The notes beneath the pieces were generated by a model, which had not been told where the DNA came from, did not search any database, and was given only the letters and a program-made list of their open reading frames with translations. Positions 1 through 64,000 of a DNA stretch of 64,000 nt are shown here, one piece after another; position 1 is the first letter of the stretch; each line of letters starts with the position of its first letter. A program made the translations under genes and the position numbers. The DNA comes from Streptomyces sp. NBC_00102 (GTDB taxonomy: Bacteria > Actinomycetota > Actinomycetes > Streptomycetales > Streptomycetaceae): NCBI RefSeq assembly GCF_026343115.1, contig NZ_JAPEMC010000001.1, forward strand, positions 1,116,001 through 1,180,000, written 5' to 3'.

Positions 1-948
1 CTTCGCCGCGTACAGCTTGCGCGTCTCGGGGCCGATGTCCAGCCCCTCCTGGTCCGCCGGGATCGCGTCGGAGGCGACGACGGTGGGGTTGGCCGGGGCC
101 TTCGTCTTGAGGTCCGGGAACTCGGAGGAGACGAGGACGTCGACGGGGAGCACGAACTCCACGCCGCGCTCGTCGGCGCGCTTGAGGTACTCCTGCACCT
201 TGGGGACCTGGTCCTCCTGGAGCAGCGAGATGCCGACCTCGTGGCCCTGGGCCTTGAGGAAGGTGTACGCCATGCCGCCGCCGATCAGGATGCGGTCGGC
301 CTTCTCCAGCAGGTGGTCGATGACGCCGAGCTTGTCGGAGACCTTGGCGCCGCCGAGGACCACGGCGTAGGGGCGCTTGACGTCGCTGGTGAGCTTCTTC
401 AGGACGCCGACCTCGGTGGCGATGAGGTAGCCGGCGAAGTGCGGCAGCCGGGCCGGGAGGTCGAAGACCGAGGCGTGCTTGCGGTGCACCGCGCCGAAGC
501 CGTCGCCCACGTACACGTCGGCGAGGGTGGCGAGCTGGTCGGCGAAGGCGCCGCGCTCGGCGTCGTCCTTGGACGTCTCACCGGCGTTGAAGCGGAGGTT
601 CTCGACGACGGCGACCTGGCCGTCGGTGAGGGCGGCGACCGTGGCCGTGGCGGACTCGCCCACGGTGTCGGTGGCGAACGCGACCTCGGTGCCGAGCAGT
701 TCACCGAGCCGGGCGGCGGCGGGGGCCAGCGAGAACGCCGGGTCCGGGGCGCCCTTCGGGCGGCCGAGGTGCGAGGCGACGATGACCCGCGCGCCGGCCT
801 CGGCGAGCTTGGCGACGGTCGGCTGGACGGCGCGGATGCGGCCGTCGTCGGTGATGGTGGTGCCGTCGAGCGGCACGTTGAGGTCGGCGCGGACGAATAC
901 CCGCTTGCCGGCGACCCCTTCGGCGAGAAGTTCGTCGATCGTCTTCAT
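1..948 (-). CDS. pgk: Phosphoglycerate kinase (3' end cut by window)
   Basis: Glycolytic enzyme converting 1,3-bisphosphoglycerate and ADP to 3-phosphoglycerate and ATP in the cytoplasm. The 316 codons present begin at ATG 948 and run off the left edge; the family is about 400 residues, so roughly 85 C-terminal residues, including the usual Gly-rich nucleotide loop, are outside. Visible family motifs are RADLNVP near residue 20, SHLGRPKG near 60 and ENLRFNAGE near 115. It lies 111 bp downstream of gap on the same strand, the usual gap-pgk arrangement, with a hairpin between them. Identification is secure. Confidence 0.96.
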   Translation of the reverse strand, partial: MKTIDELLAEGVAGKRVFVRADLNVPLDGTTITDDGRIRAVQPTVAKLAEAGARVIVASHLGRPKGAPDPAFSLAPAAARLGELLGTEVAFATDTVGESATATVAALTDGQVAVVENLRFNAGETSKDDAERGAFADQLATLADVYVGDGFGAVHRKHASVFDLPARLPHFAGYLIATEVGVLKKLTSDVKRPYAVVLGGAKVSDKLGVIDHLLEKADRILIGGGMAYTFLKAQGHEVGISLLQEDQVPKVQEYLKRADERGVEFVLPVDVLVSSEFPDLKTKAPANPTVVASDAIPADQEGLDIGPETRKLYAAK

Positions 949-991
949 CTGTTCCAGGACTCCTTGGAAAGGACGGATGAGCACGCGAGAA

Positions 992-1025
992 GGCTCGGAC
1001 GGCGCTGCGTCGCGCCGTCCGAGCC
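992..1025 (-). terminator. gap-pgk intergenic hairpin
   Basis: Perfect inverted repeat with 14-bp arms (992-1005 and 1012-1025) and a 6-nt loop between the gap stop and the pgk start. No T-run follows, which is usual for Streptomyces hairpins. It could reduce read-through from gap into pgk or protect the gap 3' end after processing. Confidence 0.6.
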
Positions 1026-1059
1026 CCTCACTACATCGAGATGCCTGCCGATCCGAGGA

Positions 1060-2417
<1,358 letters not shown>

Positions 2418-2458
2418 GCCGCCGCCGGCGTCTCCGTGAAGGGAACGCCGGCGGCGGC
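2418..2458 (-). terminator. Terminator of the uvrC-rapZ-yvcK-whiA operon
   Basis: Inverted repeat with perfect 14-bp arms (2418-2431 and 2445-2458), starting 43 bp after the whiA stop. The inner loop is 13 nt with further partial pairing. Its position and strength fit an intrinsic terminator without a U-tract. Confidence 0.75.
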
Positions 2459-2501
2459 CGTATACGACGGTGCGGGCCCGGGACGGCCCGTCGGACCGGT
2501 C

Positions 2502-3491
2502 TCAGCCGACCAGACCGTCCGCCATCTCCTCGCTGAGGGTGGACTCGGTACCCGGGATGCCGAGGTCCTGCGCGCGCTTGTCGGCCATCGCCAGCAGCCG
2601 GCGGATGCGCCCGGCGACGGCGTCCTTGGTCAGCGGCGGGTCGGCGAGCGCGCCCAGCTCCTCCAGCGATGCCTGCTTGTGCTCCATGCGCAGCCGTCCG
2701 GCGGCGGCGAGGTGTTCGGGGACCTCCTCGCCCAGGATCTCCAGGGCGCGGCCCACGCGGGCACCGGCGGCCACGGCGGCGCGGGCGGAGCGGCGGAGGT
2801 TGGCGTCGTCGAAGTTGGCGAGCCGGTTGGCTGTCGCCCGGACCTCGCGCCGCATCCGGCGCTCCTCCCAGGCCAGCACGGACTCGTGGGCGCCGAGGCG
2901 GGTCAGCAGGGCGCCGATCGCGTCGCCGTCGCGGACCACCACGCGGTCGACCCCGCGGACCTCGCGGGCCTTGGCGGCGATGGAGAGCCGGCGCGCGGCC
3001 CCGACCAGCGCGAGCGCCGCCTCGGGACCGGGGCAGGTGACCTCCAGCGAGGAGGACCTGCCCGGCTCGGTGAGCGAGCCGTGCGCCAGGAAGGCCCCGC
3101 GCCAGGCCGCCTCGGCGTCGCAGGTGGCCCCCGAGACCACCTGCGGGGGCAGCCCGCGGATGGGACGGCCGCGGCCGTCCACGAGACCGGTCTGGCGCGC
3201 CAGCTGGTCACCGCCCGCCACCACGCGTACGACGTACCGGGAGCCGCGCCGCAGCCCGCCGGGGGCCATCACGATCAGCTCCGAGGCGTGCCCGAAGATC
3301 TCCAGGATGTCGCGCTTGAGCCGGCGGGCCGCCATCGCGGTGTCCAGCTCCGCCTCGATCACGATCCGGCCGCTCACCAGGTGCAGCCCGCCCGCGAAGC
3401 GGAGGATCGCGGAGACCTCCGCCTTCCTGCAGCAGGTCCGGGTGACGGGAAGCCGAGAGATTTCGTCCTTCACCGCTGGCGTCATCGCCAT
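2502..3491 (-). CDS. whiA: Sporulation regulator WhiA
   Basis: WhiA is the actinobacterial developmental regulator that works with WhiB to activate sporulation septation genes. The 329-residue protein has the family layout: an N-terminal LAGLIDADG-like fold with the conserved start [17 protein letters not shown], and a C-terminal helix-turn-helix region (about residues 245-320). The ATG at 3491 gives MAMTP. A second ATG at 3485 overlaps the yvcK stop by four bases (ATGA), so translation is coupled to yvcK and the true start may be either. It is the last gene of the operon and is followed by a strong hairpin. Confidence 0.97.
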
Positions 3492-4516
3492 GGGCCGATC
3501 CTTCCATGCATCCGAAAAATACGGTCGTACGCGGCGGCCAGCAGCTCCGGATCATGAATCGGAACGCCGTCTGGCGAGGCCACCGGCGCCAGCTCCACCG
3601 CGGCGCCGAGCCGCTTCGCGGCATCGGCGAGGGACTCGCGGTCAGGCACGGCGGCCTCATCGGCCAACACCACGTCCAAGGCGAGTTTAGGGGCGTGTCG
3701 CCCCAAAACCTCCAAATGACGCTGCGGGGAGAAGCCATCTGTTTCGCCGGGTTGCGGCGCGAGGTTCAGCGAAAGCACCTTCCGGGCCTTCGTCGCGACC
3801 AGCGCGTCGAGCAGATCGGGGACGAGCAGATGGGGGATGACGGAGGAGAACCAGGAGCCCGGCCCGAGCACCACCCAGTCCGCGTCCAGAACGGCCTCGA
3901 CGGCCTCCGGGACGGCCGGAGGGGCGTGCGGGACCACCTGCACGGACTGCACCTCGCCCGGGGTGAGCGCCACCGTCGCCTGGCCGCGTACGGTCACGAT
4001 CTCGTCGGGCCGCTCCGGCTCGTGCCCCCTGACCTGTGCCTGGAGCTCCAGCGGTACGGCGGACATGGGCAGCACCCGGCCGTGCGCGCCGAGCAGCGTG
4101 CCGACCAGGTCGAGCGCCTGCACGTGGTCGCCGAGCTGCTCCCAGAGCGCCACGATCAGCAGATTGCCCACCGCGTGGCCGTGCAGGTCGCCCCGGGACT
4201 CGAAGCGGTGCTGGGTGACCCTGGCCCAGGTCTGTCCCCAGTCGTCGTCCCCGCAGAGGGCCGCGAGGGCCTTGCGCAGGTCGCCGGGCGGGAGCACGCC
4301 GAACTCGTCGCGGAGCCGGCCACTGGAACCGCCGTCGTCGGCGACGGTGACGACGGCGGTCAGGTCACCGGTGATGCGGCGCAGGGCGGCGAGCGAGGCC
4401 GACAGCCCGTGGCCGCCGCCGAGGGCGACGACCTTGGGCGGTCCGCCGCGCCGGCGGCCGGAGCGGAGCGAGCCCGCCCGGCTCAGCCTCCGCAGCCGCA
4501 GGTTGACGCTGGTCAC
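3482..4516 (-). CDS. yvcK: YvcK/CofD-family gluconeogenesis factor
   Basis: A 344-residue member of the CofD/YvcK family (the B. subtilis and mycobacterial homologues bind UDP-sugars and influence cell-wall metabolism and gluconeogenic growth). The nucleotide-sugar loop [18 protein letters not shown] lies near residues 24-41, followed by [19 protein letters not shown] chose GTG 4516 because it overlaps the rapZ stop as GTGA, so the start is coupled; the reading frame is open upstream but only repeats rapZ sequence. The preceding 20 residues are Arg-rich and typical of Streptomyces homologues. Its position between rapZ and whiA is conserved across Gram-positive bacteria. Confidence 0.94.
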
Positions 4517-5487
4517 TCGCGCCCCATGTCCCGGTGGACGAGGACGGTCTCGATGCCTTCGGCGGCGAGGCGGGCGGAGAGTTTCTCCGACATCGCGACG
4601 GAGCGGTGCTTGCCGCCCGTGCAGCCGACCGCGATGGTCACGTAGCGCTTGCCCTCGCGGCGGTATCCGGCGGCGACGAGCTGGAGCAGCTCGGTGTACT
4701 GGTTGAGGAACTCCTTGGCGCCCGGCTGGTCGAAGACGTACGCGGACACCTCCTCGTTGAGGCCGGTGAAGGGGCGCAGCTCGGGCACCCAGTGCGGGTT
4801 CGGCAGGAAGCGGCAGTCCACCACGAGGTCGGCGTCGACCGGCAGACCGTACTTGTAGCCGAACGACATCACCGTGGCGCGCAGCTCCGGCTCCTGGTCG
4901 CCGGCGAACTGGGCGTCCATCTTGGCCCGCAGCTCGTGGACGTTGAGGCTGGAGGTGTCGATGACCAGGTCGGCGTCGCCGCGCAGCTCGCGCAGCAGGT
5001 CGCGCTCGGCCGCGATGCCGTCGACGATCCGGCCGTCGCCCTGGAGGGGGTGGGGTCGGCGGACGGACTCGAAGCGGCGGACCAGGGCGTCGTCCGAGGA
5101 CTCCAGGAAGACGATCCGGCGGGTGACGTGCTTGGTCTCCAGGTCCGCCAGGGACTCCCGGAGGTTGTCGAAGAAACGGCGTCCGCGTACGTCGACGACG
5201 ACGGCGATCCGGGCCACGTTGCCCTGGGAACGCGCGCCGAGCTCGACCATGGTCGGGATCAGGGCGGGCGGGAGGTTGTCGACGACGAACCAGCCGAGGT
5301 CCTCCAGACACTTCGCGGCGGTGGACCGGCCGGCGCCGGACATCCCCGAGATGATCACCAGTTCGGGGATGGCCGTCGGGACGGCGTCGCCCGTCTCGTT
5401 GGTGGTGCCCGTGCTCACGTGTGCTCCGTTGGTTCGGTCCGGGTCCGGCTGCGTGGGTTCTGCGTGGCGGTGCTCATGGTCGGTCAT
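4513..5487 (-). CDS. rapZ: RNase adapter / nucleotide-binding protein RapZ
   Basis: RapZ (YvcJ) family P-loop protein; in E. coli it directs RNase E to the GlmZ small RNA, while the actinobacterial role is unsettled. The Walker A motif GMSGAGRST (residues 48-56) has Arg where Lys is usual, which I believe is normal in actinobacteria. The C-terminal domain carries [11 protein letters not shown]. The ATG at 5487 overlaps the uvrC stop (ATGA). A GTG at 5418 has a better-spaced GGAG site and would remove 23 poorly conserved residues, so the start is uncertain. Confidence 0.95.
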
Positions 5488-7658
5488 GGCGTACCCCCGT
5501 CGTTTTCGTCGATGATCTCTCCTGTGGCCGTGTTCACGGCGGGTGCGGCCGGGGCGGCCGTGGCGAGGGCCGCGGCCACCGACTCCGCGGTCCTGCGGCC
5601 TATCCCCTGGACCTCACAGATCTCGTCGATTGTCGCCTGCCGCAGCTTCTTGACGGAGCCGAAATGCTTGAGCAGCGCGAGTTTCCGGCTCTCGCCGAGG
5701 CCGGGGACGCCGTCCAGAGGGCTGCTGCGGACCCGCTTGGCGCGTTTGGCCCGCTGGTAGGTGATGGCGAAGCGGTGGGCCTCGTCGCGGACGCGCTGGA
5801 GGAGGTAGAGGCCCTCGCTGGAGCGGGGCAGCACGACGGGATCGTCGTCGTCGGGCAGCCAGACCTCTTCAAGGCGCTTGGCGAGTCCGCAGACGGCGAT
5901 GTCGTCGATGCCCAGCTCGTCCAGGGCACGCTTCGCGGCGGCCACCTGGGGCTGCCCGCCGTCGACCACGACGAGCTGCGGCGGGTAGGCGAACCGTTTG
6001 GGACGGCCGTCGTCCTCGCGCGGCTCGTTGCCCTCGGGGGCGGTCTCCTCGGGGGAGCCGGACTCGGAGGCGTCGGTCCCGGAGGCGTCGGTCCCGGAGG
6101 CATCGGTCCCAGGGAGACCTGTTGCGGGGAGACCTGTTGCGGGGAGACCTGTTGCGGGGAGACCTGTTGCGGGGAGACCTGTTGCGGAGGAGTCGGCCGC
6201 GGAGACGTCGGCTGCGGAGGTGTCCGCCGCGGGCGTCTCCTCCCACTCCCCCAGGCGCTCCTTCTCCTGGAGGTAGCGGCGGAACCTGCGGCCGATCACC
6301 TCGTGCATCGACCGGACGTCGTCCTGGCCCTCGAACCCCTTGATCTGGAAGCGGCGGTACTCGCTCTTGCGGGCCAGCCCGTCCTCGAAGACGACCATCG
6401 ACGCGACGACGTCGTCGCCCTGGAGATGGGAGATGTCGTAGCACTCGATGCGCAGCGGGGCGGTGTCGAGGCCGAGCGCCTCGGCGATCTCCTCCAGGGC
6501 CCGGGAGCGGGTGGTCAGGTCGGAGGCGCGCTTGGTCTTGTGCAGTCCGAGCGCCTGCTGGGCGTTGCGCTGGACCGTCGCCATCAGGTCCTTCTTGTCG
6601 CCGCGCTGCGGGATGCGCAGGCTGACCTGGGAGCCCCGGCGGTGCGCGAGCCATTCGGAAACGGCGTCGGGGTCCTCGGGCAGCGCGGGCACGAGGACCT
6701 CCTTGGGTACGGATTCGCCGGTCTCCTCGCCGTAGAGCTGCTGGAGGGCGTGCTCGACCAGGCCGGAGGTGTCGACCGCCTCCACCTTGTCGGTGACCCA
6801 GCCGCGCTGGCCGCGTACCCGGCCACCGCGCACGTGGAAGATCTGGACGGCGGCCTCCAGCTCGTCCTCCGCGACGGCGATGAGGTCCGCGTCGGTGGCG
6901 TCGGCGAGCACGACCGCGCTCTTCTCCATGGCCCGGCGGAGTGCCTCGATGTCGTCCCGGAGCCGGGCGGCGCGCTCGTACTCCATGTCCTCCGCGGCGA
7001 GCATCATCTCCTTCTCCAGGCGGCGCAGGTAGGCACCGGTGCGGCCGGCCATGAAGTCGCAGAACTCCTCGGCGAGTTCACGGTGTTCCTGGGGGCTGAC
7101 GCGGCCGACGCAGGGGGCGGAGCACTTGCCGATGTAGCCCAGCAGGCAGGGGCGTCCGGTGCGGGCGGCGTTCTTGAGTACCCCGGCGGAGCAGGTGCGT
7201 ACGGGGAAGACGCGGAGCATCAGGTCGACGGTCTCGCGGATCGCCCAGGCGTGGCCGTACGGGCCGAAGTAGCGCACGCCCTTCTTCTTGGCGCCGCGCA
7301 TGACCTGGACGCGGGGGAACTCCTCATTGAGGGTGACCGCGAGGTACGGGTAGCTCTTGTCGTCGCGGTACTTGACGTTGAACCGCGGGTCGAACTCCTT
7401 GATCCAGGTGTACTCCAGCTGCAGCGCCTCGACCTCGGTGGAGACGACCGTCCACTCCACGGACGCGGCCGTGGTCACCATGGTGCGGGTACGCGGGTGG
7501 AGGCCGGCCAGGTCCTGGAAGTAGTTGGCGAGGCGCTGGCGGAGGTTCTTCGCCTTGCCGACGTAAATCACCCGGCGGTGCTCGTCGCGGAACTTGTAGA
7601 CCCCCGGGGAGTCGGGGATCTGTCCCGGCTTGGGGCGGTAGCTGGAGGGGTCTGCCAT
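5484..7658 (-). CDS. uvrC: Excinuclease ABC subunit C
   Basis: UvrC makes both incisions flanking a lesion during nucleotide excision repair. The 724-residue protein has an N-terminal GIY-YIG nuclease ([20 protein letters not shown], about residues 18-37), a UVR motif near 210-245 for UvrB contact, the RNase H-like nuclease (VVVDGGQPQ near 570) and a C-terminal helix-hairpin-helix pair. It is longer than most UvrCs because a repetitive linker of about 57 residues (about 475-531) lies before the second nuclease. It is the first gene of the operon that continues into rapZ, yvcK and whiA, coupling a repair gene to developmental regulators. Confidence 0.97.
6066..6235. repeat. 15-bp tandem repeats inside uvrC
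   Basis: Three adjoining 15-bp arrays, all in frame: three copies at 6066-6110 (coding GTDAS), five at 6114-6188 (coding ATGLP; four identical, the last with one change) and about three degenerate copies at 6185-6235 (coding AADxS). They form a low-complexity Ala/Thr/Ser/Gly linker in UvrC. Because the unit is five codons, copy-number change keeps the frame. Confidence 0.9.
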
Positions 7659-7781
7659 GTCTCACACCCTACTTCCGGCCGGTGACACCCAGGGGTGCCC
7701 TCCGCACTGTGCCGTCCGTCCCGGGGCGTCCCCGGCCGCACCCTCCGGGGGAGCCGCCCCGCGGGGGTGGCGGGTGTCCGG

Positions 7782-8210
7782 TCAGGCGCCGGGTCCGGCG
7801 ACGAGCCGGCCACCCTCCGCGCTGACCGGGACGGCGGGCAGCGGCACGGTGGCCGGGCCATGGATGACCTCGCCGGTCGTGGTGTCGAAGACGCTGCCGT
7901 GGCAGGGGCAGTGGCCCTCGTTGTCCTCGACCTTGTACAGCAGGCAGCCCGCGTGGGTGCACTGGGCGCTGAACGCCTTGTACTGGCCCTTCGACGGGCA
8001 GGTCACCACGAGGCGCTGCTCGCTGTAGAGCTTGGACCCGCCGACCGGGACCGCGTCCGACGCGCCGAGGTCCACCGGGGCGGTCGGGGTCGGGTTCTGG
8101 GCGTGGCCGAGCTTGGACTCGGTGGAGCAGGCGGCCGCTCCCAGCCCGGCGGCACCGGCGAGCGCGGCACCCCTCAGCACGGTGCGGCGGGTGGCGGGCA
8201 AGCCGGACAT
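7782..8210 (-). CDS. Tat-exported Rieske [2Fe-2S] lipoprotein
   Basis: A 142-residue protein with a twin-arginine signal ending in a lipobox-like Cys (RRTVLRGAALAG, then AAACS near residue 30) and a C-terminal Rieske domain. The cluster ligands are in CTHAGC and CPCHGS, the two His/Cys pairs expected for a 2Fe-2S Rieske centre. It is probably anchored to the outer face of the membrane as an electron carrier; no partner oxidoreductase is next to it. I chose ATG 8210 because the Tat motif starts within the first ten residues; an in-frame ATG at 8258 would only add 16 residues. Confidence 0.9.
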   Translation of the reverse strand: MSGLPATRRTVLRGAALAGAAGLGAAACSTESKLGHAQNPTPTAPVDLGASDAVPVGGSKLYSEQRLVVTCPSKGQYKAFSAQCTHAGCLLYKVEDNEGHCPCHGSVFDTTTGEVIHGPATVPLPAVPVSAEGGRLVAGPGA

Positions 8211-8459
8211 CGCGGTCTCCACGGGGGTCGGTGGTACGGGGTGTACAGGGAGACGCACACGGGGTGCGCAGGGCGGTACGGGCGTCGCGGGCCGGTGGGG
8301 CGACGGGGCGCTCGGCCGGGGCGCGCGACGACAGAACCGACGATACCGGCGGAGATCGGGACCCCGGCGCCGGGGTCCGGGGCACGGGGTTCCGGGGCAC
8401 GGACGTCCGGCAGGCCCGGCAGGCCCGGTGTGCGGGCACGTCGGGTCCGGGCAGGACGC
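8211..8459. other. Rieske gene upstream region with GC palindrome
   Basis: Non-coding stretch between the Rieske gene and the uvrA terminator. It contains a perfect 20-bp palindrome at 8359-8378 and short GGCA-type direct repeats after it. It presumably holds the Rieske promoter, but I cannot place its elements. Confidence 0.35.
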
Positions 8460-8519
8460 GGTACGGCCCGCCGGGGCGCCTCCTCCCGGGCGGGAAGGGG
8501 CACCTCGGCGGGCCGTACC
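8460..8519 (-). terminator. uvrA terminator
   Basis: Perfect 14-bp arms (8460-8473 and 8506-8519) enclose a GC-rich inner segment that can form a second stem. It lies 9 bp beyond the uvrA stop. Confidence 0.75.
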
Positions 8520-8527
8520 GGGGCGCG

Positions 8528-11545
<3,018 letters not shown>

Positions 11546-11722
11546 GCCGGTCCGCACCTTTCTTGAGAGAAACGAGGGGAACTGAGCCCCCTGTTCCAGG
11601 GTATGGGGGGCGCCACAGCGGTGTTGAAAGCTTGCGGCTTCGAGCGTATAGCACGCACATTCGATTTCTGGCCGGTCATGACCTCCTTCACCCGAACGAG
11701 TGGCGGGGCTACGCTCGGTTCC
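11546..11722. promoter_or_regulatory. Divergent uvrA / maleylpyruvate-isomerase promoter region
   Basis: A 177-bp space between divergent genes, so it holds both promoters. I looked for an actinobacterial LexA box (CGAAC-N4-GTTCG type) and found only loose TTCGA half-sites near 11638 and 11660. Confidence 0.4.
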
Positions 11723-12412
11723 ATGAGCGATCACGTGCGCGACCTGGCGTCTTTACGCGAAGCGACGGAACGGCTGCTCACCGCCGCGGGCTCGTGGAAC
11801 GAATCCGCCGTACAGCAATCGTCCCGGCTGCCAGGCTGGAGCCGGGGCCATGTACTGGCCCACCTGTCACGTAACGCCGACGCGCTCCGAAATGTTCTCC
11901 GCGGACGCCCGATGTACGCGAGCGGCGAAATCCGGGACCTCGACATCGCGGCCGGCGCACCCCGCCCGCTCGCCGAGCACCTGGCCGACCTGCGCGCGAG
12001 CGGCGAGCGGTTCTTCGCCGAGGCCGCCGCCCCGGCCGACTGGTCACGCACGGTGGAGCTGCGGAACGGTGTGACGGACTCGGCGGACCGGGTGCCTTTC
12101 CGCCGCTGGGCCGAGGTCGAGCTGCATCACGTGGACCTCGGCACCGGGTACGAGCTGGAGCACCTGCCGGCGGATTTCGTGGTCCGGGAGATCGACTTCC
12201 TGGCGGAGCGCTTCGGGCGCCACCCGCAGGTGGTATCCACCGGCATCCGGACCGAGGACGGCCGCGTGTGGACCACGGGCGGCGGCAAGGAGGGCCCGGT
12301 CACCGGGGTCGGCGGCCCGGCCGCGGAGCTGCTGGGCTGGCTCTCGGGCCGCCGCGACGGCTCGGCGCTGACCGTGGAGGGCGGCCCCCTCCCCGTACTG
12401 CCGCCGCTATAG
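11723..12412 (+). CDS. Maleylpyruvate isomerase-family (DinB-like, mycothiol-type) protein
   Basis: A 229-residue protein with the MDMPI N-terminal four-helix fold: [20 protein letters not shown] near residues 36-55 supplies the metal-binding His, and a second conserved His lies in [10 protein letters not shown] near 140. Members act on mycothiol conjugates or mycothiol-dependent isomerisations, but the substrate here is unknown. ATG 11723 is the first start inside the conserved region. The next gene, a metallo-beta-lactamase fold hydrolase, follows after 10 bp, so the two are probably one operon, perhaps in thiol-conjugate detoxification. Confidence 0.88.
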
Positions 12413-12422
12413 GCTGCCGCCC

Positions 12423-13079
12423 ATGACCTACAGCGGAGCGGTGCGGGTCGGCGGACCCGCGGACGTGCACGAGCTGACCGACCTGATGATCTCCAAGGTC
12501 GCGGTCGGCCCGATGAACAACAACGCCTACCTGCTGCGCTGCCGGGCCACCGGCGAGCAGCTGCTCATCGACGCCGCCAACGAGGCGGACACCCTGCTGC
12601 GGCTCGTCGGCGAGGACGGCATCGCCTCCGTCGTCACCACACACCAGCACGGCGACCACTGGCAGGCGCTGGCCGAGGTGGTGGCCGCCACCGGCGCCGT
12701 CACCTACGCCGGGCGGTACGACGCCGAGGGCATTCCGGTCGCGACCGACGTACTCGTGGAGGACGGGGAAACCCTCCAGGTAGGCGAGGTCGTCCTGACC
12801 GCCCGCCACCTGGTCGGCCACACCCCTGGCTCCATCGCCCTGGTCTACGACGACCCGCACGGGGCTCCGCACCTCTTCACCGGCGACTGCCTCTTCCCCG
12901 GTGGCATCGGCAACACCCGCAAGGACCCGGAGGCCTTCGCGAGCCTGCTCCACGACGTGGAGACCAAGCTCTTCGACCAGCTCCCCGACGAGACCTGGGT
13001 CTACCCGGGCCACGGCCACGACACCACGCTCGGCGACGAGCGCGGGCAGCTCCCGGAGTGGCGCGCCCGGGGCTGGTGA
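12423..13079 (+). CDS. Metallo-beta-lactamase-fold hydrolase (glyoxalase II-like)
   Basis: A 218-residue MBL-fold hydrolase with the metal motif THQHGDHW near residue 76, the metal-bridging Asp in FTGDCLFPGG near 155, and a final metal His in YPGHGHDT. Small size and GHTPGS loop resemble hydroxyacylglutathione hydrolases; in an actinobacterium the thiol would be mycothiol or another thioester. It is 10 bp downstream of the DinB-like gene and ends before a strong bidirectional hairpin. Confidence 0.9.
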   Translation: MTYSGAVRVGGPADVHELTDLMISKVAVGPMNNNAYLLRCRATGEQLLIDAANEADTLLRLVGEDGIASVVTTHQHGDHWQALAEVVAATGAVTYAGRYDAEGIPVATDVLVEDGETLQVGEVVLTARHLVGHTPGSIALVYDDPHGAPHLFTGDCLFPGGIGNTRKDPEAFASLLHDVETKLFDQLPDETWVYPGHGHDTTLGDERGQLPEWRARGW

Positions 13080-13100
13080 GGCGGGTACACCCGGCACGGA

Positions 13101-13150
13101 CGACGAAGGGCGCCCCGGTACCGGGATCGGTACCGGGGCGCCCTTCGTCG
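13101..13150. terminator. Bidirectional terminator between MBL gene and terC
   Basis: Perfect inverted repeat with 22-bp arms (13101-13122 and 13129-13150) and a 6-nt loop, placed between the ends of two convergent genes. It is among the strongest hairpins in the window. Confidence 0.88.
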
Positions 13151-13188
13151 TTGTCCGGCGGGTCGTGGAGGCCCGGGCGGTGTCCGGC

Positions 13189-14220
13189 TCAGCCGCCGAC
13201 GCTGCTGCTGCCCTTGCGGGACTCGGAGGCGGCATCGGACCCGGACCCCGGGCCCGAACCGGCGGCCTCGGCGGCAGCCGCCTGCCTCCGGCCGGCGATC
13301 AGGCTGGTGATGGTGGTGATCACCAGCACCCCGCAGATGACGGAGAGGGAGAACGGGATCGAGATCTCCGGGACGTGCACACCCGACTCGTGCAGCGCGT
13401 GCAGCACCAGCTTGACGCCGATGAAGCCGAGGATCACCGAGAGTCCGTAGCTGAGGTGGACCAGCTTCTTCAGCAGACCGCCGATGAGGAAGTACAGCTG
13501 GCGCAGCCCCATCAGCGCGAAGGCGTTGGCCGTGAAGACGATGTACGGGTCCTGCGTCAGGCCGAAGATCGCCGGGATGGAGTCGAGGGCGAACAGCACG
13601 TCGGTGGTGCCGATCGCGAGCATGACGACCATCAGCGGGGTCATGACGCGCTTGCCGTTGTTCCGGATGAAGAGCTTGGTGCCGTGGTACCGGTCGGCGA
13701 CGCCGAAGCGGTGCTCGATGGACTTGAGGAGCCGGTTCTCCTCGAACTCCTCCTCGTCCTCGTCGGTCCGCGCCTCCTGGATCAGTTTCCAGGCCGTGTA
13801 GATCAGGAACGCGCCGAAGATGTAGAAGACCCAGGAGAAGTTGGCGATGACGGCCGCGCCGGCCGCGATGAAGATTGCCCGGAGCACCAGCGCGATGAGC
13901 ACACCGACCAGCAGCACCCGCTGCTGGAGCTGGGAGGGCACCGAGAACTTGGCCATGATCAGGACGAAGACGAAGAGGTTGTCGACGCTCAGCGACTTCT
14001 CGGTGATGTAGCCGGCGAAGAACTCGCCGGATGCCTGGCTGTCGCCGAAGACCAGCAGGCCCAGGCCGAAGAGTGCCGCCAGAGCGATCCAGACGACCGT
14101 CCAGATTCCGGCTTCCTTGGTCGACACGTCATGGGGCTTGCGCCCGATGAAGAAGTCGACGGAGATGAGGGCTGCCAGACCGAGAATGGTCAGCGCCCAG
14201 AGGGTCCATGAAACGTCCAC
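13189..14220 (-). CDS. TerC/Alx-family integral membrane protein
   Basis: A 343-residue membrane protein of the TerC family, linked to tellurite resistance and, more recently, manganese export and metallation of exported proteins. It starts MDVSWTLWALTILGLAAL and shows about nine hydrophobic segments. Conserved acidic positions in membrane segments are visible, for example SVDNLFVFVLIMAKF and ALDSIPAIFGLT. The last 35 residues are Ala/Gly/Ser-rich and probably cytoplasmic. It neighbours two TerD-family genes on the same strand, suggesting a shared Ter stress function. Confidence 0.93.
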   Translation of the reverse strand: MDVSWTLWALTILGLAALISVDFFIGRKPHDVSTKEAGIWTVVWIALAALFGLGLLVFGDSQASGEFFAGYITEKSLSVDNLFVFVLIMAKFSVPSQLQQRVLLVGVLIALVLRAIFIAAGAAVIANFSWVFYIFGAFLIYTAWKLIQEARTDEDEEEFEENRLLKSIEHRFGVADRYHGTKLFIRNNGKRVMTPLMVVMLAIGTTDVLFALDSIPAIFGLTQDPYIVFTANAFALMGLRQLYFLIGGLLKKLVHLSYGLSVILGFIGVKLVLHALHESGVHVPEISIPFSLSVICGVLVITTITSLIAGRRQAAAAEAAGSGPGSGSDAASESRKGSSSVGG

Positions 14221-14557
14221 TGCGCCTCCGGCAGTTCGCTACGGCTACTGATCAGCGTCGTCGCTGCCGGAGGTCTCTTCCACCCGGGCGTACGGGATGT
14301 ACGCCGGGCCGGCGCCCCGGGACCGGTCACAGTCCGTACTGACGGGAACGCCACGTGTGGGAATACTCCCCTCCGTCCAAGAAACGGTACAGGCACACCC
14401 AAGAAAAGGTAAAGAGGATGGCAAAGAAGAATCAAAAGTCCCTGGTCCGGGTCGTCCTGCTGCGTTAGAGCCGCGCCCTTTCCGGCGACCGGACCCCGCA
14501 GTCCCCCGTGCACCGCGGTCCCCCCGGGCACCGGCGCCCGCCCGCCGGTGCCCGGCG
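14221..14557. promoter_or_regulatory. terC upstream region
   Basis: A 337-bp space between terC and the TerD-fusion gene. The terC promoter on the minus strand must lie here. On the plus strand an A-rich patch around 14380-14435 carries a good Shine-Dalgarno and a very short ORF, annotated separately. Confidence 0.4.
14418..14468 (+). CDS. Possible 16-residue leader-like peptide
   Basis: ATG at 14418 opens MAKKNQKSLVRVVLLR and stops at 14468. An AAAGG site lies about 8 nt upstream and the surrounding A-rich sequence contrasts with the GC-rich neighbourhood. No larger gene follows on this strand, so a leader role for a downstream gene is unlikely. It is basic and ends in a hydrophobic patch. 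It may be a real microprotein or chance; I do not recognise it. Confidence 0.3.
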   Translation: MAKKNQKSLVRVVLLR

Positions 14558-16492
14558 TCAGCGCCCCCGGGCCCGCCGCGCCTCGGCCACGGCCGCGAGC
14601 ACCTCTTCCAGCACCCGGCTGCCCTGCGGCACCCGAGGCGGTTCGTACGTCCACACGTGCCGGACCCAGGGATCGGCGAGGTGGTCGCCGGCGAGCGGGG
14701 TGAGCCGGAGGAGCCCCCGCCAGAACGGCGTGAGGAGCGGCCCGTACGCGGACGCCTCCTCCTGGTCCGCGACCAGCAGCAGATGCACCCCGACCGAGGG
14801 ACCCTCCTCGGCGAGGTAGCGCAGCCGGGTGACCGCGCGGTCGTCGAAGCCGTGGGGGAAGTCGTTGACGAGGAGCAGTTGTCCGGCCGGGTCGAGATCC
14901 GGCGGCAGCGCGTCGGCGGCGCCCGCCCGGACGGCCATCTGGACCAGGTCGACGCGTCGGGTGAGCCGGTCGAGCACGGCGTCGACCCCCGCGGCCCCCG
15001 CGGCCGGCGGCCCGGCGAGCACCCCGGCACGGATCAGCGGCGCGAGGGCGGCGGCTCCGGTACCCGCCGGGTCGATGGCCTGGAGGGACATCTCTCCCGC
15101 CGGATACGCGGCGAGCAGCCGTACGGCGTGGGCGACGGCGCTTTCCAGCGCGAGGCGCTTGAGGTCCGTACCGTCCAGCAGCAGGTCGGCGCCGGTGTCG
15201 CCGCGCCCCGAGTCGATCCACAGGCCCCGCTCCAGCGGAAGCCGTACGAGCAGGGGGATGCGCAGCTCCGGGCGTTCGGGCAGGCGCACGTCACCGAGCC
15301 GCAGGGCCCAGGGCTCCCCGGACGGCGTCCGGGGGGCGTGCCAGGCCGGCTGGTCCCAGTCGGCGCAGGGGGCGGGGAGCGCGGGCTCCACCACCTCGGA
15401 CTCGGCCGCCAGCTGGGCGAGGTCCCGGTCGAGCACCTCCCGGGCGCGACCGACCAGCTCGTCACGTTTCGCCCTGGCCGCCTCGCGCGCGGTGTCACCC
15501 GCCGCGCCGATGCGGTTGCGCGGGTCGGACAGGGTGCGGTCGAGCTCTTCCTCCAGCCGCGCCTCCGCGAAGTCGACGGCACCCCGGTAGGCGGCGACGC
15601 TGCGGGCCAGATCCTCGAACATGCCCCAGACCTGGTTGTAGAGCCGCTCGTCCATGGAGTGGCCGGCGGCGTCCCCGGCCACCGGCGCGGGGGGCCCGGA
15701 CGGGGCGGCGGGCTGTGCGGTGGGCGGGGCGGGAGGGGTGGGCGGGGCCTGAGGGGTGGGCGGAGCGGGAGGGGCGGTCCGGCGCCTCGGGTGCGCGTAG
15801 TCGATCCGACCCCCGGGCGGGACCACCGTCGCGTCCGCCGCGGCCGGCCCCGACGCGGCGGGTCCCGGCTGGGCCGTTCCCGACGGGGCGGGTCCCGGCT
15901 GGACGGGTCCCGGCTGGACGGGTCCCGGCTGGGCGGGTACGAGGGATCCTGTCGCCGTCTCCAGGATCGAGGCGGCCAGCTCGCCCGCCCCGCTCAGCCC
16001 CTGGTCGGCGAGCATGCCCGCGAGCCCGGAGGAGTAGCCCTGGCCGACGGCCCGTACCTTCCAGGCGCCGGAGCGGCGGTAGAACTCCAGGGCGCCGACG
16101 GCGGTCTCCATGTCCAGCCCGGTGAGGGTGAAGTCGGCGATCCCGGTGTCTCCGGGCCCGCTGACGGACACGAAGGGGGCGGCGACCGCACCGAAGCCCG
16201 TGGGGGCGCCGGTCGTCCGGGGAAGGGCCAGCAGCACGGTGACGCGGTGCACCTCGCCGGGCAGGGCGTCGAGGTCGAGGTCGAGCCGGTGTTCGGAGGC
16301 GGCCTGCCGGGGCACTTCGACGCCGGGCAGCCGGGGCGCCCCGGGGTGGGCGACCCACGCGGCGTCCCGTACGGTGCCCTGCTCGTCGGCGAGGGCGACC
16401 CCGGCCACGACGGGCGAGCCCGCCGACACCCGGACCTCCAGACGGGTCGAGGGCAGCGGGTGGTTCTGCCCCCGGACGAGTTCGGCCGTCAT
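14558..16492 (-). CDS. TerD-domain protein with large C-terminal region
   Basis: A 644-residue protein. Residues 1-180 form a TerD-like calcium-binding domain (for example DTGIADFTLTGLDMETAVGALEFY). Residues about 185-290 are a Pro/Ala/Gly-rich linker with QPGP repeats. The remaining 350 residues begin with a helical segment and end in a fold resembling an FtsK-type ATPase core (LLLVNDFPHGFDDRAVTRLRYL looks like a Walker B strand; I see no intact Walker A, and a degenerate NTPase is only my inference). ATG 16492 has a GGGACAGG ribosome site. The next gene upstream is another TerD protein. Confidence 0.85.
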   Translation of the reverse strand: MTAELVRGQNHPLPSTRLEVRVSAGSPVVAGVALADEQGTVRDAAWVAHPGAPRLPGVEVPRQAASEHRLDLDLDALPGEVHRVTVLLALPRTTGAPTGFGAVAAPFVSVSGPGDTGIADFTLTGLDMETAVGALEFYRRSGAWKVRAVGQGYSSGLAGMLADQGLSGAGELAASILETATGSLVPAQPGPVQPGPVQPGPAPSGTAQPGPAASGPAAADATVVPPGGRIDYAHPRRRTAPPAPPTPQAPPTPPAPPTAQPAAPSGPPAPVAGDAAGHSMDERLYNQVWGMFEDLARSVAAYRGAVDFAEARLEEELDRTLSDPRNRIGAAGDTAREAARAKRDELVGRAREVLDRDLAQLAAESEVVEPALPAPCADWDQPAWHAPRTPSGEPWALRLGDVRLPERPELRIPLLVRLPLERGLWIDSGRGDTGADLLLDGTDLKRLALESAVAHAVRLLAAYPAGEMSLQAIDPAGTGAAALAPLIRAGVLAGPPAAGAAGVDAVLDRLTRRVDLVQMAVRAGAADALPPDLDPAGQLLLVNDFPHGFDDRAVTRLRYLAEEGPSVGVHLLLVADQEEASAYGPLLTPFWRGLLRLTPLAGDHLADPWVRHVWTYEPPRVPQGSRVLEEVLAAVAEARRARGR

Positions 16493-16697
16493 CTGCCCTG
16501 TCCCCTTGCTGCCTGACCGTGTCGGCCGTGCGCGTGTGATGAGTGCGTTGCGCCGGGGTACGTCCCGCGTACGCGCGACTCCCGGCGGCGGAAGCCTCCG
16601 GGAGTCGTGTGGGCCGTCCGGCCCGGGGTTCGTGTCCGGTCCCGCCAGGACGACCCGTCCCACGCTCGGCGGGGCGGGTCCTGGCGGGACCGTCGGA

Positions 16698-17276
16698 TCA
16701 GAGGTGCGGCAGGATCGCCGGCATCAGGTCCTGGAAGGTGCGGCCGTTGGCCGGGTTGCCGAGGGCGGTCATCTGCCAGCCCCCACCGGCGCGGTGCACC
16801 TTCGCCATGATCTGGGCGGTGTACTGGCCGCCGCCGTCGAGGGTGTACCGGGCCAGTTCCTGGCCGTTGGTCTCGTCGACGATGCGGCAGAAGGCGTTCT
16901 GGACCTCCTGGAACGTCTGTCCGGTGAAGCTGTTCACCGTGAAGACGATCTGGTCGATGTGGACCGGCACCCTCGCCAGGTCCACCAGGATCGCCTCGTC
17001 GTCGCCGCCCGATCCGGCACCGCCGACGAGGTTGTCACCGGTGTGCTTGACCGAGCCGTCGTCGCTGACGAGGTGCCGGAAGAACACCACGTCCACCGGC
17101 TGCTTGTCGGCGAACAGGACCGCCGAGGCGTCCAGGTCGATCTCGCGGGTGCGCGATCCGAAGAAGCCGCGGCGCGGTGCCGCCTGCCAGCCGAGCCCCA
17201 TCCGCACCGCGGTCAGGGTTCCCCCGTCCTGCTTCTGCAGGCTGATCGCCTGACCCTTGGTCATGTTGACCGTCAC
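16698..17276 (-). CDS. terD: TerD-family stress protein
   Basis: A 192-residue cytoplasmic TerD-family protein, linked to tellurite and envelope stress and thought to bind calcium. Characteristic motifs are the opening MTKGQAISLQK, EIDLDASAVLF near residue 46, a GSGGDDEAI acidic loop near 90 and a second acidic loop DETNGQELARY. I chose GTG 17276, preceded by GAGGGGA; ATG 17264 is four codons inside. The TerD-fusion gene follows 205 bp downstream on the same strand, so the pair and terC make a small Ter cluster. Confidence 0.93.
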   Translation of the reverse strand: MTVNMTKGQAISLQKQDGGTLTAVRMGLGWQAAPRRGFFGSRTREIDLDASAVLFADKQPVDVVFFRHLVSDDGSVKHTGDNLVGGAGSGGDDEAILVDLARVPVHIDQIVFTVNSFTGQTFQEVQNAFCRIVDETNGQELARYTLDGGGQYTAQIMAKVHRAGGGWQMTALGNPANGRTFQDLMPAILPHL

Positions 17277-17380
17277 GCGTTGTCCCCTCTCCGCGTCGCT
17301 CCGCGTCGTGCTCCGCAACCGTCCGTGTTTGCGGGTTTCCCCGACCCTACGCATGCCGCCCCCGACCGGTACCGATCCGG

Positions 17381-17431
17381 GGCGTTCTGTGTCGTTCTTG
17401 CAACACAGTCGTTCTTGCGACACAGAACGCC
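17381..17431 (-). terminator. uvrB terminator with internal duplication
   Basis: Perfect 14-bp arms (17381-17394 and 17418-17431) enclose a 23-nt loop that repeats part of the arm: GTCGTTCTTGC occurs twice 18 bp apart. It starts 36 bp beyond the uvrB stop. Confidence 0.75.
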
Positions 17432-17467
17432 GGCCGGAGCCGTCACGGTGCTCGTACCCCCGGTCCG

Positions 17468-19612
17468 TCAGGCGATACCCGCCTCCTTCATCTGCCGCAG
17501 CTCCTTCTTCAGCTCGCCCACCTCGTCGCGCAGGCGTGCGGCGACCTCGAACTGGAGGTCGGCGGCTGCGGCCCGCATCCGCTCGGTCATCTCCTCGATG
17601 ATCCCGGACAGCTCCTCGGCGGGCCGGTCGCTGGTCACCGCACCCCTGGCGCGGGCCCTGCCGGAGTCCGCCTTGGCCTCCCCCGCCTTGCTCGCCGCCT
17701 TGCCGCCGAGCGTGGGCACCGGGGCCTTGGCCCCCTTGGTCTGCCGGTAGCCGGTGCCGAGCAGCTGCTCGGTGTCGACCTCCTCGCGGGCGATGGAGGC
17801 GACGATGTCGTTGATCTTCTTGCGGAGCGGCTGCGGGTCGATGCCGCGCTCGGTGTTGTACGCGATCTGCTTCTCGCGGCGCCGGTTGGTCTCGTCGATG
17901 GCCTGCGCCATGGCGGGGGTGACCTTGTCCGCGTACATGTGGACCTGGCCGGAGACGTTGCGCGCCGCGCGTCCGATGGTCTGGATGAGCGAGGTGGCCG
18001 AGCGCAGGAACCCCTGCTTATCGGCGTCGAGGATCGCGACCAGCGAGACCTCCGGCAGGTCGAGGCCCTCGCGCAGGAGGTTGATGCCGACCAGGACGTC
18101 GTACTCGCCGGACCGCAGTTCGCGCAGCAGCTCGATGCGGCGCAGGGTGTCGACGTCGCTGTGGAGGTACCTGACCTGGATACCGAGTTCGAGGAAGTAG
18201 TCGGTGAGGTCCTCGGACATCTTCTTGGTGAGGGTGGTGACGAGAACCCGCTCGTCGCGTTCGGTGCGGGTACGGATCTCGTGGACGAGGTCGTCGATCT
18301 GGCCCTCGGTGGGCTTGACGACGATCTCCGGGTCGACCAGTCCGGTCGGGCGGATGATCTGCTCCACGAATCCGTCGCCGCGCGAGAGCTCGTAGTTGCC
18401 CGGGGTGGCGGAGAGGTAGACGGTCTGCCCGATCCGCTCCTGGAACTCCTCCCACTTCAGGGGGCGGTTGTCCAGCGCGGACGGCAGCCGGAAGCCGTGG
18501 TCGACGAGGGTCCGCTTGCGGGAGGCGTCGCCCTCGTACATCGCGCCGATCTGCGGCACGGTGACGTGGGACTCGTCCAGCACCAGCAGGAAGTCCTCGG
18601 GGAAGTAGTCGAGGAGGGTGTTCGGGGCGGTGCCGGGCGAGCGGCCGTCGAAGTGCATCGAGTAGTTCTCGACGCCGGAACAGGTGCCGATCTGGCGGAG
18701 CATCTCGATGTCGTACGTGGTGCGCATGCGCAGGCGCTGGGCCTCCAGCATCTTGCCCTGCTTCTCCATGGAGGCCAGCCGCTCCCCCAGCTCCTGCTCG
18801 ATGCCGGTGATCGCCTTCTCCATGCGCTCGGGTCCGGCGACGTAGTGGGTGGCGGGGAAGACGTGCAGCGAGGTGTCCTCGCTGATCACCTCGCCGGTGA
18901 GCGGGTGGAGGGTGGAGAGCGCCTCGATCTCGTCGCCGAACATCTCGATGCGGACCGCGAGCTCTTCGTAGACCGGGAAGATCTCGATCGTGTCGCCGCG
19001 CACCCGGAAGGTGCCGCGGGTGAACGCGAGGTCGTTGCGGGTGTACTGGATCTCCACGAACCGGCGCAGCAGCTGGTCGCGGTCGATCTCGTCGCCGACC
19101 TTGAGCTGGATCATGCGGTCGACGTACTCCTGCGGGGTACCGAGGCCGTAGATGCAGGAGACGGAGGCGACCACGACGACGTCCCGCCGGGTGAGCAGGG
19201 AGTTCGTCGCGGAGTGGCGCAGCCGCTCGACCTCCTCGTTGATCGAGGAGTCCTTCTCGATGTAGGTGTCCGACTGCGGGACGTACGCCTCGGGCTGGTA
19301 GTAGTCGTAGTACGAGACGAAGTACTCGACGGCGTTGTTCGGGAGCAGCTCGCGGAACTCGTTGGCCAGCTGCGCCGCGAGCGTCTTGTTGGGCGCCATG
19401 ACGAGGGTCGGCCGCTGAAGCTTCTCGATCATCCAGGCGGTGGTCGCCGATTTACCGGTGCCGGTCGCGCCGAGCAGGACGACATCCTTCTCACCTGCCC
19501 GAATGCGCTTTTCGAGCTCGGCGATGGCCGTCGGCTGGTCGCCGCTGGGCTGGTAGGGACTGACGACCTCGAAAGGCGCCACCGAACGTTCGATCTTCGA
19601 AACGGGCCGCAT
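17468..19612 (-). CDS. uvrB: Excinuclease ABC subunit B
   Basis: UvrB is the central helicase-like protein of nucleotide excision repair. The 714-residue protein has Walker [14 protein letters not shown] near residue 46, the beta-hairpin region [20 protein letters not shown] near 100-120, helicase motif QTIGRAARN near 545 and a C-terminal UVR motif ([14 protein letters not shown]) that contacts UvrC. I chose ATG 19612, where homology begins; upstream in-frame codons run into the insertion-sequence flank. A 247-bp space separates it from an IS110 transposase, so the insertion sits directly behind its promoter. Confidence 0.97.
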
Positions 19613-19689
19613 GCATCCACCGTACGACCCCCCACTGACATTGATGCTGATACTCAGGTTCCGGTGGTCGTGGCTCTGCCACTGACTGA

Positions 19690-21077
19690 CGCCCTGCTGG
19701 GCTGTCCTCAAGTTGTTCTGTCCGGCCGCCGGAACCTGTTCTCATGGCTCCGGCCGGGCGGAACATGACCTGATAGGAGCTTGGTCAGAAGCCCCCTTCA
19801 ATGTCCTGTCTGCGCCACCCGGCCGGCGCCCACCTCCGGTTGGGAAGGCACTATCAGCATGACATCAGAGGTCGCAGAGGAGACTGTGGACCAGGCTGTG
19901 TTCGGCGGGGTCGACTCCCATGCCGACACCGTGCATGTCGCGGTTGTCAGCGACAACGGCGGGCACCTCGCCGATGCCGAGTTCGCCACCACGGCCGCCG
20001 GATACGCGGCGGCCCTGGCGTTCCTGGACGCCCATGGCCATGTGAGGGCGATCGGTGTGGAGGGCACTGCCTCCTACGGTGCCGGATTCACCCGTGCCGC
20101 CCGCTCACGCGGGCACCGGGTCGTCGAGGTCAACCGGCCCGACCGGGCCGAACGCCGCCGGATCGGCAAGTCCGACCCCATCGATGCTTACGCCGCCGCG
20201 CGAGCCGCACTGTCCGGACGGGCTTCCAGCGCGCCCAAGGACGACACCGTCACCGGCATACGGGCCATGCACAACACCGCCCGCTCCGCTGTCAAAGCCC
20301 GCACCGCCGCCCTGAACCAGATCACCCACATCCTCATCACCGCCCCCGAGGACATCCGCGCCCGATACGGACAGCTCAAAGGGAATGCCCGCACCGACGC
20401 CCTGGCCCGGTTGCGACCGGCCGGAGACGCGGTCCACATTGCGGTCCTCACCGCGCTGAAGAGCCTCGCCCGACGCGTCAACGGACTTGCCGCGGAGCAC
20501 GAGGCTCTCACCAAGGCGCTGGACAGCGAGGTCACCGCGCACAACCCCGGGCTGCGGGCTGCTTACGGAGTCGGCCCCGACACTGCTGCCCAACTGCTGA
20601 TCACGGCCGGAGGCAACCCCGAACGCATGCGGACCGAGTCCTCCTTCGCAGCCCTCTGCGGAGCCGCGCCGGTCCCCGCCTCCAGCGGCCGGACCAACCG
20701 TCACCGCCTCTCGCGAGGCGGTGACCGGGCAGCCAACGCCGCCCTCTACCGAATCGCCCTCGTCCGCATGTCCAGCGATTCCCGCACCCGCGAGTACGTG
20801 GTCCGCCAGACCGCCGCCGGCCGCACGAAGAAGGAGATCATCCGGCTCCTGAAACGGGCCATCGCCCGGGAGATGTTCCGTTGCCTCACCACTACGGTCA
20901 CCGTTCCCGGCATCGCCGACCTGCGACCCCTGCGGCAGTCCAAGAACATCACCCTCACCACCGCGGCAAGCCACTTCGGCCTCTGGCCGGCCACCATCTC
21001 CACTCTCGAACGGGGAATCCGCCGGGACGACGACCTGGCCAGCACCTACCGGGACTGGCTCCAAGCAGCATGAGTCC
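19690..21077 (+). mobile_element. IS110-family insertion sequence (ends approximate)
   Basis: The element consists of a transposase gene and about 170 bp of upstream non-coding sequence. IS110 elements lack terminal inverted repeats, so the ends cannot be read without an empty site. In the IS110 group the upstream end is known to encode the structured bridge RNA that selects donor and target DNA, so 19690-19858 is the candidate bridge-RNA region. Two near-identical TCCGGCCG-type direct repeats occur at 19720-19755. The right end lies at or just after 21077, abutting the next gene's stop. Confidence 0.65.
19859..21073 (+). CDS. IS110-family transposase
   Basis: A 404-residue DEDD transposase. 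The RuvC-like N-terminal domain has D in GVDSHADTVHVAV, E in GVEGTASYGAGF and the DxxD-type pair in KSDPIDAYAAARA. The Transposase_20 (IS116/IS110/IS902) domain near residues 240-330 contains the catalytic serine region PVPASSGRTNRHRLSRGG. The last 45 residues (from about 355) look like an added helix-turn-helix (LTTAASHFGLWPATISTLERG), a tail I recall in Streptomyces relatives. I chose ATG 19859; in-frame codons upstream lie in the probable bridge-RNA region. Confidence 0.93.
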   Translation: MTSEVAEETVDQAVFGGVDSHADTVHVAVVSDNGGHLADAEFATTAAGYAAALAFLDAHGHVRAIGVEGTASYGAGFTRAARSRGHRVVEVNRPDRAERRRIGKSDPIDAYAAARAALSGRASSAPKDDTVTGIRAMHNTARSAVKARTAALNQITHILITAPEDIRARYGQLKGNARTDALARLRPAGDAVHIAVLTALKSLARRVNGLAAEHEALTKALDSEVTAHNPGLRAAYGVGPDTAAQLLITAGGNPERMRTESSFAALCGAAPVPASSGRTNRHRLSRGGDRAANAALYRIALVRMSSDSRTREYVVRQTAAGRTKKEIIRLLKRAIAREMFRCLTTTVTVPGIADLRPLRQSKNITLTTAASHFGLWPATISTLERGIRRDDDLASTYRDWLQAA

Positions 21078-21509
21078 TCAGAGAACGTCCGACCCCCGGG
21101 GCCACTGAAGGCCCTCAGGGGAAAACTTCGGCGGCCGGCCGGCCCGCACGAAGTCGCGGTACTCGTCCTGGACGACGTTCTCGTTGACCCACCGCCCCCG
21201 CTCGGCTCCAGTGCGATCTTCGGCAATGATCAGCGCGGCCAGCGGGTCCTCAGCCATGCCCAGGAACCGGCCGAACTCGTCGGCCTCCTCATCAGGATCG
21301 AGCGGCGGGAACTCGCCCAGGTCCAGGAAACTCTCACTGCCGACGTCCTCGACCGCGTGGAGATAGACCTCATAGGACGCCTTCGCCGGACGAACCTCTA
21401 CATAGCGCACGCCGGGACGCTCGGCCGAACTCCACGGCCCAAGGAACTGCTCAACCGCGTGACCCCGCCGCAATGACCCGAGGATGAACACTTCCGCCAA
21501 GTACCGCAC
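21078..21509 (-). CDS. Hypothetical acidic protein beside the insertion sequence
   Basis: A 143-residue soluble protein that I do not recognise. The middle is acidic (DPDEEADEFGRFLGMAEDP) and the C-terminus ends SDVL. Its stop codon begins four bases after the transposase stop, so the insertion may have replaced the original C-terminus or simply landed behind it. It lies between conserved genes uvrB and the MHYT gene, so gene and IS may have arrived together. Confidence 0.6.
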   Translation of the reverse strand: MRYLAEVFILGSLRRGHAVEQFLGPWSSAERPGVRYVEVRPAKASYEVYLHAVEDVGSESFLDLGEFPPLDPDEEADEFGRFLGMAEDPLAALIIAEDRTGAERGRWVNENVVQDEYRDFVRAGRPPKFSPEGLQWPRGSDVL

Positions 21510-21589
21510 CCGGCCACCATACGGCGCAACGACCCGCCTCAGGCCCCTCGAAAGACTTGACGACCAATAGGAGCATCAACGGCGGCCGG

Positions 21590-22480
21590 TCAGCGGCAGC
21601 GGGACCTGCGGGCGCTGTCGAAGGCCGGCGCGGTGGCGGAGTCGGACCGGCGCCGGACCGGGAGGGTGCCCGGGGATCCGTCGGTGGGGCGGGTCGTGCC
21701 GTTCCGGCCCGGGTCGCCCCCCACGACCAGCGGATCGAACAGCACGATCACCCCGGCGAGCAGCAGGAAGGCCAGCGGCCCGACGAGGAGGGGGACCAGG
21801 ATCGAGCCGACGGTCTCGCCCCCGGCCTCTCCGGCGGCGCCGGGGTGGAGATGGACCCGGAGCGCGGCCATGCCCGTGTAGTGCATCCCGCTCACGGCGG
21901 CGCCCATGACGACGCCGGCACCGAGGCTCGGCAGGAAGCCGTGGAGCGAGACCGCGGCCCAGAGCGCGACGGTCGCGGCGACCACGGCGATGAGGACGGA
22001 GAGGGTCACGGTGGCCGTCGAGTACGCGAACCGCCCCTGGAAGTCCATGGCCGCCATGCCGAGGTAGTGCATGGAGGCGACCCCGAGGCCGGTGATGGTG
22101 CCGCCGGTGACCAGGGCCAGCGGAGTCGCGCCCCGGTAACCCACGATGAAGATGCCGATACCGACCATGACGATCGCCACGGCGAGGCTCGCGAACATCA
22201 GCGGCAGGTCGTACCGGATCGTGGCGCCGCCGATGCGGAACCCCATCATCGCGATGAAGTGCATGGTCCAGATGCCGGAGCCGATGGACGTGGCGCCGAG
22301 CGCGAGCCATCCGGCCCGGTGCGGGCGGCGGTCGGGATTCGGCCCCGCGGGGAGGGACCGGGCGCCGCGGACGGACCGGACGGTGCAGCGCAGCCCGAGC
22401 GCGGCGCCGAGGCAGGCCATGAGGAAAGCCGCGACCGGGGTCACGAGGCCGTAGGAGAAGCCGTCGACTGTGCCCTGCAT
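21590..22480 (-). CDS. MHYT-domain integral membrane sensor
   Basis: A 296-residue membrane protein with seven or so hydrophobic helices and three MHYT-type motifs: MHFIAMMGF, MHYLGMAAMDF and MHYTGMAALRV. The Met/His residues are thought to bind copper and to sense oxygen, CO or NO. No GGDEF, EAL or kinase domain is attached, so the output is unknown. The last 60 residues are hydrophilic and Arg-rich. ATG 22480 is chosen because the first transmembrane helix begins about 10 residues later. Confidence 0.9.
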   Translation of the reverse strand: MQGTVDGFSYGLVTPVAAFLMACLGAALGLRCTVRSVRGARSLPAGPNPDRRPHRAGWLALGATSIGSGIWTMHFIAMMGFRIGGATIRYDLPLMFASLAVAIVMVGIGIFIVGYRGATPLALVTGGTITGLGVASMHYLGMAAMDFQGRFAYSTATVTLSVLIAVVAATVALWAAVSLHGFLPSLGAGVVMGAAVSGMHYTGMAALRVHLHPGAAGEAGGETVGSILVPLLVGPLAFLLLAGVIVLFDPLVVGGDPGRNGTTRPTDGSPGTLPVRRRSDSATAPAFDSARRSRCR

Positions 22481-22914
22481 GCTGGATACGCCCTTCAGGA
22501 AAACGCGGTGCTGGTGGTGCTCTGCCGGTCGGCGGGCGGGTCTGGGCCCGTGGCTCCCGTCGACCGGGGGAAGCCGCCCGTCGCGGACGGGTGCCGCTCG
22601 GTCGAAGGATCGGGACGCGCGGGTCCCGGCGGGGTCTCCGCGGGGGCGGAGTTCCGCCGGAAACCGGGAGCCCCGGCAAGCGAACACAAGGGCGGCATTT
22701 TATCGCCCGAGAACTGGAGCGGTGGAGAAAAGGCCCCCCATGATCCGGTCCTCACCACTTCTCCCCCGGGTGAGTGCGACCGTCACAATCCTGCGACTCG
22801 GCGCGCACCGTCGGGCCCGGAAACCGGGGCGGGCGAGAGACGTGCCGGCTTCGGACACCGGTGCAGGCCGTCCGGACGGGCACCGGTGTCGGTGGCGGGC
22901 TCTACCGTGTCGGT
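22481..22914. promoter_or_regulatory. Divergent MHYT / ogt spacer
   Basis: About 430 bp between divergent genes with no convincing gene of its own. It should contain both promoters. I saw no palindromic operator or repeat. Confidence 0.4.
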
Positions 22915-23460
22915 ATGACGAACGGCGCACCTTCCGTGGAGTGGTCCGTCGTGGCGAGCCCCATCGGCCCCCTGATGCTCGCGGCGACCGGCACCGGTCT
23001 GGTCTCCGTGTCCTTCCACGCCCGGCCGCCGGTGCGGGAGCGGACGCTGGCGATGCTGCGGGACCGGCTCGGCGCGGAGCCGGTGGAGTACGGCGGTTCC
23101 GCGGTGCTCACCGAGGCGGGACGCCTGCTCGACGCGTACTTCGACGGCACCGTGAAGACGTTCGACCTTCCACTGGACTGGTCGCTGACCTCGGGCTTCC
23201 ACCGCCGGGTCCTCCAGGAGTTGGCCACCGGCGTTCCGTACGGCACGCTCGTCGGTTACGGCGAGCTCGCAGCCCGGGTGGGGCGGCCGGACGGGGCGCA
23301 GGCGGTGGGGGCGGCCATGGGGGCCAATCCGCTGCCGGTCGTCGTGCCGTGCCACCGGGTGGTGGAGAGCGGCGGCGGGCTCGGGGGGTTCGGCGGCGGG
23401 CTGGAGACGAAGCGGCGGCTGCTGGAGCTGGAGGGCGTGCTGCCCCGGCCGCTCTTCTGA
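22915..23460 (+). CDS. ogt: Methylated-DNA-protein cysteine methyltransferase
   Basis: Suicide repair enzyme that removes alkyl groups from O6-alkylguanine. The 181-residue protein has the active-site motif PVVVPCHRVV near residues 142-151, the helix-turn-helix GTLVGYGELAARVGRP near 110-125 and the AVGAAMGANP loop. ATG 22915 is the first start in the homologous region. It stands alone on the plus strand and ends just before a convergent kinase-like gene. Its closeness to uvrB and uvrA gives the region a DNA-repair flavour. Confidence 0.95.
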   Translation: MTNGAPSVEWSVVASPIGPLMLAATGTGLVSVSFHARPPVRERTLAMLRDRLGAEPVEYGGSAVLTEAGRLLDAYFDGTVKTFDLPLDWSLTSGFHRRVLQELATGVPYGTLVGYGELAARVGRPDGAQAVGAAMGANPLPVVVPCHRVVESGGGLGGFGGGLETKRRLLELEGVLPRPLF

Positions 23461-23503
23461 CCCGGCGGTCGTGGCCGCCACGACCGCGGCCGGGGCCCGG
23501 GGG

Positions 23504-24175
23504 TCACTCCTTCTCACGGAACCCGGTCCACGCCGGGTGGCGGGGGTCGTCCGCGCGGACCACGGCGTCGGCCAGGTCGGCGGGGGCGGTCTCGTCCTCG
23601 TACCGGGCGAAGGCGGGCAGGGTCCACCGCTCCCGCTCGTCCGTGCGCCGTCGCAACGCGCCGGGCGAGAGCCGGACATGGACCGAGAGGTCGAACGGGT
23701 ACCACTGCCCCAGCAGCAACGGCCCGTGCAGCACCAGCACTCCGCCTTCGGGGAGGTGGTGGTAAGGGCTGCGGGTGGCCCGGTCGGTGACGGGATCCCA
23801 GAGGTCGGGCAGGACCCGTCCGCTGCCGCCCGCTTCGAGCGGCCCGAACACCTCGCGCCAGAGCGCGCCGGTGTCGAACCAGCCCCGCGCGTACGAGTCG
23901 GGGTCCTGTTTTCCGTACTCGTACCGCAGGCTCGCCGGGCGCAGGAAGCCCTCGGCAGGGACGACGAGTACGGCGCGTCCGCGCAGTCGCAGGGCCTCGG
24001 CGAGGCTTTCGGCCAGGGGGCCGGTGCCCGCGGCGCGGGCGCCGTCGACGCCGATCCTGAGCCAGGGCCCGCCGCCGTCCGGGGTCAGCCCGTCGGCGTG
24101 CACGGCGAGGACGTCGGCCAGCCGGTCCCAGGTGATCGCTTCGAGTCGCACCGGTTCATCATCCACCGGGCGCAT
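23504..24175 (-). CDS. Uridine kinase-like P-loop family protein
   Basis: A protein of about 223 residues resembling the actinobacterial uridine kinase-like family. Where a Walker A is expected it reads IGVDGARAAGTGPLAE, lacking the GKS/T sequence, so phosphotransfer activity is doubtful. Other family blocks are visible (YEYGKQDPDSYARGWFDTGAL, HLPEGGVLVLHGPLLL, VHVRLSPGALRRRT). The start is uncertain: ATG 24175 is taken, but GTG 24151 also fits. It ends convergently with ogt and lies 29 bp beyond the HxlR gene on the same strand. Confidence 0.7.
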   Translation of the reverse strand: MRPVDDEPVRLEAITWDRLADVLAVHADGLTPDGGGPWLRIGVDGARAAGTGPLAESLAEALRLRGRAVLVVPAEGFLRPASLRYEYGKQDPDSYARGWFDTGALWREVFGPLEAGGSGRVLPDLWDPVTDRATRSPYHHLPEGGVLVLHGPLLLGQWYPFDLSVHVRLSPGALRRRTDERERWTLPAFARYEDETAPADLADAVVRADDPRHPAWTGFREKE

Positions 24176-24204
24176 CGGCCGGGGGCGGGGGGCCGGGGGG
24201 CAGC

Positions 24205-24891
24205 TCAGCCGCCGCGCAGTTCCGTGGCGAGCGGGCTCTCGCCGCACACCTCGATCCGGCCGTCCTTCACCGCCTGCCCGAAGGTGACCTCGTCCCGGCC
24301 CATGGCAAGGCAGAGTTCGGCGTCCAGGACGATACGGGCGTCGGCGCGGGGGTCGGCGCCGTAGCCGTAGACCTCCTCGCCGGGCGGCACGGAGCCCGTG
24401 CGTACGTGGAACTCACCCTCGTCCAGGTGCACTTCGACCACACCGGAGTGGGCGGTCGCGGCCAGGGAGCGGCGCAGCGGGAGGGCGAACCAGTGGGCGC
24501 GGACGGCGTCGGTGGGGCGGCGTTCCTCCAGGGCGGGCGCGCCCCACCGCGCGAGGGCGGTGAGCACGGGCAGCAGTTCCCTGCCCCGGGTGGTGAGTTC
24601 GTAGACGGAGGCGGCCGCCGGGGGCGGCAGCTTGCGGCGCAGCGCGAGTCCGCCCTGCTCCATGTCCTTGAGACGGGAGGCGAGGACGTCCGTGCTGACC
24701 CCCGGCAGGTCCGCGTGCAGATCGGTGTAGCGGCGCGGTCCGGCCAGCAGTTCACGGACGATCAGCAGGGTCCACCGGTCCCCGACGGAGTCCAGGGCTC
24801 GGGCGGTGGCGCAGAACTGGTCGTAACTGCGACGGCGTACGGGGCGCGCTGCTGGCTGCTGCTGACGTGGCATACGACGCAGTCTAGACAT
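24205..24891 (-). CDS. HxlR-family transcriptional regulator with SCP2-like tail
   Basis: A 228-residue regulator. Residues 25-110 are an HxlR winged helix-turn-helix (SVGDRWTLLIVRELLAGPRRYTDL, then GVSTDVLASRLKDMEQGGL). The C-terminal hundred residues resemble an SCP2/sterol-carrier ligand domain, a known actinobacterial architecture. The start is ATG 24891 or ATG 24873; neither has a good ribosome site. It is divergent from an aminotransferase gene 66 bp away, which it probably controls through palindromes in that gap. Confidence 0.9.
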   Translation of the reverse strand: MSRLRRMPRQQQPAARPVRRRSYDQFCATARALDSVGDRWTLLIVRELLAGPRRYTDLHADLPGVSTDVLASRLKDMEQGGLALRRKLPPPAAASVYELTTRGRELLPVLTALARWGAPALEERRPTDAVRAHWFALPLRRSLAATAHSGVVEVHLDEGEFHVRTGSVPPGEEVYGYGADPRADARIVLDAELCLAMGRDEVTFGQAVKDGRIEVCGESPLATELRGG

Positions 24892-24957
24892 GTTGTTGGA
24901 CTTTCCAAGGTCCGGCTTGGTAAAACCAAGTATCGCAATCGGCAGGGGAGGAACCGC
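24892..24957. promoter_or_regulatory. HxlR/aminotransferase divergent operator
   Basis: The gap holds a perfect palindrome with 6-bp arms around AAA (CTTGGTAAAACCAAG, 24916-24930) and, just before it, an imperfect one at 24898-24913 (GGACTTTCCAAGGTCC). A TTGGAC -35-like element precedes them. Two neighbouring dyads between a regulator and its divergent gene fit dimeric winged-helix binding. Confidence 0.6.
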
Positions 24958-26169
24958 ATGGAGTTCCGGCAGTCCAGCAAGCTCGACGAGGTCTGTTACG
25001 AGATCCGAGGCCCGGTCATCGAGCAGGCGAACGCACTGGAGGAGGCGGGCCACAGCGTGCTCCGCCTCAACACCGGCAACCCCGCGCTGTTCGGCTTCGA
25101 GGCGCCCGAGGAGATCGTCCAGGACATGATCCGGATGCTCCCCCAGGCGCACGGCTACACCGATTCGCGCGGCATCCTCTCCGCCCGCCGCGCGGTGGCC
25201 CAGCGCTACCAGGCGATGGGTCTGCCGGACGTCGACGTGGACGACATCTTCCTCGGCAACGGCGTCTCCGAGCTGATCTCCATGGCCGTCCAGGCGTTCC
25301 TGGAGGACGGCGACGAGGTGCTCGTACCGAGCCCCGACTACCCGCTCTGGACGGCGGTGATCACCCTCGCGGGCGGCAAGGCCGTCCACTACACCTGCGA
25401 CGAGCAGTCGGACTGGAACCCGGACCTCGCCGACATGGCCTCGAAGATCACCGACCGCACCAGGGCCGTGGTGATCATCAACCCCAACAACCCCACCGGC
25501 GCGGTCTATTCGAAGGAGACCCTGGAGGGCATCCTCGATCTGGCCCGCCGCCACGGGCTGCTGGTCTACGCCGACGAGATCTACGACCAGATCCTCTACG
25601 ACGACGCCGTGCACCACCCGGTCGCGTCCCTCGCCCCGGACCTGCTCACCCTCACCTTCAGCGGGCTGTCGAAGACGTACCGGGTCGCCGGGTTCCGCTC
25701 GGGCTGGCTGGTGGTCTCGGGTCCGCAGGATCACGCGCGGGGCTACCTCGAAGGCCTCACCACACTGGCCTCCATGCGGCTGTGCGCCAACGCCCCCGCG
25801 CAGTACGCCATCCAGGCCGCGCTCGGCGGCCGGCAGACGATCCGGGAACTCGTAGCCCCGGGCGGCCGGCTGCACGAGCAGCGCGACCGGGCCTGGCAGA
25901 AGCTGAACGAGATCCCCGGGGTGTCCTGCGTGAAGCCGAAGGGGGCGCTCTACGCGTTCCCGCGGATCGACCCGAAGGTGCACGACATCGTCGACGACGA
26001 ACGGTTCGTGCTCGATCTGCTGCTGCGGGAGAAGATCCAGGTGGTGCAGGGCACCGGTTTCAACTGGCCCCGGCCCGACCACTTCCGCATCCTGACGCTG
26101 CCGCACGCCGACGACCTCGACGCCGCCATCAGCCGCATCGGGCGCTTCCTGGAGGGGTACCGGCAGTGA
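24958..26169 (+). CDS. PLP-dependent alanine-type aminotransferase
   Basis: A 403-residue fold-type I aminotransferase close to E. coli AlaA. Conserved blocks are NTGNPALFGF, YTDSRGILSARRAV, the PLP-contact NPNNPTGAVY near residue 180, YADEIYDQI and the PLP-lysine segment FSGLSKTYRVAGFRSGW near residue 240. It most likely transfers the amino group between alanine and 2-oxoglutarate. ATG 24958 follows a strong GGGGAGG site. It is transcribed divergently from the HxlR regulator. Confidence 0.92.
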   Translation: MEFRQSSKLDEVCYEIRGPVIEQANALEEAGHSVLRLNTGNPALFGFEAPEEIVQDMIRMLPQAHGYTDSRGILSARRAVAQRYQAMGLPDVDVDDIFLGNGVSELISMAVQAFLEDGDEVLVPSPDYPLWTAVITLAGGKAVHYTCDEQSDWNPDLADMASKITDRTRAVVIINPNNPTGAVYSKETLEGILDLARRHGLLVYADEIYDQILYDDAVHHPVASLAPDLLTLTFSGLSKTYRVAGFRSGWLVVSGPQDHARGYLEGLTTLASMRLCANAPAQYAIQAALGGRQTIRELVAPGGRLHEQRDRAWQKLNEIPGVSCVKPKGALYAFPRIDPKVHDIVDDERFVLDLLLREKIQVVQGTGFNWPRPDHFRILTLPHADDLDAAISRIGRFLEGYRQ

Positions 26170-26465
26170 ACCGGGGTCCCTCCCCGGCTCTTCGCGCCCT
26201 GGCCCTTCCCGTCCCCCGGCTCTCCCGCAGCCCCGGGCTCCTCGCACCTCGGAAAGCGTCGGGAGACCGATCGCTTGGGTTTTGCCGGTGTCGGCTCCGT
26301 ATCGAGAGCATGGACGGCCTCCATCCGGACGAGCGCATCCCCTCTTGCCCGGCGCGGTCGAGCGATCGCCTGCACCACGTCACGGGACACGACCCGTCCG
26401 TCCCGTCCGACGTACAGTGCCGCGTCCCGTCGAGTCGGTACTCCGTGCTCCCGTGACTCGGCCCG
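26170..26465. other. Spacer after aminotransferase
   Basis: About 300 bp between two convergent genes. I see no gene and no strong hairpin in it; short open frames here lack codon bias and ribosome sites. Confidence 0.4.
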
Positions 26466-28712
26466 TCACTGTCCGGCGGGCAAGGAGGCCAGGAGCGTCT
26501 GCGCGATCGCCAGGTCGTGGCTCTTGGCCGTCTCGCCGAAGGAAAGGATTCGGCGCAAGCCGGCGCGGGCTTCCTCCGTCTCTCCGAGTTTGACCAGCAC
26601 CTCCGCGAGGTCCAGGAGGATGCTGCTCTCGGCGTAGGGGATGCCGACGCGCTGCACGTGGAGCAGGCCGCTTCGAAATTGCTCGGCGGCCTCGCGCCAC
26701 CGTCCCAGGGCGGCGTAGTCGCGGCCGAGCCCGCTGATCGTCCTGGCGCGGACGTGAGCGGCGATGTCCTGGCGCATCGGGGAGTCGGGTGCGTCCAGGA
26801 GGGCGATGAGAGGATCGTGCAGGGCCATGCTTTCCTCGACGCGGCCCATGTCGCGCAGGGCGGCCCGGTAGGACTGCATGGCGACCAGCCAGTTCTTGTG
26901 GTCGCCTGCGCCTTCCGACAGCTCCATGGCGGCGCGCGATTTTTCCATGAACGCCTGGAACTCACCGAGTTGTTTGTGCGGTGACGTCGCCATGAGCAGG
27001 GCCCAGGCCTGCTGTGAGGTGTCCCCGGCTCTACGGGCACACTCCAGTGCCTGATCGGCGCGGTCGATGGCCTCCCGATACCTGCCCTCGTACCCCAGTG
27101 TCCAGGCATAGTTGCTGAGATGGGATGCCTGCCTGCCGGGGTCCCCGAGTGCGGTGGCGGCCTCGCTGGACAGACGGTAGACCTCACTCCAGAGGCGCCA
27201 GCCGTCCCAGCCACCGCCGAGAACCTCCAGAGCCTCGGCGGTCTCCGCGACGCGGACGTGCTCGCCGCGCGCGGCAGCGCCCTGCAGGGCGGCGAACCAG
27301 GCGGCACTCTCACTCACGAGCCAGTTCCGGGCCTGCTCGGCGTTCTCCGACAGGACCAGTCCCTGACCGGCGGACGATGGCGGCCGCTGCCCGTCCTTGA
27401 ACCGGAGACCAGCCGTCGTGGCGGTGTCCAACAGCCAGTCCCTCAACCGCGCCTCTGCCGCGTCGCGCTCCGCGACCCCTTCCTCCCGCAGCCGGGCGCG
27501 CGCGAACAGCCTGAGCAGATCGTGCAGTTGATAGCGGCCCGTGAAGGTGGCCTGGAGCAGTCCGGCCTCCACGAGTTCCGCCATCACGTCCTCGGCGTCG
27601 AACACCGCGGTACGGCTCAGAGCGGCGCCGTAAGCGGCAGTCATGTCCGGACTCGGGACCACGCTCAGCAGCCGGAGCATCCTGGCCGCCTGCCCGGTCA
27701 GCTGCCGGTAGGACAGTTCGAACGCCGCCTCCACCCGCACGTCGCCCGCGGTCAGCGCCCCCAGGGCGCGCTCCTCGTCGGACAACCGATGCACCAGATG
27801 GCCAACGCTCCACCCGGAACGCACCGTGAGCCAATTGCCCGCCACCCGCAAGGCCAACGGAAGCCGCCCGCACAGTTCCGCCACCTCGGCCACGGCCCCG
27901 GCTTCGGCCCGCTGGGTCCCCAGGATCCGGCGCAGCAACTCCACCGCCTCCTCCTGCGCCAGCCCCGACAGCGCGAGCCGGTCCACGTCTTCCAGGCCCG
28001 ACAGCGGTCGCCGACTCGTCACCAGTACGAGACTGTGCCCACCGGCAGGCAGCAGTGGCCGCACCTGCCCCTCGTCACGGGCGTTGTCCAACACCACCAG
28101 ACACCGGCGGTCGCCCAACAGCGACCGCAGCAACCCGGCCCGGCCCGACGCGTCCAACTGCGCCAACTGGTACTCGGTCACCCCGAGGGACTTCAGGAGT
28201 CTCAGCAGGGCCTCGCCCGAATCCATCGGGCTCTCCACCCCGTGCAGATCCACCACGAAGCAGCCGTCGGGAAACGCGTCCGCCAGGTCCGCCGCCGCCT
28301 TCAACGCCAGCGTCGTCTTCCCGCACCCCGGAGGACCGGACACCACGTACACCGACACCCCGGCACCGGCGACCGCCCGCCCCGCGGCGTCTCTCAACCG
28401 GGACATCTCCGCCTCACGTCCCGAGAAGTCCCCCACCGATCTCGGCAGCGCCGTCCCCGCGGCGGCCACCGACTGCTCCGGACGTACCGACACGGCCGCG
28501 GCGAGCAGCGCCTCGCGATCCGCGTCCGTCAGCGCCAGTCCCTCCGCAAGTGCCGCCACCGTACGTCGTCGTGGTGCCCGGCTGCGCAGACGCTCCATAT
28601 CGCTGATCGCCCGAACACTCACCCCCGACGCCTCGGCCAGCCCCTCGATCGTCAGAAGACGCTTCTGCCGAAAACCGCGCAGAACAAGCCCGAACGGCAT
28701 CTCTTCAGCCAC
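26466..28712 (-). CDS. XRE-NB-ARC-TPR STAND regulator
   Basis: A 748-residue signal-transduction ATPase. An XRE-type helix-turn-helix occupies residues 8-65 (LTIEGLAEASGVSVRAISDMER). The NB-ARC core has Walker A GPPGCGKTT (126-134), Walker B-like CLVVLDNARD near 195, sensor TSRRPLSGL near 225 and GRLPLALRVAGNW near 280. The C-terminal 300 residues are TPR-like repeats. Such proteins usually switch on a nearby gene or biosynthetic cluster when a ligand binds the TPRs; no cluster is visible here. The GTG at 28712 has a GGGGGAG site and overlaps the end of a small upstream ORF by 8 bases. Confidence 0.9.
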   Translation of the reverse strand: MAEEMPFGLVLRGFRQKRLLTIEGLAEASGVSVRAISDMERLRSRAPRRRTVAALAEGLALTDADREALLAAAVSVRPEQSVAAAGTALPRSVGDFSGREAEMSRLRDAAGRAVAGAGVSVYVVSGPPGCGKTTLALKAAADLADAFPDGCFVVDLHGVESPMDSGEALLRLLKSLGVTEYQLAQLDASGRAGLLRSLLGDRRCLVVLDNARDEGQVRPLLPAGGHSLVLVTSRRPLSGLEDVDRLALSGLAQEEAVELLRRILGTQRAEAGAVAEVAELCGRLPLALRVAGNWLTVRSGWSVGHLVHRLSDEERALGALTAGDVRVEAAFELSYRQLTGQAARMLRLLSVVPSPDMTAAYGAALSRTAVFDAEDVMAELVEAGLLQATFTGRYQLHDLLRLFARARLREEGVAERDAAEARLRDWLLDTATTAGLRFKDGQRPPSSAGQGLVLSENAEQARNWLVSESAAWFAALQGAAARGEHVRVAETAEALEVLGGGWDGWRLWSEVYRLSSEAATALGDPGRQASHLSNYAWTLGYEGRYREAIDRADQALECARRAGDTSQQAWALLMATSPHKQLGEFQAFMEKSRAAMELSEGAGDHKNWLVAMQSYRAALRDMGRVEESMALHDPLIALLDAPDSPMRQDIAAHVRARTISGLGRDYAALGRWREAAEQFRSGLLHVQRVGIPYAESSILLDLAEVLVKLGETEEARAGLRRILSFGETAKSHDLAIAQTLLASLPAGQ

Positions 28713-28836
28713 GGTGCTCCCCCAGGACCGGATCCCGCCCGGTGATCCCGATGACAGCGTCGAGGCCGGGAACGACGTCGTACAGGTTCTTGCCATCCGC
28801 CCGTGCGGCTTCCGGGGCCTTCGGATCCTCAGACAT
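28705..28836 (-). CDS. 43-residue ORF coupled to the STAND regulator
   Basis: ATG 28836 opens MSEDPKAPEAARADGKNLYD and continues to a stop at 28705, 8 bases past the regulator's GTG, so the two would be translationally coupled. The peptide is acidic in its first half, has a hydrophobic stretch (VVPGLDAVIGI) and no signal peptide. I do not recognise a family. A signalling or regulatory peptide is one possibility; a short leader that sets regulator translation is another. Confidence 0.5.
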   Translation of the reverse strand: MSEDPKAPEAARADGKNLYDVVPGLDAVIGITGRDPVLGEHRG

Positions 28837-28995
28837 GAAAGAGATCTTCTCAAGGATCACGGGGGCTGACAGCGGCGCGACGACCGTCACGCCGCAGCGG
28901 GCACCCCGGATCGGTGGGAGGCTCCTCGTTCGGGACGGTAAAAAGTTCGGCGCAACTTCCGATCGCGACTCCTGGAGTCCGCCCCCAACACCCTC

Positions 28996-29631
28996 TCAGG
29001 CAGGGTGGAATCTGCGCACCAGGCCCCTGAGCGGGATGTCGGCGAGCCAGAACCAGATGGCCGCGAAGGGGTGCCAGGCGAAAGCGAGGGGGACCGACAG
29101 GGCGAAGACCAGCGCCCTCGCCCCCAGGTCGACGGAGACCGACCGGGCGGAGGCTGCCGCCGCACCGCCCTCCGCCCGGCCGGCACCCGGTGTCCACCGG
29201 CCGGGCCGTCCCGTCCTGAGCACCGCCAGACCGAGCAGGTTGGTGACGGCGACGGTGCCGGCGTAGACCGCGACCGCGAGCGGTTCGGAGGCGTATTCGG
29301 AGAGCAGCGACGTCGGGAAGGGGAGGAAGGCGACGGCCCCCAGCCAGGCGAGCGCGAATCGGAGCGGGGGCCCCTCGAACCGGGGCACGAGAGCCAGGAT
29401 GCGCCGGTGGTCGCGCCAGAAGCCCGCGAGGATGACGAAACTGAGCGCGTAGGCGCCGATGTCGGGCAACGCGTCCTGGACGGCGTCCCGGAACCGGGCG
29501 TCGTCCAGGCCACGGGGCACCCGGATGTCGAGCACCAGCAGAGTCATGGCGATCGCGAAGATCCCGTCCGACAGGGCGGTCAGCCGGTCAGCGGTCCTCG
29601 CGCCGTCCGCCCGTGCCCGCTCGTCGCTCAC
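28996..29631 (-). CDS. TMEM175-family potential channel protein
   Basis: A 211-residue membrane protein of the TMEM175/DUF1211 family, whose characterised members are potassium channels. The signature ALSDGIFAIAMTLLVLDI is at residues 18-35, in the first helix. Five to six helices follow, with an Ala/Gly/Arg-rich loop near residues 145-165. GTG 29631 has a GGGGAAG site 9-10 nt upstream. It is on the same strand and downstream of the tRNA-like array, but separated from it by hairpins. Confidence 0.88.
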   Translation of the reverse strand: MSDERARADGARTADRLTALSDGIFAIAMTLLVLDIRVPRGLDDARFRDAVQDALPDIGAYALSFVILAGFWRDHRRILALVPRFEGPPLRFALAWLGAVAFLPFPTSLLSEYASEPLAVAVYAGTVAVTNLLGLAVLRTGRPGRWTPGAGRAEGGAAAASARSVSVDLGARALVFALSVPLAFAWHPFAAIWFWLADIPLRGLVRRFHPA

Positions 29632-29712
29632 CGGGTCAGCTTCCCCGGGCAGCGGGGCGGCCTCGCGGATTACTCCGACGGCGGGCGGGCCGTGGCATAC
29701 CCGCACTCCGGC

Positions 29713-29769
29713 GGCCCGCTCCCCGGGAGAACGGGAGCGGGCCCGGAGGCGTAGCCGGCCTCCGGGCCC
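29713..29769 (-). terminator. Two adjoining hairpins after the tRNA-like array
   Basis: Perfect 12-bp arms at 29739-29750 and 29758-29769 with a 7-nt loop, and a second 11-bp repeat at 29713-29723 and 29733-29743. They share a few bases. They lie downstream of the tRNA-like units in the direction of transcription and upstream of the TMEM175 gene, so they probably end the array transcript. Confidence 0.7.
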
Positions 29770-29828
29770 TGTGGGTGCCGCCTTCGTCGCACGCCGGCAC
29801 GTTTAAGGACCGGGGTCAGTCATGATGT

Positions 29829-29897
29829 CGTCGCGTCCTGCCTTTGGACCACCACAGATCGAGCTCTGCGGACCAGATTCGAACTGGCATTTCGACG
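29829..29897 (-). tRNA. Permuted tRNA-like unit B
   Basis: Minus-strand order is 3' half (29897-29864), a 5-nt spacer, then 5' half (29858-29829). Assembled, acceptor bases 29858-29852 pair with 29871-29865 (7 bp, one G-U), with discriminator G at 29864. The D-stem is a perfect GTCC/GGAC (29849-29846 with 29838-29835) closed by an AAAGGCA loop. The anticodon stem pairs 29833-29829 with 29897-29893 (perfect, 5 bp). The T-arm GCCAG-TTCGAAT-CTGGT is at 29888-29872. T8, A14, the D-loop GG, T54T55C56 and A58 are all present, and A15 can pair with T48. No anticodon loop exists; the flanks 29914-29901 and 29819-29807 pair to extend that helix. Confidence 0.6.
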
Positions 29898-29973
29898 TCG
29901 CTGTGCCCCGGACCGGTCGATCCGGCGATCGGCGGCCCATGCTGAGTCTGGAGCAAGAGTCTGAGATTGATCG

Positions 29974-30097
29974 CGGTCTGCCTCTGCCGGTTGGGCCACT
30001 CCGGCGGGGAGCTGGTGCGTGCCGGGTGCGCCCCGCCGTCGGGCGGGGAGACGCTCGGCAAGTGCCGGAGGGAGGACTCGAACCTCCACTGGAACCG
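29974..30097 (-). tRNA. Permuted tRNA-like unit A
   Basis: Minus-strand order is 3' half (30097-30063), a 57-nt spacer with its own CCCCGCC/GGCGGGG hairpin, then 5' half (30005-29974). Assembled, acceptor bases 30005-29999 pair perfectly with 30070-30064, with discriminator A at 30063 and no encoded CCA. The D-stem is GCC/GGC with a canonical GG-containing loop. Anticodon stem bases 29978-29974 pair with 30097-30093 (one G-U) and can add a sixth pair. The variable loop is CCAGT and the T-arm GGAGG-TTCGAGT-CCTCC. T8, A14 and an A15-T48 pair are kept. Flanks 30110-30119 and 30126-30135 pair with 29961-29969 and 29950-29957 beyond the anticodon stem. Confidence 0.65.
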
Positions 30098-30142
30098 CGT
30101 CCGTCACGACAAGCCTCAGTTTCAGCTTGCGCTCCTCGCGCA

Positions 30143-30170
30143 CCCCGGCCGCGATCAGTGGTGGCCGGGG
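30143..30170 (-). terminator. Hairpin between hypothetical gene and tRNA-like unit A
   Basis: Perfect 8-bp arms (30143-30150 and 30163-30170) with a 12-nt loop, 13 bp after the upstream gene's stop. It may end the mRNA or mark a processing point between the mRNA and the tRNA-like RNA. Confidence 0.5.
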
Positions 30171-30183
30171 AATCCATGGTCGG

Positions 30184-30915
30184 TCACCCGAAGAGGTAAC
30201 CGAATACCGCGTCACCCACCCTCTGGTCGGTGACCTCGGCCGCGTTGGCCTCCTCACGGGCGTACTTCACGGCCTGCTGGAGCTTCTCCACCCGCTCCGT
30301 CAGCTCGCGCACCCGGCGGGCGGGGAGGGCGCCGGAGAACTTCACCGTCGTCCAGTAACCGATCGGCACGTCCTCGTAGTACACCTCGACCTGCGCCGGG
30401 TGCTTCTCGGTGGCCTCCGCCTTCACGTGGTTGCGGGGCACCTTCTTCGTACGGAGGGTGCGCACCGGCTCGGTCTTCCACGCGTCGGCCGAGGGGTCCT
30501 GTGCCCACGCCTCGGAAGCGTCCAGCACCGGCAGCTTGCGGACGAAGGTGCCGATGTCGGTGAGCTGCTTCTCCAGGAAGAGGAGGTAGGAGACCGGGGC
30601 GTCCGCCACGAGTACCCGGCCGTCGACCGTGACGTCCGCGCGGGCCGCGCAGTTCGCCCAGTCCTTGGTGGCGGTCACGTCGAAGAGGCGGGTCAGCGCG
30701 GCCGCGGTGTCCCGCAGTACGTCCTCGGCCTTGACCTGCACCAGCGTCGACTCGGGCGGCAACTGCTCGCCCTCCTCGTCCTTCGGCTGGTACGTACGGG
30801 AGAGCCCGGCCAGCAACCCGGGCTTCTGGAGGCCGTGATGGGCCGCCGTGAGGTCCTGGTGGGCCTTGGACTTGACGCCCTTCTCGACTGCGATGATCTG
30901 ATTGAGTTTCGCCAC
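30184..30915 (-). CDS. Uncharacterised protein upstream of the tRNA-like array
   Basis: A 243-residue soluble protein starting VAKLNQIIAVEKGVKSKAHQ from GTG 30915. I do not recognise a domain with known function; it may correspond to an actinobacterial/phage DUF (DUF7873-like, from memory, unsure). Features are a basic N-terminal third, a conserved-looking middle (CAARADVTVDG, VSYLLFLEKQL) and a basic helical C-terminus (RVRELTERVEKLQQAVKYAREE) that may form a coiled coil. Its stop is only 87 bp before the first tRNA-like half on the same strand, so protein and RNA are probably one functional unit. Confidence 0.7.
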   Translation of the reverse strand: MAKLNQIIAVEKGVKSKAHQDLTAAHHGLQKPGLLAGLSRTYQPKDEEGEQLPPESTLVQVKAEDVLRDTAAALTRLFDVTATKDWANCAARADVTVDGRVLVADAPVSYLLFLEKQLTDIGTFVRKLPVLDASEAWAQDPSADAWKTEPVRTLRTKKVPRNHVKAEATEKHPAQVEVYYEDVPIGYWTTVKFSGALPARRVRELTERVEKLQQAVKYAREEANAAEVTDQRVGDAVFGYLFG

Positions 30916-31009
30916 GTCCGGAAAGTTAACACCGGCAACAGGGGCGTCTCCAGGGGTTTTTCGCCCGGCCGGCGCCGGAACACCTCCCCTGGCACGGCCC
31001 GGTGACGGG

Positions 31010-32377
31010 TCAGCGGCCGAGCAGCGCCAGCAGGACGTCCACCGGATCGGTGCCCGGCATGGCGCGGGGCCACCAGTCCTCGGTGCCGGGGTCGGCCTCG
31101 TAGCCGTACCAGAGGCTGTCCCGGCCGAAACGGAGCTGGAGCGTGCCACCGGGGTGGGTGAGGTGGTTGCGCCAGGGCTGGAAGCGGGGGAAGTCTGCGG
31201 CCGCCAGGCCCGGGCGGGCCCGGTCGAAGGGGCCGGCCGGCGGGTCCCAGGGGGTTTCCAGCACGGCGAGGCCCTCCGCGCCGCCCTGCCGCCAGGCGGC
31301 CACGGCGCGGGCGAGGTCGGTGGTGTTGCGGCCGGTGGCGTACGCGAGCTCGCGGTACAGGGCCCGGGTGGTGGCGGTGAGCCCGGCGGTGGGTCCGGCG
31401 GCGGCCAGCCGTACGGCGTCCTGCCAGGTGCTCAGTCCGGCGAGCGGGTCGCGGCCGGTGGTGAGGATCGCGTGGGCGCGGGCCGCCGCGTCGGTGGCCA
31501 GCTGGTCCAGCGCCAACGGGTCTCGGGCTCCCGGGAGTTCGGGGTAGGAAGGCGGCCTGCCGGGAAGGGCGGGCACGGGCAGCGGGGGTGGCAGCGGCGG
31601 CAGGTAGCGCTCGGCGAGCGCTTCCCGGGCGGCCACGGAAGGGGCTTCGGGTGCCTCGGGGCGCTCGCGGGCGGCGTGCTCGGCGTTGCGCCGGGCGAGC
31701 TCGTCCAGGAGTTCGCGTTCACCGCGGCCGCGCAGGAGCAGCAGGACGAACGGATCGCTGTCCAGCAGCCGGGCCGTCTGGTAGCAGAGCGCCGCGACGT
31801 GTTTGCAGGGCAGAGCCCGGTCGGGGCAGGAACAGCTCGGGTCGAGGTCGTCGACACCCGGCAGCAGCCGGACCCCCGCGCCCTCGGCGGTGTCGACCAG
31901 GGCGTGCGGCATGGTCCGGGCCAACAGTGCGGAGAAGTGCCCGGGGCGGGCGGCCACCGCGTCCAGCAGGGTGTCCCAGCCGCTCTCGGTGAAGACGCGG
32001 AGGCGGATCTCCGCACGGTACGGGCGGGGCCTGCTGCCGTGCACGTACGCGACGACCCGGCCCGGGGTGACGGTGATCGCGGCGACGTGCCCCGAGTCCG
32101 CGTACGCGCGCCCCCGGGCGAGGCGCCCCTCGTCCAGCGAGATCCCTTCGAGGGCGTCCACCCAGGCCCGGCCCCACCAGCTGTCGGCGAAGGGCTCGCC
32201 CTCGGCGGACGTACGGGCCGGGACCGCCTCGAAGGTACGGCGCAGACCGTCCGGGCCCGGCCGGGCGACGGGCGCGCGGCTTCCGGCCCGGGCCGCGGGT
32301 GTACGGACGCCGCCGGGACCACCGCGGCCGCCGGCGGTACGCGCGCCCGGGGTGCGGGCTCCTTGGGCGGGGCTCAC
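31010..32377 (-). CDS. SWIM zinc-finger protein
   Basis: A 455-residue protein with a SWIM finger (CSCPDRALPCKHVAALCY, near residues 178-195), which uses a CxCxnCxH pattern to bind DNA or protein. The first 50 residues are Arg/Pro/Gly-rich. A conserved segment PFADSWWGRAWVDALEG precedes the finger. The GTG start at 32377 overlaps the stop of the SNF2 helicase gene (GTGA), so the two are coupled and almost certainly act together; SWIM proteins paired with SNF2 ATPases are a known bacterial arrangement of unknown function. Confidence 0.92.
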   Translation of the reverse strand: MSPAQGARTPGARTAGGRGGPGGVRTPAARAGSRAPVARPGPDGLRRTFEAVPARTSAEGEPFADSWWGRAWVDALEGISLDEGRLARGRAYADSGHVAAITVTPGRVVAYVHGSRPRPYRAEIRLRVFTESGWDTLLDAVAARPGHFSALLARTMPHALVDTAEGAGVRLLPGVDDLDPSCSCPDRALPCKHVAALCYQTARLLDSDPFVLLLLRGRGERELLDELARRNAEHAARERPEAPEAPSVAAREALAERYLPPLPPPLPVPALPGRPPSYPELPGARDPLALDQLATDAAARAHAILTTGRDPLAGLSTWQDAVRLAAAGPTAGLTATTRALYRELAYATGRNTTDLARAVAAWRQGGAEGLAVLETPWDPPAGPFDRARPGLAAADFPRFQPWRNHLTHPGGTLQLRFGRDSLWYGYEADPGTEDWWPRAMPGTDPVDVLLALLGR

Positions 32378-35331
32378 GCGGGCCTCCGGAGCGCGACGAG
32401 GTCGGCGAGGTCGCGGTCGCTGAGCTCGGTCAGCGCGCTCTCGCCGCTGTCGCCCAGCACCGCGTCGGCGAGGGCGCGCTTGGACTCCAGCAGCTCGCCG
32501 ATGCGGTCCTCGACGGTGCCCTCGGCGATCAGACGGTGCACCTGCACGGGCTGTGTCTGCCCGATGCGGTACGCGCGGTCGGTGGCCTGCTCCTCCACCG
32601 CCGGGTTCCACCAGCGGTCGTAGTGCACGACGTGGGCGGCGCGGGTGAGGTTGAGACCGGTGCCGGCGGCCTTGAGGGAGAGCAGGAAGACGGGGACCTC
32701 GCCCTGCTGGAAGCGGTCCACCATGCGTTCGCGCTCGGCCACCGGGGTACCGCCGTGCAGCAGCTGCGAGGGGACCGCGCGGGCGGCGAGGTGGTCGGAG
32801 AGCAGCCGCGCCATCGAGACGTACTGGGTGAAGATCAGCACGGACCCGTCCTCGGCGAGGATGGTGTCGAGCAGCTCGTCGAGGAGGGCGAGCTTGCCGG
32901 AGCGCCCGTCCAGGCGCGGGGCGGGTTCCTTCAGATACTGGGCCGGGTGGTTGCAGATCTGTTTGAGGGAGCCGAGCAGCTTCATGATCAGGCCGCGCCG
33001 GGCGATCCCCTCCGAGGCTTCGATCCGCGCCATCGTCTCGCGGACCGCCGCCTCGTAGAGCGTGGCCTGCTCCCGGGTGAGGGAGACGGGGTGGTCGGTC
33101 TCCGTCTTGGGCGGGAGTTCGGGGGCGATGCCGGGGTCGGACTTCTTGCGGCGCAACAGGAAGGGGCGGACCAGCCGAGCGAGGCGTTCGACGGCCTCGT
33201 CGTTGCCCATGCCCGCGGCGGTCCCGGTGTTCTCGGCCGCCCGGGCGTGCCGGGAACGGAACGCCTTGAGGGGACCGAGCAGCCCCGGGGTGGTCCAGTC
33301 CAGGAGCGCCCAGAGCTCGGAGAGGTTGTTCTCCACCGGGGTGCCGGTCAGCGCCACCCGGGCAGGAGCGGGGATGGTCCGCAGCGCCTTGGCCGTCGAG
33401 GAGTGCGGGTTCTTGACGTGCTGCGCCTCGTCGGCGACGACCAGGCCCCAGCCGTGCGCGGCGAGCTGCTCCGCACCCGAGCGCATCGTGCCGTACGTGG
33501 TCAGCACGAATCCGGCCTCCTCGCCGGGGAGGGTGCGGTCCGTGCCGTGGAAACGGCGGACGGGCACGCCGGGGGCGAAGCGGTTGATCTCCCGGTGCCA
33601 GTTGCCCAGCAGGGAGGCGGGGCAGACCACCAGGGTCGGCGCCGGGTGGGCGCGGTGGAGGTGGAGCGCGATCACGGTGATCGTCTTGCCGAGGCCCATG
33701 TCGTCGGCGAGGCAGCCGCCGAGGCCGAGCGAGGTCATCCGGTCCAGCCAGGTCAGCCCGCGCAGCTGGTAGTCGCGGAGGGTGGCGTGCAGACCGGGCG
33801 GTGGCGGGAGCACGGTGTCCTCGTCGAGGATGCGGGCACGCAGGGCGGCGAGGGCACCGGTGGGTACGGCCTCCACCTGCTCGCCGTCGAGCTCGGCGCT
33901 GCCGGTGAGGGCCACGGCGAGGGCCTCGACGGGTGCGAGGAGACCCAGCTCCCGTTTGCGTGCCTTGCGGACCAGACCGGGGTCGACGACCACCCACTGG
34001 TCGCGCAGCCGCACCACCGGCCGGTGCGATTCGGCGAGGCGGTCCATCTCGGCCTCGGTCAGCGGCTCGTCGCCGAGCGAGAGCTGCCAGTCGAAGGCGA
34101 AGAGACGCTCCGCGTCGAAGAAGGAGGTTCCGTCGGTGGCCGACCCCGGGGCGGAGCGGACCACGGCGGACGCGGTGAGCGAGCGGGCGAGCTCGCGCGG
34201 CCAGTGGAGGCTGACGCCGAGGTCCGCGAGGCGGGCTCCGGCCGCGCCGAGCAGCTCGTACAGCTCGTCCTCGGTGAGGGCGAGCACGTCGGGGACGGGC
34301 TGGTCGAGCAGGCGCTCCAGCGGCGCCCACGCCCGGGCGGCCCGGCGCAGGGCGAGCACGGTGTCGACCCGGGAGCGCGGCCCGAACGGCTCGCCGGCGA
34401 GGCCGCCCCAGAGGGCCGCCGCGTCGGTGACCCGGGTGGGGTCGGCGAGGCTGTGCACCTGGACGACCGCCGCGGCGGCGTGGCGGACGGCGGGGTCGTC
34501 GGGGCCGCCGGACACGCCTTCGGGGGCATGGGTGTCCGAGCTGTCGAAGAGCTCGAAGGCGGACAGGTCGAGCCGGAGCGAGATCTGGACACCGGCGTCC
34601 AGCCCGGCTGCGACCTCCACGGCCCAGGCGGCGACGCCGGGAAGGTGTTGCGCGTCCCGGGCGGCGAACGGCGCCCCCGAGGCGAAGGCCGCGGCGGGGG
34701 TGCGGGGCAGGGTGTCGGCGACCGCGTCCAGGAAGGCTCCGACGAGGAACTCCGGATCGGCGAGGCGCAGCGGGGCCGTGTCGGGCAGCGGCACCGCGTA
34801 CCCCTCGGGCGGCAGGGCCGCGGCGACGGCCCGCAGGTGGGCCACGTCCGTGGCGTCGCGGGGGCCGGCCCGCCAGGCGTCGTGGTCCTCCGGCGTCAGC
34901 CCGGGCAGCATCCGTCCGCGTGCCACGAGGTTGAGGGCGTGCAGGGCGGCCGCTCCCCAGCAGCGGGTGGACGGATGCGCGGAGGGCAGGTGTCTGGCCT
35001 CCGCGAGCAGCGGCACGGCGTCCGCGACCGGCAGCAGCAGGGCGGGCACCCGCCGGCGCCGGACTCCTTGCGTGCCGTGGGCGCGGACGACGGTGATCTC
35101 GGCGATGACCGGACCGTCACCGCCGCTCCGGGGCTCCTGCGGCTCCTCCGGGGAGGGCTCGGCTCCCCCGGTGCCGGGCAGTCGGCCCAGGTGGTCCGCC
35201 GGGTCCCAGCCGGTGTTTCCGGGGTCCCAGAAGGCGATCCGCCCGTCCCGGGGAAGGGGAGCGGGGAGGAAGACGGCGGCGCGCCGCAGCAGGCGGCCCG
35301 TACCGGTGTCGGCCAGGTCCCGCACTGCCAT
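32374..35331 (-). CDS. SNF2-family DEAD/DEAH-box helicase
   Basis: A 985-residue Swi2/Snf2-type ATPase. The first 520 residues include an SNF2_N-associated region, followed by Walker A DDMGLGKTIT near residue 542, the DEAQ box (VVADEAQHVKN) near 632, CNHPAQYL near 795 and a C-terminal helicase domain with IFTQY and DRAYRIGQ near 925. Such enzymes translocate on double-stranded DNA. ATG 35331 is preceded by a GGGGGTGG site, and further in-frame sequence upstream lacks homology. It heads the SNF2-SWIM operon. Confidence 0.95.
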   Translation of the reverse strand: MAVRDLADTGTGRLLRRAAVFLPAPLPRDGRIAFWDPGNTGWDPADHLGRLPGTGGAEPSPEEPQEPRSGGDGPVIAEITVVRAHGTQGVRRRRVPALLLPVADAVPLLAEARHLPSAHPSTRCWGAAALHALNLVARGRMLPGLTPEDHDAWRAGPRDATDVAHLRAVAAALPPEGYAVPLPDTAPLRLADPEFLVGAFLDAVADTLPRTPAAAFASGAPFAARDAQHLPGVAAWAVEVAAGLDAGVQISLRLDLSAFELFDSSDTHAPEGVSGGPDDPAVRHAAAAVVQVHSLADPTRVTDAAALWGGLAGEPFGPRSRVDTVLALRRAARAWAPLERLLDQPVPDVLALTEDELYELLGAAGARLADLGVSLHWPRELARSLTASAVVRSAPGSATDGTSFFDAERLFAFDWQLSLGDEPLTEAEMDRLAESHRPVVRLRDQWVVVDPGLVRKARKRELGLLAPVEALAVALTGSAELDGEQVEAVPTGALAALRARILDEDTVLPPPPGLHATLRDYQLRGLTWLDRMTSLGLGGCLADDMGLGKTITVIALHLHRAHPAPTLVVCPASLLGNWHREINRFAPGVPVRRFHGTDRTLPGEEAGFVLTTYGTMRSGAEQLAAHGWGLVVADEAQHVKNPHSSTAKALRTIPAPARVALTGTPVENNLSELWALLDWTTPGLLGPLKAFRSRHARAAENTGTAAGMGNDEAVERLARLVRPFLLRRKKSDPGIAPELPPKTETDHPVSLTREQATLYEAAVRETMARIEASEGIARRGLIMKLLGSLKQICNHPAQYLKEPAPRLDGRSGKLALLDELLDTILAEDGSVLIFTQYVSMARLLSDHLAARAVPSQLLHGGTPVAERERMVDRFQQGEVPVFLLSLKAAGTGLNLTRAAHVVHYDRWWNPAVEEQATDRAYRIGQTQPVQVHRLIAEGTVEDRIGELLESKRALADAVLGDSGESALTELSDRDLADLVALRRPA

Positions 35332-35582
35332 ACCGCCCACCCCCTCGCGTTCCCGTCCGGGCGCTCCGGCGCCTCGTCCCGATGTCACCGCCGGTGTCGT
35401 CCCCGGCTCCGACGAGTCTAGGCGGGAGCTCTGACAGATCCGGACGCCGTGGCCATCGAACCAGGTCAGCGGGGTACGGGACGGGTTCGGCCAGGGCGCC
35501 CGACCGCCGATGAGCGGGCGGACCGGTCGTCGCGTCGTCGCGTCGTCGCGTCGCCCGTCGGCCATCGGCCGCACGTCGGCGA

Positions 35583-35615
35583 GAGGCCGCCCGGACCTCA
35601 GTTCCGAGCGGCCTC
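35583..35615. terminator. Hairpin between slipin and SNF2 genes
   Basis: Outer arms of 8 bp (35583-35590 and 35608-35615) and inner arms CGGA/TCCG make a 12-bp interrupted stem with a 7-nt loop. It lies 110 bp past the slipin stop, ahead of the SNF2 promoter. Confidence 0.65.
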
Positions 35616-35724
35616 GTCCGTGGGTGATGCCGCTGTGAGGCGGCACCGCCGGTCCGGCACCTGTTCCGGCACATGTTCCGGCTCAGGACGGTCGCGGTGC
35701 CGGGTGAGCCGGTCCCGGACGGTC
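35616..35724. repeat. 30-bp direct duplication at the slipin 3' end
   Basis: Bases 35686-35715 repeat at 35717-35746 with two mismatches, the second copy containing the slipin stop codon. The unit is offset by 31 bp, so the copy is out of frame with slipin. Confidence 0.75.
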
Positions 35725-36774
35725 TCAGTGCCGGGTGAGCCGGTCCGACCGGGGCTGGGCTCCGGCGTCGGCGGGCGGCGCGGGGCGCGGCCGGGCGGCG
35801 TACCGGGGCGGCGGGGACGGGTGCGGCCGGTCGGCCGGAGCCTGCGGGGTACCCGGGCCGGAGCCGCGCGCCGCCGCGGGCTGCCGCCCGTTCGGGGCGC
35901 CGGCCGGCGTCGGCCTGTCGGAGGGCGTCGACCCGTTGGCCCCGGCGGGCGGCGCGGAAGCGGTGGGCGGCGCAGCGGACGTGACCGGAGCCGGCTGTCC
36001 GTCGCCCGCCTGCGGCTGCTGGGCCCGTTCGAGGAACCTGAGCAGCTCCACGGGGAAGGGGAGCACGAGCGTGGAGTTCTTCTCCGCGGCGACCGCGACC
36101 ACCGTCTGCAGCAGCCGCAGCTGGAGAGCGGCGGGCTGCGCGGACATCTGGCCGGCGGCTTCCGCGAGCTTCTTGGACGCCTGGAGTTCGGCGTCGGCGT
36201 TGATGACGCGGGCGCGGCGCTCACGGTCGGCCTCGGCCTGCCGGGCCATGGAGCGTTTCATCGTCTCCGGCAGGGAGACGTCCTTGATCTCCACCCGGTC
36301 GATCTGGACGCCCCAGCCCACGGCCGGGCTGTCGATCATCAGCTCAAGGCCCTCGTTGAGCTTCTCGCGGTTGGAGAGCAGATCGTCCAGGTCGCTCTTT
36401 CCGATGATCGAGCGGAGCGACGTCTGCGCCATCTGCGAGACCGCGAAGCGGTAGTCCTCGACCTGGATGACCGCGCTCGCCGCGTCGATCACCTTGAAGT
36501 AGATGACGGCGTCGACGCGGACGGTCACGTTGTCCCGGGTGATCCCGTCCTGGGCCGGCACCGGCATCGTGACGATCTGCAGATTGACCTTGCGGAGCCG
36601 GTCCACGCCGGGGACGATCATCGTCAGTCCGGGTCCCCTGATCTCGTTGCGGAGCCGGCCGAGCCGGAGCACCACCCCTCGCTCGTACTGCCTGACGACG
36701 CGGACCCCCGTGACTGCGAACAGACCGCAGACGGCGAGCACCGCGACGATCGCGATCACTAGCACCTGGACCAT
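35725..36774 (-). CDS. Slipin (stomatin/prohibitin-like, SPFH) protein
   Basis: A 349-residue membrane-anchored SPFH protein. One N-terminal hydrophobic helix (VLVIAIVAVLAVCGLFAV) is followed by the SPFH/Band 7 domain (residues 25-215), with VRVVRQYERGVVLRLGR and the conserved PVPAQDGITRDNVTV. Such proteins build oligomeric scaffolds in membranes. The last 100 residues are Pro/Ala-rich and disordered, longer than in most slipins. ATG 36774 is chosen just before the hydrophobic helix. No NfeD partner gene is adjacent. Confidence 0.92.
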   Translation of the reverse strand: MVQVLVIAIVAVLAVCGLFAVTGVRVVRQYERGVVLRLGRLRNEIRGPGLTMIVPGVDRLRKVNLQIVTMPVPAQDGITRDNVTVRVDAVIYFKVIDAASAVIQVEDYRFAVSQMAQTSLRSIIGKSDLDDLLSNREKLNEGLELMIDSPAVGWGVQIDRVEIKDVSLPETMKRSMARQAEADRERRARVINADAELQASKKLAEAAGQMSAQPAALQLRLLQTVVAVAAEKNSTLVLPFPVELLRFLERAQQPQAGDGQPAPVTSAAPPTASAPPAGANGSTPSDRPTPAGAPNGRQPAAARGSGPGTPQAPADRPHPSPPPRYAARPRPAPPADAGAQPRSDRLTRH

Positions 36775-37000
36775 GACGGCCCCCTGCCACTGGCACGGCA
36801 CACAACGGCACCGGGGCGGAACCGTTGCCTATTAACACGTTATGCCCTTTTCGCCCCCCGGTGGAACCTCGGACTCTCCCGGATGTCGCCCGGTCGGCCC
36901 TCCCCGGGTGCCGGGACGCGCCCGAGCGGGCAGCGTGGCATGCGCCCGTACGGAATCGCCGTACCGGCACCCCGGGGCCGGCGCCGCCGCGCCGGTCCCG
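36775..37000. promoter_or_regulatory. Divergent slipin / lipoprotein promoter region
   Basis: The two genes diverge across 365 bp. The slipin-proximal part has an unusually AT-rich patch (TATTAACACGTTATG, 36830-36845) suited to a minus-strand promoter. The rest is a tandem array described separately. Confidence 0.45.
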
Positions 37001-37100
37001 CGCAGTCCCGCAGTCCCGCAGTCCCGCAGTCCCGCAGTCCCGCAGTCCCGCAGTCCCGCAGTCCCGCAGTCCCGCAGTCCCGCAGTCCCGCAGTCCCGCA
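37001..37100. repeat. 8-bp tandem array (12.5 copies)
   Basis: The unit CGCAGTCC repeats perfectly 12 times from 37001 to 37096, followed by a half copy. It sits 40 bp upstream of the lipoprotein start and is not a multiple of three. Confidence 0.97.
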
Positions 37101-37139
37101 GCACCCTGACGATCCGGACGAGCAGACGAGGACCCGCCC

Positions 37140-37502
37140 ATGTCCGTGACAGCGACGTTCCACCGCCGCCTCCGCCGTCCCCGCGCAGCCGCGGGGGCCG
37201 CCCTGCTGGTTCTCACCGCGCTGGGCGCCTCGGGGTGTTCGGGCCTCGGCCGCACCGCGGTCGGGCCGGTCATCTACACCACCGAGCGCGATGTCGAGGT
37301 GATGGAGAACAGCCCCCTGGTCCGCGGCTGCCACCCGCTTCCGGGGGGTGCGAAGGCGGTCGACAACAACACCCTCATCGACATGGTTCTCTACCGTTCC
37401 CGCGACTGCACCGGTAAGGGCAGCACCTATCTGTCCACCCGGCTCACGGACGTGGACGCCGCGAGCACGCCGGTCTGGCGCAGCTACACCCTCGTGCACT
37501 GA
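37140..37502 (+). CDS. Small exported lipoprotein
   Basis: A 120-residue protein with a basic N-terminus, a hydrophobic segment and a lipobox (LGASGC, Cys at residue 33), so it is probably anchored to the outer face of the membrane. The mature part has three more Cys residues, including CHPLPGG and RDCTG, which may form disulfides. I recognise no domain. ATG 37140 follows GAGGA. The 8-bp array lies directly upstream and may sit in its promoter or leader. Confidence 0.8.
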   Translation: MSVTATFHRRLRRPRAAAGAALLVLTALGASGCSGLGRTAVGPVIYTTERDVEVMENSPLVRGCHPLPGGAKAVDNNTLIDMVLYRSRDCTGKGSTYLSTRLTDVDAASTPVWRSYTLVH

Positions 37503-37532
37503 CCACCGGTCCGGGACCGGCCGCCGGGCCGC

Positions 37533-38630
37533 TCAGTGGCCGGGGTAGCGGCCGGCCGGCCAGTCGACCGGCCCCTCGGACTGGCGGGAGAGGTCGTCGG
37601 CGATCCGGGTGATCAGGGTCAGTCCTTCGGTGCGCACCAGCCAGTCGGCGGGCAGCGCGGCGTCCCCGTGCAGCGCGCCGAGCAGATTGCCGCAGACGGC
37701 GCCGGTGGAGTCGCTGTCCCCGGAGTGGTTGACCGACAGCAGCAGCGCCTCCGGAAGGTCCCCGGCGCCCGGCAGTGCCAGCGCGCAGTACACGGCGATG
37801 GCGAGCGCCTCCTCGGCGACCCATCCCGCCCCGAGCGATTCGACGCCGTCGGCGGCCGGGGCTCCTTCGGCGGCGCGGTCGACGGCCGCCCGCAGCGCCG
37901 CGGTGGTCTCCTCGTGGCCGGGGTGGCGCGCGGTCAGCTCCATCGCCCGCAGTACCGCCCCGGGCATCGACTCGCCCGCCAGGAGGTACGCGACGATCGC
38001 GGCGAACGCGCCCGCCGCGAGCGCTCCGGTCGGATGGCCGTGGGTGATCTTCGCACAGTGGGCGGCCAGCCCGAAGGCGTCCTCCGGGGGCAGACCGGTC
38101 AGCCCGAAGGGGGCGGACCTCATCACGGTGCCGCAGCCCTTGGAGCCGGAGTTCACCGGCCCGGGCGCACCGGGGGCCTGCCTGTCGTCCGGGACGTGTC
38201 CGGCGGCGAGACCGGTCAGGCACGCGTTGCCGGGAGCCCGGCGGGCGTAGAGCAGTTGCTGCCGGCGCAGCCATCCGGTGCGGATCGTGTTGTCGCCGCC
38301 GCGGGCGGGCGGTGACGGGTGGTTCTGGGTGTCGAGCCAGCGCAGATAGGCCGAGCGCACCGCGTCCACCTGTCCGGTGCGACCGCGCCCGGCTTCCGCG
38401 CGGATCAGCCCTTCGACGGTGAAGAGGGTCATCTGGGTGTCGTCCGTGATGCGGCCGACGACTCCCTCGGAGTCCGGCACGAGGCCTCGGACGCCGAGCG
38501 GTCCGTGGGCCCGTCCGATACCGGCCAGCGAGAGGAACTCCACCGGATTTCCGAGCGCGTCGCCGACCGCGCCGCCCAGCAGACAGCCCCGCACCCGTGC
38601 CCTGCGGACCGCGTTCCCGATACCCGTCAC
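37533..38630 (-). CDS. ADP-ribosylglycohydrolase family protein
   Basis: A 365-residue member of the ADP-ribosylglycohydrolase (DraG) family, which removes ADP-ribose from proteins or nucleic acids using a binuclear Mg centre. Metal-binding motifs are GDALGNPVEF near the N-terminus, RITDDTQMTLF near residue 63 and NHSGDSDSTGA near 305. GTG 38630 has an AGGGGG site with good spacing; an ATG two codons earlier (38636) is directly against it. It faces the lipoprotein gene convergently and is divergent from a small membrane protein. Confidence 0.92.
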   Translation of the reverse strand: MTGIGNAVRRARVRGCLLGGAVGDALGNPVEFLSLAGIGRAHGPLGVRGLVPDSEGVVGRITDDTQMTLFTVEGLIRAEAGRGRTGQVDAVRSAYLRWLDTQNHPSPPARGGDNTIRTGWLRRQQLLYARRAPGNACLTGLAAGHVPDDRQAPGAPGPVNSGSKGCGTVMRSAPFGLTGLPPEDAFGLAAHCAKITHGHPTGALAAGAFAAIVAYLLAGESMPGAVLRAMELTARHPGHEETTAALRAAVDRAAEGAPAADGVESLGAGWVAEEALAIAVYCALALPGAGDLPEALLLSVNHSGDSDSTGAVCGNLLGALHGDAALPADWLVRTEGLTLITRIADDLSRQSEGPVDWPAGRYPGH

Positions 38631-38698
38631 GAACATCCCCCTCCGGCGTTCCGCACTGACGACGGCACGGGTCCATGCTGGACGTGAGGTGATGCGAC

Positions 38699-38992
38699 AT
38701 GCGTACCGGCAGTGAACCCATGACCGCGCGCAGTCCGCTGCGCATGCGGCTCTGGCTGAGTCTATGGGGCGTCGCCTGGACCCTGTTCGGAGTGGTCGCG
38801 TTCTCGCTCGCCGACCGGCCCGGCTGGGCCGCGGCCTGCGGTGTACTGCTCGCGGTGACCGCGGCGGACCTCGCGGTGGTCGTCCACCGGATGCACCAGG
38901 GTGACCGCTTCCAGCCGGGCAGGGACGTCCCGCCGTACGAACCCGACCACGGCGACGGGCGGACGCACCGGCCGTGGACGAGGACCCCGTAA
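38699..38992 (+). CDS. Small membrane protein (DUF6343-like)
   Basis: A 97-residue protein with two predicted helices (LWLSLWGVAWTLFGVVAFSL and AAACGVLLAVTAADLAVVV) and a polar, Pro-rich C-terminus (DVPPYEPDHGDG). It resembles a Streptomyces family I recall as DUF6343, function unknown. ATG 38699 is preceded by GAGGTGATG; ATG 38720 is an alternative. It diverges from the DraG gene across 68 bp. Confidence 0.75.
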   Translation: MRTGSEPMTARSPLRMRLWLSLWGVAWTLFGVVAFSLADRPGWAAACGVLLAVTAADLAVVVHRMHQGDRFQPGRDVPPYEPDHGDGRTHRPWTRTP

Positions 38993-39041
38993 GGTCTTTC
39001 GTCCGGATCGGGCTGGGCTCGTGGGCCGGGCGGCGGTGTGT

Positions 39042-39410
39042 TCAGTCCCGGCTGTCGAAGCGTGCCGCAGTCAGGTACTCCGGGTTCGGGTCGAGCGCGG
39101 CGGCGAGCCGGAAGTGGCGGGTGGCCCGTTCGGGCCGCCCGGCTCGCTGGAAGGTGCGGGCCAGTGCGAAGTGGGCGAAGGCGTTGTCCGGTTCGCGCTC
39201 CAGGACCAACTCGAACTCCAGCTCCGCCGGGCGGAGTTGGGCGGCCGCGAAGAAGGCCCTGGCGCGCAGCAGTCGGGCGGCGGTGTTTTCCGGGTGCACG
39301 GCGATCACCGAGTCGAGGAGCTTCACCGCACCCTGGGGGTCACGCGCGGCCAGCAGTTGCTCGGCGGCGCGGAAGTCGATCACATGGGTTTCCGGGTTCC
39401 GTTCGGGCAC
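39042..39410 (-). CDS. Tetratricopeptide-repeat protein
   Basis: A 122-residue soluble protein made of about three TPR helix pairs (AAEQLLAARDPQGAVKLLDS, ARLLRARAFFAAAQLRPAEL, AHFALARTFQRAGRPERATR). TPRs mediate protein contacts; the partner is unknown. It starts 51 bp after the coaE stop on the same strand, so they probably share a transcript. Confidence 0.88.
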   Translation of the reverse strand: MPERNPETHVIDFRAAEQLLAARDPQGAVKLLDSVIAVHPENTAARLLRARAFFAAAQLRPAELEFELVLEREPDNAFAHFALARTFQRAGRPERATRHFRLAAALDPNPEYLTAARFDSRD

Positions 39411-39461
39411 GGTCGGATCCTTCCCTTCGCTCGGCCGTTTCCAACGTCGTGCGGTGGCGCG

Positions 39462-40118
39462 CTATTCCGTGGGCCGCGGCTGTCCGGTGCGCCGCCGCTG
39501 TTCCGTACGCGGTGCGGGGCCGGAGGCGGCCCGGCGGGAGAGTTCGTCCCACACCTTCCGTACCTGCGGTTCCAGGTCTTCGAGGGGGCCGTCGTTGTCC
39601 ACGACGAGATCGGCGACGGCGAGCCGTTCCTCCCGGGTGGCCTGGGCCGCCATCCGGGCGCGGGCGTCGTCCTCCGTCATACCGCGCAGCCGGACGAGAC
39701 GGTCGAGCTGGGTGGCGGGCGCGGCGTCGACGACGATCACCAGGTCGTAGAGGGGGGCGAGTCCGTTCTCGGTGAGCAGCGGGACGTCGTTGACGACCAC
39801 GGACCCGGGACCGGCGGTGCCCTCCAGCTCGGCGGTCCGGTCCCTGACGAGGGGGTGGACGATCGCGTTGAGTGCGGCGAGGCGGTCGCTGTCGGCGAAG
39901 ACGATCGCGCCGAGGGCGGGCCGGTTCAAACTGCCGTCCTCGTGCAGGACGCCGGTCCCGAACTCCCGCACGACGGCGGCGAGTCCCGGAGTACCGGGGG
40001 CGACGACCTCGCGGGCGAGCCGGTCCGCGTCGATGAGCACCGCTCCGTACTGGACGAGCAGCCGGGACACCGCGCTCTTGCCGGCACCGATGCCGCCGGT
40101 CAGGCCAACTTTCAGCAT
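39462..40118 (-). CDS. coaE: Dephospho-CoA kinase
   Basis: Last step of coenzyme A synthesis: ATP-dependent 3' phosphorylation of dephospho-CoA. The 218-residue protein has Walker [12 protein letters not shown] at residues 6-16, [10 protein letters not shown] near 34, [11 protein letters not shown] near 107 and the family block [17 protein letters not shown] near 160. The ATG 40118 start directly precedes [10 protein letters not shown]. The C-terminal 20 residues are an Arg-rich tail. The TPR gene follows and PAC2 lies upstream on the same strand. Confidence 0.96.
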
Positions 40119-40206
40119 GGGCGGCAGCCTACGGGGCCGGGTGGGCGTGTGTCCCACCCGGTGGCGGCGGTCCGGCGCACCGGGGCGGTGTGCCGGACGG
40201 CCGCCG
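40119..40206 (-). terminator. Imperfect hairpin between PAC2 and coaE
   Basis: The 88-bp gap contains an imperfect stem with about 14 paired bases centred near 40182, between the PAC2 stop and the coaE start. It may partly uncouple the two genes. Confidence 0.4.
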
Positions 40207-41145
40207 TCAGGCGTCGCCCTCGCGCTCGGCGAGGAAGCGCTCGAATTCGAGGCCGATCTCGTCGGCGGAGGGCAGGTCCACCGGTTCGGCGACGAGGTTG
40301 CCGCGGGTCTCGGAGCCGGCGATCGCGTCGTACTGGTGCTCAAGTCCCTCGACGAGCGCGACGAGTTCTTCGTCACCCTCACCGATCTGCCGGTCGATCT
40401 CGGTCTGGGTGCGGTGCGCGGCGGTGCGCAGGGTGTGCGCGACGGTGGGCAGCACCAGGCCGGTGGCGGCGGTGATCGCTTCGAGGCTGGTGAGCGCCGC
40501 GTCCGGGTAGGCGGAGCGGGCGACGTAGTGCGGGACGTGCGCGGCCACGCCGAGCACGTCGTGGCCGGCTTCGGCGAGGCGGTACTCGACGAGCGCGGCG
40601 GCCGAACCGGGGACCTGCGCCTCGTCGAACGGGGTGCTGTGGCCCGGCATCAGGTCGACGCGGTTGCCGTGCGGGGTGAGGCCGACCGGGCGGGTGTGCG
40701 GGACGCCCATCGGGATGCCGTGGACGGTCACCGAGAGCCGGACGCCGAGGCGTTCGACGATCTGCTCGACCGCGGCGGCGAAACGCTCCCACTCCACGTC
40801 CGGTTCGGGGCCGGAGAGCAGGAGGAAGGGAGCTCCGGTGGCGTCCTGGACGACCCGGACGTCCAGCGTCGGGGTCTCGTACGCCGTCCAGCGGTCGCGC
40901 CGGAAGGTGAGCAGCGGGCGCCGGGCCCGGTAGTCCACGAGGCGGTCGTGGTCGAAGCGGGCGACCACCTGGTGGGGCAGTGATTCCAGCAGTCCGTCGA
41001 CGACCTGCTCGCCGGTCTCACCGGCGTCGATGTATCCGTCGAAGTGATAGAGCATGACCAGGCCGGCCGACTCCTGGGCAAGCGCCATGTCGACGACGGC
41101 CAGCCCCTTCGGCTCCCATTCGTACAGACTCTGCGGATCAGGCAC
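40207..41145 (-). CDS. PAC2-family protein
   Basis: A 312-residue protein of the PAC2 (proteasome assembly chaperone 2-like) family, common in actinobacteria, with no settled bacterial role. Visible blocks are [38 protein letters not shown] and [19 protein letters not shown] 41145 is followed by [13 protein letters not shown], where family homology begins. Actinobacteria have proteasomes, but a link is inference only. It lies upstream of coaE on the same strand. Confidence 0.9.
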
Positions 41146-41187
41146 AGTTACCGCTCCTCCTCGTGTTCCTGAAGAAGAACGCCCAGG

Positions 41188-41216
41188 GGGGCACGGACAT
41201 TCCCCGTCCGTGCCCC
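41188..41216 (-). terminator. Amine oxidase terminator
   Basis: Perfect 11-bp arms (41188-41198 and 41206-41216) with a 7-nt loop, 35 bp beyond the oxidase stop. Confidence 0.75.
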
Positions 41217-41251
41217 GTCATCAGGTGTTTACGCGGGCGTGGGCACGGGTG

Positions 41252-42874
41252 TCAGGCGAGCACCCTGCTGTGCAGCGCGGTCACGGCCTTGCGGGCCGAG
41301 GTGAACGCCCCGTGCTGCCAGGCGTCGGTGTTGCTCAGGTAGTCGCCCGCGAAGTAGACGCGGCCGGCCGCCTTGTTGAGCGGGGCGAAGGCGGCGGACT
41401 CCGGGCCCCCGGCCAGGGAGTGCCAGGCGGCCTCCAGGTGGGGGGTCTGGCGCCAGTGGTGCGAGAAGGACGAGGCGAGTTCCGTGCGGTACTTGTCGCC
41501 GTGGATCTTGACGCCCTGGGCGAGGGCGCGGGTCTCACGGTCCTTGGGGGCGAGGGCGGCGTAGGAGTCGGCGTTGGTACCGGTGTTGTAGTAGCCGATG
41601 ATCAGCCCGCGGTCGCCGTTGTGGCCGTAGGACGGGTACCAGATGTGGGAGAGGTCCATGTCGGTCTCGGTGATGCCGCCGTAGATCCGGTGGTCGGTCT
41701 CCCACCAGCGACTCTTGTACTCCAGACCGATCTTTCCGGCCGAGGAGGGCTTGCATCCCTCGAGCGCGGTCTGCACGGCGGGGCCGAGGTTGTGCGAGGT
41801 CTTGGCCAGGATGTTCGGGGGCAGGGCGGCGATGCAGTAGTCGGCGTCGATGGTGTGGGTGCGGCCGTCCTGCGTGTAGGTGACGGTGACGCCGTGCGGG
41901 GTGTCGTGGATGTCGGTGACCGCGGCGCCGGTACGGATGCGGCGGCTGCCTATCGCCTTGGTCAGGGCCTTGGGTATCTGGTCCATGCCGCCTACGGGCT
42001 GGAACATCAGCATCGCCTGGTCGTACTCGAACTCGAAGGAGAAGTAGCGGCCCACGTTGGTCGAGAAGATCTCGGAGGCGGTCGGTACGTCCCCGAGCAG
42101 CTCGCCGGGGGTGCCGACGGCCGCGGGGTCGACGCGGTAACCGCGGCGCGGGCTGCCGGTGTATTCGAGGGTGTCGCCGATGTCGCCGAAGTCCTTCAGG
42201 AACTCCAGGAGCTTCTCCTGGTCCTCGGCGGTGATCTGACGGTCCAGGGCGCCCATGTCGGTCGCCTTCGCCAGAAGTTCGGAGACGTAGCCGTACATGT
42301 CGGCCTTGGCGGTGCGGTAGCGCATCGGGGCCTTCATGCCGTTGCGCTCGTTGAAGATGTAGGCGTTGGCGTTCACGTTGGTGAACACCTCGACGGGGAC
42401 GCCGAGTTCGCGGCAGTAGTCGAGCGTGACCATCCACTGGGGAATCCGGCCGGGGCCGGCGTTCATGTACTGCCCGTCGTGGAACTTGGCGGTCTGCTTG
42501 TTCCCGTACAGGTCGGTGGTGGTGTCCCCGCCGCGGATCGTGGTGTTGCGGCCGCCGGTGAAGCCCCGGGCCTCCAGGACCGTACAGTCGTAGCCCGCCT
42601 TCCCGAGCTCGTAGGCGGAGGCGAGGCCGGCGATGCCGCCGCCGACGATGACGACCTTGGCGGCTTTCGCCCGGCCCTTGAGGTTGAAGTCGCCCTTGCT
42701 GGGGGCGTGGAACACGGGCTCGCGGGTCGCGGCCTGCGCGGTGGGGGCCAGGCCGAGGGCTCCCATGGTGGCGAACATGGCGCCCGCCCCACTCGTGAGG
42801 CCCACCTGACGCAGGAAGTTGCGGCGGCTCGAACCGGACGCGGCACCGTTCGGCATGCTGGATGTAGAGGTCAT
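41252..42874 (-). CDS. Tat-exported flavin amine oxidase
   Basis: A 540-residue FAD-dependent amine oxidase of the monoamine/L-amino-acid oxidase family. A Tat signal (RRNFLRQVG at residues 17-25, hydrophobic stretch, then AQAATR) sends the folded protein outside. The FAD dinucleotide motif VVIVGGGIAGLASAYEL is at 74-90, and the C-terminal FAD block RVYFAGDYLSNTDAWQHGAF is near 505. The substrate (tyramine, or an aromatic or aliphatic amino acid) cannot be told from sequence. ATG 42874 has a GGAG site. It diverges from an exported beta-helix protein. Confidence 0.92.
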   Translation of the reverse strand: MTSTSSMPNGAASGSSRRNFLRQVGLTSGAGAMFATMGALGLAPTAQAATREPVFHAPSKGDFNLKGRAKAAKVVIVGGGIAGLASAYELGKAGYDCTVLEARGFTGGRNTTIRGGDTTTDLYGNKQTAKFHDGQYMNAGPGRIPQWMVTLDYCRELGVPVEVFTNVNANAYIFNERNGMKAPMRYRTAKADMYGYVSELLAKATDMGALDRQITAEDQEKLLEFLKDFGDIGDTLEYTGSPRRGYRVDPAAVGTPGELLGDVPTASEIFSTNVGRYFSFEFEYDQAMLMFQPVGGMDQIPKALTKAIGSRRIRTGAAVTDIHDTPHGVTVTYTQDGRTHTIDADYCIAALPPNILAKTSHNLGPAVQTALEGCKPSSAGKIGLEYKSRWWETDHRIYGGITETDMDLSHIWYPSYGHNGDRGLIIGYYNTGTNADSYAALAPKDRETRALAQGVKIHGDKYRTELASSFSHHWRQTPHLEAAWHSLAGGPESAAFAPLNKAAGRVYFAGDYLSNTDAWQHGAFTSARKAVTALHSRVLA

Positions 42875-43111
42875 GTCCCGACTCCTCCGTGGATCTTGGC
42901 TATGCCGGGATCCTGGCAAGTGCGTGTTACGGGCCGTCAGTTACTCGTGTATCCCACATGTTTCTCTCCCGGAAAATGCGAACCGATATTCGGGCAATGG
43001 TCCAGACCTTGACGCTCCCCGCCCACACCCCTAACGTCTCGGGGCAGCACGTTCAGGTCCTCGCCCCCCATTCACGTGACTGACGTCTGGACTCTCCGGG
43101 AAGGCACCTCC
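42875..43111. promoter_or_regulatory. Divergent oxidase / beta-helix promoter region
   Basis: Two hundred and thirty-seven bp with the promoters of two exported-protein genes. An AT-richer patch occurs at 42955-43000. I see no operator repeat. Confidence 0.4.
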
Positions 43112-44083
43112 ATGCGCACCCGTATACCTCTCGCACCGCTGCTGGCCACCGCCCTCGTCACCTGCGGCTTCACCCTCGTCCCGGCAGGCCCGGCCTCGGC
43201 CGCCTCCACCGTCGACGTCAGCACCGCGAAACAGCTCAAGGCGGCGCTCCTGGCAGTGGTACCCGGCGACACGATCCGCCTCGCGGACGGTGTCTACACC
43301 GGCAACTTCAAGGTGACCGTCCCGGGCACCGCCGACGCCCGCATCACCCTGACCGGTTCCGCCGCGGCGGTACTCACCGCGGGCGGCGGCTACGGGCTCC
43401 ACCTGAACGGCGCCTCGTACTGGACCGTGCAGGGGGTCACCGTCACCGGCGGCCAGAAGGGCATCGTGACCGACTCCGCGAACGGCGTGGTCATCGACTC
43501 GGTGACCGTCCACGACCTCGACATGGAAGGCGTGCACTTCCGTACGTCCAGCAAGGACGGGGTCATCCGGAACTCGCGGATCTACGACACCGGCCACGAC
43601 GGGCGCGGCATGGGCGAGGGCGTCTACGTCGGCACCGCGGGCGACCTCACCGACAACAGCGACCGGGTCCTGATCACCGACAACGTCATCGGCCCGGGGG
43701 TCGGCGGCGAGAACGTCGACATCAAGGAAGGCACCACGGGCGCCCGGATCATCGGCAACACCTTCGACGGCAGCGGGCTGACCGGCGCGAACTACGACGA
43801 CTCCTGGGTCGACGTGAAGGGCAACGGTGTACTCGTCCAGGGCAACACCGGCTCCCGCACCACCAACACCGGCTACGAGACCCACACCCAGCAGCCCGGC
43901 TGGGGCTGCGGCACCGTGTTCCGGGACAACCACTCGGACCTCACCGGCGCCGTAGGCACCCCACGGCTGGCGATCAACGTCACCGCGAACACCTCGGGCT
44001 GCACCACCACCGTGTACGCCGACAACACGGTGACCGGCGGGCTGGGCCTGACCAACATCGCCGTCACGGCAGTCGCCCCGTAA
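43112..44083 (+). CDS. Exported right-handed beta-helix protein
   Basis: A 323-residue secreted protein with a Sec signal peptide (ALVTCGFTLVPAGPASAAS, cleavage near residue 31). The mature part is a series of beta-helix coils (GVVIDSVTVHDLDMEGVHF, VIRNSRIYDTGHDGRG, IIGNTFDGSG), the fold of pectate lyases and related polysaccharide lyases. Asn/Asp ladders are visible (TDNVIGPGVGGENVDI). Enzymatic activity and substrate are not evident. ATG 43112 follows GGGAAGG. Confidence 0.85.
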   Translation: MRTRIPLAPLLATALVTCGFTLVPAGPASAASTVDVSTAKQLKAALLAVVPGDTIRLADGVYTGNFKVTVPGTADARITLTGSAAAVLTAGGGYGLHLNGASYWTVQGVTVTGGQKGIVTDSANGVVIDSVTVHDLDMEGVHFRTSSKDGVIRNSRIYDTGHDGRGMGEGVYVGTAGDLTDNSDRVLITDNVIGPGVGGENVDIKEGTTGARIIGNTFDGSGLTGANYDDSWVDVKGNGVLVQGNTGSRTTNTGYETHTQQPGWGCGTVFRDNHSDLTGAVGTPRLAINVTANTSGCTTTVYADNTVTGGLGLTNIAVTAVAP

Positions 44084-44118
44084 CGGCGGGCGGACCGCAC
44101 CGGACGGGGACGGGGCGC

Positions 44119-44260
44119 GGAGCCACGGAGCCACGGAGCCACGGAGCCACGGAGCCACGGAGCACGGTGCGCGGTGCGCGGTGCGCGGTGCGCGGAGCAC
44201 GGAGCACGGTGCGCGGAGCACGGGTGACAGGTCACGGGGTGACGGGGTCACAGGGTCACG
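44119..44260. repeat. Low-complexity tandem repeats
   Basis: Five perfect copies of GGAGCCAC (44119-44158), four perfect copies of the 7-bp unit GGTGCGC (44166-44193), and interspersed GGAGCACG and GGTCACGG units to about 44260. It is the non-coding space between convergent genes. Confidence 0.92.
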
Positions 44261-44310
44261 GACCGCACCGGACAGTGTGCGGCAGGCGGACCGCACCGGG
44301 CGGCAACGGG

Positions 44311-44367
44311 GGCGGGCCTCACGCACCGGACATGCGTGAGGCCCGCCCCCCGAAGGGGACGGGCCTC
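44311..44367. terminator. Two mutually exclusive hairpins between convergent genes
   Basis: The first is a perfect inverted repeat with 15-bp arms (44311-44325 and 44333-44347). The second uses the right arm of the first (44338-44345) with 44360-44367 (8 bp perfect, then partly extended). They cannot both form. They lie between the beta-helix gene and rpsA, whose stop is at 44422. Confidence 0.8.
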
Positions 44368-44421
44368 ATGCGTACCTACTCCTGCTACCGCCGTCCGTCA
44401 GCGGCTGCCAGGGTCAGAGCT

Positions 44422-45930
44422 TCAGCTCTGGCCACCGGCCAGCTTCTCGCGCAGGGCGGCGAGCGCCTCGTCCGACGCCAGGGCGCCGGAGTTGTCGGCC
44501 GACTCCGAGGAGTACGAGCCGCCACCGCTGCCGCCGGAGGCAGCCGGGGCGCCGGCCGGGGCGGCAGCGCCCTCGGCAGCGGCGGCCTCGTCGGCCTCGC
44601 GGGACTTGATGACCTGGGCCTGGTGCTGCTCGAAGCGCTGCTGCGCCTCGGCGTACTGGGTCTCCCAGACCTCGCGCTGCGCCTCGAAGCCCTCGAGCCA
44701 GTCGTTGGTCTCGGGGTCGAAGCCCTCGGGGTAGATGTAGTTGCCCTGGTCGTCGTAGGACGCGGCCATGCCGTACAGGGTCGGGTCGAACTCGACCGAG
44801 GCCGGGTCGCTGCCGAAGGACTCGTTGGCCTGCTTCAGCGAGAGGCTGATCCGACGACGCTCGAGGTCGATGTCGATGACCTTGACGAAGATCTCGTCGT
44901 TGACCTGGACGACCTGCTCCGGGATCTCCACGTGGCGCTCGGCCAGCTCGGAGATGTGGACCAGGCCCTCGATGCCCTCGTCGACGCGGACGAACGCACC
45001 GAACGGAACGAGCTTGGTGACCTTACCCGGGACGACCTGACCGATCTGGTGCGTACGGGCGAACTGCTGCCACGGGTCTTCCTGCGTCGCCTTCAGCGAC
45101 AGGGAGACACGCTCGCGGTCCATGTCGACGTCGAGAACCTCGACGGTGACTTCCTGGCCGACCTCGACAACCTCGGACGGGTGGTCGATGTGCTTCCAGG
45201 ACAGCTCGGAGACGTGGACGAGACCGTCGACGCCACCCAGGTCCACGAAGGCACCGAAGTTGACGATCGAGGAGACGACGCCGGAGCGGACCTGACCCTT
45301 CTGCAGGGTGGTGAGGAACGTCTGGCGGACCTCGGACTGGGTCTGCTCCAGCCAGGCACGGCGGGACAGGACCACGTTGTTGCGGTTCTTGTCCAGCTCG
45401 ATGATCTTCGCCTCGAGCTCCTTGCCCACGTAGGGCTGGAGGTCGCGGACGCGACGCATCTCGACGAGCGACGCCGGCAGGAAGCCACGGAGGCCGATGT
45501 CGAGGATGAGACCACCCTTGACGACCTCGATGACGGTACCGGTGACGATGCCGTCCTCTTCCTTGATCTTCTCGATGGTGCCCCAAGCACGCTCGTACTG
45601 CGCGCGCTTCTTCGAGAGGATCAGGCGGCCTTCCTTGTCCTCCTTCTGGAGAACCAGGGCCTCGATCTCGTCGCCGACCTTGACGACCTCGTTCGGGTCG
45701 ACGTCGTGCTTGATCGAGAGCTCGCGGCTCGGGATGACACCTTCGGTCTTGTAACCGATGTCGAGGAGGACCTCGTCCCGGTCGACCTTGACGATGACAC
45801 CATCAACGATGTCGCCGTCGTTGAAGTACTTGATCGTCTCGTCGATCGCCGCGAGGAACGCGTCCGCGTCGCCGATGTCGTTGACCGCAACCTGCGGAGT
45901 GGTGGCGGTGGTCTCGGTGCTGCTCGTCAT
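44422..45930 (-). CDS. rpsA: 30S ribosomal protein S1
   Basis: A 502-residue S1, which binds mRNA on the 30S subunit and helps initiate translation, with four S1 domains (about residues 37-105, 122-190, 210-280, 297-365), each with the GxxGxV and SxxxW/L-type strands. Typical blocks are KVDRDEVLLDIGYKTEGVIP and GFLPASLVEMRRVRDLQPY. The C-terminal 130 residues are an acidic/Ala/Gly-rich tail as in other actinobacterial S1s. A consensus promoter lies 200 bp upstream. Confidence 0.98.
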   Translation of the reverse strand: MTSSTETTATTPQVAVNDIGDADAFLAAIDETIKYFNDGDIVDGVIVKVDRDEVLLDIGYKTEGVIPSRELSIKHDVDPNEVVKVGDEIEALVLQKEDKEGRLILSKKRAQYERAWGTIEKIKEEDGIVTGTVIEVVKGGLILDIGLRGFLPASLVEMRRVRDLQPYVGKELEAKIIELDKNRNNVVLSRRAWLEQTQSEVRQTFLTTLQKGQVRSGVVSSIVNFGAFVDLGGVDGLVHVSELSWKHIDHPSEVVEVGQEVTVEVLDVDMDRERVSLSLKATQEDPWQQFARTHQIGQVVPGKVTKLVPFGAFVRVDEGIEGLVHISELAERHVEIPEQVVQVNDEIFVKVIDIDLERRRISLSLKQANESFGSDPASVEFDPTLYGMAASYDDQGNYIYPEGFDPETNDWLEGFEAQREVWETQYAEAQQRFEQHQAQVIKSREADEAAAAEGAAAPAGAPAASGGSGGGSYSSESADNSGALASDEALAALREKLAGGQS

Positions 45931-46125
45931 GTGGGAAAGGGCTCCGGTACGGACAGAGAGTCGTAGGTACTGCTACGCCGAGAGCCCGTATCGCCTCTGC
46001 AGAAGCCGGACAGCCTGGAAAGTGCGACCCGTCTCCGGGAGACACCTCGACAACCGAGGGGACATGCAACAGACGCGAGCGCGGCCTGCTAGGTCTGAGG
46101 CGCGCAGGCTCGCAGCGCAACTTGT

Positions 46126-46154
46126 AGCATACGGGGGCAGCCGGACACGGTCAA
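46126..46154 (-). promoter_or_regulatory. rpsA sigma-70-type promoter
   Basis: On the minus strand a TTGACC -35 (46154-46149) and a TATGCT -10 (46131-46126) are 17 bp apart, near-consensus for HrdB. Transcription would begin near 46119, giving a leader of about 190 nt before the rpsA start. Confidence 0.8.
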
Positions 46155-46361
46155 TGCGCGAAGGCGCACACGCGGGGCGCAACCGGCCATATCCGGCACA
46201 ACTCGGCCGCGCCGAGGCCGTATCCGGGCCGTGCGCGGGTCCGAAACTCGCCTCCGCGCACGCGTCGCGACGAGTCAGGCGCCCGGAACGGACACCTGCA
46301 CGGACACTCCCCGCACCCCGCCGCACGCGGTGGGTAAAGGCAAACTACAACGACGGACACG
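46155..46361. promoter_or_regulatory. Methyltransferase upstream region
   Basis: The remaining 207 bp between the rpsA promoter and the methyltransferase start. It should hold that gene's plus-strand promoter; I could not place it, and the start codon lacks a strong Shine-Dalgarno. Confidence 0.35.
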
Positions 46362-47174
46362 ATGAGCCAAGAGACCTACGGAACCGAAGCCGAAGCGACC
46401 CGCCGCGAGGCCGGCGAGACGGAGAGCAGCCGGGCCAGCCGCGGCTGGTGGGACCGGAACGCGGACGAGTACCAGAGCGACCACGGGGCGTTTCTCGGCG
46501 ACGACCGGTTCGTCTGGGGGCCGGAAGGGCTCGACGAGGCGGAAGCCGGGCTCCTCGGGCCCGCCGCCGCCCTCGCGGGGCGTGATGTCCTGGAGATCGG
46601 TGCCGGCGCGGCACAGTGCTCCCGCTGGCTGGCCGCCCAGGGAGCCCGCCCGGTGGCCCTGGACCTCTCCCACCGGCAACTCCAGCACGCCCTGCGGATC
46701 GGCGACGAGGTACCGCTGGTGGAGGCGGACGCCGGGGTGCTGCCTTTCCGGGACGGTTCCTTCGACCTCGCCTGCTCCGCCTACGGCGCCGTTCCCTTCG
46801 TCGCCGACCCGGTGCGCGTCTTCCGCGAGGTCCGCCGGGTACTGCGGCCCGGCGGGCGCTGGGTCTTCTCGGTGACCCACCCGATCCGCTGGGCCTTCCC
46901 CGACGAACCGGGTCCGGAGGGTCTCTCCGTCGCCGCGTCCTACTTCGACCGCGTCCCCTACGTCGAGCAGGACGAATCGGGCGAGGCCGTCTACGTGGAG
47001 CACCACCGGACGCTGGGTGACCGGGTCCGCGACGTGGTCGCGGCCGGCTTCCGCCTCGTCGACCTGGTCGAACCGGAGTGGCCGGAGTGGAACCACCAGG
47101 AGTGGGGCGGCTGGTCGCCACTGCGCGGAAACCTCATCCCGGGCACGGCGATCTTCGTCTGCGAGCGGGACTGA
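46362..47174 (+). CDS. Class I SAM-dependent methyltransferase
   Basis: A 270-residue methyltransferase. The SAM loop is DVLEIGAGAAQCSRWLAAQGARPVALDLS (motif I EIGAGAA near residue 79), and motif II-like DLACSAYGAVPF lies near 133. The N-terminal SRGWWDRNADEYQSDHGAFL and the C-terminal WPEWNHQEWGGWSPLRG are typical of a Streptomyces core-genome family. The substrate is unknown. It diverges from rpsA and is followed by 519 bp of repeats. Confidence 0.92.
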   Translation: MSQETYGTEAEATRREAGETESSRASRGWWDRNADEYQSDHGAFLGDDRFVWGPEGLDEAEAGLLGPAAALAGRDVLEIGAGAAQCSRWLAAQGARPVALDLSHRQLQHALRIGDEVPLVEADAGVLPFRDGSFDLACSAYGAVPFVADPVRVFREVRRVLRPGGRWVFSVTHPIRWAFPDEPGPEGLSVAASYFDRVPYVEQDESGEAVYVEHHRTLGDRVRDVVAAGFRLVDLVEPEWPEWNHQEWGGWSPLRGNLIPGTAIFVCERD

Positions 47175-47193
47175 CCCGGATTTCTTTCGGGAC

Positions 47194-47520
47194 TGACCGG
47201 GACTGGTTGTCGGGGGCCGGCCTGGACGGGCCGAGGGTGACCGGGACTGGTTGCCGGGGGCCGGCCTGGACGGGCTGACGGTGACCGGGACAGGTTGCCG
47301 GGGCTGACCGGTACTGGTTGGGGCCGACTGGTACTGGTTGGGGCTGGCTGGGACCGATGGGGCAGGTCGGGACTGGTCAAGGGCTGTCGGGACTGGTCGG
47401 GGCTTGTTGTCCGGGCTTGTTGTCCGGGCTTGTTGTCGGGACTGGTCGGGGCTTGCTGTCGGGGCTTGTTGTCCGGGCTTGTTGTCGGGACTGGTCGGGG
47501 CTTGCTGTCGGGGCTTGTTG
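47194..47520. repeat. Tandem 44-bp and 49-bp repeats before hrpB
   Basis: Units of 44 bp start at 47194, 47238 and 47282 (the third diverges). A perfect 49-bp duplication covers 47423-47471 and 47472-47520, itself built from shorter TGGTCGGGGCTTGTTG-like pieces. The region is GT/GGG-rich on the plus strand and non-coding. Confidence 0.93.
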
Positions 47521-47618
47521 AGGCTGCCCCCGGCTCCGGGGGATGCGGGCCGAGTCTGGCGGGTGCTTCGGGGTGGGTGGCTGCCCCTCCGAACTCTGTC
47601 GCACGACCTCGACGGGCC

Positions 47619-47658
47619 GCTTCCCCCGCGCGGGGGAAGCGGCTCCCCCGCGCGGGGG
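47619..47658. promoter_or_regulatory. Paired GC palindromes upstream of hrpB
   Basis: A perfect 22-bp palindrome (47619-47640) and a shorter 14-bp palindrome with the same CCCCCGCGCGGGGG core (47645-47658) lie 36-75 bp before the hrpB start. They could be protein-binding sites or hairpins in the mRNA leader. Confidence 0.5.
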
Positions 47659-47693
47659 TGGGGACGGCCGGGCCCCCGTACGACACTGGGTAC

Positions 47694-50273
47694 GTGATCC
47701 GAACCGATGCCCTGGACGACCTGCCCGTCCGCACCGCTGTGCCGGCCCTGCGCCGGGCGCTCGACGAGCGGGGCACCGCCGTGCTGTGCGCACCGCCGGG
47801 AACCGGCAAGACCACCCTCGTGCCGCTCGCTCTCGCGGGGCTGACCGGCGAGGGCCCGGCGCGCCGGGTCGTGGTCGCCGAGCCCCGCAGGATCGCCGTC
47901 CGCGCCGCGGCCCGCCGCATGGCGTGGCTCCTCGGCGAGCGGCCGGGGGGCAGGGTCGGCTTCACCGTGCGTGGCGAGCGCGTGGTCGGCCCCGACACCG
48001 TGATCGAGGTCGTCACCACCGGGGTGCTGCTCCAGCGTCTCCAGCGCGACCAGGAACTCTCCGGCGTCGACGTGGTGATCCTCGACGAGTGCCACGAGCG
48101 CCATCTGGACGCGGACACCGCCGCCGCCTTCCTGCTGGACGTGCGCGAGACGCTCCGTCCCGATCTGCGGCTGGTCGCCGCCTCCGCGACGACCGACGCG
48201 GAGGGCTGGGCCCGGCTGCTCGGCGGCGCCCCGGTGGTCGAGGCGACCGGGGTCTCCCATCCGGTGGAGGTCGTCTGGGCGCCGCCCACCGCCCCGGTCC
48301 GGCCGCCGCACGGGATGCGGGTCGATCCCGCGCTGCTGACGCACGTCGCCTCGGTGGTGCGCCGGGCGCTCGTGGAGAGGGAAGGCGACGTGCTCTGTTT
48401 CCTGCCCGGTGCCGGCGAGATCGCCCAGGTCGCCGCCCGGCTGGCCGGAGCCGGCGCGGAGGTGCTCCAGGTGCACGGGCGGGCGCCCGCCTCCGTCCAG
48501 GACGCCGTGCTGGCCGGGGGCTCGGGCGGCGGACGGCGGGTCGTGCTGGCCACCTCGGTCGCGGAATCCTCCTTGACCGTGCCCGGGGTGCGGGTCGTGG
48601 TCGACAGCGGTCTCGCCCGGGAGCCCCGGACCGATCACGCCCGGGGGCTGAGCGCCCTGACGACCGTGCGGGCCTCGCAGGCGACCGGACGACAGCGGGC
48701 GGGCCGTGCCGGACGGGAGGCTCCCGGTGCGGTGTACCGGTGCTGGACGGAGGCGGAGGACGGGCGGCTCGCCCGGTTCCCGGCCCCGGAGATCCGGGTG
48801 GCGGACCTGGCGGGGTTCGCCCTGCGGGCCGCGTGCTGGGGCGACCCCGGGGCGGTGCACCTGGCGTTGCTCGACCCGCCGCCCGCGGGGGCGATGGGCG
48901 CTGCCCGCGAGGTGCTGACGGCGGTCGGGGCGGTGGACGCGGACGGGCGGGTGACCGGGCGCGGCACCCGGATGTCCCGCCTCGGTGTGCATCCCCGGCT
49001 GGCGCGCGCCCTGGTCGACGGAGCCCGGGAGGTCGGGGGGCGCCGGGCGGCCGAGGTGGTGGCCCTGCTGAGCGAGGAGCCGCCCCGCGAGTACGGCGAC
49101 GACCTCGCCACGGCCCTGCGCACCGCGCGCCGGGGCGGCGACGGGTACGCCGCGCGCTGGCGCCAGGAGGTGCGGAGGCTGTCGTCCTCGCTGGGCGGCG
49201 GGGCGGATGCCGGGGACGGGCCGGCCGCCGGCCGGGCTGGGGGCGGCGCGGCGGGGAGCGGCGCGGCGGGCGGGGCCGTTCCGGTCACGGACGACGCCGC
49301 CGCCGGACTGGTGGCCGCGCTGGCGTTCCCGGAGCGGGTGGCACGCGGCCGGGGCGGAGAGGCGTTCCTGATGGCTTCGGGTACCGGGGCGGAGCTGCGG
49401 GACGGCTCGGGGCTGCGGGGCTCGCCGTGGCTGGCGGTCGCGGTCGCGGACCGCCCGTCGCATGCCGCGTCGGCCCGGGTGCGGCTGGCCGCGGTGATCG
49501 ACGTGGAGACCGCGGTGCTGGCGGCGGGGCATCTGCGGTTCCGCGGCGAGGAGGTTCGCTGGAGCGAGGGCGACGTGGTGGCGCGCGTGGTGGACCGGCT
49601 GGGGGCGGTGGAGCTGACGGTGCGCCAGCTGAAGCAGCCCGGCCCGGAGCTGGTGCGGGCCGCTCTCCTGGAGGGGCTGCGCCGGGAGGGCACCGGACTG
49701 CTGCGGTGGACCCGGGACAGCGAGCAGTTGCGGGCCAGACTCGCGTTCCTGCACGGGGCGTTGGGGGCACCGTGGCCCGAGGTCTCGGACGAGGAGTTGC
49801 TGGCACGAGCCGGGGAGTGGCTGGAGCCGGAGCTCTCGCGTGCGCGGCGCCGGGCGGATCTGGGCCGGATCGACGCGGGGCAGGCGCTGCGCCGACTGCT
49901 CCCGTGGGCGACCGGGGAGGCGGCCCGGCTGGACGAGTTGGCACCGGAGCGCATCGAGGTGCCGAGCGGCTCCCGTATCCGGGTGGAGTATCACGGCGAG
50001 CAACCGGTCCTCGCCGTGAAACTCCAGGAGTTGTTCGGACTGGCCGAGACCCCGTCGGTGGCCGGGGTTCCCGTGCTGGTGCACCTGTTGTCTCCGGCGG
50101 GGCGGCCGGCGGCGGTAACCGCGGATCTGGCCTCGTTCTGGAGGGAGGGATACCGCGCGGTCCGCGCGGAACTGCGCGGGCGCTATCCCCGCCACCCGTG
50201 GCCGGAGGACCCTACGACGGTGGCCGCCACCCGGTTCACCTCGGCCCGGCTGAAGAGGGAGCAGCGGCCATGA
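47694..50273 (+). CDS. hrpB: ATP-dependent helicase HrpB
   Basis: An 859-residue DEAH-box-type helicase of the HrpB family, with Walker A CAPPGTGKTT (residues 32-41), motif II DECHERHLD near 131, VEATGVSHPVEVVW near 185 and motif VI QRAGRAGREAPG near 337. A helicase-associated domain and the HrpB C-terminal domain follow (VEYHGEQPVLAVKLQELFG near 765). RNA helicase activity is likely, but the biological substrate is unsettled. GTG 47694 is chosen because homology begins directly after it; the start codon has no clear ribosome site. Confidence 0.95.
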   Translation: MIRTDALDDLPVRTAVPALRRALDERGTAVLCAPPGTGKTTLVPLALAGLTGEGPARRVVVAEPRRIAVRAAARRMAWLLGERPGGRVGFTVRGERVVGPDTVIEVVTTGVLLQRLQRDQELSGVDVVILDECHERHLDADTAAAFLLDVRETLRPDLRLVAASATTDAEGWARLLGGAPVVEATGVSHPVEVVWAPPTAPVRPPHGMRVDPALLTHVASVVRRALVEREGDVLCFLPGAGEIAQVAARLAGAGAEVLQVHGRAPASVQDAVLAGGSGGGRRVVLATSVAESSLTVPGVRVVVDSGLAREPRTDHARGLSALTTVRASQATGRQRAGRAGREAPGAVYRCWTEAEDGRLARFPAPEIRVADLAGFALRAACWGDPGAVHLALLDPPPAGAMGAAREVLTAVGAVDADGRVTGRGTRMSRLGVHPRLARALVDGAREVGGRRAAEVVALLSEEPPREYGDDLATALRTARRGGDGYAARWRQEVRRLSSSLGGGADAGDGPAAGRAGGGAAGSGAAGGAVPVTDDAAAGLVAALAFPERVARGRGGEAFLMASGTGAELRDGSGLRGSPWLAVAVADRPSHAASARVRLAAVIDVETAVLAAGHLRFRGEEVRWSEGDVVARVVDRLGAVELTVRQLKQPGPELVRAALLEGLRREGTGLLRWTRDSEQLRARLAFLHGALGAPWPEVSDEELLARAGEWLEPELSRARRRADLGRIDAGQALRRLLPWATGEAARLDELAPERIEVPSGSRIRVEYHGEQPVLAVKLQELFGLAETPSVAGVPVLVHLLSPAGRPAAVTADLASFWREGYRAVRAELRGRYPRHPWPEDPTTVAATRFTSARLKREQRP

Positions 50274-50491
50274 TCGGGGGGAGAGCGCGCGCCGGCTCTC
50301 CGGGGCAAATGCGGGAGCATCCGGTACGGGCGGGCTGGGGCGGCACGGGAACCGGTCGGCACGGGTGAGGCGATCACGGCCGGCCCGGTCCGGCGTCGGC
50401 CGTGGCCGGTGGGGGCGGCGTCGGCCGTGGCCAGTCCGGTCCGGCGTCAGCCGTGGCCGGTGCCGGCCGTGGCGGGTGCCGGTAGCGAACG
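50274..50491. other. Spacer with short GGCCGTGGCC repeats
   Basis: About 220 bp downstream of hrpB with direct repeats of a 24-bp unit (GTCCGGCGTCxGCCGTGGCC type). I see no gene. Confidence 0.5.
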
Positions 50492-50544
50492 CGTCCCGGT
50501 ACGGCCGCGCGCCCGTACCGGGACGTACTCGGTACGGGCGCGCG
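50492..50544. terminator. Two mutually exclusive hairpins between hrpB and transglycosylase
   Basis: A 12-bp perfect inverted repeat (50492-50503 with 50514-50525) and a 14-bp perfect one (50506-50519 with 50531-50544) share sequence, so they compete. They lie between convergent genes; the transglycosylase stop is at 50560. Confidence 0.75.
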
Positions 50545-50559
50545 TGGGGCTGAGCGGCG

Positions 50560-52272
50560 TCAGGCGGCGGGCGGCGCCTCGACGACGAGCTCGATGTCGA
50601 GGACGGCGCCGCCCTCGGTGGTGATCCGCAGTTTGTACGTGCCCGCGGTGGTGCCGGCATGGATCTGCGGGAGGGAGAGCAGACCGTCCGCGTCGGTCGT
50701 CAGGCCGGTGAGCGTAGAGACGGTGGAGTCGCCGGCGCCCGTGAAGTTGGGGCCCTGGCCCTCCGGGACGGCTTCCCCGTCGCTGGTGAGGATCGTGGCG
50801 GTGACGGCGACACCGGAAGCGACGGCCCCGTCGAGGGTGGCCTTGACCTGAACGCTGTCGGTGAAGTCGCCGCCCTGGACGGCGGTCAGTGCGGTGCTGG
50901 TCGTCCGGGCGACCGTGTCGGCCCGGCGGGCCGTGACGGTCGCCGCGAAGTCGAGGCTGAACTGCGCGGTGGTGCCGACGACCGCGTGGACCTGGAAGTC
51001 GCCGGTGGTCTCGCCCGCCACGAGCGCCGGGGCGCTCGCGGTGCCGTCCGTCGCGGTGACCGCCTCGGCGCTGGTGGCGCCGCCGGCGAAGTGGGCGTCG
51101 GTGTCGCCGCTGATGGTGAAGGTGACGGGGGCCTTGGCGAAGCCGTTGGTCTGGCCGTCGACGGCCCGCACGGTGACTCTCCCGGCGAACTCGTGGCCCG
51201 CCATGGCGGTCAGGGCGCCGGTGCCCGCGTTCTCGATGCCGGAGAGCTTGAGGTCCTGGGAGGGCGACGGGGGCGTGGTGGTCGTGGGCGGCCCGTCGGG
51301 CAGCGTGGTTCCGGGCTTGCCGCTCGGCGGTGTGGTGGGGCTCGGGGACGGTGAAGCGGTCCCCGGCTTCCCGCCCGGGGAGGGGGTGGGCGAGGGAGAG
51401 GCCGAGGGGGACGGCGAAGGCGCGACCGGGCCGGTGGCGGGGGTGGTCGCCGGGCCGGGCGTGGTCGGCAGGACACCGGTTCCGTCGGGCACCGAGTGCG
51501 CGCCCTTGTTGTAATACTCGAACCAGGAGCGCACGGTCGACAGGTAGGCGGTGGAGTGGTTGTAGCTCAGCACCGCGCGGTCGATGTCGGTGTCGATGGA
51601 CAGGTCCCGGGAACCGGCGCAGAGGTAACGCCCGGCGGCGAGCGCCGCGTCGTAGACGTTGTTGGGGTCCTTGCGTCCGTCGCCGTTCCCGTCCTGGCCC
51701 CAGGTGGCCCAGGTGGACGGGATGAACTGCATGGGTCCGACCGCGCGGTCGTGGACCGCGTCGTTGTCGTAGGCGCCGTTGTCCGTGTCCTGGATGAGCG
51801 CGAAACCGTTGCCGTCGAGGGCGGGCCCGAGGATCGGGCTGAGCGTGGTGCCGCTCGCGTCGACCTTGCCGCCGCGCGCCTGACCCGACTCCACCTTGCC
51901 GATGGCGGCGAGGAGTTGCCAGGGCAGCCGACAGGCCGGATCGGTGCCGGCGATGGCCGACTGGGCCTGCTTGTACGCGCCGAGCACCGAGGCCGGAATG
52001 CCCGACTCTGCGCTGGTGGCGGGCAGATCGGCCGAGACGGCCGGGGCGTCCGGAGTGGTCAGCGGGGGCAAGTCCGTGTGGTAGCCGTCGTTGCCGGTGG
52101 CTGCGCCCTGTTCGGGTTCGGCCGCGGTCGACGCGTCGTTCCCGCCGGAGGGGGCGGCCAGGCCCAGGGGGGCGCCGGGTGCCTGGGAGGCGGAGAGTGC
52201 GGCGACGACAGCGGCGGCCACCGCGGTGCTGGTGGCCCCTCTGCGCAGGCGACGGCCGAATTGCGCTGCCAT
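50560..52272 (-). CDS. Exported lytic transglycosylase with Ig-like domains
   Basis: A 570-residue secreted protein. After a signal peptide (cleavage near residue 34) comes an MltB/SLT-type lytic transglycosylase domain, with the catalytic Glu in AAIGKVESGQARGG near residue 128 and GPMQFIPSTWATWG near 185. A Pro/Ser/Thr-rich linker (about 270-340, SPSPSASPSPTPSPGG type) leads to two C-terminal Ig-like repeats (DFAATVTARRAD... and SVQVKATLDG...). It cleaves peptidoglycan glycan strands, probably in wall remodelling. ATG 52272 precedes the signal sequence. It is convergent with hrpB. Confidence 0.92.
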   Translation of the reverse strand: MAAQFGRRLRRGATSTAVAAAVVAALSASQAPGAPLGLAAPSGGNDASTAAEPEQGAATGNDGYHTDLPPLTTPDAPAVSADLPATSAESGIPASVLGAYKQAQSAIAGTDPACRLPWQLLAAIGKVESGQARGGKVDASGTTLSPILGPALDGNGFALIQDTDNGAYDNDAVHDRAVGPMQFIPSTWATWGQDGNGDGRKDPNNVYDAALAAGRYLCAGSRDLSIDTDIDRAVLSYNHSTAYLSTVRSWFEYYNKGAHSVPDGTGVLPTTPGPATTPATGPVAPSPSPSASPSPTPSPGGKPGTASPSPSPTTPPSGKPGTTLPDGPPTTTTPPSPSQDLKLSGIENAGTGALTAMAGHEFAGRVTVRAVDGQTNGFAKAPVTFTISGDTDAHFAGGATSAEAVTATDGTASAPALVAGETTGDFQVHAVVGTTAQFSLDFAATVTARRADTVARTTSTALTAVQGGDFTDSVQVKATLDGAVASGVAVTATILTSDGEAVPEGQGPNFTGAGDSTVSTLTGLTTDADGLLSLPQIHAGTTAGTYKLRITTEGGAVLDIELVVEAPPAA

Positions 52273-52440
52273 ATGGTCTGGTCCCTCCCCGACGACGGCT
52301 GTTCGCGCTCCCCAGCGCGAGGACTCCCGTGACCCTACGGCAACTTCTGATCCTCCGACACAGCCGATTGACCGGTTCTTACGGGTTTCTCACTATGTTC
52401 AGTACAAGTTGTCCTGCCCCACGTTTCCGGAACGGACCGG
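52273..52440. promoter_or_regulatory. Transglycosylase upstream region
   Basis: The promoter of the transglycosylase must lie in this stretch, which contains an AT-richer patch (TTCAGTACAAGTTGTCC, 52398-52414). No clear -35/-10 pair stands out. Confidence 0.35.
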
Positions 52441-52508
52441 GCCACCGGGCAGACCGGGCCACCGGGCAGACCGGTCCACCGGGCGGACCGGTCCACCGGG
52501 CGGACCGG
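52441..52508. repeat. 17-bp tandem repeat
   Basis: Four consecutive copies of a 17-bp unit (GCCACCGGGCAGACCGG) at 52441, 52458, 52475 and 52492; copies three and four share two base changes. Confidence 0.95.
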
Positions 52509-52624
52509 CTCCGCGCGAAAACCGGCTCCCCCGTGACCGGCCCTCCGCGAACCGGACTCGGTACCCACCCCCCGCACCGCCCCCGCAACCACACTGCCCC
52601 GCCCGGCTCCCGCCCCGCCCCGGA

Positions 52625-52697
52625 CATGGCGGAGGCCGGACACGGTGTGCCCGGCCTCCGCCATGCGGGCGCGCGGCCAGTGCGGGCGCGCGGCCAG
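52625..52697. repeat. Perfect 15-bp inverted repeat and 17-bp direct repeats
   Basis: Arms 52625-52639 and 52651-52665 are perfect complements with an 11-nt loop. Directly after, TGCGGGCGCGCGGCCAG occurs twice (52664-52680 and 52681-52697). Confidence 0.8.
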
Positions 52698-52699
52698 TG

Positions 52700-52749
52700 C
52701 CTTTCGTTCGGATCGGACCGGGCGAGCCCGGCCCGATCCGAACGAAAGG
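52700..52749 (-). terminator. polA terminator
   Basis: Perfect 17-bp arms (52700-52716 and 52733-52749) with a further inner stem, 7 bp after the polA stop. It is one of the longest hairpins in the window. Confidence 0.85.
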
Positions 52750-52756
52750 CCCTCGG

Positions 52757-55468
52757 TCAGTGCGCGGCCGACTCCCAGTCGGCTCCCACGCCGACCGACA
52801 CGTCCAGCGGGGCGCGGAGTGTCACGGCCGAGGCCATCTCGTGGCGCAGGATGCTCTCCACCTCGGCGCTCTCTCCCGGGGCGATCTCCAGGACGATTTC
52901 GTCGTGCACCTGGAGCAGCATCCGGGACTTCAGCTTCGCCTCGGTCAGCGCCCGGTCCACCTGGAGCATCGCGACCTTCACGATGTCCGCGGCGGTGCCC
53001 TGGATCGGGGCGTTGAGCGCCATCCGCTCCGCCATCTCGCGCCGCTGGCGGTTGTCGCTGTTGAGGTCGGGGAGGTACCGGCGGCGGCCGAAGACCGTCT
53101 CGGTGTATCCGGTGGACCTGGCTTCCTCGACGACCCGGTGGAGGTAGTCGCGTACGCCGCCGAAGCGCTCGAAGTACGTGTCCATCAGGCCGCGCGCCTC
53201 GCCCGCCTCGATGTTGAGCTGCTGGGAGAGCCCGAACGCGGAGAGGCCGTAGGCGAGTCCGTAGGACATGGCCTTGATCTTGCGCCGCATCTCGGGGTCG
53301 ACGGCCGACTTGTCCACGCCGAACACCTGGGAGGCGACGGTGGTGTGCAGGTCCTCGCCCGAGGTGAACGCCTCGATCAGGCCTGCGTCCTCGGAGAGGT
53401 GGGCCATCACCCGGAGTTCGATCTGGCTGTAGTCCGCCGTCATGAGGGTCTCGAAGCCCTCGCCGACGACGAAGCCCCGGCGGATCGCGCGCCCTTCGTC
53501 CGTACGGACCGGGATGTTCTGGAGGTTGGGGTCGGTGGAGGAGAGACGTCCGGTGGCCGCCACCGTCTGGTTGAAGGTGGTGTGGATGCGGCCGTCCGCC
53601 GCGATCGTCTTGATCAGGCCCTCGACGGTGACCCGCAGTTTCGCCTGCTCACGGTGGCGCAGCATGATCACCGGCAGGTCGTGCTCGGTCTGCGCGGCGA
53701 GCCAGGCCAGGGCGTCGGCGTCGGTGGTGTAACCGGTCTTCGTCTTCTTGGTCTTGGGCAGACCGAGCTCGCCGAAGAGGACTTCCTGGAGCTGCTTGGG
53801 CGAGCCGAGGTTGAACTCGTGGCCCACCGCGGCGTGCGCCTCCTTTATGGCCTGCTGCACGGCGCCCGCGAACTGCTGCTCCATCGATTCCAGATGGGCG
53901 CGGTCGGCGGCGATGCCGTGCCGTTCCAGCCGGGCCAGCAGGATCGAGGTGGGCAGTTCCATGTTGTGCAGCAGGTCGAGCGCGCCGACCTCCCTGAGCC
54001 GGGTGCTGAACGCGGCGCCGAGGTCGAGGATCGCGCGGGCCTGCGTCATCAGGGCGTCCGCCTCGGCGCGGTCGTCGGCGCCGAAGGCCAGCTGCCCGTC
54101 CGCGGCCGCGGCCGGGGCGAGCTCGCGGCCGAGGTACTCCACCGCCAGCGCGTCCAGCGCGAACGACCGCCGCCCCGGCTTCACCAGGTACGCGGCGAGC
54201 GCGGTGTCCATGGTGACGCCCTCGATGTGCCAGCCCAGCTCGGGGAGGACGCGCATGGCGGCCTTGGCGTTGTGCAGGACCTTCGGCCGCTCCGGATCGG
54301 CGAGCCAGGCGGTGAGCGCCTGCTCGTCCGAGGCGTCCAGCTCCGTCGGGTCCAGCCAGGCCGCGGCTCCGCCGACCGCCGCGAGGGCGATCTCGGTGAC
54401 GGTGCCGGCGCCCAGCGCCCAGGTGTCCACGGTGGCCACGCCCAGCGGCTGGGAGCCGTGTTCGGCCAGCCACCCGGCGACCTGCCCGGTCGCCAGTACG
54501 GTGCCGTCCAGCTCCACCCCGGCGGCGGGGGCGGGTGCCTCCTCCTCGGCCGCACCCGGGTCGACGGCGAGCAGCCTCTCGCGCAGGCTCGGGTTGCGGA
54601 TCTCCAGGACGTCCAGCACCCCGGTGACGGCGGTGCGGTCGTAGGGGGCGCGCTCCAGCTCGGCGGGGCCCTTGGGGAGCTCCACGTCACGCACCATCTC
54701 GGTCAGCCGGCGGTTCATCCGTACCGAGTCCAGATGGTCGCGGAAGTTCTGTCCGGCGACTCCCTTGACCTCGTCGGCGCGTGCCACCAGCTCGTCGAAG
54801 GAGCCGAACTGGTTGATCCACTTCGCGGCGGTCTTCTCACCCACCTTGGGGATGCCGGGGAGGTTGTCCGACGGGTCGCCGCGCAGTGCGGCGAAGTCCG
54901 GGTACTGGGCGGGGGTGAGGCCGTACTTCTCCTCGACCTTCTCCGGGGTGAAGCGGGTCAGCTCGGAGACGCCCTTGGTGGGGTAGAGGACCGTGACGTT
55001 CTCGGTGATGAGCTGGAAGGAGTCGCGGTCGCCCGTGACGATCAGCACCTCGAACCCGGCGGCCTCCGCCTGGGTGGCGAGCGTGGCGATCACGTCGTCG
55101 GCCTCGAAGCCGTCGACGGCGAACCGGTCCGCGTGCATCGCGTCCAGCAGTTCGCCGATCAGCTCGACCTGCCCCTTGAATTCGTCGGGGGTCTTGGAGC
55201 GGTTCGCCTTGTACTCGGGGAACTCCTGGGAGCGCCAGGTCTTGCGGGACACGTCGAACGCCACCGCGAAGTGGGTGGGCGCCTCGTCGCGCAGCGTGTT
55301 CGCCAGCATCGAGGCGAAGCCGTACACGGCGTTCGTCGGCTGCCCCGTCCCGGTCGTGAAATTCTCCGCGGGCAGGGCGAAGAACGCCCGGTACGCCAGG
55401 GAGTGCCCGTCCATGAGGAGCAGGCGCGGTCGGTTGTCTGCCGTCTTCTTCGATGCTGTCTCAGCCAC
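52757..55468 (-). CDS. polA: DNA polymerase I
   Basis: A 903-residue DNA polymerase I for repair synthesis and Okazaki-fragment processing. The N-terminal 5' nuclease domain has LLLMDGHSLAYRAF, DGFEADDVIATLA and VTGDRDSFQL. The middle 3' exonuclease-like domain lacks the usual DEDD acidic motifs, as is normal in actinobacteria, so there is probably no proofreading. The polymerase domain carries motif A DYSQIELRVMAHLSE, the O-helix block MRRKIKAMSYGLAYG and motif C LQVHDEIVLE. GTG 55468 opens VAETASKK, as in other Streptomyces. It ends at a strong hairpin. Confidence 0.97.
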   Translation of the reverse strand: MAETASKKTADNRPRLLLMDGHSLAYRAFFALPAENFTTGTGQPTNAVYGFASMLANTLRDEAPTHFAVAFDVSRKTWRSQEFPEYKANRSKTPDEFKGQVELIGELLDAMHADRFAVDGFEADDVIATLATQAEAAGFEVLIVTGDRDSFQLITENVTVLYPTKGVSELTRFTPEKVEEKYGLTPAQYPDFAALRGDPSDNLPGIPKVGEKTAAKWINQFGSFDELVARADEVKGVAGQNFRDHLDSVRMNRRLTEMVRDVELPKGPAELERAPYDRTAVTGVLDVLEIRNPSLRERLLAVDPGAAEEEAPAPAAGVELDGTVLATGQVAGWLAEHGSQPLGVATVDTWALGAGTVTEIALAAVGGAAAWLDPTELDASDEQALTAWLADPERPKVLHNAKAAMRVLPELGWHIEGVTMDTALAAYLVKPGRRSFALDALAVEYLGRELAPAAAADGQLAFGADDRAEADALMTQARAILDLGAAFSTRLREVGALDLLHNMELPTSILLARLERHGIAADRAHLESMEQQFAGAVQQAIKEAHAAVGHEFNLGSPKQLQEVLFGELGLPKTKKTKTGYTTDADALAWLAAQTEHDLPVIMLRHREQAKLRVTVEGLIKTIAADGRIHTTFNQTVAATGRLSSTDPNLQNIPVRTDEGRAIRRGFVVGEGFETLMTADYSQIELRVMAHLSEDAGLIEAFTSGEDLHTTVASQVFGVDKSAVDPEMRRKIKAMSYGLAYGLSAFGLSQQLNIEAGEARGLMDTYFERFGGVRDYLHRVVEEARSTGYTETVFGRRRYLPDLNSDNRQRREMAERMALNAPIQGTAADIVKVAMLQVDRALTEAKLKSRMLLQVHDEIVLEIAPGESAEVESILRHEMASAVTLRAPLDVSVGVGADWESAAH

Positions 55469-55603
55469 GTACACGATCCTGCCACGGCCCGCCGACATCA
55501 CGGACCGCTCACGGTTCCCGTCGCCCTTTCCTTCCTGATGCGCGCCTCGGCGGCCATGACAGGATCGAACGGGAGAGACCCACGCGCTCGAAGGGGAACA
55601 ACC

Positions 55604-57877
<2,274 letters not shown>

Positions 57878-57917
57878 CCCGCGGCCCCGGTCAGGAGGGC
57901 CGGCCGGCCCCGGACGG

Positions 57918-59405
57918 TCAGACGGGGGCCGCTCCCGTGGCGACCCCGTCGCGCACCGTGCCCGCACGACGGGGCCCCGGCACGCCGGCGCCACCGCTCG
58001 TGGCCCGGTCCGCCGCGGCCTCCCGGCGCAGCAGCAGCCAGCCCGTCACCGCGACCACCCCCATCACCGCGAAGCCGATCCCGGGCGTCGAGCCCGAGGG
58101 GTGCGTCTCGTACACCAGCGCCGCGCAGAGCACCGCGAGCCCCCGCCCGGCCGGCCCCCGGCACGCCCGGGCGGCTACGAACGGCACTCCCCACAGGGCG
58201 TACCACGGCTGCACCATCGGCGAGAGCAGCACCAGGGCCGTCAGCGCGAGGCCCAGGCCCAGCAGGGGGTCCAGGCGACCGGTGGCCGAGCGCCATCCGA
58301 AGCGCGCGACGAGGGCCGCCGCCGCGGCGAGTCCGAGGAGGCGCACGGCGGACTTCACCGCTTCGGGGTCCGCACCCGCCACCGTGTGGGCGAGCGTCCC
58401 GAGTACGGCCCCCAGGTCGCTGGAGAGGGAGAGCGAGGTGTGGATGCCCGCCGCGACGCTCTGCGTGTGCAGCCAGCCGAAACCGGTGCCGCTCAGCACG
58501 GAGACCGCGAGCACGGTCGTGGCGGCGACCAGCCCCGGCCCGAACACCCCGGTCACGATCCGCCGCGCGGGCGTACCCGCGGACCCCCTGCCCACCACCA
58601 CTCCGACGAACAACAGGGCAAGTCCGGCAGGGGACTTGACCATCATCGCCAGCCCGATCAGCACGGCTCCGAGCACCCAGCGCCCCCGCAGCGCGCACAC
58701 CGCGCCCGCCAGCGCGAGCCCCGCCATCAGTCCGTCGTTGTGCACCCCGCCCACCACGTGGATCAGGAGCAGCGGGTTGAGCGCCGCGAGCCACAGCGCC
58801 CCGCTCTCGTCCGCCCCGTACTCCCGCGCGAGGCGCCGCACGGCCCACACGATCAGCAACAGTGCCCCCACCGCGACCAGCCGCAGGGCGAGGACCGCGG
58901 GGACCAGGGTGCCGCCGGTGAGCGCCACCGCCCCTCGTGCCAGCAGCAGGAAGAAGGGGCCGTAGGGGGCCGGGGTGTCGGTCCAGTGCAGGCCCACGCT
59001 CGCCGCGGCGTCGCCGGCGAATCCCGCCGGGTCGAGGACCGAGGGGCCCTGGCTGTACACGTCGTGCCCTTCGAGGACCATCGCCCCCTGCGCGACGTAG
59101 CTGTACACGTCGGCGCTGTACAGGGGCGGCGTCAGCAGCAGCGGTGCCACCCACCAGGCGAGGGTCACCAGCGTGTGCCGTACGGAGGCGCCGGTGCGGC
59201 CGTACGCCCACCAGGCGACGACGAGCGCGGTGAGCCCGGCGTAGGCGAGGGCGGCTCCGGCGGTGGTCACCGTCGGCCCCCGGTCCGTCCACCAGCCCCA
59301 CGGGTCGTGCACGGGAAGCCTTCCGGCGGCCCAGCCGCCCGCACCTATCGCCAGCGAACCGGCCAGCCCCAGCCGACGACATCCCACGACACCCAGTCCC
59401 CGCAT
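57918..59405 (-). CDS. MptB-like mannosyltransferase membrane protein
   Basis: A 495-residue membrane protein with about 12 helices and the loop SADVYSYVAQGAMVLEGHDVY near residue 95, typical of GT-C mannosyltransferases such as MptB that use polyprenyl-phosphate mannose. A motif HNDGLMAGLALAG lies near 225. In actinobacteria it probably extends alpha-1,6 mannose chains on lipoglycans or proteins. ATG 59405 precedes the first helix. It ends 40 bp from the oxidoreductase gene, which is convergent. Confidence 0.85.
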   Translation of the reverse strand: MRGLGVVGCRRLGLAGSLAIGAGGWAAGRLPVHDPWGWWTDRGPTVTTAGAALAYAGLTALVVAWWAYGRTGASVRHTLVTLAWWVAPLLLTPPLYSADVYSYVAQGAMVLEGHDVYSQGPSVLDPAGFAGDAAASVGLHWTDTPAPYGPFFLLLARGAVALTGGTLVPAVLALRLVAVGALLLIVWAVRRLAREYGADESGALWLAALNPLLLIHVVGGVHNDGLMAGLALAGAVCALRGRWVLGAVLIGLAMMVKSPAGLALLFVGVVVGRGSAGTPARRIVTGVFGPGLVAATTVLAVSVLSGTGFGWLHTQSVAAGIHTSLSLSSDLGAVLGTLAHTVAGADPEAVKSAVRLLGLAAAAALVARFGWRSATGRLDPLLGLGLALTALVLLSPMVQPWYALWGVPFVAARACRGPAGRGLAVLCAALVYETHPSGSTPGIGFAVMGVVAVTGWLLLRREAAADRATSGGAGVPGPRRAGTVRDGVATGAAPV

Positions 59406-59644
59406 CGGGCCAACCTATCGAACGGAGGTGAACGTCCAGCTTCCCCCGAGTGGCCGCCCGGGAATGCCCGGCGGGCCCGAGGCGGATCCCGAACCGGCCC
59501 CGAACCGGCCCGTAACCCGCCCGAACCAGTTGGAACCGGACTCGACCGGGCACGGCGGGACAGGAACCTAAGCGCCCGCTCAGTGGTCTCTGGTAAGAAC
59601 GGAGCGCACAGCGAAGCCACCACCGGACGAACGGAGCCGTACCC

Positions 59645-60109
59645 ATGGGCGACCAGAGCGCACCCGTGTTCCCGCAGGACGTCATCGACGAGTACGCCAC
59701 CCTCGGCATCGATCTGCCCGCCCTCTTCTCCGCCGGGCACCTCGGCGAGCGGATGGGCGTGCGGATCACCGAGGCGTCCGCGGACCGCGTCGTCGGCACC
59801 ATGCCGGTCGAGGGCAACACCCAGCCCTACGGACTGCTGCACGGCGGGGCGTCCGCCGTGCTCGCCGAGACCCTCGGCTCCATCGGTTCCATGCTCCACG
59901 GCGGCGCCGGGAAGGTCGCGGTCGGCGTCGACCTCAACTGCACCCACCACCGGGGGGTCCGCAACGGCCTGGTGACGGGTGTCGCCACCCCCGTGCACCG
60001 CGGGCGCTCCACGGCCACCTACGAGATCGTCGTCACGGACGACGACGGGAAGCGGGTCTGCACCGCTCGCCTCACCTGTCTGCTGCGCGAGACCCCGGCC
60101 GCCGGCTGA
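59645..60109 (+). CDS. PaaI-family hotdog thioesterase
   Basis: A 154-residue hotdog-fold thioesterase of the PaaI/YbgC superfamily. The active-site loop reads GNTQPYGLLHGGASAVLAE, with HGG typical of the family, and NCTHHRGVRNG contributes the second catalytic region. It hydrolyses an acyl-CoA; homologues act in phenylacetate or fatty-acid metabolism, but the substrate is not clear. ATG 59645 has a CGGAG site. It diverges from the mannosyltransferase gene. Confidence 0.9.
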   Translation: MGDQSAPVFPQDVIDEYATLGIDLPALFSAGHLGERMGVRITEASADRVVGTMPVEGNTQPYGLLHGGASAVLAETLGSIGSMLHGGAGKVAVGVDLNCTHHRGVRNGLVTGVATPVHRGRSTATYEIVVTDDDGKRVCTARLTCLLRETPAAG

Positions 60110-60133
60110 CCCTCCCGCGCCCCCCTTCCCCCC

Positions 60134-60168
60134 TGCCCGGCCGGACTCGCGAACCACCCGGCCGGGCA
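60134..60168 (+). terminator. Thioesterase terminator
   Basis: Perfect 11-bp arms (60134-60144 and 60158-60168) with a 13-nt loop, 25 bp after the thioesterase stop. Confidence 0.8.
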
Positions 60169-60696
60169 TCTTCATGTGCACTACACGTAACAATAGTTGA
60201 CCATGGGATCCAGCCAACTCACCCCGTATTGAGCGGGGTTCGATGCACCACTTCACGCCACCGCACGGTCACGACGGATCCGCGAACCCCACGGCGTAAC
60301 ACTGCGTAACAGGCGCGCAATGAACGAACCCCCCGTCACGCACCCCGCCCCACACCTTCCCGGCCCTCCGCCGCCGCGCACCGCGCGACCCCGCCCGTCA
60401 GGACCAAGATCGCCCCAAGCCCCTTAGCAGAGCTGGGCGTTCTCACCATGCGAGAAGGAACCGCCGGTCCCCAACCGGCACATGTCACCCTCCACACCTC
60501 AAGCCTTCCTCAAGTCATAACAAGACAGTCACATCCTTGCCCTCACCCGTCCACGACCCCACCACCTGCGCCTAGAGTCACCGCCAGTCACCGCGCCGCC
60601 GGGTGCGGCTGCAGCACGCCCCTGTACCCAACACGTACGGCTTGGCGAACGACAGGCACCTCAACGGAGGAGGCCGCGCCAGGGAAAGGACTTTTC
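60169..60696. promoter_or_regulatory. liv operon upstream region
   Basis: A 528-bp non-coding stretch before livK, large enough for a promoter and a long leader. It has a small hairpin at 60221-60239, a TTGACC -35-like element near 60197 without a matching -10, and AT-rich tracts at 60182-60200 and 60505-60530. No clear riboswitch or operator is visible. Confidence 0.45.
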
Positions 60697-61938
60697 GTGC
60701 GACACCGTTCATTGCTCATACTCACCGCAGTGCTCACCACCGGAGCACTCTCCCTCACAGCCTGCGGCTCGCGCGACGACGACAAGGGCAGCGACGGCGC
60801 GAGCGGCAGCGGTAAGAACCAGACCGTCGTCATCGGCCTCGACGCCCCCCTGAGCGGCGACCTCTCCGCCCTCGGCCTCGGCATCAAGAACTCCGCCGAC
60901 CTCGCCGTCAAGACGGCGAACAAGGAGAAGACGGTCCCGGGCATCACGTTCGAGCTCCAGCCCCTCGACGACCAGGCCCAGCCCTCCGTCGGCGGCCAGA
61001 ACGCCCAGAAATTCATCGGCAACAAGGACCTCGTCGGCGTCGTCGGCCCCCTCAACTCCAGCGTCGCCCAGTCGATGCAGAAGCCCTTCGAGGACGCCAG
61101 CCTCACCCAGGTCTCGCCCGCCAACACCGGCACCGAGCTGACCCAGGGCGACAACTGGAAGGACGGCGACGCGGCCAAGAAGCGCCCGTTCAAGACGTAC
61201 TTCCGCACCGCCACCACCGACGCCATCCAGGGCGCCTTCGCCGCGAACTACCTGTTCAAGAACGCGGGCATCAAGGACGTCTACCTCATCGACGACCAGA
61301 AGACCTACGGCGCCGGCCTCGCCGCCTCCTTCAAGACGACCTTCACCTCCCTCGGTGGCAAGATCGTCGGCAGCGACCACGTCAACCCCGACGACCGCGA
61401 CTTCAACTCCGTCGTCACCAAGGTGAAGAGCTCCGGCGCCAAGGCCGTCTACTACGGCGGTGAGTACCCCGCCGGCGCACCCCTGAGCCAGCAGCTCAAG
61501 GACAGCGTCCAGATCCCGCTCATGGGCGGCGACGGCATGTACAGCGCCGACTTCATCAGCCTCAACAAGAAGGCCCAGGGCGACATCGCCACCTCCGTCG
61601 GCAAGCCCGTCGAAGAGCTCGACTCCGCCAAGAAGTTCATCGCGGACTACTCCGCGGCCGGCTACAAGGACGCCTACGAGGCGTACGGCGGCGGCACCTA
61701 CGACGCCACCTGGGCCATCATCGAGGCCGTCAAGATCGTCGCCGCCGAGAACGACGGCAAGCTCCCCGACGACAGCCGCGAGAAGGTCCTCGCCGCCATG
61801 GCCAAGGTGCAGTTCGACGGCGTGACCGGCCCGGTCGCCTTCGACCAGTACGGCGACACCACCAACACCATGATGACCGCCTACCAGGTCGACGGCGGCA
61901 AGTGGGTCTCCAAGCTCAGCGAGGCCGTCACCAAGTAA
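60697..61938 (+). CDS. livK: Branched-chain amino acid ABC transporter, substrate-binding lipoprotein
   Basis: A 413-residue periplasmic-type binding lipoprotein (PBP1, Leu/Ile/Val family). The signal ends in the lipobox LTAC (Cys near residue 24), after which a D/S/G-rich linker leads to the binding domains (VIGLDAPLSGDLSALGLG, GVVGPLNSSVAQSMQ, and IDDQKTYGAGLAASFK). It captures branched-chain amino acids for the LivHM permease encoded downstream. GTG 60697 has an AAAGGA site. Substrate is inferred from family and operon. Confidence 0.93.
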   Translation: MRHRSLLILTAVLTTGALSLTACGSRDDDKGSDGASGSGKNQTVVIGLDAPLSGDLSALGLGIKNSADLAVKTANKEKTVPGITFELQPLDDQAQPSVGGQNAQKFIGNKDLVGVVGPLNSSVAQSMQKPFEDASLTQVSPANTGTELTQGDNWKDGDAAKKRPFKTYFRTATTDAIQGAFAANYLFKNAGIKDVYLIDDQKTYGAGLAASFKTTFTSLGGKIVGSDHVNPDDRDFNSVVTKVKSSGAKAVYYGGEYPAGAPLSQQLKDSVQIPLMGGDGMYSADFISLNKKAQGDIATSVGKPVEELDSAKKFIADYSAAGYKDAYEAYGGGTYDATWAIIEAVKIVAAENDGKLPDDSREKVLAAMAKVQFDGVTGPVAFDQYGDTTNTMMTAYQVDGGKWVSKLSEAVTK

Positions 61939-62051
61939 GCAGGGCCGACGCCCCGGCTCTTCGACGGCCGCCAGGCCACCAGACCGCGCGGGAGCGCCAC
62001 CAGCGCTCCCGCGCGGCGCCATATCCGAACCACTCCAACGGAGGCCCTGCG

Positions 62052-62981
62052 GTGCACGAACTGCCGCAACAGCTGGCCAACGGACTCATCCTCGGCGCGA
62101 TGTACGGACTCATCGCGATCGGTTACACGATGGTCTACGGAATCATCCAGCTCATCAACTTCGCACACGGCGAGATCTTCATGATCGGAGGCTTCGGGGC
62201 ACTCACCGTGTACCTCTGGATGCCCTCCGGATCCAACCTCCTCGCCATCGTCCCCCTCATGATCGTCGGCGGCGTGATCTGCTCCGTCGCCGTCAGCGTC
62301 GCCGCCGAACGCTTCGCCTACCGGCCCCTGCGCAACGCACCCCGCCTCGCCCCGCTCATCACCGCGATCGGCCTCTCCCTCGCCCTCCAGCAGGCCGTCT
62401 GGAAGTGGTACCCCGACGCGACCGCCGACCGCTCCTTCCCGCAGTTCAAGGGCGGCGCCTTCGACCTGCTCGGCGCCCACATCCAGCGCGGCGACCTCTT
62501 CGTCCTCATCTCCGCACCCGTCTGCATGCTCGCCCTCGGCCTCTTCGTCTCCAAGACCCGCGCCGGCCGCGGCATGCAGGCCACCTCGCAGGACCCCGAC
62601 ACCGCCAAGCTCATGGGCATCAACACCGACCGGATCATCGTCATGGCCTTCGCCATCGGTGCCGCGTTCGCCGCCGTCGCCGCCGTCGCCTACGGGCTCA
62701 AGAACGGCCAGATCGGCTTCCGGATGGGCTTCCTCATGGGCCTCAAAGCCTTCACCGCCGCCGTACTCGGCGGCATCGGCAACATCTACGGCGCCATGCT
62801 CGGCGGCGTCGTCCTCGGCCTCGCCGAAGCCCTCGCCACCGGCTACATGAGCGACGTCCCCGGCATGGACCTCTTCGGCGGCGGCGCCTGGAAGGACGTG
62901 TGGGCCTTCGCGCTCCTCATCATCGTCCTGCTGCTGCGGCCACAAGGGCTGCTCGGCGAACGCGTCGCGGACAGGGCGTGA
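62052..62981 (+). CDS. livH: Branched-chain amino acid ABC transporter permease LivH
   Basis: A 309-residue permease with about eight helices and the family opening LANGLILGAMYGLIAIGYTM, plus INFAHGEIFMIGGFGAL and the EAA-like cytoplasmic loop (GMQATSQDPDTAKLMGINTD near residue 175). GTG 62052 is preceded by GGAGG. It lies 113 bp after livK, and its stop is 5 bp from the livM start, so they form one operon. Confidence 0.95.
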   Translation: MHELPQQLANGLILGAMYGLIAIGYTMVYGIIQLINFAHGEIFMIGGFGALTVYLWMPSGSNLLAIVPLMIVGGVICSVAVSVAAERFAYRPLRNAPRLAPLITAIGLSLALQQAVWKWYPDATADRSFPQFKGGAFDLLGAHIQRGDLFVLISAPVCMLALGLFVSKTRAGRGMQATSQDPDTAKLMGINTDRIIVMAFAIGAAFAAVAAVAYGLKNGQIGFRMGFLMGLKAFTAAVLGGIGNIYGAMLGGVVLGLAEALATGYMSDVPGMDLFGGGAWKDVWAFALLIIVLLLRPQGLLGERVADRA

Positions 62982-62986
62982 CACGG

Positions 62987-64000
62987 ATGACCACTCACAC
63001 CTCCGGCGCCCCCCTCGGCCTGCTGCCCCCCGCCACCGCCCGCGCCGTCACGACGGCAGGCGCGGCCGTCTCCCTCGCAGGCACCTTCCTCGCCTGGACC
63101 TGGACCGACGAATTCCCCGGCGACCTCACCGTCACCGGATACCCCGGGGGCCTCCAGGTCCTCACCCTCGTCGGCTCCCTCATCACCCTGCTCCTCGCCC
63201 TCTCCGGATACGGCATCCGCGGACTCGGCTGGCTCACCCCCGGCGGCACCAACGCCTCCGTGCGCTTCGCCGCACTCGGCATCCTCGCCACCACCGGCTA
63301 CGCCGCCGGCGCCATCACCGTCGACCTCGGCGGCGTCGTCAACCTCGAACCCGGTGCCTGGGTCAGCCTCGCCGGCTCCCTCGTCGCCGCACTCGGCGCC
63401 TTCGGCCTCCCCGCCGACCAGGCCCTCGCCGATGAGAACCCCAGCGGCCCCGCCGTCCTCCGCAACAGCCTCACCGCACCCGCACCCGGACGCGCCCGCG
63501 AACTCCCCTCCTGGGCCGAGATCCTCATCATCACGGCGAGCTTCGGCGCCGGCCTCTACCTCTTCTCGTACGGCATCGACACCGAGTACACCGAACTCTT
63601 CATCGGGTTCCTGCTCACCGCCGCCTTCGGCTTCACCGCGCTGCACCGGGCCGGCCTCGTCGCCCGCATCTCCGCGCTGACGGCCAAGCACCGCAACGTC
63701 ACCCTCACCGCCGCCCTCGCCGCAGCCTTCTGCTTCCCCTTCACGCAGACCACCGGCGAGTACGCGCTCATCGGCACCAACATCCTCGTCTTCGCGACCG
63801 TCGCCCTCGGGCTCAACGTCGTCGTCGGCCTCGCCGGCCTCCTCGACCTCGGCTACGTCGCCTTCCTCGGTGTCGGCGCCTACACCGCCGCCCTCGTCTC
63901 CGGCGCCTCCGCCTCCGCGATCGGCGTCCACTTCCCCTTCTGGGCGGCCATCCTCACCGGCGGCGCCGTCTCCATGATCTTCGGCGTCCTCATCGGCGCC
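62987..64000 (+). CDS. livM: Branched-chain amino acid ABC transporter permease LivM (3' end cut by window)
   Basis: The first 338 codons of a LivM permease from ATG 62987. The N-terminal 190 residues carry extra hydrophobic segments (AVSLAGTFLAWTWT, LQVLTLVGSLITLLLALSG) joined by polar loops before the core LivM region begins (LIGTNILVFATVALGLNVVVGLAGLLDLGYVAFLGVG, near residues 270-305). Such an extended N-terminus is typical of Streptomyces LivM from memory. The ATP-binding LivG and LivF genes presumably follow outside the window. Confidence 0.93.
   Translation, partial: MTTHTSGAPLGLLPPATARAVTTAGAAVSLAGTFLAWTWTDEFPGDLTVTGYPGGLQVLTLVGSLITLLLALSGYGIRGLGWLTPGGTNASVRFAALGILATTGYAAGAITVDLGGVVNLEPGAWVSLAGSLVAALGAFGLPADQALADENPSGPAVLRNSLTAPAPGRARELPSWAEILIITASFGAGLYLFSYGIDTEYTELFIGFLLTAAFGFTALHRAGLVARISALTAKHRNVTLTAALAAAFCFPFTQTTGEYALIGTNILVFATVALGLNVVVGLAGLLDLGYVAFLGVGAYTAALVSGASASAIGVHFPFWAAILTGGAVSMIFGVLIGA

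Follow-up and report, generated by a model that had tools for sequence, protein, structure and literature searches.

Downstream of the DUF7873 gene, two neighbouring units on the same strand (units A and B) each carry a tRNA core in permuted order. On balance, and by analogy, we consider it probable that these units are Ro60-independent, Y-RNA-like tRNA mimics, which likely work with the DUF7873 protein much as Y RNAs work with Ro60. It is close to certain that the conserved element is real, and likely that it is made as RNA and partnered with DUF7873. The sequences directly support the permuted cores and their covariation, in which a tertiary pair takes part; they also support the closing stem of unit B, the linkage to DUF7873 and the absence of any clear association with TROVE. 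Linkage is not the same as binding, and the RNA is predicted from DNA sequence. Y RNAs are known as the partners of Ro60. The same mimic with another protein family would, if true, mean a portable module of more than one particle. It would also give DUF7873, whose Pfam entry gives no function, its first likely function.

Two permuted tRNA-like modules beside the DUF7873 gene

The window is the whole stretch of 64 kb that was analysed. Its features at the locus are as follows, all on the minus strand.

30184..30915, minus: DUF7873 gene (PF25283, 243 aa), likely protein partner, adjoining the RNA units
30143..30170, minus: hairpin CCCCGGCC...GGCCGGGG, lying after the DUF7873 stop codon and before unit A, from the sequence
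30112..30129, minus: 6-nt repeats CAAGCT GAAACT, followed by GAGGCT, 5' of unit A, with a 6-nt period and a putative function
29974..30097, minus: unit A, permuted tRNA-like module (sequence, covariation, match of model R1 with 27.9 bits)
30097-30093, minus: unit A, anticodon 3' strand CGGTT
30092-30088, minus: unit A, CCAGT after the anticodon 3' strand
30087-30071, minus: unit A, T-stem GGAGG/CCTCC around TTCGAGT
30070-30064, minus: unit A, acceptor 3' strand CTCCGGC, then A at 30063 and 57 nt
30005-29999, minus: unit A, acceptor 5' strand GCCGGAG, then TG
29996-29980, minus: unit A, D-stem GCC/GGC around CAACCGGCAGA, then A
29978-29974, minus: unit A, anticodon 5' strand GACCG
29948..29965, minus: core motif CTCAGACTCTTGCTCCAG between units A and B, conserved in DUF7873 loci
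29829..29897, minus: unit B, second permuted tRNA-like module (descriptor; model R1, 73.3 bits)
29777..29936, minus: closing stem of unit B and inner helices carrying module B (minimum-energy fold, compensatory changes)
29936-29931 with 29782-29777, minus: closing stem strands of unit B, GCCGCC with GGCGGC
29739..29769, minus: GC-rich hairpin 3' of unit B, possible RNA 3' end, without a T-run (fold)

Read 5' to 3', unit A runs through the anticodon 3' strand, variable loop, T-arm and acceptor 3' strand to a 57-nt spacer, and continues with the acceptor 5' strand, D-arm and anticodon 5' strand. The sequence-only reading had claimed a T-arm half before an acceptor and D-arm half on the minus strand, with seven acceptor pairs, a 3-bp D-stem and 5-bp T- and anticodon stems, and this was borne out: the acceptor pairs 7/7, the T-stem 5/5, the D-stem 3/3 and the anticodon stem 5/5 with one G-T counted. 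The bases T8, A14 and A15-T48 are also present as it had stated.

Unit B is tighter than unit A, with acceptor strands joined by only six bases. It consists of a T-arm, an acceptor hairpin with the 6-nt loop GCTCGA, a 4-bp D-arm and a 5-bp anticodon stem. Folded alone, unit B of the window formed the closing stem, the anticodon stem and the T, acceptor and D hairpins (z = -2.91). In this minimum-energy fold the anticodon stem runs into a long closing helix and not into a 7-nt anticodon loop. A long stem between the 5' and 3' parts is thus present in unit B, and the closing stem of unit A is poorly supported. The closed acceptor loop is as short as 4 nt in the relative L003. The unit A module is absent in L007 and a short hairpin stands in its place in L013, while the flanks and unit B are kept; from these two sequences the module is a removable part.

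A descriptor search on both strands of the window gave exactly two matches, unit A and 29897-29829, which is unit B. The reversed sequence of 15 related loci (262 kb), used as a control, gave 2 weaker matches with 17 and 19 points. The descriptor demands TTC, A58, T8, GG and near-full pairing, so its own pairing counts are biased. The covariation in 19 loci, the acceptor and anticodon stems of unit B in 45 sequences and the 15:48 test given below were not selected by the descriptor, although the length of the variable loop was picked to suit anticodon pairing.

Further elements surround the two modules. There were 15 pairs of the repeat NAAN(C/T)T at distance 6 in 30 diverse loci; dinucleotide shuffles gave 0.9 pairs with this spacing (at most 4), and the upstream sequence gave 1. 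The core motif CTCAGACTNTNGCTCCAG was found, with up to 3 mismatches, in 80/80 DUF7873 loci (the best 80 of at least 540) and in 0/6 TROVE loci. The 3' strand of the hairpin at 30143-30170 is a possible rival partner for unit A's acceptor 3' strand. A promoter and terminator consensus scan of 29600-30400 found neither.

Linkage to DUF7873 and selection on the fold

A DNA search of 41 genomes, with the window's own included, gave matches in 27. True homologues amounted to 22 loci (L001-L022), and the other five genomes had short matches only. In all 22 loci the upstream gene is DUF7873. The gene is present in 25 of the 41 genomes at 26 places, with two copies each of DUF7873 and module in G026, and the permuted module lies downstream at 26/26, also in G010, G033 and G035, where the DNA search had missed it. 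Among named Streptomyces loci (the best 80 of at least 540 relatives) the module lay downstream of DUF7873 in 80/80 and upstream within 1,500 nt in 0/80, and two or more modules were present in 58/80. In every locus with a module it is downstream of DUF7873 on the same strand. The neighbour genes vary while the pair of DUF7873 and RNA is constant: the window's SWIM-finger gene was found in 26 of these best 80 loci and its TMEM175 gene in none of them, with flanks of up to 3 kb. A Nonomuraea locus also has the module beside DUF7873. A sparse sampling of the phylum had DUF7873 in 6/296 genomes, all of them in the window's genus. The sequence-only reading had pointed to the neighbouring gene family; the role of the second unit, the phage relatives and the Y RNA parallel had escaped it.

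Of 7,998 candidates scored, 6,927 are relatives in the DUF7873 family. The confident AlphaFold models of two members, taken from different parts of the family (pLDDT 91.3 and 91.9), agree in the order of their elements, which are helices, strands and a long beta hairpin. Residues invariant in 71 sequences include N88, P107, W137, T169, H172, A174 and N224. There was no sequence relative in the PDB and no significant fold match for the models, so the fold gives no pointer to RNA binding.

DUF7873 also occurs in phages, with 73 phage records. The module was downstream of the gene in 14/14 phage loci examined from these 73 records, picked for group coverage (Arthrobacter, Rhodococcus, Gordonia, Pseudanabaena, Microcoleus, Rhizobium, Vibrio and Klebsiella); the records named Serratia are outside the 14. 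Two low-scoring minus-strand matches (17 and 19) in real phage loci were left out of the module count. Among IMG/VR loci the module was present in 15/18, and one of the three without it had just 144 nt left. The module is least clear in Microcoleus phage My-WqHQDG (L061), where it stands about 2 kb from DUF7873 behind a HEARO element and where several T-arm-like copies occur at 6560-6920. The HEARO RNA of this phage (129 bits) covers L061:4950-5159, between DUF7873 and the module.

Compensatory changes in homologues of the DUF7873-adjacent locus, which the sequence-only reading had proposed to look for, were found. In a sequence-only alignment of 19 loci (rows L007, L013 and L015 of the combined alignment were dropped), 29/67 predicted pairs had changed on both strands with the pairing retained. 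These pairs belong to the T and acceptor helices of units A and B, to the D helix of unit B and to the closing stem of unit B. From the module set, duplicates and one long spacer were removed. For unit B, 78 of the best 80 of at least 540 loci were anchored by motif (2 lacked anchors) and identical rows were merged into 45 distinct Streptomyces sequences; all 21 pairs are formed in 45/45, and acceptor pair 2:71 is GC in 25 and CG in 20.

The tertiary pair 15:48 is A-T or G-C in 131/136 distinct modules (descriptor score of at least 19, identical modules merged, IMG/VR loci L157, L158, L163 and L168 left out). In phages it is A-T or G-C in 36/38 versus a shuffled mean of 20.0, and this value was reached in 0/5000 shuffles. 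The covarying pair points to a tRNA-like L shape, which is more than hairpins alone would give. Together, the compensatory changes and the covarying 15:48 pair mean that selection acts on the fold. Whole-stretch folds of 334-532 nt showed strong acceptor helices, with D and anticodon stems often weak or lost, and for unit A of L003, 31/200 shuffles folded equally well or better.

The Y RNA parallel and the proposed mechanism

In some bacteria two Y RNAs stand side by side as the yrlBA pair. The bacterial Y RNA YrlA combines a stem with a tRNA-like domain made up of the D, T and acceptor arms; its stem holds the ring protein Rsr/Ro60 and its tRNA-like end holds PNPase, as passages of PMC8394870 describe. 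According to PMC11472068, circular permutation brings the Y RNA structure 6CU1 into superposition with tRNA. The sequence-only reading knew of no routine bacterial annotation for such a permutation; bacteria do have it, in the tRNA-like module of Y RNA (PMC8394870 and PMC11472068). Like YrlA (Salmonella, PDB 6CU1), the units have permuted T, acceptor and D arms on a long stem, and two predicted RNAs are adjacent. Unlike YrlA, they are linked to DUF7873 and not to Ro60/TROVE, their stem motifs differ, two modules lie within one stretch of about 350 nt, and 6-nt repeats are present. In a Listeria phage discussed in PMC12282133, putative Y RNAs accompany an Rsr-like protein. Our literature search for DUF7873, permuted tRNA and Y RNA met no report of this RNA; it covered mostly sources outside subscription journals and is a hint only.

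Both neighbouring units are predicted to be noncoding RNA, which likely assembles with the DUF7873 protein into an RNA-protein particle. The protein would grip the stem part, perhaps at the 6-nt repeats, and the tRNA-shaped end would dock an enzyme that normally handles tRNA, as PNPase does for Y RNAs. By this analogy the RNA might thereby tether or gate the docked tRNA enzyme. Cleavage of the acceptor loop might also produce a CCA end, chiefly in phages. In 19/38 phage and 10/98 bacterial modules, CCA immediately follows the first base past the acceptor 3' strand, which suggests 3'-end processing or RNase P recognition in phages.

A further elaboration is that several DUF7873 proteins cover the RNA at 6-nt intervals and display two mimics with CCA-cut acceptor loops, which could be charged or could seat tRNA enzymes. 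We regard this as doubtful; such a Ro60-independent particle would be conserved between the chromosomes of Streptomyces and phages that infect Vibrio, Klebsiella, Rhizobium, Gordonia and cyanobacteria.

The modules might also be tRNA decoys or stand-ins, which soak up or survive enzymes that cut or modify tRNA (in phages, host defence nucleases), with DUF7873 as a stabilising coat. Ordinary tRNAs are annotated within 4 kb in 11/14 phage loci, and the modules keep the T-loop, the D-loop and the tertiary pair while the unit B fold shows no anticodon loop, all of which would suit such a role. However, anticodon nucleases would find no target in a mimic without an anticodon loop, and phage defence alone does not explain the conservation in Streptomyces chromosomes. 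We consider this reading unlikely.

The units could instead be ordinary Y RNAs bound by Ro60, whose gene simply stands elsewhere in the genome. The covariance model R1, which matches both kinds of RNA with their shared permuted module, was built on unit B only, and its anticodon stem was left unpaired because the anticodon strands were misaligned in the joint alignment of units A and B. Its matches occurred in 40/41 genomes, among them all 26 DUF7873 places, and among the matches listed, sorted by hand, they lay within 1.5 kb of TROVE at no fewer than 17 of 34 TROVE places, in at least 16 of 26 TROVE genomes. The remaining class consisted of single strong matches elsewhere, and the 6 that were fetched were all tandem tRNA-Asn genes. 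TROVE matched in 17 of the 25 genomes with DUF7873, and one of the 14 phage records, Rhizobium phage RHph_TM21B, has TROVE about 5 kb from DUF7873, which agrees with the Ro60 reading. But the window's genome gave no match to TROVE (PF05731), nor did 7 further genomes with DUF7873, nor 13/14 phage records. TROVE is also about equally common without DUF7873 (9/16 versus 17/25 in the 41 genomes), so there is no clear association between the two. The stem motif of the TROVE-linked RNAs was present in 5/6 TROVE loci and in 0/80 DUF7873 loci (the best 80 of at least 540). We consider Ro60-bound Y RNAs a very unlikely identity of the units.

Six TROVE loci (L186-L191) were examined, and permuted modules were present there without ARAGORN tRNAs. 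Each of the six had two R1 matches, three of them had two descriptor matches, and three modules had a TTCGG acceptor loop. The TROVE-linked permuted RNAs of related genomes are presumably classical Y RNAs. Deinobacterium chartae was the sole one of 14 control genomes to match TROVE, and also the sole one to match DUF7873.

tRNA readings and other RNA families

ARAGORN called a linear tRNA-Leu(GAG) at 30062-30149, over the first half of unit A. Such a linear call over this half was made in 44/80 named loci (the best 80 of at least 540), with identities that shift among loci between Phe, Ala, Leu or none assignable. Just upstream, GCCGGGG (30149-30143) could likewise form 7/7 pairs with unit A's acceptor 3' strand. 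In 20/20 copies of unit A, L007 and L013 having none, the permuted partner pairs over its full length (7/7); the best 7-mer in the 40-nt upstream stretch is full in 5/20 copies, the window's among them, and that of a downstream control stretch in 1/20. From these sequences the rival upstream pairing seems possible in some species, but is not conserved.

These calls bear on a reading to which we give a low probability: that the element is a 3' structure acting in cis on the DUF7873 mRNA, a relic of linear tRNA-like form, a tandem-tRNA remnant or an integration site. The constant place of the module downstream of DUF7873 on the same strand and the linear ARAGORN calls are consistent with it, and tandem identical tRNAs, as in the fetched tRNA-Asn pairs, can mimic the permuted pattern. 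Against it, the identity of the linear tRNA changes between loci, the upstream acceptor partner is full far less often than the permuted one, and the covariation shows present selection. In the loci scanned, ARAGORN placed no other tRNA over the modules, except two tRNA-Stop calls in Klebsiella phages. A tandem-tRNA artefact was rejected for the modules; in the third class of R1 matches, 6/6 fetched were such tRNA-Asn pairs.

The weakest reading, highly improbable in our judgement, is a true permuted tRNA gene, whose transcript would undergo circularisation or splicing in the anticodon loop and would yield, through cuts by RNase P and RNase Z, a tRNA active in translation: the gene order, the complete tRNA core, the 15:48 pair and the rightly placed CCA in half of the phage modules (19/38) agree with it, but the anticodon stem of unit B continues as a long helix, the unit A module is missing in two relatives, and we know of no tRNA splicing endonuclease from bacteria. 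Bacterial tRNA introns are self-splicing, as stated in a passage of PMC4390854, which also argues against it. A plain permuted tRNA gene was among the readings rejected. Of the earlier "permuted tRNA" reading, the conserved and covarying fold stands, and the tRNA gene is not the best reading of it.

Algae and archaea have permuted tRNA genes (Soma 2007 and others, as cited in a passage of PMC4390854), which resemble the units in having the 3' half first and a full tRNA core. The units differ from them in being bacterial and phage-borne, in the lack of an anticodon loop in the unit B fold, in the tie to one protein gene and in acceptor loops down to 4 nt (L003).

At the gathering score, Rfam gave no match to the unit A region and no tmRNA match in the window. 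With a permissive threshold, tRNA-Sec matched 30064-30149 with 17.3 bits, where the cut-off is 47. Rfam families, compared with the window and with 13 loci of the L056-L070 set (all but L059 and L066), were rejected as the identity of the units. Two-piece (permuted) tmRNA is a bacterial RNA with a permuted tRNA-like domain. Unlike it, the units have no Rfam tmRNA match and have a full D-stem and anticodon stem. GOLLD and ROOL are large structured noncoding RNAs, some of them in phages; unlike these, the units are built from tRNA-like modules, and there was no Rfam match.

Some tRNA-like observations were made elsewhere. At 33786-33885 of the window, on the plus strand, ARAGORN called a tRNA-Asp within overlapping ORFs, with no Rfam match at gathering score, and this call is probably false. 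The feature table of Gordonia phage Phendrix lists no tmRNA at L058:2072-2600, where Rfam matched tmRNA in the tRNA array (89 bits, 529 nt).

Unit B resembles class I tRNAs in general. A D-arm of the unit A type, GCGGAATTGGTAGACGC, was seen in Klebsiella and Pseudanabaena phages (L060, L065 and L066), and we take this D-arm, as in the window at 30005-29974, to look like that of tRNA-Leu. In two Klebsiella jumbo phages a part of the module (L065:5013-5096 and L066:5018-5097) is annotated as tRNA-Stop(TTA) or tRNA-Sup-TTA. These annotations are likely a mis-call of the permuted module, which would thus explain odd tRNA annotations of this kind.
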